A DNA stretch of 64,000 bases from Pilaira anomala (lineage: Eukaryota; Mucoromycota; Mucoromycetes; Mucorales; Mucoraceae): positions 186,001-250,000 of the forward strand of contig JAIXMQ010000008.1 of assembly GCA_025716855.1 (NCBI GenBank). Direction: 5' to 3'. Positions within the stretch are counted from its first letter, which is position 1. Every line of letters starts with the position of its first letter. Shown here piece after piece: positions 1 to 64,000 of this stretch. A model generated the notes under the pieces. It saw nothing but the letters and a program-made list of their open reading frames with translations. It ran no database searches and was not told the DNA's origin. Position numbers and translations under genes: made by a program.

Positions 1-1101
1 GAATTGGATGTGACTGAAGGTATGAGATTTGATCGTGGTTTCATTTCCCCTTATTTCATCACGGATACAAAGACTGGACGTGTTGAATTTGAAAAGCCTT
101 TGGTTTTATTATCCGAAAAGAAAATCTCTCTTTTGCAAGATATTTTACCCGCATTAGAAGCTTCTGCTACTCAACGTCGTCCTCTCTTGATCGTTGCTGA
201 GGATTTGGATGGTGAGGCTCTTGCTGCCTGTATCTTGAACAAGCTTCGTGGTCAAATTCAAGTCGCTGCTGTCAAGGCTCCTGGGTTCGGTGATAACCGT
301 AAGAACATCTTGGGTGATCTTGCTGTCTTGACTCATTCTACTGTCTTCTCCGATGAACTCGATATCAAGTTGGAAAATGCTAAACCTGAATTGTTCGGTA
401 CCACTGGCTCTGTCAGTATCACAAAGGAAGATACTATCTTCTTGAACGGTGCTGGATCCAAGGAAAGTATCAGTCAACGTTGTGAACAAATTCGTGGTGC
501 CATTGCAGATAGCGCTACTTCTGATTACGAAAAAGAGAAACTTCAAGAACGTCTTGCTAAACTTTCTGGGGGTGTTGCCGTCATTCGTGTAGGTGGTTCT
601 AGTGAAGTTGAAGTAGGTGAGAAGAAGGATAGATTCGATGATGCCCTTTGTGCTACTCGTGCTGCTGTTGAAGAAGGTATCGTACCTGGTGGTGGTGTTG
701 CTCTCTTAAAGGCCGCTAAATCTTTAAGCTCTTTAAAGGGTGCCAACTTTGATCAACAATTAGGTATTAACATCATTCGTCAAGCTATTCAAAACCCTTG
801 TCGTACTATTGTTGATAATGCTGGTGGTGAAGGTTCTGTTGTTGCTGGTAAATTATTAGAAGATCACCCTGAAAATGTTAACTGGGGTTATGATGCTTCT
901 ACAAACGAATACTGTGATATGATCGAAAGAGGTATTATTGATCCTACCAAGGTCGTTCGTACTGCTATCGTTGATGCTTCCGGTGTCGCTTCTCTTTTAA
1001 CCACAACTGAATGTATGATCACTGATGCTCCTGCTAAGGCTGGTGGTGCTCCTGCTATGGGCGGTATGGGTGGTATGGGTGGTATGGGTGGTATGATGTA
1101 A
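1..1101 (+). CDS. hsp60: Mitochondrial chaperonin HSP60 (GroEL family), C-terminal two thirds
   Basis: The frame is open from base 1, so the gene is cut by the window edge; 366 residues remain of the usual 560-580. Group I chaperonins form ATP-driven rings that fold imported matrix proteins. Visible family signatures are [16 protein letters not shown] at the start, [10 protein letters not shown] in the apical domain, [15 protein letters not shown] in the equatorial domain, and a C-terminal Gly-Gly-Met repeat (about residues 350-366) ending GGMM. The tail is the usual flexible cavity tail of HSP60. No intron interrupts this part. The mitochondrial presequence and promoter lie outside the window. 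The family call is certain; mitochondrial location is inferred from the eukaryotic GGM tail. Confidence 0.97.
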
Positions 1102-2347
1102 AAATATATATATATACTCCCTCCTTTTTTGTCAAATAATATTTTAAACACTTTGTAATAAAAAATAATAATATACTCTTGTACTTTTAATTTTACTTTT
1201 GTCGTCCTTAAACCTTTTGCCGTTTGAATAAGAAGTGGATTTCACACGCTCTTAATTGCATAAATAAATAGTCACTTTTTTTCTTTTTTTTCTCATTGTC
1301 ATACCTGAAAGCTACTTTCTCTTCTTTTTACTGCAAATTTTGAGAACAACTGAAAATTATCATCGTTTCAGATTTACTAGAGTTATTTGTTTATAATAAA
1401 TACTTTTAGTACATTAAAGTTATGTATGTACATACATAAAGAGAGTTTACTTTATAAACATTCCCTACTACTACTGTATTATTTTTTGTTAAAGCGGGTA
1501 TTTAAAGCAGAAAAGGACAAATCTCTCTCTCCTCTTTGCGTCATTGATATTTCTGCTTATTGCCCTCTTCTTTTATTGTTTAATTGAACCAATCAATCAT
1601 CAAAAAAAGATATATACAACATCGAATATTACTGTTTTTAGTATTTTGTTGTCAATGCAAAATAAAGGTACAATTTAAAGTATACCCATAGAAATGATGT
1701 AAAGAATTTATATTAAAGTTGGGAAAGCTTGCATACGAAGAGAGAGGGAGAAAATAGGCTGTATTATGTATATCAGCAAGATGATTAAAAAAAGATCTTT
1801 TTTTTTTCTTTTTTTTTCCAACAAGCAGATGCTTTTCATCTATTTTAAAAGGGGAGATTATCACCCCTGCCTCCTAAAAAGAGTTGAATACGGACGTGCG
1901 CTTTTCATCAAAGACCGGGGCAAAAAAATATTATAGTGTTGTTTAAATATCCGCTTTAAAATTCTATTATACTATTCATGTAATAGTCGTTTTACTCATT
2001 TATGCTTTAAGGTACTGAACACTCTTTTTTTTTTTTTAAAAACCCTATACTTTATCAATTGCAAAATAACTATTTTATCACTTTTTTAATGTTTTGTCAA
2101 ACTGGATCGTTAAAATAGACGGTTAAATACAAATTCCGTCATAGTGTGACATGGCCCCCACTTTTTTTTTTTTTTTGTATATTTTATTAACAATCACTCC
2201 ACTAATATTTATATATATCCTTCTCTTTTTTCCTTTTCTTTTTTTTTTTTTATTTGCATATATTTCCAACATAATACCCTCTTTTCTTCTTCTTCTTCTT
2301 TTCTCTCTCTCTCTTTTCTACTTTTAAACAATTTAAAATAGTAAAAT
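1102..2347. other. Intergenic region, no gene seen
   Basis: About 1.25 kb of A+T-rich DNA between HSP60 and the WOPR gene. It carries many T tracts and short A runs. The longest open frames (1387-1587 plus, 1652-1864 minus) have low-complexity composition and resemble nothing I know. The last 150 bases are pyrimidine-rich (TTCTTC and CTCT runs near 2284-2320), typical of leaders ahead of start codons in this window. Confidence 0.6.
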
Positions 2348-3090
2348 ATGCTGGTTGCAGAAACATTTCATGGATATATTGAAACAACTCAAGACGTTTT
2401 GTTAATTTTTGAAGGATGTCGTCGAGGACTTCTTCCAAGAATATGCAGACGTCTGCAAGAAAGAGAACGTAAAATGATTCGATCCGGTTCAATTTTTGTA
2501 TTTGATGAAAGAGAATCAGGTACAAATATATATATTTAAAAATATACATGTATATTTATATACATCTTTTTTTTTTTATATATCCGCAGGAATTAAACGT
2601 TGGACAGATGGTCGTGTCTGGAGTCCTTCTCGTATCCTTGGAAACTTTTTAATTTATCGTGAACTTGATAAAAAAGCTACTAATAATAACGAAAAAAAGA
2701 TGTCAATTTCATCAACAAATAACATGTTATTAAATAACAATCAACAACAACAACAACAAAATGATAGAAGAAGTTTCAGTATAGATAGTAACGCCTCCAT
2801 TGACCGAAATAAAGAACGTCAATTAGTTGGAAGTTTATCTGATTCTTACCGATTTAAAGAAGATGGATTAATCAAAAAGACAATGTCAATCATTGTGAAT
2901 GGTGTAGCTCAACATTTAATCTCTTATTATGATCCAAATGAAGTTATTCAAGAAAAATTACGTGCGCCTTCCTCAGTACCTGAATTAGCTAGTCTTGAAA
3001 TCTCACCTGAATTACTAGTTAAACAAAACTTTAGAATTCCTCCTTTAGTTGAACCAACATTTGATCAACCAGGACAATTAACTCCACCTG

Positions 3091-3122
<32 letters not shown>

Positions 3123-4040
3123 AATCGTTTAATGCATCCTCTTCGAAGTATGTCAGTTGGTTCTATTCGTGGCCATCAAGATATGATTCAACAAATGTAT
3201 CATTCTAATAATTCTTCTTTTAACAACAACAATAACAATAATAATAATAATAATAATAATATACCAACGAATGTGTATAATAATAATTCAACACATAATA
3301 ACTTTCCTTCTCCTTCAAGTTTATCTTCTTCTCCAAGTACTCCAATGTTATCTCCTGCTCGTCAATCTTATCAACAACAACATCAAAGACATTATTCTGC
3401 TTCTTCCATCTCTTCAAATTCATTACCTAGATTTGATCCTCGTAATTATTCTGCTGCTGCTGCTGTTGAACCTTTTCATGAACAGCAACAAAGACATTTG
3501 GATAACGAAAGATTTGCTCAACCTAATCTTGGTCAATTATTAAACCCAATTCATCCATTAAATAATAATTCTAGTACAAATTCAAATGATATTTTACATT
3601 CAATCGGTATTTCTCCTCATCATCATCATCAACAACAACAACAATATGATTATCATAATTCCAATTTACGTAATTCTATTAGTACTCAACAACATGAAGA
3701 TACTATTTCTACTCCTACTCCTACTAGTAGTAGTAATTCAGTAGATACTACATCAAATATGAGTGGCGGAAATAATAGAGGAGGTGGCGCCGGTGATAAT
3801 AATGGTAATGGTGGAGGAGGTGGAGGAGGAGGTGGTGGTGGTGGTGGCGGTGGTAGTAGTAATGTATCAGATTATATGCATTTCTATCAACGCCAACCTT
3901 TAGCCACACATCATGTTATGAATAATAACAATAATGTCATGTACCAAAGCGATGAACAAATTGCATTCATGAATGGTGGTCTTGGACCAGATCAAAACTG
4001 TTTGAATGATACTGATTTAGAACATTTGATGTTAAAGTAA
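2348..4040 (+). CDS. WOPR-domain transcription regulator (Gti1/Pac2 family)
   Basis: Two exons, 2348-2519 and 2590-4040, give 540 residues; the 70-nt intron is GT-AG and keeps frame. The N-terminus has the WOPR box A pattern: ETFHGYIETTQDVLLIFEGC, then RSGSIFVFDE and, across the splice, SGIKRWTDGRVWSPSRILG. WOPR proteins (Wor1, Ryp1, Gti1, Pac2) bind DNA and switch morphology or sexual development in fungi. A box-B-like part follows near residues 120-150 (YRFKEDGLIKKTMSI, HLISYY). The rest is low complexity: poly-Gln at 3092-3122, poly-Asn at 3223-3260, and a run of about 15 Gly near 3812-3855. An open frame from an ATG at 2496 exists but starts inside exon 1 and reads through the intron, so I chose 2348. 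Targets are unknown. Confidence 0.93.
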
Positions 4041-4090
4041 AAAAAAAGGCCGACCTTTTTTTTTTTCTTTTTTTTTTTTTCTATTACCCT

Positions 4091-4126
<36 letters not shown>

Positions 4127-4172
4127 GTTATTATCACACACTGCTTTTTTTCTTATCATTTGTATACACACA

Positions 4173-4207
<35 letters not shown>

Positions 4208-4371
4208 TTGTTTCTTTTCTTTATTAATAAATATTTATTTGATATACATACAACAAAAAATCGGGACTATTCTTTTTTGGCTATAAAAATTGGCAAATAA
4301 ATTTTATGCCCCCCTTTTTTTTTTTTTTTTAGCTAATTTATTATTATTATTTTTTTTTTTCTTTTTTTACT
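4041..4371. other. Intergenic region with long T tracts
   Basis: This stretch holds a T run of about 30 at 4092-4122, a CTTT tetranucleotide repeat near 4183-4205 and further T tracts up to the next start codon. AATAAATATTTATT near 4224 could serve as a 3'-end processing signal for the WOPR gene. No coding region is seen. Confidence 0.5.
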
Positions 4372-5902
4372 ATGGCAACCGATGAACATTTTATTGGGTT
4401 GAAATTATTAAGTATATTCAGTATAGGATGTATTGGTTCAGGACAAATGTTTTTACCTATATTTTATAAAAAGGTACTTGAATTAGGAAATGATAAAATC
4501 GGTCTCATCTTTTCCATCAGTAAGAAAATAAATATAAACAAAAAAATATTAGAAAAAAACTAAATAAGTATTATTATAGCGCCGTTTGTTTCATTCATTG
4601 CTTTTCCTTATTGGACTGCATTAATCGATCGAACAGGACAATACAAGAAAGTCATGATGCTCAACATGTTCATTGCACTTTTGGTATAATAGAAATAGAA
4701 ACTAAAATTTATAGATAAGCACTAATGAATGAAAGCAGTGTATTTTATCCATTGGTTTAGTTCCTTTCATTGCAGATAACGAATGGCCACGTATTTTATT
4801 AACCTGTCTTGGTTGTTTCGGTTATGCTTTTTTTGGTTATCCAGTTATCGCTGCACTCGTCGATAGTGTAATCTTGCGAGTTTTAGCAGAAAAAAAAGAT
4901 TTATATGGCCGTCAAAAAATTGGTGTTCCCATTGGATTTGCTTCTTCCGTCTTTTTTACCGGTTACTTGACAGAAAAATTAGATTCGCTTTATGCTTTAT
5001 TTATCGTATTTACTTTTTATAATCTATCTTTTATCTTGACCGTTTGGTTCGTGGATGTAGAGCCTCATCATTTTGAATATAAACCTGTTGATCAAGTCTA
5101 TGGTTCAACCACTTCTCCTATCCTTATCTTGGACTCTCCAACAACAACAACAACAACAATCATTTCCGAAGATCCTTCATTACCTCCAGTCACTACGACT
5201 AAACCTAATATGTGGACTCTACTAAAAGATCCAAACGCTGTTCAATTCTTTACTTTTGTTACCCTCATGGGATTTTGTCTAGCCGTCGTTCAAGCATTTT
5301 TATATCTTTATTTTGAAAATGATTTACACGGTACTTCTGCTATGGTCGGTTTATTTGGTCCATTAGGAAGTAGTACAGAAATCGTTGTCTTTTTCTTTTC
5401 TAAAGAGGCAAGTTTACTAACAAATATTCATGCACGCATAAAAAAAAAAAAAGTTGACCCAATTTATAATTTATTTTAGATATTCAATAGATTAGGAGCG
5501 CGTAATATGTTGATTGTAGCTCAATCTATCATCATGTATCGTTGTTTAACTTACATGATCTGTCTTAACCTTTCATTTGGTGCCTGGTTAGCTACTATCA
5601 CACAGTTATTACATGGTATTGGTTTCTCAATGACTTGGAGTGCTGGCGCATTACAAGCAGATCATATTGCTCCTTCCGGCTTGAAGAGTAGCGCACAAGG
5701 TTTATTAAATATGGCTTTCAATGGGTTTGGAAGTGGCGTAGGTGCGCTTGTAGGTGGTATTATCTATGAGAATTTTGGGCCTCAAATCATGTGGGGAGCG
5801 GTGTCCATCATTGCTTTCTTAAGTATGCTCATGTATACTTCTGTCTTTTTACGTAATACTTTCTTTACTTTTATTGCTAATGTCATTCAAAAGCATAAAT
5901 AA
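4372..5902 (+). CDS. Major facilitator superfamily (MFS) transporter, 447 aa
   Basis: Four exons: 4372-4519, 4580-4683, 4739-5407, 5480-5902. Phases agree at every junction and sum to 447 residues. The protein is almost all hydrophobic helices (about 10-12), with a hydrophilic Thr-rich central loop (poly-Thr near 5142-5160) between the two halves, as expected for MFS. It resembles the MFS_1_like/LacY-type sugar or nucleoside symporters, for example WSAGALQADHIAPSGLKSSAQGL and the glycine-rich GFGSGVGALVGGIIYENFG in the second half. The third intron (5408-5479) uses a GC donor (GAG|GCAAGT); the nearby GT at 5412 would break the frame. Substrate cannot be told. Confidence 0.85.
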
Positions 5903-8617
5903 AATACTATATAATCATAATAACTAAAACGTCACAAAAACAAATCTATATCCTTTTTTTTTTCTTCAATCTACATATATAGACTATATCATGATTTTCA
6001 TCTGATAACTAATATTTATACTAGATACTTTTTAAACTCATAATTCCTAAAGATTTCGTAACTATGATGTGTATGTGTGTGTGTCAATAGAAACCAATTT
6101 CAGATTGACTTTTCGTCCATGCACACCTTATCAAAATAGGTTAAATTACTTTCTGCATATTTACACATAATTAAAATTCTCACGTAAAAAAGTTAAAATA
6201 TGCACTGTTAATGTTTTTTTTTCTGATGTGGACTATACTGTCGTCCCAGAAAAGTAAAAAAAAAAAAATTTACAGAGTATAACCATTCATCTTTGTCGAA
6301 AATGAATAAAATACTTTGAATTTCTAATAGATTTCAATCGGAACAGTGGAGCGCTGATATATCTTACATATTATTTCGCGCTTTTTTCTTTTCTTTACTT
6401 ATGATATAAAGTATAGCAACTTCAAATTATCCAAGAAATTATCTTTAAAAAGTAAAAACTTGAAAGATGTCTATGTATAAACGAAATAAGGTGAATATAT
6501 ATTCAACTTATGATATATAGTTACTACGCAATAAATGTTTATACCGAGAGTAGAGCTATAGTCCCCAAATCACCTATTTTTTTTTTTTAAGAAAAAGAAA
6601 TGCTAAACCCTTCAAAAGCCATTATTGTATTACGGTAGCAAAACCCCTACGCTACGCTACGTATTTACTGATTTTTATTAGTGTTTTTTTTTATAAAGAA
6701 AAAGAAGGTACTATTGACAAGATTTTTTTTATATATACATAGCAGAAAAAACTTTCGGCCAATCAAATTATCTAAAAAAGGAAAAAAAGGTACATTCTTA
6801 GCCAGTCCCGACCTCTGCATTTTTTCAGAAATCAGAAATGCGGTATTACAAACAATTTAGACAATAGATTTTTAATAATTTATAATGTAAAATGGACGGT
6901 CTTTCTAATAATGTAAAGATAAAAGTATCGCGAGAAACCAAAATTACTGTTTTTGTTAGTACAAGTATGTTTGCTACATATCTCAATTTTTTATTTTCTA
7001 TTTTAGGCTTAAAAGAAAGGGGGCGTCCGTATAGCTCTGGGATATGTGTGTATAGCGATTTTTATGCTGTGTGTAACGCAGCCTAAACTCATACGGGCAC
7101 CCTCTTTTTTTTTTAAGCTTATTAAAATTATAAAAAAAAACCTTGGTTTGCATACAGTTGTTTGATGATGATAGTTTAGTTTATATTCAATTAAAGTAAA
7201 TCAGTGTGGCTGTCACTGAAAATAGGCACTGTTTAGTGTCTTTGCTATTACTGTGTAAAAGTATATATTTTCTTCATTTTTTTTTTTAGTTGGATCGATA
7301 TAAACATTTAAAAACGAAGTTGAGCCGTACATAAAAATAGCCGCAGCACTTGATCAGAAAGAGAGTGATATAGAGATAGACGCCGATATACTATAGCCAT
7401 GTACCCCTATAACAGAGCATATCCCTCTATCCTAGGTATAAGATATTTTAATGCATAAAAAAAAAAAAAAGGTCCAACCTCAATTTTTTTTTTTAAAAAA
7501 AACAAAAGAGTCGATGAAAACCGTTCATATTGCTGGGTTTTGAAAATACGATTCATTCTCATCAGATACAATTGTAACTTCTTTATACCCTTTGCACCAC
7601 ATCAAAGTGCATTATGAGTGATTTTGGTTTAAATATGCAGGATATACTATCATATTTAGAAACCAAGTATGGATCATGATAATTTAAGATGGAAAAGACC
7701 TTCTTTGGCTATATAGATGTTTAATATAGAGCTAAAATTAATTATTTATAAAAAGATACTCACTATATAACTTGTATCGATAGTAGAGGGCAGTAATAAA
7801 ATTTAAATAGGCTCTTTTTTTTTTTTTTTTTTTTTTTTTAATACACTGTCTCATGTTTTATGATGTCTCGTTTTGAAATTTGATATATGTATAGGTATTC
7901 AATGTTTTTTTTTCAGAATATAGGCTAATACTGAGTGTTACTTTCAGCCCCTGATGTGACAAGTCTCGTTTTCGAGAGCATGGCAGTCTGCGAAGCAGCA
8001 TTCTCCTTTTTTTTTTTTTTTTTTTTTGGTTCGTGTGATGTTCGTTTGATTTTGCTTAAAAAAAAAACTAGAGTTTTATTTGGGCATGATGAGCATTTGG
8101 TACTACTAAATATGGGTAATAAATTTATGCGGGAAAACTAACTATTTTTACAATTGTATAATGACGCTTTTTTTAATATGTTTTATAATTATCTTGTGAA
8201 CTAAATTATATATATATATCAGAGAATATATTTGGTCTTTTTTCATTAACTTGCAAACAGTTAATGCATAAAGCATATGAACCTCCCAGACATCAAGCAT
8301 ACCAGGAGTATATATGAAAGCAGTATAAAGCTGTCATATACCCTGAGAGAGAGAGAGAGAGAGAGAGAGAGGGGATAATATATATAGTAAAAAGTTAGGC
8401 ATTTATCTACTTCTTTTTTCTTGCTTTAAATCATGAATTCAAGTAAAGTATAGTATACAAGTTTTATTTTGGTCTCTTTTTTGTTTAAAAAGGTCTAGAA
8501 ACATCTTAGTTTACTTTGTCCGAAATATACACTTGTCCGAAATCCAGAGTTACTTGTGACTGTAGAGCAGATCTAAACTTTTTGGTACCGAAACAAACAA
8601 TCGTGCATGACGTTTCC

Positions 8618-8661
<44 letters not shown>

Positions 8662-8738
8662 TTTAGTTCTATTTTTTATTATTATTATTTTTTTTTTCTT
8701 TTCTTTCTTATATTTTTTTTTTTATAAAGTAAAACAAG
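5903..8738. other. 2.8 kb gene-free region
   Basis: No open frame here shows a known domain or normal amino-acid composition. Contents are T tracts (7809-7839, 8002-8027, 8623-8659), a GA microsatellite and short repeats such as three CTACG units near 6650. Small frames at 6892-7086 and 7935-8141 are probably chance. The final T-rich part (from 8600) is the leader or promoter of the 14-3-3 gene. Confidence 0.5.
8345..8371. repeat. (GA)n microsatellite
   Basis: Thirteen perfect GA units followed by GGGG. It sits about 370 bases upstream of the 14-3-3 start codon. Confidence 0.9.
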
Positions 8739-9909
8739 ATGGCTATTGTAAGTATAATTTTTATTATTTTTTTTTTATTTAAAAAAGAAAGAAGAAAAAT
8801 GTTAACTTTATCAATTAAATAGGAACGTGAAGACCAAGTAAGAAATAGAAATGTATTCAGATGAAAAAAAAAAAAAAAATGTTTACTAATCTCACCATGT
8901 TAGGTCTATATGGCAAAGATTGCCGAACAAGCAGAACGTTATGATGGTAAGTACAAGTAATAATTTAAAGCTCCTTTTCCTTTAATGTTAAGCGTTATAA
9001 TAGAAATGGTCTCTTATATGAAAGATGTTGCCAAGGTAAGAAGGATATATAATACTATATGGTTTAAAAGCTACTAGAGAACTAATAATCGAATATAGTT
9101 AAATGTTGATTTAACTGTTGAAGAACGTAACCTTTTATCTGTCGCGTATAAGAACGTGATTGGTGCTCGTCGTGCTTCATGGAGAATTGTATCATCTATT
9201 GAACAAAAGGAAGAAAGCAAAGGTCATGATTCTCAAGTCGCAAAGATTAAAGAATATAGAAATAAGATTGAAAATGAACTCTATGATGTTTGTAATGATA
9301 TCTTGAAGCTTTTGTCAGAACATTTAATCCCTTCTGCTCAAGATGGTGAAGCCAAGGTCTTTTATTACAAGATGTAAATATTTATTTGTTTCGCGTTTTT
9401 TAATAAGAAAAAAATTTTCTAATGTTTGTTTATCTATATGTTTATTAGGAAGGGTGATTATCATCGTTATGTTGCTGAATACGCTGTTGGTGATGCTCGT
9501 AAAGAAGCTGCTACTGCTGCTCATGATTCTTACAAGTCTGCTACTGATGTTGCTCAAGTCGAACTTGCCACTACTCATCCTATTCGTCTTGGTCTTGCCT
9601 TAAACTTCTCCGTCTTTTACTACGAGATTTTAAATGCTCCTGACCGTGCTTGTCATTTAGCCAAGCAAGCTTTCGATGATGCTATCGCTGAACTTGATAC
9701 TTTAAGTGAAGAATCATACAAGGATTCTACTTTAATCATGCAATTATTGAGAGACAACTTGACTTTATGGACATCGGATCTTCAAGAAGGTAAATATATA
9801 TATATGTATAAAAGTATAAGTGCTTTTTTCTTTTTTTATTAATCTTTTATTATTATTATTAGATAACGATAAGGGTGATGAATCAAAACCCAATACTGAA
9901 GCCGCTTAA
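8739..9909 (+). CDS. 14-3-3 phosphoserine/phosphothreonine-binding protein, 253 aa
   Basis: Seven exons: 8739-8747, 8823-8837, 8904-8946, 9004-9035, 9099-9373, 9449-9789, 9863-9909. The first two coding exons are only 9 and 15 nt, so the gene is easily mis-annotated. The product starts [20 protein letters not shown] and carries the family marks [55 protein letters not shown] and DNLTLWTSD, over the normal nine-helix length of about 250 residues. 14-3-3 dimers clamp phosphorylated partners such as kinases and metabolic enzymes. The acidic C-terminal tail ([16 protein letters not shown]) is normal for the family. Very high confidence. Confidence 0.97.
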
Positions 9910-10005
9910 TATACATTTTATATAAAAAGAAAAAAAAATACTAAATATTTGTTCAAATAATAATTTACAATAAAATGAGTCTCTCTCCCTCTACTTTTTC
10001 TCATT

Positions 10006-11021
10006 TTACATGTCCTTCACAGCCTTTACATCATCTTCCATCAATTCAAGATCTTGTCGAAGTGCCCAATCCGAAAATATCCATTCGATATCTTCCCAAG
10101 AAAATTCATCTAAACCAGTTTCTGATACATTTGGGTGACCTTTTGTCATCCAATCTGCAAATTGATCCGCATTACCATCTTTTGTTAATTCTAAACGATC
10201 TTGTAATACTTTGAGCTCTCTTTCAAATCTTGTCTTTACAAATTCAATGCGTGTATTCCATCTACTAATTGTAAATATATGAATTGAACGCACCATAGCT
10301 AAATTAGCTAAATTATATCTCATTTCATTTTTGTATGTTTGGGTATCTCTTGCTACTGATTTCATAAATATATCGGCCATATGATACCATACTCTATAAT
10401 CTAATTTTCTTTCCTTGTGGTAGATAATACATGTATTCAACGCTTCAGTATATTGACCAACTAATGGGAAAAACTTTATACGCACTAAATAAAGTCCTGT
10501 GTCTTGTGTATGCTATAAATATATATGTAAGTAAAATGATACAAAAATATATCTATGCTCTATACTTTACCGATTTGTTATTCAATAACTCTTTTAAAAT
10601 ATCTAATCGATTCACTTTAGCAGCACAATGCATAGCTATTTCACTAATTTCTTTAGTACCATTCACCTTACAGTCTTTGTTAGTAGTTGCTACTCGAATA
10701 AATCCAAGTGCCGCTGTCAAGGCTTCATCATATTGCTTATAAAGATAATGATAATCAATAATACTTTTGATTTCATTAGGTCCATGCTGTTCTAACATAA
10801 CTGTGTCAAGATTCTTTATTTTATCTAGAAACCACTATTAAGGAACTAACTTTAGTTATACGTTTAATGATCAAGTCTCTAGTTAAACTTACTCCGTCAG
10901 TTTCAACTTTAGCTTCATAATCAATCTTTTCTACTTGAATTGGTTCTTTTTCTTCTTTTGTCACAAAGACGTCGTCGTCAAAGTTGAATCCAAATAAGCC
11001 GTCGTCTTCTTGATCAGACAT
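10006..11021 (-). CDS. Conserved helical-repeat (TPR-like) protein, 299 aa, possibly C8orf76-type
   Basis: Three exons on the minus strand: 11021-10893, 10834-10571 and 10512-10006, with two 58-nt introns; lengths 129, 264 and 507 keep the frame. The N-terminus is acidic (MSDQEDDGLFGFNFDDDVFV), followed by paired helices rich in Tyr, Leu and Ala such as YHYLYKQYDEALTAALGFI and FPLVGQYTEALNTCIIYHKE, which resemble TPR units. The C-terminus ends in a Trp-rich acidic segment (SWEDIEWIFSDWALRQDLEL). From memory, the acidic LFG..F.D.VF start followed by WF and TPR-like helices resembles animal C8orf76-type proteins; this is tentative. It converges with 14-3-3, the two stops being about 96 bp apart. 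Function unknown. Confidence 0.7.
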
Positions 11022-11485
11022 TGTATATTTATAAAGAAAAAAAAAAAAAAAAATAGTAGAAAAATTAGAATGCCGTTATTTCATCCCAAAAAAAAAAAAA
11101 AAAATTGACAGTCAAGCTTATAAGTAATGACAGGTACAGTCAAACCTACGGAAATTGGTGTTTTCACTTTCATAAAATGATTGGCCATAAATAATACACT
11201 ATGTATGAAAGTATGCTAGTTATTCCGTAATTGGTGGATACGACTCTACTTTTTCTTCTACGACCAATCATCAAATATGAGCATTAATTTGGGGATATTC
11301 AAAGAGACTATAGTGAAAAAAAAACACGTACTTTTTTTCAATAAAATATGAATTGAAATCATTGCTGAGGACTATAAAAACGATGTACATATGTTTTTAT
11401 CCAAGTATAGTTATGCTATCTCTTACATATTACTCATTTTTCAAAAGCCTGTATCTGAATAGCTATATGGATTGGTATTTGTATC
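11022..11485. other. Intergenic region upstream of the TPR-like gene
   Basis: A-rich runs at 11037-11053 and 11088-11104 lie directly upstream of the minus-strand start codon and probably form its leader. I see no gene. Confidence 0.5.
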
Positions 11486-11700
11486 ACAATGAAAATGATG
11501 CCAGTTGGCGACCAATTGTCACATATGTTAAGCAACGACGATACGAGAAAAATATTGCAGTACAGACATAACCGGGAATCATTTCTGACTACTTTGATGG
11601 CGAAGACTAAAAGGCACTCAAGGCCAAGGGTATGTTTGAATCATCTTACGATATTGCACTTGCTTCGTTTGTTGATGACTTCGTCAATCAAAAAAAAAAA
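11486..11700 (+). pseudogene. Short transposase-like relic (possibly CACTA/KDZ type)
   Basis: Two plus-strand frames read as pieces of one protein: PVGDQLSHMLSNDDTRKILQ from about 11500, then, after a frame change near 11585 and an in-frame TAA, KALKAKGMFESSYDIALASF followed by VDDFVNQ to about 11690. The DIALxxxxD pattern resembles the region around a catalytic Asp in CACTA/KDZ-like transposases, where it is often followed by GF. This is from memory and weak. The fragment is about 70 codons long with two lesions, so it cannot be functional. Confidence 0.35.
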
Positions 11701-11839
11701 AAAACAATAACAATAACAATAAACGTGTATCTTTTTAATATGAACATAAACTAAACCTTATTATGTGTGTATCGTTTATAACATTTTTTTTTTTAAGAAA
11801 AAACTTTGATCTTTTTATTCTTTTTTTTTTTTTACCAAA

Positions 11840-12693
11840 ATGACTAACAACATCACTACCAGCAACAACACTAATACTGAAGACGTTTCAAACATGAGTG
11901 ACAGTGCCATGATCAGAAGAATTTATCAAATAACTACCAGATTAGAAAGAAAGTTTGATGCCCAGTTTGCTCCTGCTACTAGAAGAGCAAACTTTGGTGC
12001 TATGAATGCAACAACTGGTAAAATGATCTGTGTTCTCCAGGGTATAATGAAGATAACATTCTAATATTTTTTTTATTTTTTAGAAATAGATAGGGTTGCG
12101 AGACAAAACGAAATGGCCAGAGTCAACGCGATCCCTAACTATATGGGTACAAGAAATATTGCGGCTACGTTACCAGAGGCCCGTATTGGTTTCCAGGCTA
12201 CCGGAACCAATAGAACACCGAGCGCAACAGCCCGCATTGATGCGCTCATCAGTTTTCTTTTGAAAAGTCGTGCTGGGTCTGCAGAGGAAATAAGTCCTAA
12301 TGTCATAAAGACACACAGACTCCGGCTTAGAAGTCTCACTAGACTTGTTCGAGGCCAAATGATAATGCAGGGTGTAACGGCCACCAGTTGGAGTGAGCTT
12401 TCTGCGACAGAGCAGTTATATTTCTCTCTTCGACTTGAAGAGGAAGTAAACGAAGGGTTGCAGCTTCCAATTTACAGATGCAACAAGCAATGGGCAGCAA
12501 GACTTCTTTTACAAGATAAGATGAAAGGAGAACGCCAGTGCAAGAAGAGACGGGAGGTAATTATCTTCATGTTTTAAATTTCTATTTTTTTATTTTCAAA
12601 TCTCACATGTTCTTATTATAGGAAAGAACTACTGACTTGGCTGAGGCTCAGCCTGTGGTAAATGCAAGAGTAAAGCTAGAAGATTTTAGTTAA
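11840..12693 (+). CDS. Orphan protein of unknown function, 248 aa
   Basis: Three exons: 11840-12041, 12084-12556, 12622-12693. Introns are 42 and 65 nt, GT-AG, with consistent phase. I do not recognise the protein. It begins with an Asn/Thr-rich stretch, then a helical basic part (MIRRIYQITTRLERKFDAQF), an Arg/Ala-rich middle and a Lys/Arg cluster (KMKGERQCKKRREERT) that could be a nuclear signal. It holds RCNKQWAARLLLQDK, a Trp-centred helix that might bind nucleic acid. Base use is richer in G and C than in neighbouring genes (GCG, CGC, CAG codons), which hints at different ancestry or repeat origin. It lies just downstream of a transposase-like scrap. The gene looks intact; function unknown. 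Confidence 0.6.
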
Positions 12694-14422
12694 TAAACGT
12701 TGAAAACCTGTTTTTTTTTTTACTCTTTTCTTTTTATATATCGTTTATATGTAATTAATATTTCTGTAAAGTATATACAAGATCTACATTAGGTGGTAGT
12801 TATATAATATATAGCAGAATAGGAAAATATAGCTAAACATACTAATTGTATATGTAATATATCATTAGCTTTTACATATTTATCTAGTATCTTTCTAATA
12901 TGTAAAGATTTCAGTTTCTTCTTAAATACTAATTACAAGAGCAATAGGCTTTTGGTTTATTCTACATGGTTTTTGGATCTTCTTGTATAGTTATAGGCTG
13001 AAATAAACTGTAAGTATTTATATAAAAATGTTTCGTTTTAGTTAGTACATTTTTTCAAACTAGAATTATGATATCTTGTAAAAACAGTGATTATTTCTTA
13101 CCGGCGTAGCTAAACGGTATAAACTCTTTAGTTCCGTTTATTCGTGTAATTTGGCCGATCCATTGGATTTTGATGTGTAAAGTCCCTCTTTTTTTTTTCA
13201 TTAATATCAAAATGAGCTAGGCTAGTTAAGTAGATTTATTGTAGTCAAAAGATATTGTTTTTTAATTTATGTAATGTAACGTTTGTAGCTGCAAATCTTT
13301 TTTTGCCATCGAGTGCCAGTAAATTGGTAGATAACTCATAACTATATATAAAACCGGTTTATTTTACACTGATATAATTTGACTGGCAGTAGTTGTTCTT
13401 ATTTCAATATTAGAAGGTAGCCAATTTCATATAGAGACTGTTACCAGTAAATATCTTAATTTTTTTATTTTTATTTTAACTAATTCCATATTACTTCCAA
13501 CAATCATATTTCAAGTTAATTGCACAAGCCGTTTTTCGTCGATTACAGGACTTTTATTGTTAGTATTAGCAATGCATAATATCGTGTGTTCTATGTTGCT
13601 TCCAAACCTACAATATATATATATATATATATATATGTTTCTAATCCTGCTTTCACCAGCTGGGACACTTCTAAATTCAAATAATAGTTAGTTAAATGTT
13701 CGTGCATCAAGGTATTATTAATCTTCATTTTGTAACTTGCTATGTACAAGTGGTCTCTTATCGAGATTCTCAAAATCAATAGGCAAATTATTAGCTATTC
13801 TTCGTCCCTGCCTTTATTCTTTTGTAATCTTTACAGTGCAAATGGCCCTTCCCATTACATGTGGAACTTTCAATGATTGGTGGGTTTCAATTTCTTTTCA
13901 GGTACCTTTTTTTTTAACTCGGGTATGGTTTATCCGAAGTTAATGAAATACGCATTTTTAATTTTCGGTGTCCTCCATTATATAGCATAATATTTAAAAA
14001 AAAAAAGAAATCGTTTTAGTCGATATTGTTATGAACACCTTTAAAAATTCTGGATGTTGAAATATGAAACAATGATCGACGGTGTTTTCAAAACCGAATT
14101 AATTAAATATGTCAGCAAGTAGCTACAACTTTTGGTTTTTTTTCTTCTTTAAAAGCGTTTATGGAAAGGATATAAAGCTGCTACTTCATTAAATGTTAAT
14201 AAGTTAAAAAAATAGAGAGAGAAACTAAACATTTGTATTTATATCAGTTACATAATTTCTTTAACTAAATATTCATAAAGATAAATTTTAGAGTCATTCC
14301 ACCGAGATTTTATTCACACTTGATGTGAAACCATCATTTTTCTTTCTTTTTTTTTTTAAAGGGGAAAAATATACAAACAAACAATTTTTCGTCTTTTCTT
14401 TCAGAAATAAACTTTTATTTTC
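12694..14422. other. Intergenic region, no gene seen
   Basis: About 1.7 kb of A+T-rich DNA. Small frames at 13591-13779 (minus) and 13737-13943 (plus) have no recognisable features. An AT dinucleotide repeat lies at 13612-13636. A sequence near 13105 (TAGCTAAACGG) resembles a tRNA A box but no matching B box or cloverleaf follows. Confidence 0.5.
13612..13636. repeat. (AT)n microsatellite
   Basis: About 12 perfect AT units in non-coding DNA. Confidence 0.85.
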
Positions 14423-14918
14423 ATGTCTTTTTTATTGTCACAAATTCCCTGTTGGTTACAAACTGAACAATGGTGGTCACTATGGGAACGTAAGTACTTA
14501 TAAAAAGTTACTATAGCAAAAGATTTTTTTTTTTCAAAAAAAAAAAAAAAGATTCAACACCCTCTAAAAAAAATACTACTTAAAAAAAAAAGCTGCTTGT
14601 TTAAATTCTCGTTCATTTCAGTTCCAACAGACTCGACTTGATAATATAAGATGGCGGTTATGGTATCACCAACAACCAAAGCCTATAATAGCAAGTACCA
14701 ATAAATTTTATATGGATGTAGAAGACTTAGTTTCAGATAGCGATGATGATGATACCAATAATGAAGAATTACAATTTGAAAAGAAACAATGTATAGGTTA
14801 TCAATCTATTTCTTTACTAACGCATCAAATGATACAACAAAATAAACCATTAAAAAGATCTCAGGCAAAACAAAGTTTGGATGCTTGGTTTTCTTCACTT
14901 CAAAAAAACGGTACCTGA
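14423..14918 (+). CDS. Small protein with an AreA-type N-terminal motif (DUF1752-like), 130 aa
   Basis: Two exons, 14423-14489 and 14593-14918, meet in phase 1. The intron ends in AAAAAAAG rather than at the more obvious TTTCAG 29 nt downstream, because only this acceptor joins SLWE to the LDNIRWRLW frame without a stop. The product begins MSFLLSQIPCWLQTEQ and contains LW, about 15 residues, then RLDNIRWRLW. That spacing matches the motif known from fungal nitrogen regulators (GATA_AreA, PF08550: LW...RLENLSWRLW). An acidic stretch (DLVSDSDDDDTNNEE) follows, and the C-terminus has AWFSSLQK. No GATA zinc finger is present. Role unknown, perhaps a regulatory partner. The splice site is inferred. 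Confidence 0.65.
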
Positions 14919-15255
14919 ATAATATACACAAAAAAATTAATTTTTATTGTACAACTTTAATAAGGAGAAAAAAAAAAGTCAAAGGGCAGGGCAAAAAGGT
15001 AAACAGGGACACACGTTTTTTCACTCTTTTTATTATTATTATCATTAGTCTCTCCTATCAAATATACTCTAAATTATTAAATCATCCAAAAACTCCTATT
15101 CTCTGTTGTACAATGATTAGTTTTTTTTTTGTACTGTATTGATTTACATTTTCTATGTACAAGCGTCAAAGATACAACAACATAATAATGTAGCCATACT
15201 ATTGAATAAATGTTAGGTTTTATTTGTTTATAATCTCGAATTTTGTTTTTTTTTA

Positions 15256-15554
15256 TTACCATGCTGTACAACAACCACTATCATCATTTTTTTGAGGATG
15301 TTGTTGAACTATAACGGTTTGTGGGGGAGGACTAATAGAATACATTAATCACCACATATTTCAAACACATAATTTATAACTTACTGAGGTTGATAGTAAG
15401 GTTGTTGTTGTTGCTGATATTGAGGCTGTCCGCCATATTGAGGTTGCCCACCATATTGAGGCTGTCCACCATACTGTTGAGGTGGAGGAGCATAATAGCC
15501 GTTTTGAGGAGGAGGAGCAGCGTACTGTTGTTGTGGATGAGGAGAGTAAGACAT
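15256..15554 (-). CDS. Pro/Gln/Tyr-rich mini-protein with a di-cysteine tail, 81 aa
   Basis: Two exons on the minus strand, 15554-15385 and 15331-15256 (170 and 76 nt), with a GT-AG intron of 53 nt. The protein starts MSYSPHPQQQYAAPPPQNGY, has tandem YGGQPQ units (four consecutive, about residues 27-47) and ends DDSGCCTAW. The composition and cysteine pair near the C-terminus resemble small fungal and plant Pro/Tyr-rich proteins whose Cys-rich tails associate with membranes, possibly through palmitoylation, but the long CYSTM helix is missing. It shares a short divergent promoter (about 170 bp) with the glycosyltransferase-like gene. The longer upstream open frame (to 15716) lies in the promoter and is not preferred. 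Function unknown. Confidence 0.6.
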
Positions 15555-15728
15555 GTTTTTTTTTATGAAAAAAGAAAGCGAATGAAGAGAAAGAATAAAA
15601 GTATTAAAAAATAAAAAAAAGAGAGAATAAAAAATAAAAAATTTATTTGTCCCGGTAAAAACGGAGTTCAACATCATTACTTTCTCTTTTTTTTTTTTCG
15701 TTTCTTTTGCACACATACAATAATAATC

Positions 15729-16579
15729 ATGTCTGATACTGGCTTACCCACTGTAAGACCTGCAAGACCAAAGCATTCTCGGTCAACTTCGATTACAACT
15801 CAAAAGACAACTTCTCATCAAAGAAAACCTTCTTTTAGTCAACTACCTTCTTCAGAAAATATTAAACGTACTCGAGCTAGTACTACTACCACTAGTAGCA
15901 CTCCAAAAGTAACTAATGTACCTGGATTCTTAAATACCATCATCTCCAAAATTGACACCTTTTTGAACCCTACTACTCCTCTTTTACCTCACTCAAAACA
16001 CGTCAACGCCTTTGGTGGAACAACGAACCATTCTTTTTTAGCTCGTCTATCTCAATCTCGTATACTTCGTATATTCTCTTTATTTTATGTCATCTTTTCC
16101 ATTTGTTTAACCATTCAACATTCTTGGCATTACTTTAAGGACCCAACACCTAAAGTAACTAAAGTAACAAACAGTCTTGGACAAGAAGAAAACTTTGTGG
16201 ACTGGAAGCCTCAACGTACTTATGATCAAGGTACCAACTAAAAAAAAAAAAAAAAAAAAAAAAGACCAAAAAAAAAAAAAAAAAACTAGTGCTAACCCTG
16301 TCATATTCTCTTTTTTTTTTTCTTCAATAGACGAAACGTATTCACTTCTTAGCCAAATGACACATGGTTTAAGAATGCATAAACTATTCAGTAAAAGTCA
16401 TTACGATGCAGCTAAACAAATCCAACTATTTTGGTTAAAAGCGTCTAATGTACCCGAATTAGATGAAGTAACTATCATCACAACCGCTACTGCAGATACA
16501 TGGGACGAATTAGTTAGTTTGACAGGTTACTGGCAAGGTAAAAAAGAAATTTTTTGACATTTTTCTTTTTTTGGAAATA

Positions 16580-16618
<39 letters not shown>

Positions 16619-17577
16619 CTCATCACAACAATTTTTTTTTTAGGTCATATTTCTGCGTTTATTCATATCGAACAAGAAGATACTGAATCAATTGAAAAAA
16701 TTAAACAAGAGTATTTAAACACACCCGATTTACATAAAAATGTTGATTTGCATTTAGCTCAAATTCCCGGTGAAAAATTATCTGTTTTATTCCCACGTAA
16801 CGCAGAACGTAATTTAGCTCGATTACTAGCACCTACCGATTACATTATGGATTTACCACCTCATGTAATTCCTGCAACAGATTTACGATATACGCTTGAG
16901 ATCAACAAAGATAGTATTGATCAATTATTACGTTCAGGTGATATCTTGGCTTTACCTACCTTTCAATTCAAGAGTATGGATGCTACTCGTAACGATATAC
17001 CTTACGATAAGAATAAATTAATTATCGCTCTTAGTGAGGATAAATTGTTCTTGGATGATAAGCATTGGAAACAAAATGAAGGACCTACCGATTTAGAAAA
17101 ATGGATGGACGCCGAATCATTGTATTCAATTGAAAAATACGAATTTCATTATGAACCTGTCATTATTGAGAGTAAAACCATTCAACCTTGGTGCTCTGAA
17201 CGTTTCTTGGATAGTAGAGCTGCTTGTCTCTTTTCAAGTTATTTACAAGGAAATGAAATCTGGGTATTACCAACTGATTATATGATTCAAATGCCAAAAT
17301 TAGCAGATCCTGAAGTAACCGATTTTGATGTAAAGTTATCAAGTCCTTTATATATATATATATATATATAAACAAAAAGCTAACCTATTGTCTAATTTTA
17401 TAGAACGTTGTGGAAAATCGAATTTATGCAAAGTTTTATTGGGAGCAATGTGTGCATCATGCTAGACAATTAGATGCTTTAGATCTTTGGAATACACCTC
17501 GTTCGCAACATATCCGTAGTCAATGTTCTCGTGTAATTCAAAACTGGGGTAAAGGTTTAATCGGTAAACCTGAATAA
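15729..17577 (+). CDS. Type II membrane protein, GT49/LARGE-like glycosyltransferase, 522 aa
   Basis: Four exons: 15729-16230, 16331-16537, 16644-17329, 17404-17577, in consistent phase. A Ser/Thr/Lys-rich cytosolic N-terminus (about 115 residues) is followed by one membrane segment (ILRIFSLFYVIFSICLTIQH, about residues 117-136), the layout of Golgi glycosyltransferases. The lumenal part has the glycosyltransferase 49 (LARGE-like) flow: YSLLSQMTHGLRMHKLF, VTIITTATADTWDELVSLTG, QGHISAFIHIE, then FPRNAERNLARLL and a late NRIYAKFYWEQCVHHARQLD. At the position where LARGE-type enzymes carry DxD it reads TDYIMDLPPHVIPATD, so the metal-binding motif is unclear. Substrate unknown. The second intron holds a long AT repeat (16578-16617). 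Confidence 0.7.
16578..16617. repeat. (AT)n microsatellite in an intron
   Basis: About 20 AT/GT units inside the second intron of the glycosyltransferase-like gene. A similar but shorter AT run lies in its third intron near 17349-17371. Confidence 0.8.
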
Positions 17578-17643
17578 AAATATTAATAAACCTTTTTCAA
17601 CATATCATGGCTATTAAATGAAGCGGGAGAGGACATATGTAAA

Positions 17644-17682
<39 letters not shown>

Positions 17683-17827
17683 AGTGCGGGAGAAAACTGT
17701 AATATACTGTAATAACCCAAACAAAAAAAAAGCGAAAAAGTTTTTTTTTTTAACCCTCTCTCTCTCTTATATTATCTTCTTTGCCTTCTTTCTTTTATTT
17801 TTTCTAGAAAAAAAAACATAAACCCCC

Positions 17828-18795
17828 ATGTCTAGTTATCCTTCGCATTTTTATTCTAATATAGGCTATGAAGAAAGAGAGAAAAGGTATATGAAACCTT
17901 TTTCTCTTTTATCTCACAACTAATTTTTTTTTTTTACCTCATTAGAACATACGAACTAAGAGTGTGTCAACAACCTTTACACGCACGAATGTGTGGCTTT
18001 GGTGAAAAGGATCGTCGACCTATTGACCCACCACCTATAGTTCAATTAATAGTTCGACCACAAGGAGAAGAAACCTGGGTAGATTTACAGCAAGTATTAT
18101 AAAAGAAAGTGTAATCTCTCTCTTTCTCTCATCTTTTTTCTTTTCTAGATCTTTACAAACTCCCTTCTTTGTATTACACGTTACCTTATGGTCAGCTGAC
18201 AGGAAAGAAGAAAGAAACACTATATCTAATCCACCAAAATGTACTCGTGTCTTGATGGGATCACTTGTAAGTTCGCCTAGTTTATTAAAGAATCCACAAG
18301 GTGAGCAAGGCCTTTACTTTGCCTTTCCTGATTTGAGTATAAGGACAGAAGGTCAATATACCTTGAGGTTTTCTTTAATCAAATTAGTCAGTGCTGATTT
18401 TCAACCTGACGCGAAATCAAAAATAATTGCTCAAGTCTTTTCAGACCCATTTACTGTCTATTCTGCTAAAAAAGTAAGTTGATTTCATTTTATATTTTTG
18501 CTGCATATGAAATCAGTGCGTGTAATTAAGTCCTCATTTAAATTCTATTACAAGTTCCCAGGAATGACAGGTGTGTAACAATACCCCCCTCATTTAATTT
18601 CTTGTCAAACTAACAAATATATCTATTATTCATATATAGAATCAACAGAGTTATCAAAAGTATTTGCAAAACAAGGTTTAAAAATACCTATCCGAAATGA
18701 TGGTAAAAGTATTTTCTTTTTCTTTGTCTCTCAATGTCTAATATTTCATACTGAATTCATTTATTTGTTTAGTAAGAGCTAAAAAAGTCGATTGA
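17828..18795 (+). CDS. Velvet-domain developmental regulator (209 aa)
   Basis: Six exons: 17828-17886, 17946-18089, 18149-18473, 18555-18570, 18640-18702, 18773-18795. Phases agree throughout. The fourth exon is only 16 nt, and the second intron (18090-18148) uses a GC donor (ACA|GCAAGT); the GT at 18093 would shift the frame. Velvet marks are [71 protein letters not shown] and [20 protein letters not shown]. Velvet proteins (VeA, VelB, VosA, VelC) are NF-kB-like DNA-binding factors that control spore formation and secondary metabolism. This copy has no insertion in the domain and almost no sequence outside it. Subfamily is unresolved. Confidence 0.92.
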
Positions 18796-18947
18796 CGTAC
18801 CTTGAGTCATTTAGAAAAAGGGTACCTGTATAGGGTGGCTTATATAAAAAGGGACTCCAGAAATAAAAACAAATTTTTTTTTTCCCCCATATTTACAAAC
18901 TCCTTTTTTTTTTTTTCTTTTTTTCCTTCATTCTTTTTTAGTAAACA

Positions 18948-19655
18948 ATGTCTGCTCCTCAAGAAGCTCAACCTAAAGTTGAAAAGAAGCCCAAAGCACC
19001 TAAGGCTGCCAAGTCAAAGGACGGTGCTAGCAACTACCCTCTCGAGGTAAAAAAAAAAACGAGATAAAAATAACCGCGTATTCTCCATATTTTTTTATTA
19101 TTATTAAAACAAACTTACTAGGTAACACCTCCTCCTGAGTATCTTCAACACCGTATCGACATGTTTGATAAATTAAAGGCTGCTGCAGACGCTGAAATTG
19201 CCAGTATGTAACAAAAAAAAAAAAAAAGAGAACGACTTTTATATATTTATATCGTTTGCATGAAAAACAAAATCTAAATTATATCCAAACTAGACAAACC
19301 TCGTGAACCTATCAAGGTTACTTTACCTGACGGTTCTGTCAAGGAAGGTACCTCCTGGGAAACCACTCCTCTTTCAATTGCTCTCGGTATCGCTAAATCT
19401 TTAGCTGAACGTACCGTGATCTCTAAAGTTGATGGCGAACTTTGGGATTTAACTCGTCCTTTAGAAAAATCTTGTGCTTTAGAACTTATCGATTTTGAAA
19501 ATGATGAAGGTAAGATGGTCTTCTGGCATTCATCTGCTCACATGTTGGGTGAAGCTTGTGAAAGACATTATGGTTGTAACCTCTGTATTGGTCCTCCATT
19601 GAAGGAAGGTGGTTTCTATTATGAAATGGGTCTTCAAGAACGGTAATTTTTTTTA

Positions 19656-19697
<42 letters not shown>

Positions 19698-21473
19698 ATT
19701 CTAAAACTATTTTCAACCCTCAGTGCTGTCAACCAACAAGATTATCCTAATCTCGAAAAGTTGGTCAACCAATTTGCTAAAGAAAAGCAAAATTTTGAAC
19801 GTCTTGTGATTTCCAAAGAGGATATTTTAGAAATGTTCAAACATAACCCTTACAAGGTACACATTATTAACGATAAGATTCCTGACGGTACATCCACTAC
19901 AGTCTATCGTTGTGGTCCCTTAATCGATTTATGTCGTGGTCCTCACGTACCTCACACCGGTCGTGTCAAGGCATTTGCCATCACCAAGAACTCATCTTCT
20001 TATTTCTTGGGTGATGCCAAGAACGATTCTCTTCAACGTCTTTACGGTATTTCTTTCCCCGATAAGAAACAAATGACAGAATACAAGAAATTCATTGAAG
20101 AAGCAGCAAAGCGTGATCATCGTAAGATTGGTAAAGAACAAGAACTTTTCTTTTTCCATGAATTGTCTCCTGGTTCTGCATTCATGCTTCCTCATGGTGC
20201 TCGTGTCTATAACGCCTTGATGGATTTAATCAAGGAAGAATACAGTCAACGTGGTTTCACTGAAGTTATTACTCCCAACATGTTCAACTTGAAGTTATGG
20301 AACCAATCTGGTCATGCTCAAAAATACAAGGAAAACATGTTTTGTCTTGAAGTCGATAAGGAAGAATTCGCTTTAAAGCCCATGAACTGTCCTGGTCATT
20401 GTTTGATGTTTGGTCATAAAGAAAGAAGTTATCGTGATTTACCTGTTCGTTTCGCTGATTTCGGTGTTCTTCATCGTAACGAATTCTCTGGTGCTCTTTC
20501 TGGTTTAACTCGTGTCCGTCGTTTCCAACAAGATGATGCTCATATCTTCTGTCGTACAGATCAGGTAAACATTAAAAAATTAACTTTTTTAGTAAAAAAA
20601 AAAATCTAAAATATAAACTATTTTTGGTTAGATTGAACAAGAAATGGCTGGTTGTTTTGATTTCTTGAATCAAGTCTATGGTATCTTTGGTTTCGATTTC
20701 CATTTAAAGCTTTCTACTCGCCCTGAAAATTATATTGGTGAGCTTAGTGTCTGGGATAGTGCTGAAAAGGTAGGAAATAAAAGCTTTATCACTATATATA
20801 TATATTTATTTATTTACAATATTATTATTAGATGTTGGAAGATTCATTAAACCGTTTCACTGCTATCAAGGGTACCACTTGGGAATTAGATCCTGGAGAT
20901 GGTGCTTTCTATGGTCCCAAGATTGATATTGTTATCTCTGATGCTCTTAAGCGTAAACATCAATGTGCTACCATTCAACTTGATTTCCAATTACCTGAGC
21001 GTTTCAAGTTAGAATACCGTACAGATGGTTCTGAAGATGCTATGGCCCGTCCTGTCATTATTCATCGTGCTATTTTAGGTTCAGTTGAACGTATGATGGG
21101 TATTGTGATTGAACATTTTGCTGGTAAATTCCCCTTCTGGTTATCTCCTCGTCAAATTCAAGTTGTACCTGTTGCTGCTGCATTTAACGATTATGCAAAG
21201 GAAATTGTTGCTAAATTAGTCTCACTCGGTATTTATGCTGACGCTGACTTGAGTGATAATACACTTAACAAGAAGATTAGAAATAGTGAAATTGCTCAAT
21301 ACAATTTCATTTTCGTTGTTGGTGAAGTTGAATCTACCACTCGTTCTGTCAATGTCCGTAACAGAGATGATGTTGGTACTAAAGCCAAGGGTCAAACTGT
21401 TCCTTTGGAAGATATCCTTAAGGGTGCTGTTCAATTGAAGGAATCCAGAAGCTTAGAAAATAAGCTTGTTTAA
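18948..21473 (+). CDS. Threonyl-tRNA synthetase, cytosolic (716 aa)
   Basis: Six exons: 18948-19046, 19122-19203, 19294-19642, 19724-20564, 20632-20769, 20832-21473. The enzyme charges tRNA-Thr with threonine. A Lys/Ala-rich N-terminal extension (residues 1-60) precedes a TGS domain ([18 protein letters not shown]), then the editing domain with [10 protein letters not shown] (HxxxH) and [11 protein letters not shown]. The class II core has [40 protein letters not shown] with the zinc ligands, and [21 protein letters not shown]; the C-terminal part is an anticodon-binding domain ([13 protein letters not shown]). Length fits the eukaryotic cytosolic enzyme. No targeting peptide is obvious. Codon use is strongly biased, as expected for a highly expressed gene. 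It sits between two velvet genes, all on the plus strand. Confidence 0.96.
19665..19694. repeat. (GA)n microsatellite in an intron
   Basis: Fifteen GA units inside the third intron of threonyl-tRNA synthetase. Confidence 0.9.
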
Positions 21474-21794
21474 AAAAAGTTACAATAAAATTTATATAAA
21501 AAATGGTCACTTTTTTTTTTTTTTTTTTTTTTTTTCCTTTTTTTTTTTTTTAATAACTAGTATTTTTTTTTTTTTTTTAGCGTTAAAAAACAGTTATTTT
21601 TTCTTCTAGTTTCTTTTTCCACTCTTCTTTTCTTTTCTTTTTTTTTCAATTTTTTTCTATAAAAGAAGAAAAAAGAACACGGTCAGAATTTTATAGAAAA
21701 TTAAAAATACGAATTTTTTCTGGTTCTACTTTTCTCTTTTTTTTTAAGAAAAAGAAAAAAAAAAGGTTATTAAGATACAAATAAAAAAAGTAAA
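21474..21794. other. Intergenic region rich in T and pyrimidine tracts
   Basis: Separates threonyl-tRNA synthetase from the second velvet gene. T runs lie at 21511-21535, 21539-21552 and 21564-21579. No coding region is seen; it is presumably terminator and promoter DNA. Confidence 0.5.
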
Positions 21795-23101
21795 ATGGCT
21801 TTGGTAAATATACCACCACCTTTGGGTTTGGGTCGACCGAGTCAGAAAAGTAAAAAGTATAAACTAGGTAAGTCTATGGAAAAAAAAAAAAAAAATCAAA
21901 AAAAAAAAGTATATATTGTTAAAAACTCCTACGAAAATAGTCATGATACAAAATCCAATTCGGGCTAGATGCTGTGGATTTGGTGAAAAGGATCGTAGAC
22001 CGATCGATCCCCCACCCATTTTACAATTATTCATTGAAAAACCCGACGGTAGCTTACAAAATGCACAGTAAGAAAAAAAAAATTTACCCAGAAAACTCAA
22101 TTATTAATTATTTCTGTAAAAAAAACAACAACAATAGTGAAGATGAAAGTAATTTATCTCTTTTTGTCGTTCAATGTGATCTTGTGTCAGAAGATGGAAA
22201 AGAACCTAGAAGTCATGTATTCAACCCTTCTTCAGCAACTTCACCACCAGCTTCAAGTGGTATTATCATTAATATTTTTTTTTTGTTTTTTTTAAAAAAA
22301 AAAAAAGAGCGAGACTGGGCTCAATAAAGTTTTGATCTAACGCTATATAATCACTGAATAGAATCAGCTCCAACAACCGGTACAATATTATCCTTTCATG
22401 ACCCAGCACCTACAAGATCATTAATGGGCGCAGTTGTTTCAAATGCATATCAGTTAATTGATGGAGACAATAAGCCTGGCATATTTTTCATCTTTCAAGA
22501 TCTATCAGTTAGGATAGAAGGCAGATTCTGTTTGAAATTCATGTTTATGAACTTATCTGCAGGGTAGAAAATAAATAACCGTTTTACTTTTATATATATA
22601 TATATATACATGTATAAAATTTACTCTGACCCTTATTTTTTTTTTATTTATAGTGACCCTCTTACAATGAGTACACAAGTGTCGGATGATGTATTATCGA
22701 ACCCATTTACTGTTTATTCAGCAAAGAATTTTCCTGGTATGACAGGTATGCCATTTAATTCATTTTTTCTTTTCTTTGTTCTTTTTTTTTATATATATAG
22801 TCGTAATAATTATCTTCATGCCCACGTAACATTAGATTCTACCGCCATCTCACAATGTTTTGCTCAACAAGGAATCAAAATTTCAATTAGAAAAGGTAGG
22901 AGGATTCGTCGTTTAGATGACCGAACTTATTCCAATCACACAGGAACTTCAGCACAAAAACCAACGACCGATAGCAACCGTGATCTTGCCACTGAAGAAG
23001 AAGAAGAAGAAAACAAAAAGCGAGATCAAGCAGATGAACCTCAAAAGACAGTTTACAGGCGAATTGATATTTCTACTTACTTGACACCTACTTCACAATA
23101 A
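21795..23101 (+). CDS. Velvet-domain regulator, VelB-like (293 aa)
   Basis: Six exons: 21795-21867, 21941-22067, 22138-22259, 22362-22563, 22654-22745, 22836-23101. The velvet domain reads [71 protein letters not shown] and [18 protein letters not shown]. It carries an insertion after the first half (Ser/Pro/Thr-rich, SSATSPPASSESAPTTGT), as VelB proteins do. For the last intron the acceptor at 22835 (CATTAG) is used: the earlier TATATAG at 22800 leads into a stop, whereas 22836 gives FPGMTDSTAISQCFAQQG as in other velvets. The C-terminal tail is acidic (poly-Glu) and charged. VelB partners VeA or VosA in fungal development; the partner here is unknown. Confidence 0.9.
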
Positions 23102-23371
23102 AATAAAATTAAATAATATAAATAAAAAAGTCCACTGTAAATATGTATTTTTTTTCTCTTTTCATTGTCTTGGTTACACTGAATTTATAAAATAATAAAG
23201 CTTGTACCTGTCGTCTAAAAAACTTTTTTTTAGATCTCCTTCCTTGACTTTGCATCCCCCTTTCAAAAAAAAAAAAAAAAAAAGTTAAAAAGCTTTCCTC
23301 TTTCTCTTATTTTTTTTTTTATTTTATTTTTTTATATATATTTTTTAAAAAGCAGCAAAAAAAAAAAAAAA

Positions 23372-25443
23372 ATGCAAGTAGAAAACATTATTCAAGAAAG
23401 ACCCGCTGAAGAAAACTTTTTGACTGCAAGTAATCTAACATTGTTTGCATCATCATCATCTACTTTAGCAGAACGTAGAAGATTACCTACTTCTCCCGAG
23501 AAACTTAAACTTTATAGTCAAATCAAAAACAGTAACTCAACCCCTTTACAACCACCACAAGTCTTGAAAAGATTACAAGAAGAAAATGCTAAACTTCCTA
23601 CTCAGGTAAAATTTTGATACAATAATAATAAAACAAATATTTGTTTGTTTATTAAAACACGTTTTTTTTTTAAAAGGACTCTGAAGAATTCATGTTGGCT
23701 CACCTTGAAAGGCAAAATGCGCTTTTAAATGCCGACCCAAAGTCAATCTGTATTGAATCAAATCGATTACAAGCAGACTTTACTACTCTTCGTAATCTGG
23801 TCTCGGACGCCACGTTCTCTCCTACTTCTACAAAGAATTATGAAGACACTATTCAAGCCATGTTAACTAAATCTCCTCTCACTTCAGATATCACTGATTT
23901 TGAACCCGATTGGGATTTTTGGCAAACCATCGTACAAGATTTCCCAACCGCCGTTAAAAAGTTACCGCACCTTTTAGCTGCCAAATTAAGATGTGGTGGT
24001 ATACCCCATCGTATTCGTGGTGTCATCTGGCAAGCCATGTCTCAATCTTCTTCTCTTAATCTTGAATCTCTTTATGAAGATTTATGTCAAAATCATTCTT
24101 CTTATGAACGTGTTATCCAAAGAGATCTATCTCGTACCTTTCCTCAATTAGATATGTTTAAGGATGATGGTGGTGAAGGCCAGTTAGCAATGGGAAGACT
24201 CTTGAAAGCCTATAGTTTATATGATGCACATGTCGGCTACTGTCAGGGACTTGCATTCTTAGTTGGCCCTTTATTGATGACTGTAAAGTATATAGTCTGA
24301 TAACTTATTTTATATATATGTAAAACTCACTTATTATTATTTTTTTTTTTTTCAGATGCCTGAAAATCAATCCTTTTGCGTTTTTGTCAGGTGACTAACT
24401 ATAATATAAATTTTCATTTATTAGTGTCCTAAACTAACCAATAATTATTTAGACTTATGGAAACTTATGAAATGAGAACCATGTTTACACTCAATATGGA
24501 AGGTTTACACCTTCGTCTTTTCCAATTTCAAACTTTATTATCTCAATTATGTCCCCGTCTAGATGCCCACTTGACTAAACATTCTATTCATACTGCCATG
24601 TATGCATCTCAATGGTACCTTACCTTATTCGCATACTCCTTTCCTATATCACTTGTCTTACGTATCTATGATTTGGTATTTGCTGAAGGGGCTGTAGAAA
24701 CCATCACGCGTGTAGCCGTTGCCATGATGCAAAAGAATCAAGATATATTATTAGCAATGGACGATTTTGAAGAACTCATGATGTACTTGAGTTCTCGCAA
24801 ATTATATCAAGTTGCTTATGATTCTGATCCAGAAGCTGTCATTGCTGATACAATGGCTTTAAGTACTGTTATTACTAAACAAAAGATGGATAGTATCTCA
24901 GAAAGTTATCATCGGGATATCGAACAAGAAAAAACTAGAGCTCAACAAGTTTTAGCGATGCGATTCAATACAAACAATAAAAACAAAAGAGAATCTTGGT
25001 TTTCTTGGGGTCAACAACAACAGTCGACAACAGCAACACATGAAGAAGAAGAAAGAAGAAATAGTCAATCCTCTTCTATTCAAGATAAAACTGTACCTCT
25101 TTTACATCAGCAAATTGAAGATTTAGTTACTGAATTATCTAGACTTCAAAAGGAAAACAATACAATCTCTGAAGCTTTAATGTCAAAACAATTAAGAGAA
25201 ATTGACTTATTAACTGAACGTGATCAATTATTACAAAGAAATTCTAATCTTGAAACAAAGTTTTCTCAACAACAACAACCAAGTCCTGTTGAATCTGTCG
25301 ATGGTGATATTGAAGATGATAAAAAGATTCAATTAATTCAACAAAAACATGTAGAATTTAAAGGTTTTGTTGATTCTTTAAAACTTTCAGGTGATTTTGG
25401 TTCACTTGTTGCTGGTGCTTTAGATCCTAAATCTTCTTCTTCA

Positions 25444-25479
<36 letters not shown>

Positions 25480-26421
25480 ACTGGTATTACTGATGAACAA
25501 GTTACAAACAATAATAACTTTGATGAAGTCACTTCTGAACTTGTTACAATCAAGTTGGCAAACTTTGAAATGGGTTTAAAGTATCAAAGTTTATGTCAAG
25601 AACATGAACAAGTAAAACGTACGCTAGGTACTGTCAACCAAGATCAAGTTGCTCTTGTAAATAAACTCGTCAATTTACAATCAACCATTGAATCATTTGA
25701 ACTTGAAAAGGAACAATGGTTAGAAGAACGTGAAGGCCTTTTAGAAGAAAACCAAGAACTTATTGAAAAATCCTTGGCAACAAAAAAGACCTGTAGTGAC
25801 TTACAACTTGAAAAACTCGAATTAGATGACGAATGTAAAGATTTAAAAGCAAAGGTCAAACAATTAGAAGATCAACGTAGAGAATATTTAATGCCTCGTG
25901 GTTCCTTCACTGAAGAAGTATTAGCAGCTCATCAAACCTTGTTTTGTCAAGCTCAACCACCTGCCATGAATCGCCGTCATACTTTACAAACATTACCAAC
26001 CTTAAATGACGAATATCAAACAAAATACATTGAAAGTGATTTACGTTGCAGAGAACTTGAAAAACTGTTGGCCGAAACTAAATATAGATTAGTCGAATAT
26101 GAAACAAACGGTAGTACCGCTTCCACTACTTCTTCACCTCGAGGTTCCTTACAACAAAATAGAAGACCAAATTCAGGTATTCATGCCAAGAGAAGTTCCC
26201 TTTCTATGCTTGTCAAGGTCAATACGGGTTCATCCAATGGTGGTCCTCATTCTCCTCCTTATACTGATCCAAGAGAATCTACTGATAGTACTAGATCCAC
26301 TACTTCTTCTTCTAGTGGCTTACAACAAAAGAGATCTAGTGTCTATTCTCGTTTCTTGAACGCACTCGGTACTGGCCCCTTGACTGAAGAAGCTCAAGAA
26401 TTAACAGAAGAGTCAAAATAA
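23372..26421 (+). CDS. TBC-domain Rab GTPase-activating protein with long coiled coil (Gyp5/EVI5-like), 947 aa
   Basis: Four exons: 23372-23605, 23677-24282, 24356-24390 (35 nt) and 24453-26421. TBC proteins speed GTP hydrolysis by Rab GTPases in vesicle traffic. The TBC domain (about residues 180-400) has GGIPHRIRGVIWQAM, the arginine finger IQRDLSRTFP (IxxDxxR, residue about 224-233) and the glutamine finger HVGYCQGLAFLVG (YxQ, about 265), followed across two splices by MPENQSFCVFVRLMETYEMR. Catalytic residues are therefore present. The C-terminal half is mostly coiled coil (LQKENNTISEALMSKQL, QWLEEREGLLEENQEL) with a run of 13 alanines near residue 622, then a Ser-rich tail. The architecture matches Gyp5/Gyl1 and EVI5. 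Confidence 0.92.
25443..25481 (+). repeat. GCT trinucleotide repeat coding poly-alanine
   Basis: Thirteen GCT codons in a row within the coiled-coil part of the TBC protein, directly after a Ser run. Length is likely to vary between strains. Confidence 0.85.
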
Positions 26422-26639
26422 TGACGAGTGTACTTTATTATTATTATTATTTTTATTATTATTATTACTATTTATATTCAATACCCAACAACAATTTTCT
26501 TTTTCGTTTTTTTTTTACATTAAAAAAATTTACCTGCTAAAAAAAAAAAAAAAAAAAAAAAAATAAAGCCTATAAAAAGAGTCCCTTTTAATTTTTCGTA
26601 CATTTTTTCTTTTTCGTTTTTAACTCCATTAAAAAAAAA

Positions 26640-27695
26640 ATGATGACAATTAACTCAGTTCTACCTTCAGATAACGTTCATGCAACCCAAACACGTCAAA
26701 ATCTCCAAAGGTTGAAAGAACTGACTTTAGATTTAAGTGGTTGGGATTTAACTCAAGAACAAGATCGTGTTAAGCTGTATCAAAAGAAATTAGATGATTC
26801 CAATTTACCTCCTTTAGTACGTGGTGATACTGTCTTGACCGATCTTCCCAAAGGTTGTACTCCTTTAGCCGTTGCTACAGTTGCTACGTTACCCGGTTGT
26901 CGTAAAATATGTAAGTCGTGGCAATCTTTTTTTTTTTTTTTTTTTTTCCTTTACTCATTTTTTTTTTTTTTTATCTTAGGGGATGATAAATTCGAAACTT
27001 CCAAGGTTTATAATTATTATACAAGATACGAATCTTTATTCTGGGTCAAGTTAAAGGCTCCATGGCCAATTAGGTATAACTAGACTTTCTAAGTTACTAA
27101 AACTTTCCCCATTTTAAACTCGTTTTTTTTTTTTTTTAGTCCTCGTGATTTCGCTGGTACATCAATTCGTGACGTTGAACCTGATACTGTTCATTGCTCC
27201 ATGGTATCTGTAAAAGATGATCAAATCCCAGACACATCAAGTACTGTTCGTGGTGAGCTTTTAGTATCTGGTTGGAAATTCTATAAATCCGGTCAAGACG
27301 ATATTGGTATTACCTATGTCAATCAAGTCAATTTAGCTGGTTCTTTACCTTCTGCCTTTCTTAAGAAATTAATGATTCAAATTCCATTATGTGCAGGTAA
27401 AGTACGTGATTATATCAACAACTACGGGTTTGTTCCTACCACTGTCATTCATGATGCTGAATTCAAAGGTGAAGAATTTGATCATGATGCCAGAACTTAT
27501 ACCCTTGAATTAAATGGCAACAGCAATGGCTCCGTAGAAACTTTATGCTCTGAAAAGATGTATCCTAATGGTGTTAAAGTTCATTTAGAGGGTGATGCTA
27601 ATTTAACAGAAGATACGGATAGTCACAATAATCCTCGTATTTACTTGAAAAACATGAAAGGCCCTATTAAGCTTGTGATCGAAAAGAAAAAGTAG
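26640..27695 (+). CDS. START-domain lipid-transfer protein (306 aa)
   Basis: Three exons: 26640-26910, 26980-27073, 27140-27695; phases agree. Two ATGs open the frame (MM); I took the first. A helical N-terminal part of about 60 residues leads into a START-like domain: KIWDDKFETSKVYNYYTRYE, FWVKLKAPWPISPRDFAG, TVHCSMVSVKDDQIPDTSS, TVRGELLVSGWKFY, ITYVNQVNLAGSLPSAFLKK. This is the helix-grip order of StAR-related proteins, with the conserved WP..RD and the strand GW.... START domains carry sterols, phospholipids or ceramide between membranes. No signal peptide or membrane segment is visible, so it is probably soluble. The ligand is unknown. Confidence 0.85.
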
Positions 27696-28714
27696 TTTAA
27701 GAAGCCTTCTTTTATATACAAAAAAAAACAACAAACAAATAAATAAATTACTTTTTTCTTTATTTACCACAAAACGCCATTTTGAATTTTACATGCAGAT
27801 GATGATGGGAGCTTTTAGAAATGAGGGTATAATTAATTATCAAATGAGTGAGAGGGGGATAATGAGCTGATAGACAAAGTTAGATAAGATTCAACTTTTC
27901 ATGGTTATTAAAACTCTATTTTGGATAACAGGTAAAGTGTTTAGTCATTTCGTCTTCTTTAACTATTTTGTGACCACACATCACTTAATCACCTCTGGGG
28001 CCTTCTTTACTAATCACTCAACGGGATTTTATACGTGTGTTTCTTATTAACGTTTCCCGCTTTAAGCTTCATATATTTCAACTTTTTCACTCTATTCATC
28101 TTCTTTTACTCTTTTAAATTCATTCTCTTTCTCTTTTTTAACTGGTGGTGGTCACGATTTAATTAGCTCTTTTCTTTGAAGGCCGACCTCTTTTGGCATT
28201 TCTTGTCTCTTATGAATTTCATTCTCAAAAGACTTTGTGGATATAACCGGGCCTTCGAATCTCATACAGAAAAAAAAAAGGGGGCCTTCACTCTTTCTCT
28301 TTTTCTTCATTTCATTCACAGTTTAAGGTGATGGCTATTATGTTGCATGACACGTTATCACTTCTTCTGCTTGACCTAATCTTAAACACTCGTCCTATCC
28401 CCTTTTTCTAAACCTAGTAGAAGGATATTTAATAGAAGCCCTAATTTTCTGTAGTAGAGGAGGGATAGTATCTCAGACGACTTGAGCTGATTATTGTCAC
28501 CATGCGATTTGAATGATGTTCTCTATTATTATGAGGTGAAAATAATAATGCAAATGACCAAGTAAGAAATGAAAATCATTTTTTATTAACTCCGAGAGAG
28601 AGAGAGCGTGTATGTTTTTAATACAGTTATAGTTTATGCAATTTGTAACATGTAAAAATCGATAAACCTAAAATCAGTCACTTTTTTTTTTGGTGTACAA
28701 AGCCCTTCACTTTT

Positions 28715-28888
28715 ATTAAGGGTCCTTATTTTTTATTTTATTTCTGCCAACGAAGATTTTATCTACCAATAAAAATAAACACCAAAAAATCTAGTTTTTT
28801 ACATGCAACTTGGTTAGAAGTTATAAAAGAAGTGTAGTCTTTCCAAAAATTTTGAAGATTGAACCGAGGACCCTTAATTAGGGTCCTC
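28715..28888. repeat. Inverted-repeat (MITE-like) segment
   Basis: ATTAAGGGTCC at 28715-28725 is matched in inverse by GGACCCTTAAT at 28868-28878 (11 perfect bases). The right copy is itself part of a palindrome, GAGGACCC then seven bases then GGGTCCTC (28866-28888). The enclosed DNA is non-coding. The arrangement fits a small non-autonomous element or a hairpin; only the repeats themselves are certain. Confidence 0.4.
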
Positions 28889-28905
28889 AAATCAAGTACA
28901 CTCAC

Positions 28906-28910
<5 letters not shown>

Positions 28911-28940
<30 letters not shown>
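28911..28940. repeat. (GA)n microsatellite
   Basis: Fifteen GA units just downstream of the inverted-repeat segment. Confidence 0.9.
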
Positions 28941-28942
<2 letters not shown>

Positions 28943-29201
28943 CGCAATGCCTGTTCATCGAGTGTTCTATTATAAACTTGATTAAGTATCTTTTTTCTTT
29001 TTACAAGACCAACTAAAAAAATCCGATGCTATGTGAATTGGAAATACGTTAATATATAATCTTATTGTTAATCCGAAAAAGACGGCATTTGGAATTTTAT
29101 ATTCATTTCAACATACTTTAGCCGGTTCATTTAAGGAACAAAAACGTCCCTTTTTTAGGGCATTTTTTTAAAAAAATGACCTATTAGTTTTCTGCTAAAA
29201 A

Positions 29202-29338
29202 TTTTCGTGTCCCACTTTTAAAAAAAAAAAACTCCGGAGTTTAAAAAACAAAAAAAACGGCAATAGAGGGGGAAATAGCACTGTAAACCTTTTCTTTTAA
29301 TTTTCTTTTTTTCGTGTCCCACTTTTATTCCGGAGTTA
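29202..29338. repeat. Two copies of a 19-nt direct repeat
   Basis: TTTTCGTGTCCCACTTTTA occurs at 29202-29220 and again at 29309-29327. Each copy is followed closely by CCGGAGT (29233 and 29330), so the shared unit is probably longer and has been partly eroded by poly(A) growth in the first copy. It may be the end of a dispersed repeat; the endonuclease relic begins just after the second copy. Confidence 0.55.
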
Positions 29339-29372
29339 CAATAATCTACAGGAACAATAAAAAATAGTTTTT

Positions 29373-29678
29373 ATGATATATTACCCAAAATCAACATAGA
29401 TGATGCCATAGAGTCTTGCCTAAACGAAGCTGATAAGATAGTATTAGCCGGAGATTTTAACATCGATTTTAACTTCCAATCTACAGCAAAAGATAAATTT
29501 TTAGACTTGCTTGGAAAATATTCATTACATTCTTCACAGCTATTTCAACAGATGCAAAATCAACTACGAACAACGGTACCTTTATTGACAATACATTTAC
29601 TAACTTTATTGCTCAAAAAAGCGGTCGTTATATATCACCAACAAGTTATCATAACCCTTTATATATTAAGTTTTAATT
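29373..29678 (+). pseudogene. Endonuclease/exonuclease/phosphatase (EEP) domain relic of a retroelement or Helentron
   Basis: One plus-strand frame reads FYDILPKINIDDAIESCLNE, then KIVLAGDFNIDFNF, the GDFN motif around the catalytic Asp of APE-like endonucleases. After a frame change near 29540 the next frame reads NNGTFIDNTFTNFIAQKSG and ISPTSYHNPLYI, equivalent to the later D-N and S-x-H motifs. Such domains belong to LINE retrotransposons or to endonuclease-bearing Helitrons. About 100 codons remain, with at least one frameshift and no neighbouring reverse transcriptase or helicase, so this is a dead fragment. Confidence 0.75.
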
Positions 29679-30777
29679 ATTTATGAGTTTATTATTTCTA
29701 TTATACTATTCTTTAATACCTAAAATACAATATGTCATATGATTAAATAAAAAGTAGTCACAGTGAATTGAAAAAATGCCCCCGAAAGGGCTGATTCAGC
29801 CTTAACTTTGAGCGAGTCTTTTCTTTTTTTTTCTGCTTCATTGGGTCAAGGCCCCATTTTTTTTAAAAAAAAATAACTACAGTCGGAGAATCCTGAAAAA
29901 AAAAGCGTCGATCCCTTTGCTATGAACTACATATGTAAATTATGTAGATTTGAATCATATTAAAATGAATATGAAACATATACCATTAAATCCAATTTTT
30001 CAACAAATGATCAGACATACCAGTTACTCGGTTTCTCCTCCGAAAAAACCTATAATTAAAGATAAATACCATATTCTTACTGACCAAAAGAAAATTTACC
30101 TATATTTCTTGTCATACATGACCAAAGCACGTCAATATGACTTTTGTAACACATGTGGGATCTTTGGCCGGTTTTTGTTTGTTTGAATGTTTTTACTACA
30201 AGAGAAATACTTGCCCTGTTTTTTTTTGTCTAAATCCAATCAATTTATGTTTTCCCACACAATTGAAAGTAAATAAATAAGAAAAAGCAATTGAGTACAT
30301 ATGTGTGACAAGTTTGAATGATGATTAGTAGAATTCGTCATGATGAAGAATACAAAAGAACAACAACAATTATCATCATCGGACATTTAACGCTTAGCAT
30401 GGTAACCGTTAGAGAATCTATTTTCATAGTAACGGACTTCCGAGAAAAAAAAAAGGACACGATGAAAAAAAAAAAAAAAAAAAAAGGTCCAACATTTTTA
30501 ATTACTCTTTTTGATTTTGGACCACATGTCAACAATGCTGGTATATAAAAATGTATGCGTACATAATATCATAGTGATGAGGGTCTTATTTACTCAGAAA
30601 AAAGAGATGATAAAATAGATAACAAAACCGAAATGTATTGAAATTAATAGAATTGATTGGATAGTATTTTAGAAATCGAACCCGTCTATTTTTAAGACCA
30701 CACAAGGTACGACAAATCAACCTCGTTGTAGCACCCTTTTTTTGTTTATATTGAAAAATAGACTTCTTTTTCCTCCT

Positions 30778-30817
<40 letters not shown>

Positions 30818-30962
30818 CGTCATCACCCCCCAGCTTCCCATTAAACTCCTCAATCATCTAACCATTTTTTTTTTTCTCTTCTTCTTTCCTCTTTTTTTTT
30901 TTTTTTATTTATTTTTTTTTTATTTTATATAAATTTTTTTTAAACAATAATAATTAAATATT
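29679..30962. other. Intergenic region upstream of the Skt5-like gene
   Basis: No gene seen. Small frames at 29950-30186 and 30318-30548 look random. A run of more than 35 T lies at 30780-30818, followed by a CT-rich leader up to the start codon at 30963. Confidence 0.5.
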
Positions 30963-32542
30963 ATGGCACAACCACAACAATACCGTAATACACAGGCAGC
31001 GCCTCCTCCACAACCACCAAAGCACTTGGAAGGCTCAGTTGTTTCACCTGTTCCAACACACTATAACCAAATGACTCCACCTTCTCGTCAACAGTTTCAA
31101 TACAGTGCCACTAACAACTCAGCACCTTCTTTACCCATCAATAGACAATCCAGTCCTTTACCTCCATCACAAGAGCAACACCTTTCCAAGACTCCACCTG
31201 GTACTCGTACAAGTTCAGTCATGAACTTATCTATCAATGGCGATCAACTCTTGGATCATTCTCATTTAAAACCAGGTGCTAAAGCTTCTTTATTATCTTA
31301 TACTCAAACTATCAACATGTACAGAGAGAACGCTAAAAAGACTAACAGTCCTGATATTCAATGTGATTTTGCGATTTTCATGGTGGAGGCCGCTAAACCT
31401 ATTGCAGATGATGATCTCACTCGTTGGGAGTACTTGGCTGAAGCTGAAAAGTTATTGAAACAGTTGGCTGCTCGTGGTCATGCAGAGTCTCAATATTATT
31501 TAGGAAATCTATTTGCTTCTGGCTTACTGAGTAAAAAAGGAAAGAATGAATTTGATAAGGCTTTTCCGTTATTTGTTCAAGCAACAAAGCATCACCATGC
31601 TGATGCTGCATACCGGTAAGTTTTTTTTTTTTTTTATAGAAATATTTTTATTTTAGCTGTTTTTTATCCCAGCCTAAAATTTTTATTATTATTATTATTA
31701 TTATTAGTGCAGCAAAATGTTATGAAGATGGTTTAGGTTGTAGAAGGGATTATTCTAAAGCTGTTCAATTTTACAAGTAATGTGTAGTTTCCCCTTCATA
31801 AACAAAAAACAAAATTCCACCCCTTTTATCTATTCACCCCCTTCTAACGCATTCTATATATAGAAAAGCAGCTACTTTAAATCATCCTGGTTCAATGTAT
31901 AGATTAGGAGTGGCCGATGTAAATGGTGAATTAGGATTATCAAAGAACCCAAGAGATGGAGTAAAATGGTTAAAGAGATCAGCTGAAGCAGCCACGAGTG
32001 AATACCCACACGCAATACATGAATTAGCTTTATTACATGAAAGAGGTATAGCCAATGTAGTTTTTGTTGATCTTGCATATGCTGTATCATTGTACGTACA
32101 AGCCGCCGAATTAGGTTATGCACCGTCAGCTTTTAGATTAGGTGAATGTTACGAGTATGGAAAATTAGAGTGTAATCCAGATCCTGCCATGTCTATTCAC
32201 TTTTATACAATTGCGGCTCAACAAGGACATCGTGAAGCTTGTTTTGCTTTAACTGCTTGGTATCTTGTTGGTTCACCTCAAGTTTTACCTCAATCGGATG
32301 AAGATGCTTATTTATGGGCAAAACGCGCTGCTGAAAAAGAATTACCTAAAGCTGAATACGCTGTAGGATATTTCACTGAAGTAGGAATTGGAATCGTTAA
32401 AAATCCTAATGAGGCAATGGAATGGTATAAAAAAGCTGCTGAGCATGGTGATAAAAGAGCTATTCAACGTTTACAGGGTAAACAAGTAGAAACAAAATCA
32501 AAAAAGAAGAATGGTTCTCAAGAAGAATGTAATATCATGTAA
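30963..32542 (+). CDS. Skt5/Chs4-like chitin synthase activator with Sel1 repeats and CaaX box, 466 aa
   Basis: Three exons: 30963-31615, 31708-31776, 31864-32542, phases consistent. A Pro/Gln-rich N-terminus (about 110 residues) precedes a run of Sel1-like repeats from about residue 130, for example AESQYYLGNLFASGLLSKKG, AAYRAAKCYEDGLGCRRDYS, SMYRLGVADVNGELGLSKN and AEYAVGYFTEVGIGIVKNPN. The protein ends CNIM, a CaaX box for prenylation. Budding-yeast Chs4/Skt5, which activates chitin synthase III and anchors it at the neck, has the same layout of Sel1 repeats and a prenylated tail. So a role in cell-wall chitin synthesis at the plasma membrane is likely, though Sel1 proteins can also act in other complexes. 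Confidence 0.9.
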
Positions 32543-33540
32543 AATCAAAACAAAACAAATCAAATAAATCAAAAAAAAAAAAAAAAATTACGGATAAGAT
32601 TATTATTTATCACTGTTGTTGATCTATTTTACTGCCAATGAAATGATTATAATATTTAACATATGTCATTTTATTATTATTATTATGAAACAATCATTAT
32701 TATACAGGAGCAGGAGAGAGAGAGAGAGAGGGGGGGGGGGGGAGTTAGATATGAAAGTATGGTATATTGTAGCCCATATTATAACTCATATAAAGAAAGA
32801 TAAAAGGTCCAGATCTCTATCAGTGTTATTAACATTAATAGAATCTTTCCATATACCCTTCTTTCAGCACTCTTTGAAAGCTTCTCGAAAAACTAATATC
32901 CGTTGAAACCAAATGGTTACAGGTTGAGCCATCATTTGACAGGTCCAATACAAAAGAAACGTAATCTTAAAAAATGTGTTTCTTTTTTTTAAGGGTTGGC
33001 ATACTTTACATGCAGAACCATCACCCCTTCAAATGCTTTGATCAAAATAGGGGTTTCCTATAACTTCATCTGTTATAAACACCCATACAGAGAGAGGGAG
33101 GCTTTTTTTTTAACATGTCTTATTTTACTTGTAAACTTCAAGTTTTAACCAAAAAGGAGATAATTTATTACCATCGCCATATGTGCACAAATGGTGTGGT
33201 TGTCAACTTTTTTCTATTTTCGAAAATAACGACAATTTATCACATTCTACAGCAGTAAAAGAAAAATCTCACAAGCGTTTTCTCTCTCTCACCACAGCGA
33301 AGAGCTGAGTTACAACGAAAAAAAGTCAAAAAATTTATTGAAAAAAAAAACGCGTCCTCTTCAGTATTAAAATGCTTGATATAATTTTTTACTGTTTCCG
33401 GCTGCTGATTACTGAATTTGATGAGATTTGGATACCTGGTTACTTCAATCAATTGTTCCATAGCTATAATTTTAAATAAGCTTTTTAATATAGCTATCAA
33501 GAAAAAGTTCAAAAACAGGTAAAATTAATTACAATCTACC
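32543..33540. other. Intergenic region with microsatellites
   Basis: Contains an AGGAGAG/GA and poly-G stretch at 32708-32743, and otherwise unremarkable A+T-rich DNA. A minus-strand open frame at 33240-33512 has odd composition and no recognisable domain. Confidence 0.5.
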
Positions 33541-33563
33541 TGTTCCACGTAGCAAGTGCTTGC

Positions 33564-34493
33564 ATGGGAAAGATCAGAATGTTGGTGAAGCTTGGTAACA
33601 CCGCCCAAAATTTGCAGGCACATAGGTCTATCATTACCAGCCTCGAAAGCATGATGTGGGAGAAGGATGTTGGTAAATTTGGTAGAAAATTAAGTGAGTT
33701 CTTTATCAATACTGCTTGCTACCCTGAATTTCTTAATTACTTCAAAATCAATTACCTTGATGGCGATAAGTATATTCAGTGGTGTGCAGCATTTCAACCT
33801 CAAATCTACAGCAACATGGAGACCAACAACTTTGTTGAAAGCTGGCATAACCAGTTGAAATCAACATATTTGGAGAGAAAGCGAAACATAAGAGCAGATC
33901 GTTTGCTATATATCATTGCCAACGATATCGGACCTGATTTCATTGCTAACACCAACAGAATTCAGTTAAATAATATTGGAAGAATGGGCCCCGAAGAACG
34001 TAGAAGAAGACGAAGAGAGTTGGATGCGGAATCTATCAGCGAGGAAGTGATTCCTTTGTTGATGGAGGAGGTTGAAGATGATCAAAGCAACAATGAGAGT
34101 ATCTTTTTGGTGAAATCTTTCACCACAAATTCAGTAGAATACAGAATTAGTGTCATTGAAGATGGTATGAAGAGCTGTACTTGCCCAGACTTTACCTGGA
34201 ACAGCATTGCATGCAAACATATGTATCTCTTGAGAAGATACAAAAGAGTAATTACTGTCTTTGTCGCTACCACTAGCCTACTTTCTCCCGAAGTATATAT
34301 TGCACCAGAAGCTGAACAACAACAACAAGAAACAGATGTACAAGCTCTCCCTAAAAACACTATTTTTAATGGGGGTAGATGCTGTTAGTAATCTTCAAGA
34401 AGTTTTAAATGTCTACTTACAAAGCCCACAACCTTTAACAGTTTCTCAAATCCAAAATATACAAAACATAAAAACCAACTTAGTATTATTTTA
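33564..34493 (+). pseudogene. MULE-type transposase fragment with SWIM zinc finger
   Basis: An open frame of 274 codons (33564-34388) matches the C-terminal part of Mutator-like transposases: NFVESWHNQLKSTYLERKRN, then NRIQLNNIGRMGPEERRRRR, then a SWIM finger CTCPDFTWNSIACKHMYLL (CxC...CxH). The catalytic DDE domain that should precede it is missing. Near 34370 the frame slips at a GGGGG run; the +1 frame continues VDAVSNLQEVLNVYLQS to a stop at 34492-34494, a coiled tail of the kind seen in this family. So this is a 5'-truncated, frameshifted copy. No terminal inverted repeats were identified by eye. Confidence 0.8.
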
Positions 34494-34989
34494 AATAACA
34501 ACATTCAACTTACAAACCAAAATCTCCAAACACAACGTAGATAGCTAAACGCGAAAAAAAAAATCTACAACATAAAAGCAATAAAAAATATATAACAAAG
34601 TTAAAATAAATCAGACTGCAAAAATAAACTAAACTTTATTAAAAGGTACAAAAAGTGTAAATAGAAGTTAAACAAGCGAAGCATGAATTGTGAAACATAG
34701 CCATGATCAATGAGCTATTACAATAAACATGTTGCTGAAAATAAGATAAAAGGTCCCCAAGTATTGTAACTGGTTTCTGTACGTAATAATTATAAAAAGG
34801 CTTGTTGATCATAGAGACAATGATGTGATTTATATATTAGTCAATTATATAATTATTGTAGTGTGAATAAACTTTATAGTATCGTAAAGTAGTGAAGGAT
34901 ATTAGAGCATGTGTAATTATATGAGAATATAATGTGCTCGTTCACAACAAGTATTACTGAGCTTTCAAGTGCTAATTGTGTTGAATAGG

Positions 34990-36300
34990 ATAATATACAA
35001 CCTGATAATATGAAACCTGAGAATGCGACAGCGGAAGAAGCCATGTCAGTAGAAGACTTAAATGAGGAAAATTCAACAACAAATATTATGACACAGCAAG
35101 CACAACCCGACAATTATATTCTTGAAAATGAATCCAACAATATCAACACATTTCAGACAGTTCAATTTAGAATCAAACAAAAAATCAAAAGAGCCAGGGT
35201 TCTACATCGATGGAGATTTACATCAAATACCTATTGTAAGCTCAATTACTTTCACAACAGCATAAAGATATACTTCTAAAAATAATTATTTAGGTCCTTG
35301 TCTCATCCGTTATTACTTAAAGAGAATGAGCATGACGAAAGTGTAGTAAAAAGTTTTGGACTTGAAAACTTAAATACTCTACACAAAAATTTACTACAAA
35401 AATACGTTGATAAAAATTCAGTAATGAAAACAACGACGTTCAACAACATTGTAAGTCAATGCTAAATGATACACTTGCGTGTACACTCTAGAATTGACAA
35501 GCTTCTGTTTTTTAGGGATTAAACAGTAATTCTGAAAGAAGATCATTTAAAGAATGAATAAATGATATTGCCAAATTCGCCAACAATAAAAATTACAAAA
35601 TGATCAATTGGTAACTGATCAAATAAAACTAATCTTTAGAATTTGTTTGATATACTCAATTATTACATCTAATAGCCTAAATAAACTATCAACTCAGGAA
35701 CGACTTGAAGACGATATAAGAGAAGCAGAGCTTACTGGTACTTTTCTCGATCCAATTCTAAATCCTATATTTTATGATCCCGAGAAGAACAGATTGTTTC
35801 GATGGTAATTGAAAATCCGATGCTTTTTATACATATCATTTATTGACGATTTATTTCCCAAATTAGGCTTAACACTGGTATTGACGATACTGAATCTCTA
35901 AGACCTGATGGTAATGAATTTGAATTAGAACAACGGAGAATAAAGTTTTCTACTGGATATGTTGAGGTGAAGCCTGATAAAAGTCGTTCTGTCACATTGA
36001 AGACACATGAGGACCTTCTGAGATTAGTAAATTTCTGTAAAGACACTGGATTCTATTTGCTTACAGAACTATATACTCTTTTAATGTCCCGAAATCTATA
36101 TCTGAATTACCCCAGTTCGTCATGCATTTTGATGAAATCAAAAAAATAATGGTTTGTTACGAAGAAAACTGTGTCTTGTCAAATGACATTCACAAGGAAT
36201 CGAGGAAGAGAATGTCTATTCAACAACAAAATACTTGTAATATTTTGAATATAAAGAAACCAAAAAAGTTACGTCCATCAATTGCTTTTAAATAGTTGTA
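34990..36300 (+). pseudogene. Decayed PD-(D/E)XK-like protein of a Mucoromycota repeat family
   Basis: Pieces of one protein appear in changing frames. 35010 onward reads an acidic start (KPENATAEEAMSVEDLNEEN); 35300-35452 gives HPLLLKENEHDESVVKSFG; 35517 onward gives a piece ending in a stop, then INDIAKFANNKNYK. From about 35605 there is DQLVTDQIKLIFRICLIYSI and, after a splice near 35805-35868, LRPDGNEFELEQ followed by TGYVEVKPDKSRS and THEDLLRLVNFCKDT. RPD followed by E-V-K fits a PD-(D/E)XK nuclease core. After FCKDT a stretch appears deleted, and near 36090 the frame shifts to NVPKSISELPQFVMHFDEIK. At least four lesions, so not functional. Family assignment is from memory of such Mucorales repeats. 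Confidence 0.55.
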
Positions 36301-36473
36301 ATAAAACGCTGCTATGCTTTTGATAATATATAATTATATAGCGTACACAACAATTAATTTTTGAACAAAGTGCTCATGATCCAGAAAAAGTAGATGTTAT
36401 CATGACAGGTTTTGCCTTCAAAAACTTGAATCTGAGCAAATATATAAAATCTGTACGTTTTTCTTGAGCGAGC

Positions 36474-37020
36474 CATGTTACTTTCCAATCCTGCTTCAGA
36501 AAGAGCGGGAATCAACGCAAGAACAGCTCAGGGATGGGTAAAGCGAATGGACAATGATCCAGAATGAGATATATACGGCAAGCTTATGAACAAAGTCAAT
36601 CGTGATGAATCTCAACTACATGAAGAGCATAAGTATTCTCTGATTCATCTTTTCGATGAGCAACCTCAAGCAACAAGAACGAATGCCGTTGATAGGCTTA
36701 CCGCAACATTCGAGGACTTCAGTTTGAAAGAGTCTCAGGTACGTAGGCACTTTCATAAAAGATCAATATAACTTGACATTCAAGCGGATCACTTGTCGTC
36801 CTGTGGTTAAAGACTCTGAAAAAAAAAACGCGCATCAAGAGGAAAGAGTGGGTCGAAAAATAATCTCAGACAGATATGGATTATCTAAGTAATTACGTCT
36901 TTTTGAATGAGGTTGCATTCGCTATCAAAATGGAGACCTTTGACGGGAAGATCTACAAAAGGCACTCCAGCCATGGATACTACACCTACGAAAATATTGA
37001 TCTTTTATATGTAATAGTCT
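36474..37020 (+). pseudogene. Tc1/mariner-like (IS630 superfamily) transposase relic
   Basis: From 36475 a frame reads MLLSNPASERAGINARTAQG, then WVKRMDNDPE, a stop (TGA at 36565), and NKVNRDESQLHEEHKYSLIH, LFDEQPQATRTNAVDRLTAT up to RRHFHKRS and a TAA. This is the double helix-turn-helix DNA-binding region of mariner-like transposases. A shifted frame continues KRKEWVEK, stop, SQTDMDYLSNYVFLNEVAFA, matching the block around the first catalytic Asp (usually FxDE), here Asn-Glu. The rest of the DDE domain is not found on this strand. The piece has two stops and one frameshift and has lost the catalytic residue. Confidence 0.7.
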
Positions 37021-37166
37021 ACACACCTAAAGAGAATTGATACAAATTTAGTAATCTCTTTAAGCCAACTGTTTTTCTCATAACTTACAGTGTAGAACCA
37101 TTAAGTGCATTGCGGCACACCACATTCGAAGTGGCGATATGAATTGTTTTTTTTAAAAAAAAGTTA

Positions 37167-38065
37167 TTATTCTGTTCTTGATTCTCTCGCAAATATGTTG
37201 GGCCTTCCAATGCCAGACCAGATTGAAAGACAAATATCCCACATATTTTTGGAAGCATTAGTATCTCTGTTCCATAATAAAGTGCTGCAGTTGGTACAAC
37301 GAAGAACTTTAAAATTGGATCCAAGAGTTGTGTTGCTTTTTGTCTTACATTTATTACATACCTAAAAAAATTGATCAGTTAGTCTAGATGTTACATGTAG
37401 TTATAAAATTACAGTTAAAACTTCTTACAATGGAAGTCCTGAATTCTTTTATATTTAATAGGCAGAGCTCGCCCAACCTTTCTCTTCTTTTTAAATTCTT
37501 ATATATAATTGATGTGACTCCGTGCTGGTGTCCTTTGAAACGAACGGCGTCCTTGTTAAACATCCCGTCACCAAAAATCACAATGGGCATCTTTGTTTTG
37601 TCACCGAGTTTGAACTTTTCTCTTCGGAGAAGTTTACTAAATAAATTAAAATCAAAATCAAAAAAATTAGATGTTTGTCATGATGTACTATTAAAAAGGT
37701 TATTACCTTTTGATTGTATTATCTATAGGAATTACAGCATTTTGCTGAGGCCGGTTCGGGTTACCCATTCTTCTGCGTCTATTGTTTCTTCGTCTTCTCT
37801 TATTATTAGCGGTTTTCTTCTTTCTTCTTTTCTTCTTATTATACTTTTTTCCGCGATTCAACAAAATGTTTACCGCCGCTTCTTTTGCTTTTTGTTTACC
37901 AAGATAATCTAACCATTTGCCTTGAGCCGTAGTGAACCCGTAAAAATTAAACAATTCGTCCATGTTTCGAAAAATATAATTCAAATAGGTCTTGCAGTTG
38001 GCTACTGATACTGTTTTTACGGAAGGGATGCCTGATTCAATTGATTTTATTCCAGATACATATCT
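37167..38065 (-). pseudogene. Fanzor (eukaryotic TnpB-like RNA-guided nuclease family), 3' half, 253 aa readable
   Basis: Three minus-strand exons: 38065-37707, 37636-37429, 37361-37167, with GT-AG introns of 70 and 67 nt; lengths 359, 208 and 195 keep one open frame to a TAA. Upstream, an in-frame TAA lies at 38068-38066, so the N-terminal half is missing. In order: IPSVKTVSVANCKTYL, DELFNFYGFTTAQGKWLDYL, a Lys/Arg-rich block (KKYNKKKRRKKK), PIVIFGDGMFNKDAVRFKGH, then LLNIKEFRTSIVCNKC, LRCTNC and LLWNRDTNASKNM. EFRTS, CxxC...CxxC and NRDxNAxxN are the hallmark C-terminal motifs of TnpB/Fanzor RuvC nucleases: an acidic residue before the zinc ribbon and the RuvC-III Asp (residue 222). The RuvC-I Asp (DPG) is not seen. 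The introns and the ribbon are undamaged, so decay is mild except for the lost 5' part. Confidence 0.85.
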
Positions 38066-38068
38066 TTA

Positions 38069-39231
38069 ATCGATATGTATACTTCCGTGTATTTTTTTCT
38101 TCTGGTAACCGAAGTCTAAGGTAGATATAGACGATCTTTTAATAATTATATTTATTTCGTATTTACTTATACTTTATTAAATAGAGGGCGGCCTTCTGCT
38201 ATCTTGAAAAAACTTATTTAAAGTAAGTACATACATCATATAAAAGTGGGTTACTCTTTTACTAATTATTATTTTTATTTAGTATACATATTTTCTCTAG
38301 ACTTATCATATATAACAACTCTCATGTCAATAAAGGTATGAGAATGTTTTTATATTTGTATCGTATCTAAATCACTTGTGTTATAGGTAAGCTATCCGTC
38401 ATTATTACCACCTTTGCAACCCACTTCTGTTTGTATAGAGCGTCTCCCTAATCGACAAATATATTTATAGTGGACGACAATGTTTTTTAAGAACCGACAA
38501 TTTTCACAGGTATGACTGTACCAAAAAATGTATCGAAGGTTCCGATTTGATCAGCGAATCATGTTTATTCAAACATGCTTCGTAAGCTTTTCGATTATCT
38601 GATTTTGATCAAAATACATAGGTAGTTATATTTTCAGGCCTATTTCAAAAAAAGAAAGAAAAATCTTAATAATGTAACAGAATTATTAAGAAAATATATT
38701 AGAGAAGAAAGAACATTTATACGAGTAATATATTAGTTAGAGAGCTATTTAATCTTTTATTTAGTAATTAGATTTTCTTAAAGGGTAGTACGTTGTGAGA
38801 CTTTAAGAACCGGAATATGAATAAAAGACAAATTATAGAAAAATATAAGGGCCTTGTATTTAAAAAAAAAAGATGGATATAATAATACCATTAACCTAGA
38901 TGGTTTTATGTACTTTATTGTTTATACAACAAGAAAAGAAAACACAGTTTCATCTTTATTATCGTTATTTACATATCGTTTTAAGCCAAGTGACAACTTA
39001 ACACAACAATGCAAAATTTGATTTTTAAATAAACAAAATGTTTGTAATACAATGAACCTCTCAACTAATTTGATTGGAAGCTGAATTATCTTGCTTTGTA
39101 ATTCAAAACAAACATGATTGGATAATTCATTATTTCAAAAGTCACACTAAAAAGTGTACTTTCTTTTTTTTTCCATATTAAAACACCCCTCCCTCCTAAA
39201 CTATTTAATAAGCTCTCTTTTTTTTTTTCAA
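38069..39231. other. Intergenic region between the Fanzor relic and thioredoxin reductase
   Basis: About 1.15 kb. I looked here on the minus strand for the missing N-terminal half of the Fanzor gene and found no DPG-type RuvC-I motif or long frame. No other gene is visible. Pyrimidine-rich DNA at 39160-39230 is the leader of thioredoxin reductase. Confidence 0.5.
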
Positions 39232-40491
39232 ATGCTTTCTTCTCGTTTATTTTCGCGTACTTCTTTTACTTTTCGTAGAAACTTTACTACTTCAATTTTA
39301 AATATGGCTCCTCAACATCGTCAAGTTGCCGTTATTGGCTCAGGTCCTGCTGGTAAATATATTACACTTCAACATCATATACATATATATATATATATAT
39401 ATATAACTAAAAAATATTATCTAAATAGGTCACACTGCTGCTATTTATCTCGCTCGTGCAAACTTAAACCCTATCATGTTTGAAGGTATGATGGCTAACG
39501 GATTCGCTCCCGGAGGTCAATTAACCACCACAACTGATGTTGAGAACTTCCCTGGTTTCCCCAAGGGTGTTATGGGTGGTGAATTAATGGATTTAATGCG
39601 TGCTCAATCCGAGAACTGTGGTACTGTCATTGAAACCGAAACCATCACCAAGCTCGATACTTCTTCTCGTCCTTTCAAGATCTGGCGTGAGGGTTCTGAG
39701 GATCAAGAGGAACCTACTGATACTGCTGATGCTGTTGTCATCGCTACCGGTGCTTCTGCTAGACGTATGTATTTACCTGGTGAAGATAAGTACTGGCAAA
39801 ACGGTATCTCTGCTTGTGCCGTTTGTGATGGTGCTGTCCCTATTTTCAGAAACAAGCCTTTGGTTGTTATTGGTGGTGGTGATTCTGCTGCTGAAGAAGC
39901 TATCTATCTCACAAAATGTAAGTATAATATTAAGAGTGATAGAAAGAAAGAGTGATAGAAGGAAAGAGTGATAAAGAGAAAGAGAAAAATGGATTTGTCA
40001 TTTAGATAAACTAATATTATTTATTGAATGATATAGATGGTTCCATGGTTCATGTTCTTGTTCGTCGTGATCAACTCCGTGCTTCCAAGGTTATGGCTAA
40101 GCGTCTTTTATCTCACCCCAAGGTCACTGTTCACTTCAACGTTTCACCTACTGAAGCATTCGGTGATGGTAACCTTTTGACCCATGTTGGTACAGTTAAC
40201 AACGTTACCAAGGAAGCTAGTAAGATTGAAGCTAATGGTTTATTCTATGCTATCGGTCACGATCCCGCAAATGCTCTTGTTAAGGGTCAAGTTGATCTTG
40301 ATGAAGATGGTTATATCAAGACCATTCCTGGTTCTTCCGAGACTAACGTTCCTGGTCTCTTTGCTGCTGGTGATGTTCAAGACAAGCGTTATCGTCAAGC
40401 TGTCACCTCTGCCGGATCCGGTTGTATGGCTGCCCTTGATGCTGAACGTTACTTGTCTGAACTCGAAGCTGAACAAGCCGAAAAGAAATGA
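39232..40491 (+). CDS. Thioredoxin reductase (NADPH), 354 aa, with mitochondrial-type leader
   Basis: Three exons: 39232-39352, 39429-39917, 40037-40491. The low-molecular-weight flavoenzyme passes electrons from NADPH to thioredoxin. FAD-binding [15 protein letters not shown] spans the first splice; NADPH-binding [13 protein letters not shown] and the redox pair CAVC (in [11 protein letters not shown]) are present, and the C-terminal FAD motif is [18 protein letters not shown]. From the first ATG the protein has an Arg/Ser/Thr/Phe-rich start ([20 protein letters not shown]) typical of a mitochondrial presequence; a second ATG at 39304 (MAPQHRQ) begins at the normal cytosolic N-terminus. Leaky use of both could give two compartments. 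Codon bias suggests high expression. Confidence 0.96.
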
Positions 40492-40840
40492 ATCCCTGGT
40501 AACGAAAAGCCTAGACTTTAGATAGAATATACATATATATATATATAACCCATCACTCTTTAAAAAAATTTTAATTCGGGGCTTTTCGTTATTATAATAA
40601 GAAAATCATTTATTTTTTTTTATAGTTACCCTTTTTTGTTCTAATCTTACATTTTTTTTTTAATTCATAAAATTATTTTTAACCCCACTTTTTTTTACGT
40701 TACTAATCTAAATTTTTTCGACTGATGCATATTCTTCATTGGCTTGCGGTATGCCATTTCATTTCTCATCCAATTATCTGTTGCTTTGTAATAATAATAA
40801 TAAAAAAAAACGTCAATTTTAACCTTTATCACATAAATCA
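40492..40840. other. Intergenic region
   Basis: A+T-rich 3' flank of thioredoxin reductase with an AT repeat at 40533-40546. No gene seen. Confidence 0.5.
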
Positions 40841-41404
40841 ATGATGAATGTACCAAAAGATATACTTCAAAATCTTTATAAATCTCAACTTATGAGGTGT
40901 AGTACGATGTGCAAAGAATGCTCTTCAGATATACTATGCCGACTTGTCATTTACTGAATACAATACAGATCGATTGATATCAGTACTTGAGCAAGAGCAC
41001 TATTTTCAACACTGCCATTGGGTAAATACATTAAGAAACTACTTTCAAAGCAACAGTGACGAAGAAAAAGGATAAAAGAACAACTTTTGAAGTTTCTCAC
41101 CTTGCCAAATCTCAAAAAATTGATAATAGATTCTAGTGATCGTGGAGAGTATGAACTAAATTCACAGTTAGTAAAGGTCAAATCTGATTTTTGGGAAGAA
41201 AAATGTCGGATGTTTCTTTCTGATTTGAATATTACACCTCTTAATAATCAACCTATAAATGCTGTTCACTCGTTATGTCAATTTTTGTCCCATCCAGACA
41301 AGATGTTCCCTTATAATGTAGGAAATCAAACTATTAATGTAAAATATGTATTTGGAAATAAAGTTACATATTATCCTTTAACTTTTTCACGCTTTTTAGC
41401 ATGA
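40841..41404 (+). pseudogene. Decayed F-box-like gene fragment
   Basis: A frame starting at about 40842 reads MMNVPKDILQNLYKSQLMRC, the look of an F-box N-terminus, then shifts near 40910 to CKNALQIYYADLSFTEYNTD and HYFQHCHWVNTLRNYFQ up to a stop near 41075. A third piece, 41087-41404, reads KFLTLPNLKKLIIDSSDRG, as in leucine-rich F-box proteins, and runs to a stop. At least two frame changes separate the pieces. The F-box assignment is by pattern only. Confidence 0.4.
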
Positions 41405-41529
41405 TGGTATGAACTTTTGAGGGAATTTGATGATGTATAAGAAGTAAAGAGTCCTTTGGCTTTTCCTTCATTAAATTTTTTTTCCCAGCTTTTGCGTTTG
41501 CCTGGCTCAATAAATTCAAAGTCTTCTGT

Positions 41530-41564
<35 letters not shown>

Positions 41565-42240
41565 GCTTTTGTGATGCTTCTGTGTCCAATTCATACATCT
41601 CAACTAGCTTTCTTTTCTGAACTTGACTTACTTCCAATAGCTGTTCAGTGACACCTTTGCACTTTTCAGCGGTCAAGATAGGGTCTTCTTCATCTAACTT
41701 AATTGCTTTCTCTATTTGCTCTGTGCTTTGGTCGATAAAAATTTCAGTTATTTTACCGTATCCCTTTTTCTTCATGTTAGCCTTGCAAATTGAGTATAAA
41801 AAGCGCACGGTTGAATTACCAGCACATTCTAATGAGCCTAAGCTTGGAGATTGACAGGCAGTAGAGCAGGCAATTGCCACAAGCTAATCCATGCCCACTT
41901 CGATATGATTTTCAGCTGATTTTGAAGAAATAAAGTTTACATAAAGTTTCTAGCATTGACTTTTGGCACAAATTTTTTTTTTTTCAAATTCCTTGCTAGA
42001 GAACTTTTTAACTACGAATACAAGAACCACAGGCAATACTTTCAAACGTTCAGACACACGAGTACAATATCGGATTAACCTTATCATAAATGCTTGATCA
42101 ACGATGTTTTGGATTCCACTCAAGGTTGGAGGTTCATCATTAATAACTTCAGTGGGTATATACAAAGCATCTGATTTCGTTCCATCTGGCCATTCTGTTG
42201 ATGCAGAATGATATACATTATTTGAAATGTTTGATCCTTA
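41371..42240 (-). pseudogene. PD-(D/E)XK-like transposon-associated protein with two in-frame amber stops
   Basis: One minus-strand frame runs from about 42240 to 41371 and is broken only by two TAG codons (about 41953-41951 and 41886-41884). It reads TEWPDGTKSDALYIPTEVIN, GIQNIVDQAFMIRLIRYCTR, LPVVLVFVVKKFSSKEF, stop, KLYVNFISSKSAENHIEVGM, stop, LVAIACSTACQSPSL, then a long charged tail with a run of Lys from a poly(T) tract. The WPDG...IQNxVD order with the helix RLIRYCTRV resembles PD-(D/E)XK-fold proteins of Mucoromycota repeats; at the E-x-Q position the Glu is replaced by Gly (SGIQN). Probably inactive. The 3' end overlaps the F-box-like relic by about 30 bases on the other strand. Confidence 0.5.
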
Positions 42241-42477
42241 AAGAATTAATATCTGTAAGTAATATTAGTTTGCTTCATGCCCAAAATTACCAAGCAGTTT
42301 GTTTTGGATGGGAAAGAGAAATAAGGTAAACTTAAAGAGATAAAAGATACAAAAGAAAATTATTGTTAAAACCCTGTTTGCTATGATATAATTTTGTTAT
42401 AATGATAATTCGATACGATAATAATGTCTTCTTCCTGTGTTACATTCTAGATTCTTCTCAGTTATAATTACGCGTAT

Positions 42478-42836
42478 CTATTGGCGAGTTAATTTAATCG
42501 TAAATTCATGCAAGGTTAAACAAACTCTTGTTACTGTCACTTTCCATATATGACAACTTATTATGTGGAATAGAGAATATAACTTTTGGTTGCTTTTCAT
42601 GGATTCCTTGCACTTGACTTGTTGGACTTCCAAGGAGATAATATGACTGTTGTTTTGATAGCAATCCAATAGGTGTCAAGTTTGTGATTTCAGTGAGAAT
42701 CAAGGTTTTTTGTTGGTCTTGTATGGTATACTCTAACCCACCAGCAGACGCAAGTGTTGCAATAGGCTTTGTAAGAGTCTTTATTTCGTTCTATGCATTT
42801 TGGGCAGTTTTGATGTCGCTTTCACTAAACATTTTT
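42478..42836 (-). pseudogene. Unidentified decayed coding fragment
   Basis: From 42832 a minus-strand frame reads MFSESDIKTAQNA, a TAG, then NEIKTLTKPIATLASAGGLE and TEITNLTPIGLLSKQQSYYL to a stop near 42508. I do not recognise it. It lies upstream of, and on the same strand as, the PD-(D/E)XK-like relic and might be its N-terminal part or another repeat. Confidence 0.35.
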
Positions 42837-42904
42837 GGTAAGCAAAGTAATATTTAATGTCAATAAGTGATAGAGAACACACAACACAAAAATGAGTAGA
42901 GATA

Positions 42905-43960
42905 ACCATTGGGATGAATCAATTCAAAGTTGACCGACAAGCCAATTTATTCGAAAACAGATGGTGCCATACATTTCACGCCATATGAAGAATGGGAAAC
43001 TTCCAAAAGGACAGCCATTTCTTTTCAGTGATTGGACGAGGAGGAAGAGCAGGGACTGAAGTACATATCAGGCGGAATAATTTAGATGATACTTGTCTTT
43101 GTGATGTCAGTATAGGACAGGATATAAACGGTTGTGAATCGTTTATATCATGCGTGACTGGAACATATGAATGTGTACTTAAGCCAGCAAAACGAGCGTC
43201 GATGAAGGTACGGATGAAAAAAGGGGCCAGGGGAATCTTGTTTGTTCTAACACCGCGCAAAAAGAGCGTAACTAATATTGGTGATGTAGTTATTTAGGAT
43301 CGAGTGCGTAACCGGGTGACAGTTGTAGTAGTGTCAGTTGTATATACTACTTTAGTAGAAATTCGAAGAGTTGAATCTCGAACATTATCTGTGGAGTCTG
43401 GGAGAATGATGTTGGCAATAGGGAGTTGAAGACATCATCGACATATGCCAGTACTTTAATATTTTGATTTAAGCTTGGTGGTACCGAAATAGAACGAGAG
43501 AAGGAGTATCCGATAAAAGAAGAGTTATAAAGGACGCGTCGTAAAAATGGCTCGAAGGCCAGATTAAATAAGACTGGTGGTGACGGGTCTCCTTGTCGTA
43601 AACCGCGAAGTTGTGGAACAGGCGAAAACAAATGACCATTTATATTGAGTCGCAGGTTGATCTGAAAAAAATAAACAGGAAATACAACGAATAATACCAA
43701 CAGGAAATCTAAAATGTTGTAAGACTCTTCGCAGATACTCTGGGTGAACCCAGTCGTACGCTTTTTCTTGATCCAATAGCAGACCAATGGCATTTGAATC
43801 GGAGGATCGTGCATGAGCCATAACCATTTTCATTAGCAAGCCATTATCTGCTAATAAACAGTCCGTGTAGAAAGCCAGATTGTAATGGAGTGATCAGATC
43901 ATCAGCACAATGTACTTGAAGGAAGAAGAGCAAGACCGGAAAAGGTGTTGCTTTTCGCTA
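42905..43960 (-). pseudogene. LINE (non-LTR) reverse transcriptase relic
   Basis: Reading from 43960 down, the minus strand shows DDLITPLQSGFLHG, then a frame with NAIGLLLDQEKAYDWVHPEY (the D of RT motif A) and LRRVLQHFRFP. After a shift another frame gives GLRQGDPSPPVLFNLAFEPF (RT motif B) and KVLAYVDDVF (motif C, YVDD). Further on, 43260-42976 reads LAPFFIRTFIDARFAGLSTH and PITEKKWLSFWKFPI, the region that follows the RT in Mucorales LINEs. At least three frameshifts or stops. The endonuclease domain is absent here. Confidence 0.85.
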
Positions 43961-46412
43961 TGATGAACGCTGGTGAAAGAGGGATTTTTTTCTTGTATTT
44001 ACCATGATTGTAATACAAAAACTGTTAATCATGCATTACTAAAGCATCACATGTTAGGTCGGTACAAGATATTAGGCATGGTTTTGAGTCATAATAGTTT
44101 GAAGTAAATCTAACATTAGATAAGGCGGAAAAATACTCGCACCAATTTTTTTTTCCATCACCTCACCACTGACAGGTCTGAATGAATTTTCTCCCCTATC
44201 TAATATATGCAGTCTTTGAAAAAAAAAAATAGCGTTTTCTATTGAGATTTATTAAACAATGAATCACTTCTTTCTGATAAAATTATTAGAGCATTGATGT
44301 GACTTACCATTGACAACAACGTGTTTTATGCGCGTTTCAAAGGCACTTGTTTCTTGAAACGATCCCTTGTCTAGACAGGATATGTGGTCGGATAGGAGAT
44401 TAAGACATTAGAAGTAAAAAAGATACATTTCAAAATGTATATAAATGAAAAAGAAAGTGAAAGAAAGCGAAAGAAAGTGAAAGAAAGTGAAAGAAAAAAA
44501 AAGATTTAAATAAAGCCCGTGTGAGAAATTAACATGTGAACCCAGTGACATTCAACTTTTTTTTTAAGAGACGTGTTTTTATTGTTGTTTGCAGTTATGA
44601 GTGATCAACGTGTCCTATGAGTTAATTAAAAAGTAGAATAGAAGGAGAAAGGAACTGTAATAACATTTATTTTCTTGGTATTATGTAAAGTAAAGTAATT
44701 GATTTGTGTATGTTTTAAAAAGTGGGATAAAAAAGAGGAAAATCCACTTTATGCTTTTTCCAAATAGATGGTTTGATTTTTAATAATATACCAGAAATGA
44801 ACAGCAGTAAAGCCTGCTAATGTCCTCTAAAATTCATGTTAATAAATTAAATTTGTTCTCCCTGAGCGGGTACTTACAATGCTGTTACAACATACCGATG
44901 TGTGCTGATATTATCGAGTCCTAATCCTTTAACTCCAGTAAACAATGGGATCCATTTATTTTGCTACGTCATGAGAATAAAATTTTCCCATAAATGATAT
45001 ATTGACCACAAATAAACTTTATATGCTTTGGTACAAAATGTAAAATCGTATACCACAAAGATCTTTTAAAATTGGGATCTTTGCGCAATTTTTCACACAC
45101 AAGTTTCCAGAATATTGAATGGTCTTGGCCACAGCATTTTGACCGACTTTTTCATGTTACCATGACAGAGGCAAATACATTTTTTTTTATTATTAAATTC
45201 ATTAATGGTACAAAAGCAAATATCTCTAAGCGCTTGAAAAAAAAAAATTTTTGTCAAAAACGCCAAAAAAAAAAAAACTCACGGTAAAAAGTTCAGTTTT
45301 GAAGGTGGGTAAAAAAAAACATGGGTTTTGGTTGGAATATTTTGCTTAAAAAACAAGAAGTGGGTGCCAGAGATTTTATTTTTTAAAAAGAAGTGAGATT
45401 TCCACTTTTTTTAAAAGCTGGGTGATTTAGAAAAAAATGAAAAAGTAGTGGGTGGCAGAAAACCCGTATAAGGAAATTAAGTGGGTGGTATTTAATAGCT
45501 CTCTTATTTAGATTGGCTAGTACATAACAATAACAAAAAAATTGTTACTGTACACTTTGTAATGTAAGAAAATGTATTTATGTATTGGTAATTAAATTAT
45601 ATTAATCCTTTTCATTGAGTATGATCTCGGGCTCATTATCATTTCCTCATATTTAACAAATGCTTGTTTCTCACGTAAAAAAAAACTTATCTCTTTTGAG
45701 AAAATTTTTTTCAGCTTTTGTGATGTGACTTTACTCAGCTTAGAAAATAAGAAAACAGCTATGAATACAATTCGTAGTACAGGCTATTAGCAGCTTCCAG
45801 TTGCTGCAAACTAATATCTATTGTACCAGGTGAGGTAATACATAGTACCATACACCCTCTTTAAAATTTTACTTTTTGTCTTTTAATAAACTTACCTCTT
45901 TTCCTCATTATAAAACCAGGCTAAAGTTGTAATCAGGACTCAAGGACAGGAATTAGTAGATATATTTGTTAAGTCTAAGAGCAGTTGGGATCTCGGCTCA
46001 AAATTTTGAAATAATCGGATATGCCTTGTTTAATGTAACGTAATACAAGTGGCCTAATGATCTCTTGTTTCCTTGGGTTATATCATAATTGTCCTTCTCT
46101 ATCTTTTCTTTTTTTTTTAAAAAAAGAACGCAACTTCAAGCTTTCATCATTATGGAAGAAGTGTATGATCTTCACCAGCATGCATATTGTATATTCATAC
46201 GTACGTAAAACTATTAAGTCAATGTCTGTCTATGTTAACAGACTTCTATTTCAGAATTAGAAAGTAGTGGTAAAATAAACTGGCAGATAGATTCAAATAT
46301 AGCAAACAAAGGAGGTTTAAATGATGAGAGAAATAGGTATAAAATTCTTCAATAGAATAACAAAATCTAAGCCAACGAAGTCATCTCTAATGAATAATAT
46401 CACAGCACAACA
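43961..46412. other. Repeat-rich intergenic region, no gene seen
   Basis: About 2.4 kb of A+T-rich DNA. It includes a GAAAGAAAGT-type tandem repeat at 44451-44500 and loosely repeated GTGGGTG words at 45305-45490. A short coding-like piece at 46253-46319 (INWQIDSNIANKGGLNDERN) may be a leftover N-terminal exon of the Hsp70-like gene that follows. Confidence 0.45.
44451..44500. repeat. Short tandem repeat of about 10 nt (GAAAGAAAGT)
   Basis: Four to five imperfect units of GAAAGAAAGT or GAAAGAAAGC in non-coding DNA. Confidence 0.7.
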
Positions 46413-46421
46413 GACTACCTT

Positions 46422-49400
46422 ATGTACGATGAACGAAATATGGAAATCGTATACTGGAAATGCCCACCAGAATACTATGCTCCTGAACTCAGAGAAAGAC
46501 TAGAGAATAATAGACACTGCAAAAATAGAGCTTATATAACAATCAAACATTTTATAGATAAATTATATTGCGCCTTTAAAAAAGGAAAGAACAATTGGAA
46601 TAAAAATGATTTGATTTTGGAGCTTGCAGTGAAAAATTTCATACGCGCATTGGCAAATTACATTATAGATAGCTATAGTTTCCCAACCATTCATAGTCTT
46701 ATTGAACTTCATTATGTCTGTATTGTTCCATACGAGTGGGAAGATGAAATAAGAGAAGAGTTGCTTCGTCCTATTTTTATACAATCGGGTCTCATTACAA
46801 AAACCGACCACAAAGATAGACTTTTGTTTCTTTCAGAACCAGAATCTTTTTTTTACTATACTCAACGCAATAATAGACCACGATCAGAACTTTATAATGG
46901 ATACTATCAAGTAGGAGATCACTACCTCTTGTGTAGAGTTGATGTTGATCATAAGAGAAAATCATCAATACATGTGCACTTGATAGAAGCCCAACCTACG
47001 GTGCTCAATATACCTGAAGAATTGCTTTATCCCAGAATATTATTCTCGTCGAAACTTTCATTTACTGTGGATAGTATCAAAAGTAACTTAAATTTTTTTC
47101 TAAGAGCAAAGTTATTTCCTGAAGACAACAATAGTTACAAAAACGATTATGTCGATATGATTGTGAAATATTTATATAAAAGTATTATAACAGGAATGGT
47201 AAAATTTAGACTCACTAATAATGACTGATGTAGACTTTAACGCATGATTTAATATATAGTATTTATTTGAAGAATCAGACTACACAGATTTAACTATTCT
47301 AAAGAAGCCCTGTATTAAAGTCAAAAAAGAATGGAAGTTGAATGAAACACAGTCAAAATATTTGGAGACTCTCAGTCTTTTTGATATTTGTTTAGAGACT
47401 GATAGAAAAATGATAAATACAATCAAGAAAGGTTTATATACAAGTAATAACCAAGCGAAACAATGCAAGGTCTTAATATTTCAAGAAGAGTGGGGTGTTT
47501 TAAATAAAACCTTGCATTCATTATGGTCAATAGCTATACTAGAGTATATTGCAGACTCTTTAAACTATATAAACAAAAGTATTATACGATTTGATGGCAC
47601 ATATTTCAGTCGTATAAATAAAGCATTATTAGGAGCGCAACATTACTCCCAAGAGGTTATATGTAACTCTGATATAAACTCAAGACCTCGAATTTTGCCT
47701 TCAATAGAGCCAACTTTGTCTTCCTCTGTATTTTTGGATCACAAAATAAATGCTGTATTAAATATAGGTTAGTTAAAGTGGCAAATATACTTGAGAATAC
47801 AGACTAATAACTTAAGATTGTGTTTATAGATATCTTACCTGGTTACACCCTGTTATCATGCGCATTTGTAAACAGTAATGGTATTGTCGAGAAGGTATTA
47901 GATAATCATTATTTTACGAACAATAAGATGTAAGAAAACTATTTTTATATATGCACCTGTATAGTAAAGTCTGTATGTTAAGTTTAAATTAAACTTAGTT
48001 TACCTCCACTGAAATTGTTTTACCCGGTCTCAGAAATAGCAACGCTAGTTATGAATGAAAGGTAAATCCATCCAAACACGTATCATCTTATGCTTATTAA
48101 AATTAATCTTTTTTTAAAGATGTATACCGCTCATCAACAAACATTTAAGTTATAATTTAAACTGTATGTTTGACCCAGACTATTACTTTCAAAAGACAAA
48201 AAAATTGGCAATTAAGTTTGGAGATATACTGAACGAAGGTTTTTCTTCCAAAGAAATCTTCATATCTACACAAGAACCAAAAAATATTGAAGCTTTTTTG
48301 TTATTGTACTTTGGTTATATAAATGAGATCATATTAAGTGGATTATCTACCCAACAGCTAAATTCTGACAGCACGAGGACAAGAATCGGATATCTAGTCT
48401 CGATCGAAAAAAGGTTATTAAACAGTATTGTTGGTACTAAAGAACATTTAAAAGAGCTTGTATTTGAAAGTGGTTTGGTAAAGAATAATGATGAGTACAA
48501 AAAGTTAAGAATAATAACCCAAGGTGAAGGTTTATTGCCTGCTATTCAAAAGCAAATCAATCTAGAGTTACCTATCAAGTCCTGTTTTGTAATAGCTCAA
48601 CTACATGAAAATCATGTACAGTTGACTTTAAACCAAGTGGTGACGGATGTCGGGTTGGAAGATGAAGCACAAGAAGCTATTATTTTGCAAGACAAAATTG
48701 TACCTATTGAAAATATCTACGAATCTTTATGTATTTCTATGTGGGACAAAATTTCTCGAAACACTAGCTTAATTCAATTTTGCGATTTACACTGTAGGGA
48801 TAATGAACATTTGTTTGAATTGACAGCAAAAAACAAATTTACAGAATCCTTGAGAGAGTTCATTTCAGCCAAGGTAAATGGTTTATTAATGGATAATAAT
48901 TATTCTAGCGTCGGATATGGTTTCCCTTTTAAATCATATTATAGATTTTTACAGGAAACTTAAACCTTCAAATGGACAATGTAAGAAGAATGGAATTAAG
49001 TCATACTTGTCACTGTGCGGTGAATTTATCAGTTAGGAGTATTTTAGATATTTCAATCAGGCCATTTATGTATGAAATGGCTTCTCTTATATCAAGCTCA
49101 ATAATTAATAGAGATTATTTTGGAAAATATAATGAAATTGAACATATTTTCAGCATGATACATTTTAACAGAAACCAACGATTTCACCCCATCCTTGTAA
49201 ATCTATTGAAAGAAGAATTGAATGATTTTAATAATGATGAGAAACATAGTTGGGTTTTATTAGAGGTACCGAATCAACTTTTACAGCCAGTTGTACATCA
49301 AAGACTAGTCGTATACAAAAGTTTTCAAGTAGGTGACTTGAAACAAATTTCAAACTCCAATTATGGCTTCCTTATAGATATATATCGCCTTCGTTATGGA

Positions 49401-49916
49401 GGTATAGAGCCTCTGTATAGAGATCAGAGATATTATACAGGAAGTACTTTTGAAAATAGCACTTTATTTATTTTTTTGGAAAAAGGGGATATTATAAATG
49501 ACGCAAGTGTTAATAGAGTAATTTATTTGACATTACCGCCTATCTGTCGCGAGACAGAAGTTGACATAAGTAAATTAAATTCAAAAAATAGACACCGGAA
49601 TGATATGTATATTAAATTTTTTATTCTCTTAGCCATATACACATATAAAATTGAAAGCCTAGATGGTTCAACACCCGACAGAACACTTCTTAAAAAAGAG
49701 AATGCTGATGAAAAGATAGATGTGCACACATTACTTGTGAATTTTGAGGAAATGCCTATGGAAAAGAATGAAATACCATTAATTCTCTCTGTAGAAATCA
49801 AACCTTATTCTTCCTCACTCAGTTTTTCAGCAAAAATTGTAGGTCAAGAACTTATATTAGTAGACGGCTACCCTGCTAAAGACGTAGGGACACCTATGAC
49901 TTTAACTCGTTTTTAA
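46422..49916 (+). CDS. Large degenerate Hsp70-like (actin-like ATPase fold) protein, about 1057 aa, 5' end uncertain
   Basis: Six exons in clean phase: 46422-47198, 47260-47767, 47830-47929, 47999-48061, 48120-48873, 48945-49916. The segment YVCIVPYEWEDEIREELLRP, IFIQSGLITKTDHKDRLLFL, SEPES corresponds to the Hsp70/HSPA12-like region (VPxxW......R.A...AG.......R..L.sEPEA). But the first phosphate motif (IDFGTT-like) is not found upstream, and where GGGT should stand the protein reads YLLCRVDVDHKRKSSIHVHL. The second half (VHQRLVVYKSFQVGDLKQIS, GIEPLYRDQRYYTG, FIFLEKGDIINDASVN) fits the tail of large Mucoromycota Hsp70-like proteins. With over 1000 codons open and five good introns it is hardly a plain pseudogene; it may be a non-ATP-binding derivative. 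It lies inside transposon-rich DNA. Confidence 0.6.
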
Positions 49917-50840
49917 ATATGGTTTTGTTGGAAAAATTATTTTTCAATAAAAGATAACAACGTTATTTTTTTTTAACTAAATCAATACTATTAACTGCTA
50001 GTATTAGAATTGGCCTTTTTATTATTATTATTATTACCAAGTTCTCTGTAACCTATTATACGCTCTCTAGTTAATTATTACACAAATTACTTGATATAAT
50101 ATTATTAAGACTAGAAATACATATATGATAAAGTTAAGAGATATGAATAAAAGTCATCAAGCGTAGAAATAGAATAAGTCGAGCAGATACAATTCACATA
50201 CAGTTACAGGCTAATAATTTTGCTTAAAAAGTACATAGCAAAACTACATAAATGGGGGAAGAGGAAATTGCATTGTAAACTCAACTTTTCTGTAATTTTA
50301 TTTCGTAGTTAAAAGTGTAGTTAAGAGGGTATCCATCAAATGAATGTCATTATTTATCGCATTATTTTCTTTTCGCACAGTCTTTTTTTTTATCGCGCGC
50401 TTTCTTGATTGATTCTTCTTTGATATTCATACAGCTGACTCAATGATCTGTCATTTTTAAGGGAAAAGTAAGATATATATGCAAGTTATGAAAAAAAGGG
50501 GACTTTGTACAAGTTCCTTTTCTTTCTGAGAAGTTTTTTTTGAGATGCAAATGTTTTAATGATGACGAATATAAAAAAGAGGGTCTTTTTGTTTTGACAG
50601 GTAATAAATGTCTCCTTTAGTTAGAAAAAAAAGAGAATGTTTTTTTTGCATTGAACTCACTTTTGTGAAACGTATTGGAAATTGGATACATTTTATTTTG
50701 TAGTACACTGCTGCTGCTGCTGATGCAAGTAAATTAAACCCTTATTCACCTTTTCATTACATTCGATCGAAAAAGAAGTGGGTCAAAGCGTAAAGAACAA
50801 TTGAATGACATTCTCTCTCTCTCGGAGGAAATTAAGTTTC

Positions 50841-50871
<31 letters not shown>

Positions 50872-51164
50872 ACATATTTGAAAGACAGTAATATTTTCTC
50901 ATCTCTTTCTTAGTGCTTTAATAGTTTTACCCTTCTAAAATAATCTCACGCACAAATAAAGTTTATCCATTTAGTTCAAACAAAATCCTGACTTTTAAAA
51001 CCATCAGTTGTTTTGTTGTTATTGTTGATTGATTGTTGATGAAAATCGCGTCATTTAAAAAGCTCCGTTGATTTGACGAATTTTCATATAAAGTTTTACC
51101 CCGGTTTTCACACATAATTAACTTCTTTTTTTCTTTTCTTTTTCCTATTAAAAAAATAATAATT
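49917..51164. other. Intergenic region, no gene seen
   Basis: A+T-rich, with a T run at 50847-50871 and a CTGCTGCTG microsatellite near 50709. The last 60 bases are the CT-rich leader of cysteine synthase. No coding region. Confidence 0.5.
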
Positions 51165-52510
51165 ATGAACCCTTTACGTTTACTTGCACGTCGTGCTTTT
51201 TCAACTGTTCATCCTGGAAGTCGTCCTGGTGTAAAGTGTTCATTTTGAAGCGCCCAAGAAAAAAAAAACTGACATTCCTCTTCCTCTCTTTTTCTTATTG
51301 TAGATTACAAATGGCTTTATTGGAGCTATTGGTAATACACCTCTTGTAAGTTTTTTTTTTTATAAAAAGAAAAATTAAACAAGAGATACTTAAATTATGT
51401 AAAGATTCGTTTGAACAGACTCAGTGAGGAAACTGGCTCTGAAATTTTAGCCAAAGCAGAATTCATGAATCCAGGTGGATCTGTCAAGGATCGTGCAGCC
51501 TTGTTCGTTGTAAAGGATGCAGAGGAAAGAGGATTAATTCAACCTGGTGGAACAGTTGTTGAAGGTACTGCAGGTAATACAGGTATTGGATTAGCTCATG
51601 TGTGTCGTGCCAAGGGATATAAATGTGTTATTTACATGCCCAACACTCAGGTACGAAAAAAAACACATTTTTTTTTTACATAGTATAATAATAGCAGTCG
51701 TAATTTTTATTATAGTCTCAGGAAAAAATTGATTTATTACGTATGCTTGGAGCTGAAGTTCATCCAGTACCTGCTGTAGCATTTGATAACCCAGAGAACT
51801 ACAACCATCAAGCCAAGCGTCATGCAGAATCACTCTCGAATGCAGTCTGGACCAATCAATTCGACAATACAGCAAACCGACGTGCGCATATTGAAACAAC
51901 AGGACCCGAAATCTATGCTCAAACAAATGGAGAGGTAGATGGATTTGTATGTGCTACAGGTACAGGTGGTACACTTGCAGGTACAGCACGTTACCTTAAG
52001 GACGTCAAGGGAGATCAGGTCAAGATCTTCTTGGCTGATCCTCCTGGATCTGTGCTTCATAGTTACTTTACCAGTGGACATAAATTGTTTGAACGTAGTG
52101 GATCTTCTATTACCGAAGGTATTGGACAAGGTCGTATCACAGACAATTTAAAGCCAGATGTCGATATCATTGATGGTGCTTTGAATATCCCAGATGAAGA
52201 GACGATCAAGATGCTTTATCGTTTATTGGATGAAGAGGGTATTTATCTTGGTGCTTCTTCTGCTCTTAATGTAGTTGCTGCTGTTGAGATGGCAAAGCAA
52301 CTTGGTAAGGGTAAAAAGATTGTTACGATTTTATGTGATGGTGCTTATAGATATCAATCTCGTCTTTTCAGTAAGTTTTGCATTTTTAAAGTATTGATTG
52401 TTAAAAGTAATTAAATTGATTATGTTTCATTAGGTCGCAAGTGGTTAGAATCCAAGAACTTGTCAACTGCAATTCCCGATCATTTACAAAAATATGTTGT
52501 CTTACCATAA
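51165..52510 (+). CDS. Cysteine synthase (O-acetylserine sulfhydrylase type, PLP-dependent), 361 aa
   Basis: Five exons: 51165-51230, 51304-51345, 51405-51650, 51716-52370, 52434-52510. The enzyme makes cysteine from O-acetylserine and sulfide. PLP lysine motif [11 protein letters not shown], phosphate and substrate loops [12 protein letters not shown] and [17 protein letters not shown], and late [10 protein letters not shown] are all present. The N-terminus ([18 protein letters not shown]) is Arg-rich and fits mitochondrial targeting. The first splice uses GGT|GTAAAG rather than G|GTGTAA because only this keeps [14 protein letters not shown] in frame. The insertion [20 protein letters not shown] and the C-terminal RKWLESKNL resemble the fungal second cysteine synthase type (YGR012W-like). 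Confidence 0.94.
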
Positions 52511-52877
52511 AGGAGAGAAAGAATAATAATAAAATCATAGATGTATTAAATAAAGGGAAACAATTCCGTCTTTTTTTTTATGTAAGTGAGTGGGTCTGGA
52601 TTTAATAACAAAAAAGATCCCGAGTCTATTTAATTTTTTTTGGAGGGGAGGTGGGGGGGGGGGGGGTAACAACTAAAAGCCCAGATGCACGTTAAGTAAA
52701 ACCTTTCAAACTACAGAAAAATCGGCTTTTCAAAGATCCAAAACTGGTAGAAAATTCATGTTTATGATTTGTTGTATCCCGCGTTCTATTTTTTTTTTGT
52801 TAAAAAGGGAGTGAGGTAGGATTTTTTCTACTTTTTCTTTCTTTTTGTTTCTTCATTCTCTCCTTTTAATAATAACA
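52511..52877. other. Intergenic region with poly-G tract
   Basis: Contains a G-rich stretch (52643-52666, including a run of 13 G) that stands out in this A+T-rich DNA. No gene. Confidence 0.5.
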
Positions 52878-53591
52878 ATGTCAACCAACTATTTGCCTTC
52901 TATCTTTCATGGTGGTAAAAGCAAGACATTATCAAAGCGATCGACCATCACATCCACAAAGCCATTGGAAGAAATGCAACCTTCACATCCACGCAGTACG
53001 ACAATATCTAAAGTAAAACGATTTGGATCTTTACTTGTACGAAGTAATACAAAGAATGATAGAAGAAGAAGAGCTGATACTATCTTTCCACCTCAAATTG
53101 ATACGAATAGTAGTGCCTGGTCATCAACACAAGAAAGTTTGGTTTCTTCAACAGATACCAATATCTCTACAGATGATGATGAAGAAGAGGTCATGACACC
53201 TACTAGTTCTATGGTTTCACACATGTTTGAAGAAGATCGATCGCAGACAGCAATTACAAATATCAATAGTTCATATCATAGCAACAGTAGTTTACATCAT
53301 AGCAACAGTATGGTAGTAACACCATCACCAACCCCACCTGAAACCATAGAAACCAATCAATCTGTAGATGACAAAGCAATGACATTCGATGACAAAGAAA
53401 TCACTAAAGAAGAACAACCGGATCCAGAGCCGAAAATCATTGATCCAGACACTTTAAGTTCGGTATCGCTGGTTCGATATCATTTAGAAATGGCCATGGC
53501 TGAAATTGATCAAGAGATTGATGATGAATTAGAAGCTCAACGTGAACACATGTTGAAAAACATTCAAGCTAGACCTACTTTATCATTTTAG
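52878..53591 (+). CDS. Ser/Thr-rich acidic protein of unknown function, 237 aa
   Basis: Single exon. I chose the ATG at 52878 (MSTNYLPSIFHGGKSKTLSK) over one 33 nt upstream because the upstream part codes hydrophobic residues out of the pyrimidine-rich leader. The protein is mostly disordered: basic Ser/Thr/Lys N-terminus with KRFGSLLVRSNTKNDRRRRA, acidic DDDEEE stretch, Pro/Thr-rich middle, and a helical C-terminus (VRYHLEMAMAEIDQEIDDEL). No domain is recognised. The many Ser-Pro and Thr-Pro pairs and the RRRR cluster suggest a phosphorylated regulatory protein, which is only a guess. Confidence 0.75.
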   Translation: MSTNYLPSIFHGGKSKTLSKRSTITSTKPLEEMQPSHPRSTTISKVKRFGSLLVRSNTKNDRRRRADTIFPPQIDTNSSAWSSTQESLVSSTDTNISTDDDEEEVMTPTSSMVSHMFEEDRSQTAITNINSSYHSNSSLHHSNSMVVTPSPTPPETIETNQSVDDKAMTFDDKEITKEEQPDPEPKIIDPDTLSSVSLVRYHLEMAMAEIDQEIDDELEAQREHMLKNIQARPTLSF

Positions 53592-54534
53592 AAAAAACTT
53601 TCACCTTTTGTACCATTAGTTATATACATTGTACCTGCTTAATAAAAAAAAAAAAATTCATTTTATATACATTATTTATTTGTAAACAAACGGATTTTAT
53701 TTTTTTCGGAGAGGCGTATAATAGTTTTAAAAAAATAACTCGGGTAAATGAATTCTTGGTTATATCATTGTGTGTGTTCTATATATAAAGCGTGTTGTCA
53801 CTTTTTTTTTTTGCCCCCCTCTTTTCCCTCTTATGTAGTTATATAAAGAAAACAAGTTATAATTTAACTTTTTTCTCCTTGTTTGTTTCTCTCTCTCTCT
53901 CTTTGTTTTTTCTTTATTTAACAACAGTACTGTAATAAAAGAGTTAGTAAATAAACCTGCAATTATATTAGCTCGTGTCGGCTTAGTTATTGCTTTATAG
54001 TAGTTTGCTATAAATAGAAGGCATACGAGTTAATATCAAGTTATACATACTATCCCTTACCCTAAAACCGAAATTCATTATTTCTTGTACATAAAACGGG
54101 ATTCATTCTATAATTAAGCATAAACGCGCTTTTATTTGTTAAATAAATGAATTTCATCAAAAGATGCACATACATTAGAATAAAAAAAAAATATTTGGCA
54201 TTTGCCTAAAAGGTTAATTGGATATTTTTGACACCTAAACAGGATCGGAACACCTAACGTGTAGTCCAAAGTATATTATATGATGTGCAATTAAGACAGA
54301 CAGAGAATACTGTATAGCATTTTAATTGTAGTTCGTAGCTCGTTTGTGTTCTCTCTTTTTCTTTCTTACGTAATTCATCAATGGCATGTCACTATCAGAG
54401 AAGGAATGCTTCACACACTCGAAAAAGAAAGAAAATCTTTTAGTTGGAATACCGCATTTTTTTTTTTAAACCTCAAATCGTGTTTTTTTCTTTTTTTATC
54501 ACCTTTTTTCACAAACATACAGAATAAATACAGA
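53592..54534. other. Intergenic region upstream of the cullin gene
   Basis: No gene seen. A CT microsatellite at 53890-53903 and a T-rich leader just before the cullin start. A plus-strand frame at 54346-54579 is leader and intron sequence running into the first cullin exon in the same frame, not a separate gene. Confidence 0.5.
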
Positions 54535-57138
54535 ATGCCACCTAAAGGTAAAAATGGAAAAAGAAAGAAAAAAGCTTAAGCATAAGACTGATATATATAA
54601 GAAAAGGCACAAAGAAACGCAAGTATCAATTAGAAAACGATCCTTCACAACCTAAACTGGATCGGTTTTTATCTAATGGAATAGGAGGAGGAGTGGTAAA
54701 AGATGATCCAATGGTAATTGATTCAGTACCTGAATCGTCAAATAATAAAAAGAATATTGTATTGGGTACAGTACGACAACAATCACTTACACCTTGTATT
54801 GTAATTGCCAATGCCAAACGTAAGTAGTGAACTTTTTTCACAGTAAAAAAAAAAAAAGAAAAAAAAACTAACTTTTTTTTTTGTGTATTAGCTACTCGAG
54901 CACAACATTTACCAGAAACATTTTTTAAAAGTAGTTGGGAACTTCAACAAGAATTATTGAAAGAGATATTTCAAGAACTAGAAGAAGAACAAGAGCAACA
55001 TCAAATCAATTATGTGACAGCGAGTAAAAGTGTAGAGAGTTTATGTCGATACGGTAAAAGTGAAGATTTATTTGAAAAGTTAAAGATTGAGTTAGAGAGA
55101 CATGTACAAAAGATGAAAGAGGACTTGATGAGTGTACCTGTGAATGATAATATCTTGGGTCGTTTGAGACGTTGTTGGAATACGTTTTGTAATCAATTGG
55201 CTATTATTCGAAATGTATTTATGGAATTGGATCGATCTTTTATCTTGCCGAATACTAAATTTACATCCATTATGTAAGTAGACATCACAGATCCTATATA
55301 TATATATACATACTAAATACAGGATTCAATTATTTAGTCAGTTAGGAAAACATATATTCAGTAACAAGATTTTAGATTCATCTAGTTTTCGTAACGTAAT
55401 TGTATCCGAAGTACTGAATTTAATCAAATTAGATCGAGATAACCAAAATGTGGATATCAAATTAATTCAATCAATTTTACAAATGTTGATTGAACTCTCT
55501 TATTATTCCAGTGAATTCGAATCTAAATTCTTGACGAATACAAACGCATATTACATGGCAGAATCCGATTTATTAATCAATCAATTAGAGACACCTTATT
55601 ATATTCAACACGCCTATCAACGTCGATCGCAAGAAATGAACGGGCGTATCAAATTGTATTTAGACGTACATACAAAGCAAGCACTTGCGAATGTAGTCAC
55701 AAATCAATTAATATATAGTAAAACCGAATTGATTATTAAAAAGGGGTTCGATGAGATGATGCAAAAGAACTTGTTGAAACCACTCAAGATCTTTTATGAG
55801 TTATTGGGTACGAACCCCAAGATGAGTTTATTACGACATGCGTTTGGAGAATATATCAAGAAACAAGGTGTGACCTTAATCAAGAACCCTCAATCGGATA
55901 CAACCATGGTCATGGAAATATTAAAATTCAAGACGAGTTTAGATATCGTCTTGAAACATTGTTTCGAAAACGACAAATTATTTCAAAACACACTGATGGA
56001 AAGCTTTGAATACTTTATGAACACACGTGGAAATAAATCTGCTGAACTCATTGCCAAATTTATCGATTCCAAATTAAAAATCACCAAAAAGCAACCAAGG
56101 GCAAATGAAATGGATGCAAATCAATTAGATCAAGTCTTGACACTGTTTCGATATATTCAAGGTAAAGATGCTTTTGAAACGTATTATAAAAAGTTCTTGG
56201 CAAAGCGATTGTTGACGGATAAAAGTATCTCGATTGATCTGGAACGATATGTGTTGGAGAAATTAAAGGCTGAATGTGGAAGAGAGTTCACAAAGAATTT
56301 GGAAAGTATGTTGGAAGATGTACGAAATTCGGCTTTGTTCGATCAAGACTTTAAAGAGTTCGAACCAGATGTGCCTCGTATGCCATTGACCGTCAAAGTC
56401 GTCTCTCAAGCGATCTGGCCCACTTTTCCTGCAACTCAAATTAAACTCCCTCCCAGCATGCTTCAAACTCAATCTCTTTACACTAAATTCTATACTTCAA
56501 AAAATAATGGTAAAAAACTCATTTGGCAAGACGCTTTATCCAGTTGCACCATCACTGCTCAATTCGAATTAGGCACAAAAGAAATCATTGCAAGTTTATC
56601 ACAAGCTGCCATTCTTTTATTGTTTAACGACCATATCTCCATGCCATTAAGCGAGATAGCGAGAAAAACCAACTTGGATAGTAAAGAACTCTCAAGACTC
56701 TTGGTCTCAATCTCAACAGGACCCACTAATTTCTTGAATTCAGCCAGCACAGGAACTTCAGTCACCTATCATGTCAATCCAAACTTTCAATCGAATGCAT
56801 CTCGATTACGTGTGCCTGCACCGATGATAGATCAAGCTGTAGAGGAAAAGAAAGTAGAAGAAAAAGTGTTTCAGAATAGACAACATCAAATTGATGCTAC
56901 TGTTGTTCGCATCATGAAGTCTAAAAAGACGGCAACCCATTTCGAACTTGTAACTGAAGTTATATCACAATCAAATTTTCCAGTGGATGTAAGTTTAAAA
57001 AAAAAAAACAAAAAAAAAATGTGTACTTACCTTTTATTACAGGCAACTGATATAAAGAAACGTATTGAATCTTTAATTGAGAAATATTATTTAATTCGTG
57101 ATACAGAAGATAGTTCTGTTTATATTTATCAAACTTAA
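54535..57138 (+). CDS. Cullin, CUL4-type scaffold of a ubiquitin ligase, 789 aa
   Basis: Five exons: 54535-54547 (13 nt), 54607-54819, 54892-55273, 55323-56988, 57043-57138. Cullins hold the RING protein Rbx1 at the C-terminus and a substrate adaptor (DDB1 for CUL4) at the N-terminus. The N-terminal cullin repeats include SVESLCRYGKSEDLFEKLKI and LDRSFILPNTKFTSIM; the cullin-homology domain has RGNKSAELIAKFIDSKLK, KDAFETYYKKFLAKRLL and FYTSKNNGKKLIWQDALSSC. The Nedd8 site region is VVRIMKSKKTATHFELV, with the modified Lys after VRIM, and the end is the winged helix RIESLIEKYYLIRDTED. A basic leader (PPKGTKKRKYQ) followed by QPKLDRFL recalls CUL4. Overall match is to CUL4, not CUL1 or CUL3. 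Confidence 0.92.
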
Positions 57139-57260
57139 AATCCTGTGACTGTGCGAGTGTATGTGTGCTTTTTTTCGCGCTCTTTCTCTACCCCTTTTTT
57201 TTTTTCATTTGTGTGTGAAATAAAAAAAAAAAAAGTTATTCATCTTCTCTTTTTTTATAA

Positions 57261-59621
57261 ATGAATGGACAAAAGCTTATAGTAACTTGTAAAGTAAATT
57301 TCTCTTTTTATTCTTCTTAAAAATAACAAAAACCTCCTTTCTAGACTGTGACGAGTATGGTGTATGGCCACTTATTGCAGATGACTTATCTGCACGACTT
57401 CCACTTCGAAACCTCAAGTGGCAACCTTCCAGTCAAAGAGCCGAGTGTATCATACCTATCCTTGAAGTGGATTTAAAAAGGTTTACACCAGAGCATACAC
57501 CTCAATTATTATCTGCTACACAAACTGTTTATTTAAACCTATATTTTGTTTCATGTGATGTAAGTAAAGACTTGTATTAAAAATATATATATATATATAT
57601 ATATATCAAGACAAATATTCAACATTTGTATATATTAGGATAATGAAGTCTACAAAAATCAAGTGAGAAAAAACATAAGAAATTGGGTTGAAACAATTCA
57701 ATCAAAAAAGAATCAAGAATGGCTCATTGTATATGTTGCAGATACTGAAGCGAGACGTACCAATAATTATTTAGGTCTCAAGTCGTCAGTGTATGATAAG
57801 ATCAAAACCGATTTCAATCCACCTAAACAAGATCGATGTGCTTATATTCGAAAGAAGGATCCAGAGGGTCCTCAATCTGAATTATGGACCACGTTTATAG
57901 AAAAAATGAAGGAATGTATCTTGTCTTGTTTTGATATGCAAGTGCTTCAGATACAAGAAGATACTAGACGATTAGATATGCAAAGACATATGCCTGGTTG
58001 GAATTATTGTACTTTTTTTATACTAAAAGAAGGGTTAGCACAGGCTTTTGAAATTATGACCTTGTATGAAGATGCTTTGATTCAATACGACGAACTTGAA
58101 GCTTCCTTTTTCCAAGTTTTAAGAGGTAATACTTGTATATATGTGTTTGCACATTATTTATAATCTTACCCTATTTTTTTTTTTTTTTTAAAAAAAAAAA
58201 TTCAGATAAAGCATTGGCTTGGTTCGGTCATTTTGGTGGTACAGACCCAGGCGACGATAGTGGAAACATCCTCGACTTTAAACGAAAAAACTACCGAGAA
58301 TTAATCAACAAGAACATCATCTCAGTATTTGATTTTCGAAGTTACTTATTCGCAAGACAATGTCGTATGTTATTAAAGCTACAACGTGTGATTGAAGTCA
58401 CATCGCGGGCACAAATGTTTATCACCAGCTTCATACCTTCCATTCGAGAGAACCAAGAGCATCTACCCGATAGCTTTGTAGAATCTTGGGTATTTTCTGC
58501 ATGTATGAATGTAGTGAATGAATGTGAACCTTTGTTTGCACAACTTGTCTCAGCCAATACGGATTTGATCGTACCCTATAATGCAGTGAAAGCAGATCTG
58601 TTATTGACCGCAAGAAGACAGTTGGATAAGATTGGTGTCAAATGTAAACATTTACCAATGACGGATCCGTTTTCGATTTATATTGATCATGAGGAGACCA
58701 AGTTTTCAAAAGGTGATATTACCAATCAAAAATTATTAGAGGCTATTGCGAATGTTGAGTCGTTTGATAAGACTTATATGGGATTGAGTACAAGAGCTAT
58801 CAAGAGTTATGATGCAAGTTATCGGTCTAGAGCTGCTTTGAATGTTCATGGAGACATTGCCGCTTTAAAATAGTAATTCTTGCAAAAAAAAAAAAAAAAA
58901 AAAAAAAAAAGTATTTTATAAGCATAAAAAAAAAAACGAATTAATTTTTTTTTCTTTTTTCTTTTGTAGTATTCGTGAAAGGTATGAAGAAGCAGTACGA
59001 ATTTATGAATCGATGATTTGGCGATACGGAGAACACGAATGGAGTTCAATTGAGAACAGTTTACTTATTAAATGCGCAGACTCTCAACATAGGTTAGGCA
59101 AAGTAGATCAATACGTCGAATCCTTACTAGCACTCTTAAAGAACTCCAAGTTCCTAAAGGAAGAAGAAGCCACACAATATACAGACGAATTGATTGCAAA
59201 CGTGATGAAACTAGATAAAGAGATCAAACGACCATTTTCACCCATCTTCTCTATCGCCGTTACGTCCATTATTGATGACGGAAGTCTTGTCGATAGAACG
59301 AGTGTGGAAGTCATGATCGAAAACCATTTACCAAAGACGATTAGTTATGATACAGTTTCATTACGATTGGTCGGAAGTGATCCAGAACAGATTCGGTTCA
59401 CGATTCATGATCAGAATTTAAAGCCGGGTAAAAATACGTTTTTGTTGACGAGTGAGACTTCGACGTCTGGTAATTATGTGGTGGAGACGTGTGAGATGAG
59501 GTTGGGTAAATTGATCTTTAGTAATAATTTCTTACGGCCTGGACAGAAGAAAAGGGTGGTTCGATTGAATCATGATGTTAATTTATTGTATGCTACTCTA
59601 TCTCAACCTCATGAAAGTAAG

Positions 59622-59655
<34 letters not shown>

Positions 59656-61591
59656 TGCGAGCAAGTATTAAACTTTTTCAAAAAGTCTGTTTAGGTGAAC
59701 GTCAAAAGTTATCTGTCAAGATTGAAAGTAGATCAATTCAATCGAGTGCAGGAGTTTTATTACTTCAATCACAAACGGAAAACATGAAGATTTCAAATGT
59801 CTCGAAAGTGAATGCAGTATTAACACAAAAAGACACGGAAGAAAAGAAAGTAGAGCTGGATATGTTGGAATCAGGAGAAATTGTGCTTATGGATTTAAGT
59901 CCAGATGAGACTTTAGAGTTATTTGTGATGTACGAAGGGCCTTATACTGAATTTGATTACAGAGTAAGCAAAGCGAGATAAGTAGTGATTGAAGGATTGG
60001 TTTTAATTGGTTTTATTTAGATGAAGGCTACCATTACTTACAAGATTGATGAAAAGGATCATAAATTTGTTTGTTCTGAAAATGTCAAGGTGACAGTTCC
60101 TTTACTTGTAACTGAATCTACCATCTTTAGAGAAACTTGGTAAAAACACAAGGAAAAAAAAATATATATACTAGCAGAAATAGTTTGACTTAATTTTTTC
60201 TTTCTTCTATTAGTGTCTTTTTAAAGGTAGAACTATCTTGTAATGGAGATTTACCTGTTCGAATTCTTGGATCTTATGCAAAACCATCCACCTATTATTT
60301 AGTTGAAAGTCAGTCTCAAGTCAAACAATGCGAACTGGTAAATCAGTGTAACATACACACAAAAAAAAAAAAAATGCAGATCCCTAATTGTATTTTTCAT
60401 CTAGACTTTATTTCCAAGACAAACCGTTTCTTTTATTTATAAACTTATCAAGAGAGATCAAGCCGTAGAAGGTAAAAAAAAAAAAAACCTTTTTTCTCAT
60501 GTAAATTACAACTCAATACTAACCCCTCCCCCCCTTTTTTTTTTAAATATAGATCAAGACATCAATTCAAAAATTCATTTCCATGTAAAATACAGATCAT
60601 TAAAAGAAGAAGTGGAAACCAGTTTACAATTAATGATGAAGGACACATTAAAGAAATTCAACTTGGAGCAACATTTACCTTACGTTTTTGAAAAAGTCAA
60701 GGAAGCCTTTTTGAGTTCAGTGGATTATTCAAGTTATGGGTTAACGGATGTGGTTCATTTAGATGACTTTGATGCCGAATTATGTGAATCTTTCTTACTT
60801 CATCGAGATTTAAAAACCAAGGTTCAATTATTAGATTTAATTGAAGAGTTCTTTGAGGTAAAAAAAAAAAAATTTTTTTTTTTTATGGTTTTTTATTATT
60901 ATTGTTAAAGGTTTTATATTAACGTGTTACATAAGCAACATGAGGCAATTACAGTACAGCAAATTAAACAGAGGTGTCCTCATCCTCGTGAACATGCAAT
61001 TGCTTTCCCTCTTGAAGTCCCTACTTCCAAGGTAAAAAAAAAAGAGAGAGAGAGAAACAATTATTTAATCCGTTTTTTTTTTGTATATAGATCCTTCATA
61101 CAGCCGAACTCATTCTCTCAGTAGAAAAAGAATTACTTGTCTCAGAAGCATGCCCATGTACACTTCGTATCAAACAACTCACCTACTGGACAGGAGACCA
61201 AGAGAACCGACAAAACGAATTTTATTACGACATTGATGTAGATTACGATAACTGGTTACTATCAGGCAAGAGACGTCTTCGATTCCATTCAAAGCCAGGA
61301 GAAATGATGGAATTTGATATTCAATTAGTCCCCTTAAAGACAGGCAATTTATTATTACCCTCTGTACGTATCTCTGCTGTCTCTCCTGATGTATTTGCAT
61401 CCACTGTCTATGTCAATAGCGCTCAACAGATTTTGGTTAAACCCAAGTCAAGAACAGCTACTTTCTTTGTGGAACAACAAAGGTTTATGCAACAACCTTA
61501 TGGTGTTACTACGAGTACTAGTAATAGTCCGGTCGTGGTGGAAAATACGCCAAGAGCAAGTATAAGAAGTGGCATTGAATTATCAAGTTAG
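57261..61591 (+). CDS. TRAPP II complex subunit TRAPPC10/Trs130, 1174 aa
   Basis: Twelve exons: 57261-57288, 57345-57559, 57639-58125, 58206-58872, 58970-59616, 59695-59963, 60021-60139, 60214-60337, 60405-60471, 60553-60857, 60936-61031, 61091-61591; phases sum to 1174 codons plus stop. TRAPP II activates Rab11/Ypt31 at the late Golgi. The start reads MNGQKLIVTYCDEYGVWPLI and RLPLRNLKWQPS, as in Trs130. The Foie-gras/TRAPPC10 region has EWLIVYVADTEARRTNNYLG, DRCAYIRKKDPEGPQSELW, HMPGWNYCTFFILKEGLAQA and LYEDALIQYDELEASF; the C-terminal half is beta-rich (RISAVSPDVFASTVY). Exon 1 ends at 57288 (ACTT|GTAAAG); the later GTAAAT at 57294 breaks the frame. The acceptor of exon 11 (60935) is inferred, since the nearer one gives a stop. 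Confidence 0.92.
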
Positions 61592-61598
61592 TTAGTTT

Positions 61599-62334
61599 TT
61601 AGATTTTTTTATTTTGAGTAAAAAAGTAGTTTTCGAGTGTACTCGTTTGATGAGTCTTTCGTTTTTTGGTGCTGCTGCTGCTGCTGCTGCTGCTGGGTTC
61701 TTTGGGTGGTGGACTTGCGATTTTTGTGTAAGTACCACCACATGTGAGTTGATGCTCTGCGTACCATGTGTCTGCTGGTTGTGGGGGTCTAAAAGAGGAG
61801 ATGAGTAAAAAAAGAAACAATTGGGGGTTTTTTTTTGACAGAAAGAATTGAGAAACAAACCTATTGACAGAACGTTTTACAATTCCGAAATATGGAGCTC
61901 TTTCCTGACAGATACCCTATATAAATAGAGTGTGATGAGTCTTTACTTTACAGTTACATATATATATATGTATATTTCAGTTATGATTAATCTTACATTG
62001 CACCTCCATACATGTGTAAGATAGTAATCTACTTCATCATGAAAGCTAAGAAAAACATAATGAGAATATGTTTTGTTACTTTTTTTTTTTTTTTTTTTTT
62101 TTTTTGCTTTACTTGTGAAACACTGTAATTTTGACACCCGCAGCATCGCTAATCCGTTTTGCTTCTGACAGGAATTCAGGGCCATGTCCATCTATAATTC
62201 ATGATAAATCATTGGCATTTGATTAACAGTTGTATGTTTATTTACCTCTATCTTCATTTCCTTTGGTGATAAACAAGAGAGCATGGATCATCTCGTGCTA
62301 TGAAAATATATATTAGAAATTGAAAACTTAATTT

Positions 62335-62368
<34 letters not shown>

Positions 62369-62891
62369 TGATAATTTACAAGCAATGTCTCAAACATATC
62401 TTTCTTGGGCCTGAATTTAAGTATTGGTTCAGATAAGGCTACAATACAATGATGCTGTAACCTTTTATAAGTACATGTACCCGCACTATAATACACAGAC
62501 ACAAACAAAAAAAAAATCAATCAATCAATGTAATATATATATATATATGTGTGGTAAACATGTATTACCATCTTGTCATTCGAGTTGACCATTTTACTTC
62601 TACACCACTCAATTGATTGTTAAAATAAATACGATTAAAGTAAGAAAACAATTGATGTAAATCAGGTGTTTCTTCTTCTAATATACTTTCATCTACTATA
62701 GTAGATAATTGATATGCTAAAGCCAAGTCTGACTTTTGTTGAGGTGGTAGTGGTGAAGAAGAACTTTGAGTTAGATCGATGACAAATTCATCTTGTAATT
62801 GTTTCGCTAATGCTAAATCAGCTTTATAAACTTCCTCTTCTTCTGCCCATTCTTGTTGAAGTAAACGAGCTAATGCTTCGTCTGAATTCAT
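61599..62891 (-). CDS. SPRTN-type DNA-protein crosslink metalloprotease, 284 aa
   Basis: Seven minus-strand exons: 62891-62569, 62485-62380, 62297-62246, 62191-62113, 62045-61997, 61916-61861, 61788-61599. SPRTN degrades proteins covalently trapped on DNA during replication. N-terminal helices SDEALARLLQQEWAEEEE and KADLALAKQLQDEF look like ubiquitin-interacting motifs. The SprT domain starts PDLHQLFSYFNRIYFNNQL, VKWSTRMTRCAGTCTYKR, then the active site HEMIHALL (HExxH) and GHGPEF, with FHDEVDYYLTHVWRCNGIC and YFGIVKRSVNR, and CGGTY near the end of the zinc region. The C-terminus has a Ser run and STLENYFF, similar to the PCNA-binding LxNYF of animal SPRTN but lacking the leading Gln. No UBZ finger. 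Its stop codon lies 7 bp from that of TRAPPC10 on the other strand. Confidence 0.93.
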
Positions 62892-62999
62892 GTTTATAAA
62901 AAAAAAAAAAAAAATAAAAAAAAAAAAGAGAAAAAGAGAGAGAAAAAAAAAGAGAGTAACTTTTTATTTATTTATTTATTTACTGTCAAATCAATTTAA

Positions 63000-63650
63000 T
63001 CAAGAATAATAATCTGGTTTTTTAACATTGACACCATATTCAGATAAGGCAGCAGTAAGATCTTCCATTGTTAAAACAGTTTTACGATCCTTTAAAGAAA
63101 AGATTGTATTAGTTTATGGAGATGCATTATTATTATTATTATTATTATTATTTACCTTTCCTGATTTTCGGTTACCAGATTGTCTCACTTTAGAGTATTG
63201 AAATGCATCTGTGGCTATATCAGCAACAAATTTCTGTGTTGCTAAAGCTAATAGTCTTTTACTGTACAAAAAAAAAAAAAACTTTAGTGTCGATAAACAA
63301 GAAAAGAGGAAAACATACATTCTAACATCATCACAATCGAAACCTGATTTATTCAAATAATAGTCAGTAACTGCGTCGGGTATCTAGAGGAATAAATAAA
63401 ATAAGTAACAAAAAAAAACCCCATAAAGTGAATAAGTTGTTGTTGTTGTTGTTATTACAATAGGCGCATAGTTATCCATCAGTGCAAGGAATTCAGCCAT
63501 GGTCTTTTCTTTTTTATGTTCAATTTCAATTTTAGGTACTTCTATTATTGGTATTGTGATAGCAGGTTGTGAAGGTGGTTGTAACGGAGGTGGCATATCA
63601 TTGTTTTTATTAGGTATTTGAAGAGAATTGGATGTATTCGTATCACTCAT
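63000..63650 (-). CDS. TFIID/SAGA subunit TAF10, 150 aa
   Basis: Four minus-strand exons: 63650-63459, 63383-63319, 63261-63156, 63089-63000. TAF10 is a histone-fold protein shared by TFIID and SAGA. After a Pro/Asn-rich leader, [60 protein letters not shown] and [29 protein letters not shown] cover the whole TAF10 fold, including the conserved LTMEDL and the xVKKPxYY end. The third intron begins at the exon 3 donor GGAAAG|GTAAAT and contains an ATT repeat (63127-63151). It is followed on the same strand by SPRTN, whose start codon lies about 108 bp downstream of the TAF10 stop. Confidence 0.96.
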
Positions 63651-64000
63651 AATTGAAAGCTTTTTTTTAAAAAAAAAAAAAAAAAAAAAGAGAGAGAGAA
63701 AGAAGAAAGGAATAAGAAAAAGTCACGGTTCGGTTTAAATCAAAGATAAAACATGTACAATTAAAAATAACAACAAAAATAAAAAACTAAAACAAAGTTA
63801 AAATCTACAATCACTTTAAAGTATACTTGAACTCATTTTTTGCTTTAAAAAAAAAAAGAAGAAGGTCTTCAGGATGTAAGATAGTTAAAGAATACAGAGA
63901 GAGAGAGAAAGGGAGGGAGTATTAAATATCACGTGATTCTTTCATCATCATCAGGTACAACACGAAATTTTGTTTGTAAACCCTCCCTTTTTCTTTTTTT
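63651..64000. other. Promoter side of TAF10 and window end
   Basis: A purine-rich (on the plus strand) stretch with A runs and GA repeats at 63661-63700 forms the TAF10 leader. A GA-rich patch lies at 63896-63919. No further gene is visible before the window ends. Confidence 0.5.

Follow-up and report, generated by a model that had tools for sequence, protein, structure and literature searches.

Fanzor1 families of Mucor, Rhizopus, and Phycomyces were described by Bao and Jurka 2013 (PMC3627910). In the relevant passages of that report the genes are multi-exon, are carried by mucoralean DNA transposons, and occur as several families per genome, as is the case for the gene reported here. Fanzor1 genes in Tc/mariner elements are described there as well. 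However the mucoralean elements in these passages are MuDR or unclassified and no guide RNA was then known, whereas the elements reported here have an end in common with an element carrying a DDE_3 transposase. In Spizellomyces punctatus, the SpuFz1 guide RNA extends out of the element's 3′ end into host sequence, a layout similar to that of the present locus, and ORF-less ghost loci are found in the same genome (PMC10432273, in the part on this system). SpuFz1 differs in that its inverted repeats are 30 nt long, its scaffold is 75 nt, and its locus has a single ORF; the text of that paper contains no relevant passage on introns or splicing.

Guide RNA sizes of 150 nt (GtFz1), 90 nt (SpuFz1), and 75 nt (PpFz1) are given in the pertinent section of PMC11423790, with a seven-pair stem-loop 1 (SL1) in all three. 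PpFz1 is from Parasitella parasitica, a mucoralean, and displays a four-pair SL2 that adjoins the guide (same section). Terminal repeats and target duplications are built into Fanzor1 guide-RNA scaffolds, and transposon end and guide scaffold constrain one and the same DNA stretch (PMC10711439, in the section on scaffolds). IStrons combine a group I intron with a TnpB element (PMC4227781, in part). They are similar to the locus described here in that an intron and a transposon guide RNA are found in one element, but theirs is a group I intron, and the one considered here is a putative GT-AG intron inside the guide-RNA gene. In IStrons, according to work by Zedaveinyte in 2024, the self-splicing group I intron reportedly competes with guide making.

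The window is a 64,000-nt stretch of Pilaira anomala DNA (GCA_025716855.1, contig JAIXMQ010000008.1), and positions below refer to it. Since mucoralean Fanzor1 has been known since 2013, the gene in the window is itself ordinary. The locus as a whole is, somewhat more probably than otherwise, a dead Fanzor1 copy in a Tc1/mariner-type transposon, with an omega-RNA tail that has a spliceosomal intron between the scaffold and the element end.

The Fanzor1 relic gene

A first-pass annotation had proposed the spliced C-terminal half of a Fanzor gene on the minus strand. The three open frames it named are present (37703–38065, 37384–37677, and 37167–37361), and complement(38065..37707, 37636..37429, 37361..37167), joined over two GT-AG introns as it had suggested, gives one continuous frame of 253 codons and a stop codon (37169–37167). 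Exon piece 1 (37707..38065, minus) carries the end of the RuvC part and a basic linker, as placed by the frame join and by alignment to relatives. The proposed span is refined at both ends: the first three codons (RYV) derive from the 5′ part of the element, placed there by a deletion, and the feature does not stop at 37167 but reaches the element end at 37020. Coding intron 1 (37637..37706, minus, 70 nt, GTAATAAC...ATTTAG) is followed by exon piece 2 (37429..37636, minus) with IVIFGDG and KEFRTS. Coding intron 2 (37362..37428, minus, 67 nt, GTAAGAAG...TTTTTTAG) has a junction that is also read by the Helicostylum pulchrum gene model P0002, which spans it with EFRTSVVCNTC. Exon piece 3 (37167..37361, minus), placed by Pfam and the SpuFz1 alignment, contains the zinc ribbon, NRDTNASKN with the RuvC-III Asp, and the stop codon. 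All motifs listed by the annotation are found, and the zinc ribbon, with both CxxC pairs (VCNKC and LRCTNC), and the RuvC-III Asp are intact as it had stated.

The joined frame gives 29.0 bits with Pfam PF07282 (Cas12f1-like TNB domain; cut-off 26.3) and reaches the NCBIfam TnpB profile weakly (18.6 bits, below the cut-off of 425). The whole joined protein matches SpuFz1 in the PDB (E-value = 3.3e-5), and single stretches match weakly (best 12.4 bits). These results bear out the profile check that the annotation had called for, and its assignment to the C-terminal half of Fanzor. In the SpuFz1 alignment the Glu of KEFRTS is opposite chain residue 935 and the Asp of WNRD opposite residue 1000. 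Both give an offset of 394 to the catalytic residues E541 and D606 (PMC10432273, in the passage naming them), which supports the Glu and Asp assignment. IVIFGDG has no glutamate, and the RuvC-II glutamate is the alternative one (Ealt), the E of KEFRTS. Absence of Glu from the IVIFGDG position is expected in the DPG/Ealt lineage (PMC10711439, in the passage on that lineage).

The genome search that had been suggested shows 60 places in P. anomala with a match to the relic at E <= 0.01; each exon counts separately, and the query's own three are included. For seven of the nine relatives compared, pN/pS is 0.21–0.57; the two shortest relatives give 1.0 and 1.4. A chance open frame is ruled out by the Pfam score, the 60 genomic places, and pN/pS. 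Of the Fanzor1 features, the window copy keeps the zinc ribbon, the RuvC-III Asp, and Ealt, and lacks the RuvC-I DPG and the TDG of the WED domain, both regions being deleted. The gene is almost certainly a Fanzor1 relic. Judged by what it keeps and lacks, the window copy is a relic of a Fanzor1 member, not a working member.

Deletion, relatives, and the carrier element

The RuvC-I half had been reported as missing, and comparison with relatives shows that the region is deleted. The window has gaps of about 2.6 kb against L040 (contig C182) and about 2.9 kb against L041 (C164), with matches flanking both sides. The junction of this internal deletion lies at 38047..38074 (minus) in the alignments to L040 and L041; here the two matches overlap and the two sides resemble each other. 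A 5′ noncoding part of the element (38075..38449, minus) is common to L040 and L041 and partly to L042 and L054. Homology stops at 38449, where L040 and L054 continue, and the left terminal repeat of L054 is absent in the window. The N-terminal part, RuvC-I, and the left end are gone from the window copy; the right end is exact. The annotation had left it open whether the copy is dead or split. On this structure the protein is dead, through the internal deletion and the lost left end. A gene split into two working halves is rejected, as P0006 and P0004 match in 34001–41000 only from residues 717 and 175 on.

An intact A-type gene was not seen among the copies read (L033, L034, L035, L040, L041, L042, and L048), which are all damaged by stops, deletions, or lost exons. 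VDPG is kept in L034, L041, and C90, and TDG is found in C90, L036, L037, L038, L039, and L041. Better copies elsewhere in the genome had been predicted, and open recent copies are found, but in another subfamily, about 28% identical. These subfamily B elements on C90, C152, and C166 (L043, L044, and L045) are 4.46 kb long, 99.9% identical, and have unrelated flanks; by this identity and these flanks they have moved recently. C90 carries an open frame of 968 codons with five introns, an N-terminal CKRCGQTGHKDARSLLC knuckle (CCHC-like), RTDGYG, VDPG, and the zinc ribbon; one acceptor in this frame, AAAAAAG, is unusual. The third exon of C166 is open like that of C90, and that of C152 is broken by one extra base. 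In L033 (C172:58.0–58.9 kb) the public model P0001 reads the third exon in another frame, so that the database protein lacks the zinc ribbon.

Nine public proteins match the C90 product at E <= 1e-3 (Mucor flavus, Helicostylum pulchrum, Thamnidium elegans, and one further contig). Seven are 50–60% identical and two are higher over shorter parts. A comparison of A and B group profiles shows the two groups to be related, with a probability of 98.9 and E = 1.7e-17. Searches of the PDB with P0002, the 968-aa product, or the M. flavus profile found no Fanzor, and the best PDB match of the M. flavus profile is annotated 'Glr2806 protein' (E-value = 2.7e-4). P0011, 616 aa on a public contig of 2342 bases, is near-identical to M. 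flavus P0006, and its start corresponds to the start of Pilaira exon 4. Viral contigs show no exact match to the tail pattern; they give nine pattern matches to P0006, none of them a relative.

Copies end at the same base and then continue into unrelated flanks, which marks the element end. In the window this right end is GTGTGTA (37020..37026, minus), of which TA is probably target duplication, and the host flank that follows, GACTATTACATATAAAAGAT (37000..37019, minus), is in the guide position. TA is found at both element ends, possibly as part of the repeat; no empty site and no duplication longer than TA were seen. TACACACCTAAAGA is present at both ends of a presumed single element on C154 (L054 and L055), and TACACRCC in C90, C152, and C166, whose ends read TACACGCC...GGTGTGTA. 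Helitron ends have CTRR and an A/T target; neither is found in the ends of C90, C152, and C166, and a Helitron was rejected. The element L073 has the same 12-base end and encodes a 366-codon DDE_3 transposase (93.6 bits). A tblastn search with this transposase found no relative in L033–L072 or L074–L076. The host element is probably a Tc1/mariner-type DNA transposon, with a DDE transposase and the common ends together in one element only, L073.

A decayed fragment of a DDE_3-type transposase (36451..37019, plus; tblastn with the L073 transposase, E-value = 2.3e-19) adjoins the right end in the window. It lies outside the element; the alignment continues to 37062, and what is beyond 37019 is Fanzor element. 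Further along, 39304–40491 (plus) holds a gene with introns and a CAVCDG motif, which by that motif looks like a thioredoxin reductase.

The 3′ tail and its spacer

The first-pass annotation covered the gene only and missed the probable 3′ guide-RNA tail of the relic, which lies outside its coordinates at 37166..37020 (minus). The layout from stop codon to element end is common to copies of five divergent subfamilies (A–E). In the window it contains a putative omega-RNA stem-loop 1, CGCCAC-UUCGAAU-GUGGUG (37118..37136, minus), with six pairs by our own count. TACACT (37089..37094, minus), the putative 5′ strand of stem 2, stands at a GTAAGT donor (37088–37083, minus). The donor opens a putative 62-nt intron of the omega-RNA gene (37027..37088, minus), GTAAGT...TTACTAAATTT...CTTTAG, with TTACTAAATTT at 37054–37044 (minus) and the last base of the CTTTAG acceptor at 37027 (minus). 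GTGTGTA follows, and host DNA begins directly past it at 37019 (minus). An Rfam search of 36500–38600 gave no match at E <= 1.

Stem-loop 1 of subfamily B is UCAGU-AUUAAAA-ACUGA, extended by GUC/GAC over a bulge, and the hairpins of C and D are placed as in A and also have 7-nt loops. In alignment A2 (8 B-type tails, 7 distinct) SL1 pairing holds in 96.8% of cells with two double changes, both in L052, figures that were reached by 50 of 500 control shuffles. In alignment A5 (13 tails of A, C, D, and E) pairing is 92.3% with one double change, in E, and the measures were reached by 63 to 174 of 500 shuffles. The covariation of SL1 is supportive, not decisive. A short SL2 is proposed, with TACAC pairing to GTGTA; in most tails, however, RNAfold alone did not draw it in that form. 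With the spacer removed, the window tail would span 55 nt between the start of SL1 and the element end (37136–37089 plus 37026–37020), compared with 117 nt unspliced, and the spliced RNA would be about 70–75 nt with a guide of 15–20 nt. In size and layout this resembles the PpFz1 RNA, a likeness that goes by the description of that RNA (PMC11423790, in the section on PpFz1); sequence searches did not pair PpFz1 with the proteins studied here. The tail is very probably an omega-RNA gene. For L041, L046, L047, and L051 the tail is either lost or was not located. In L049 (subfamily E) the stop codon lies within the putative stem-loop 1 (approximately 2825–2790, minus), and coding sequence and scaffold overlap.

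GTAAGT followed by YAG at intron distance is found in all five subfamily tails tested, and was matched by 1.5–3.7% of shuffles in each; since the subfamilies share descent, these figures are not independent. The exact GTAAGT is present in 15 of 19 tails, where the search pattern itself asked for a donor-like string. With donor-blind scaffold patterns, GTAAGT follows in 10/10 B matches (<=2 mismatches) and 9/13 A/C/D matches (<=1 mismatch), many of the copies counted being close kin; at 2–3 mismatches, A/C/D matches are not above the reversed control. Patterns for the whole tail gave 8 and 5 matches, with 0 in reversed controls. L050 has no clear donor, and degraded donors are found in L035, L042, L052, L057, and L072. 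The acceptor is TTTAG in A, B, and C, TTTAG or TTAG in D, and TTTGCACAG in E. A branch point by the strict criterion is present in A, C, and D and absent in B and E. Spacers are 49–74 nt long, similar to the coding introns (57–71 nt in C90, 70 and 67 nt in the window). The 45 nt upstream of the donor are alike among A, C, D, and E (z 3.8–9.7), but B is not similar to the rest (z 0.3–2.2). A search for tails exactly without the intron found none at Fanzor places; allowing one mismatch it gave 6 matches, and the reversed control gave 13. Taken together, it is likely that the GT-AG spacer is spliced out.

The main rival to a spliced guide is an unspliced and longer omega RNA, with a scaffold of 117 nt from SL1 in the window, in which the spacer forms a variable loop or an extra stem closed by TACAC/GTGTA. 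The GtFz1 RNA of 150 nt agrees with such a length, and the region from SL1 to the guide is called variable (PMC11423790, in the section comparing the RNAs). An upstream ACTTA is available to pair with the donor in A, C, and D (ACTTA/TAAGT); the inner five pairs are mostly kept and there is one double change, in C. The D tails (L037, L038, and L077) have in common a hairpin, AACTGTCTAA...TTAGAACAGTT, that covers the putative branch point and acceptor and that also fits an unspliced RNA. However the outer ACTTA pair is broken in 8/13 rows, and the ACTTA partner is absent in B despite GTAAGT and imperfect in E. The spacer is neither conserved nor structured: spacer bodies show no similarity in any of 10 subfamily pairs (z −1.2 to 1.0), and in the seven tails tested the spacers lack excess structure (z −1.0 to 1.4). 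The two models are not distinguished by folding energy (z −2.8 to 0.8 for the spliced form and −1.7 to 1.0 for the unspliced, seven tails). An unspliced RNA appears unlikely on this evidence, while still the foremost rival. The D hairpin itself may be a feature of transposon-end DNA or an RNA stem.

The spacer could also be a true intron in the 3′-UTR of the Fanzor mRNA that sets the mRNA level, e.g. by nonsense-mediated decay, with no role in the guide. In the window the donor is 78 nt past the stop codon, a distance that suffices to target an mRNA for decay where an exon-junction rule operates. But B has only 46 nt from stop to donor, and in every subfamily the acceptor lies at the element end or <=23 nt from it, between the scaffold and the guide position, which leaves a pure 3′-UTR role quite improbable. 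Very improbable too is that the conserved letters are a terminal repeat serving the transposase only, with GTAAGT present by chance or common descent. The copies do share descent, and in A and B TTTAG lies within the terminal repeat and is also found in five Fanzor-less ends; as part of that repeat, TTTAG alone was rejected as intron evidence in A and B. The exact TTTAGGTGTGTA occurs at 29 places (reversed pattern, 10), of which 27 were examined, C193:715695 and C193:733328 being left out. GTAAGT is present in 14/17 Fanzor tails among these 27 but in 0/10 of the other places, five of which have the longer repeat AAAATCTTTAGGTGTGTA and five of which are apparently chance matches. Moreover donor and acceptor are kept in C, D, and E even though these subfamilies end in different sequences.

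A proposed guide RNA joined by splicing

The preferred reading is that of a spliced guide. Onto the Fanzor1 homology, the deletion, the element end, the hairpin, and the conserved GT-AG signals, a predicted course of transcription, splicing, RNA binding, and cutting may be placed. In working relatives, transcription would pass the stop codon and continue across the hairpin scaffold and the right element end into host DNA. Removal of the intron (37088–37027 here) would join TACAC(T) to GTGTGTA and the host sequence, and a short second hairpin would then be followed immediately by the guide. The Fanzor protein would bind the spliced RNA and cut the matching unoccupied site. Splicing would take the inner transposon end out of the guide RNA, and this inner end presumably serves the transposase in DNA. 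By analogy with known scaffolds, GTG-TA would play the part of terminal repeat and target duplication here.

That the spliceosome joins a scaffold exon to a short exon, starting 7–23 nt before the transposon end and running into the host flank as guide, is about evenly balanced, and so, with equal weight on either side, is the proposal that the spliced RNA would be the working guide RNA. The RNA tail of the window copy is intact in sequence and might supply guide RNA to a protein encoded elsewhere, in the manner of the Spizellomyces ghost loci, but all A-type genes read are damaged. A second site for the window guide sequence was not found at 0–2 mismatches, and at three mismatches there are 5 sites against 4 in the control.

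In the open-licence literature no earlier report was found of an intron between scaffold and guide in a Fanzor RNA. Joining by splicing would represent a novel route to such a guide. Should the tail intron prove spurious, what remains is an ordinary transposon relic. If the intron is real, the guide RNA would not be collinear with its gene, and the scaffold would be freed from the sequence demands of the transposase, a eukaryotic answer to the conflict between transposon end and scaffold. At such loci, a guide RNA predicted directly from the genome would then carry the wrong scaffold, and the outcome of tests in yeast could hinge on splicing.
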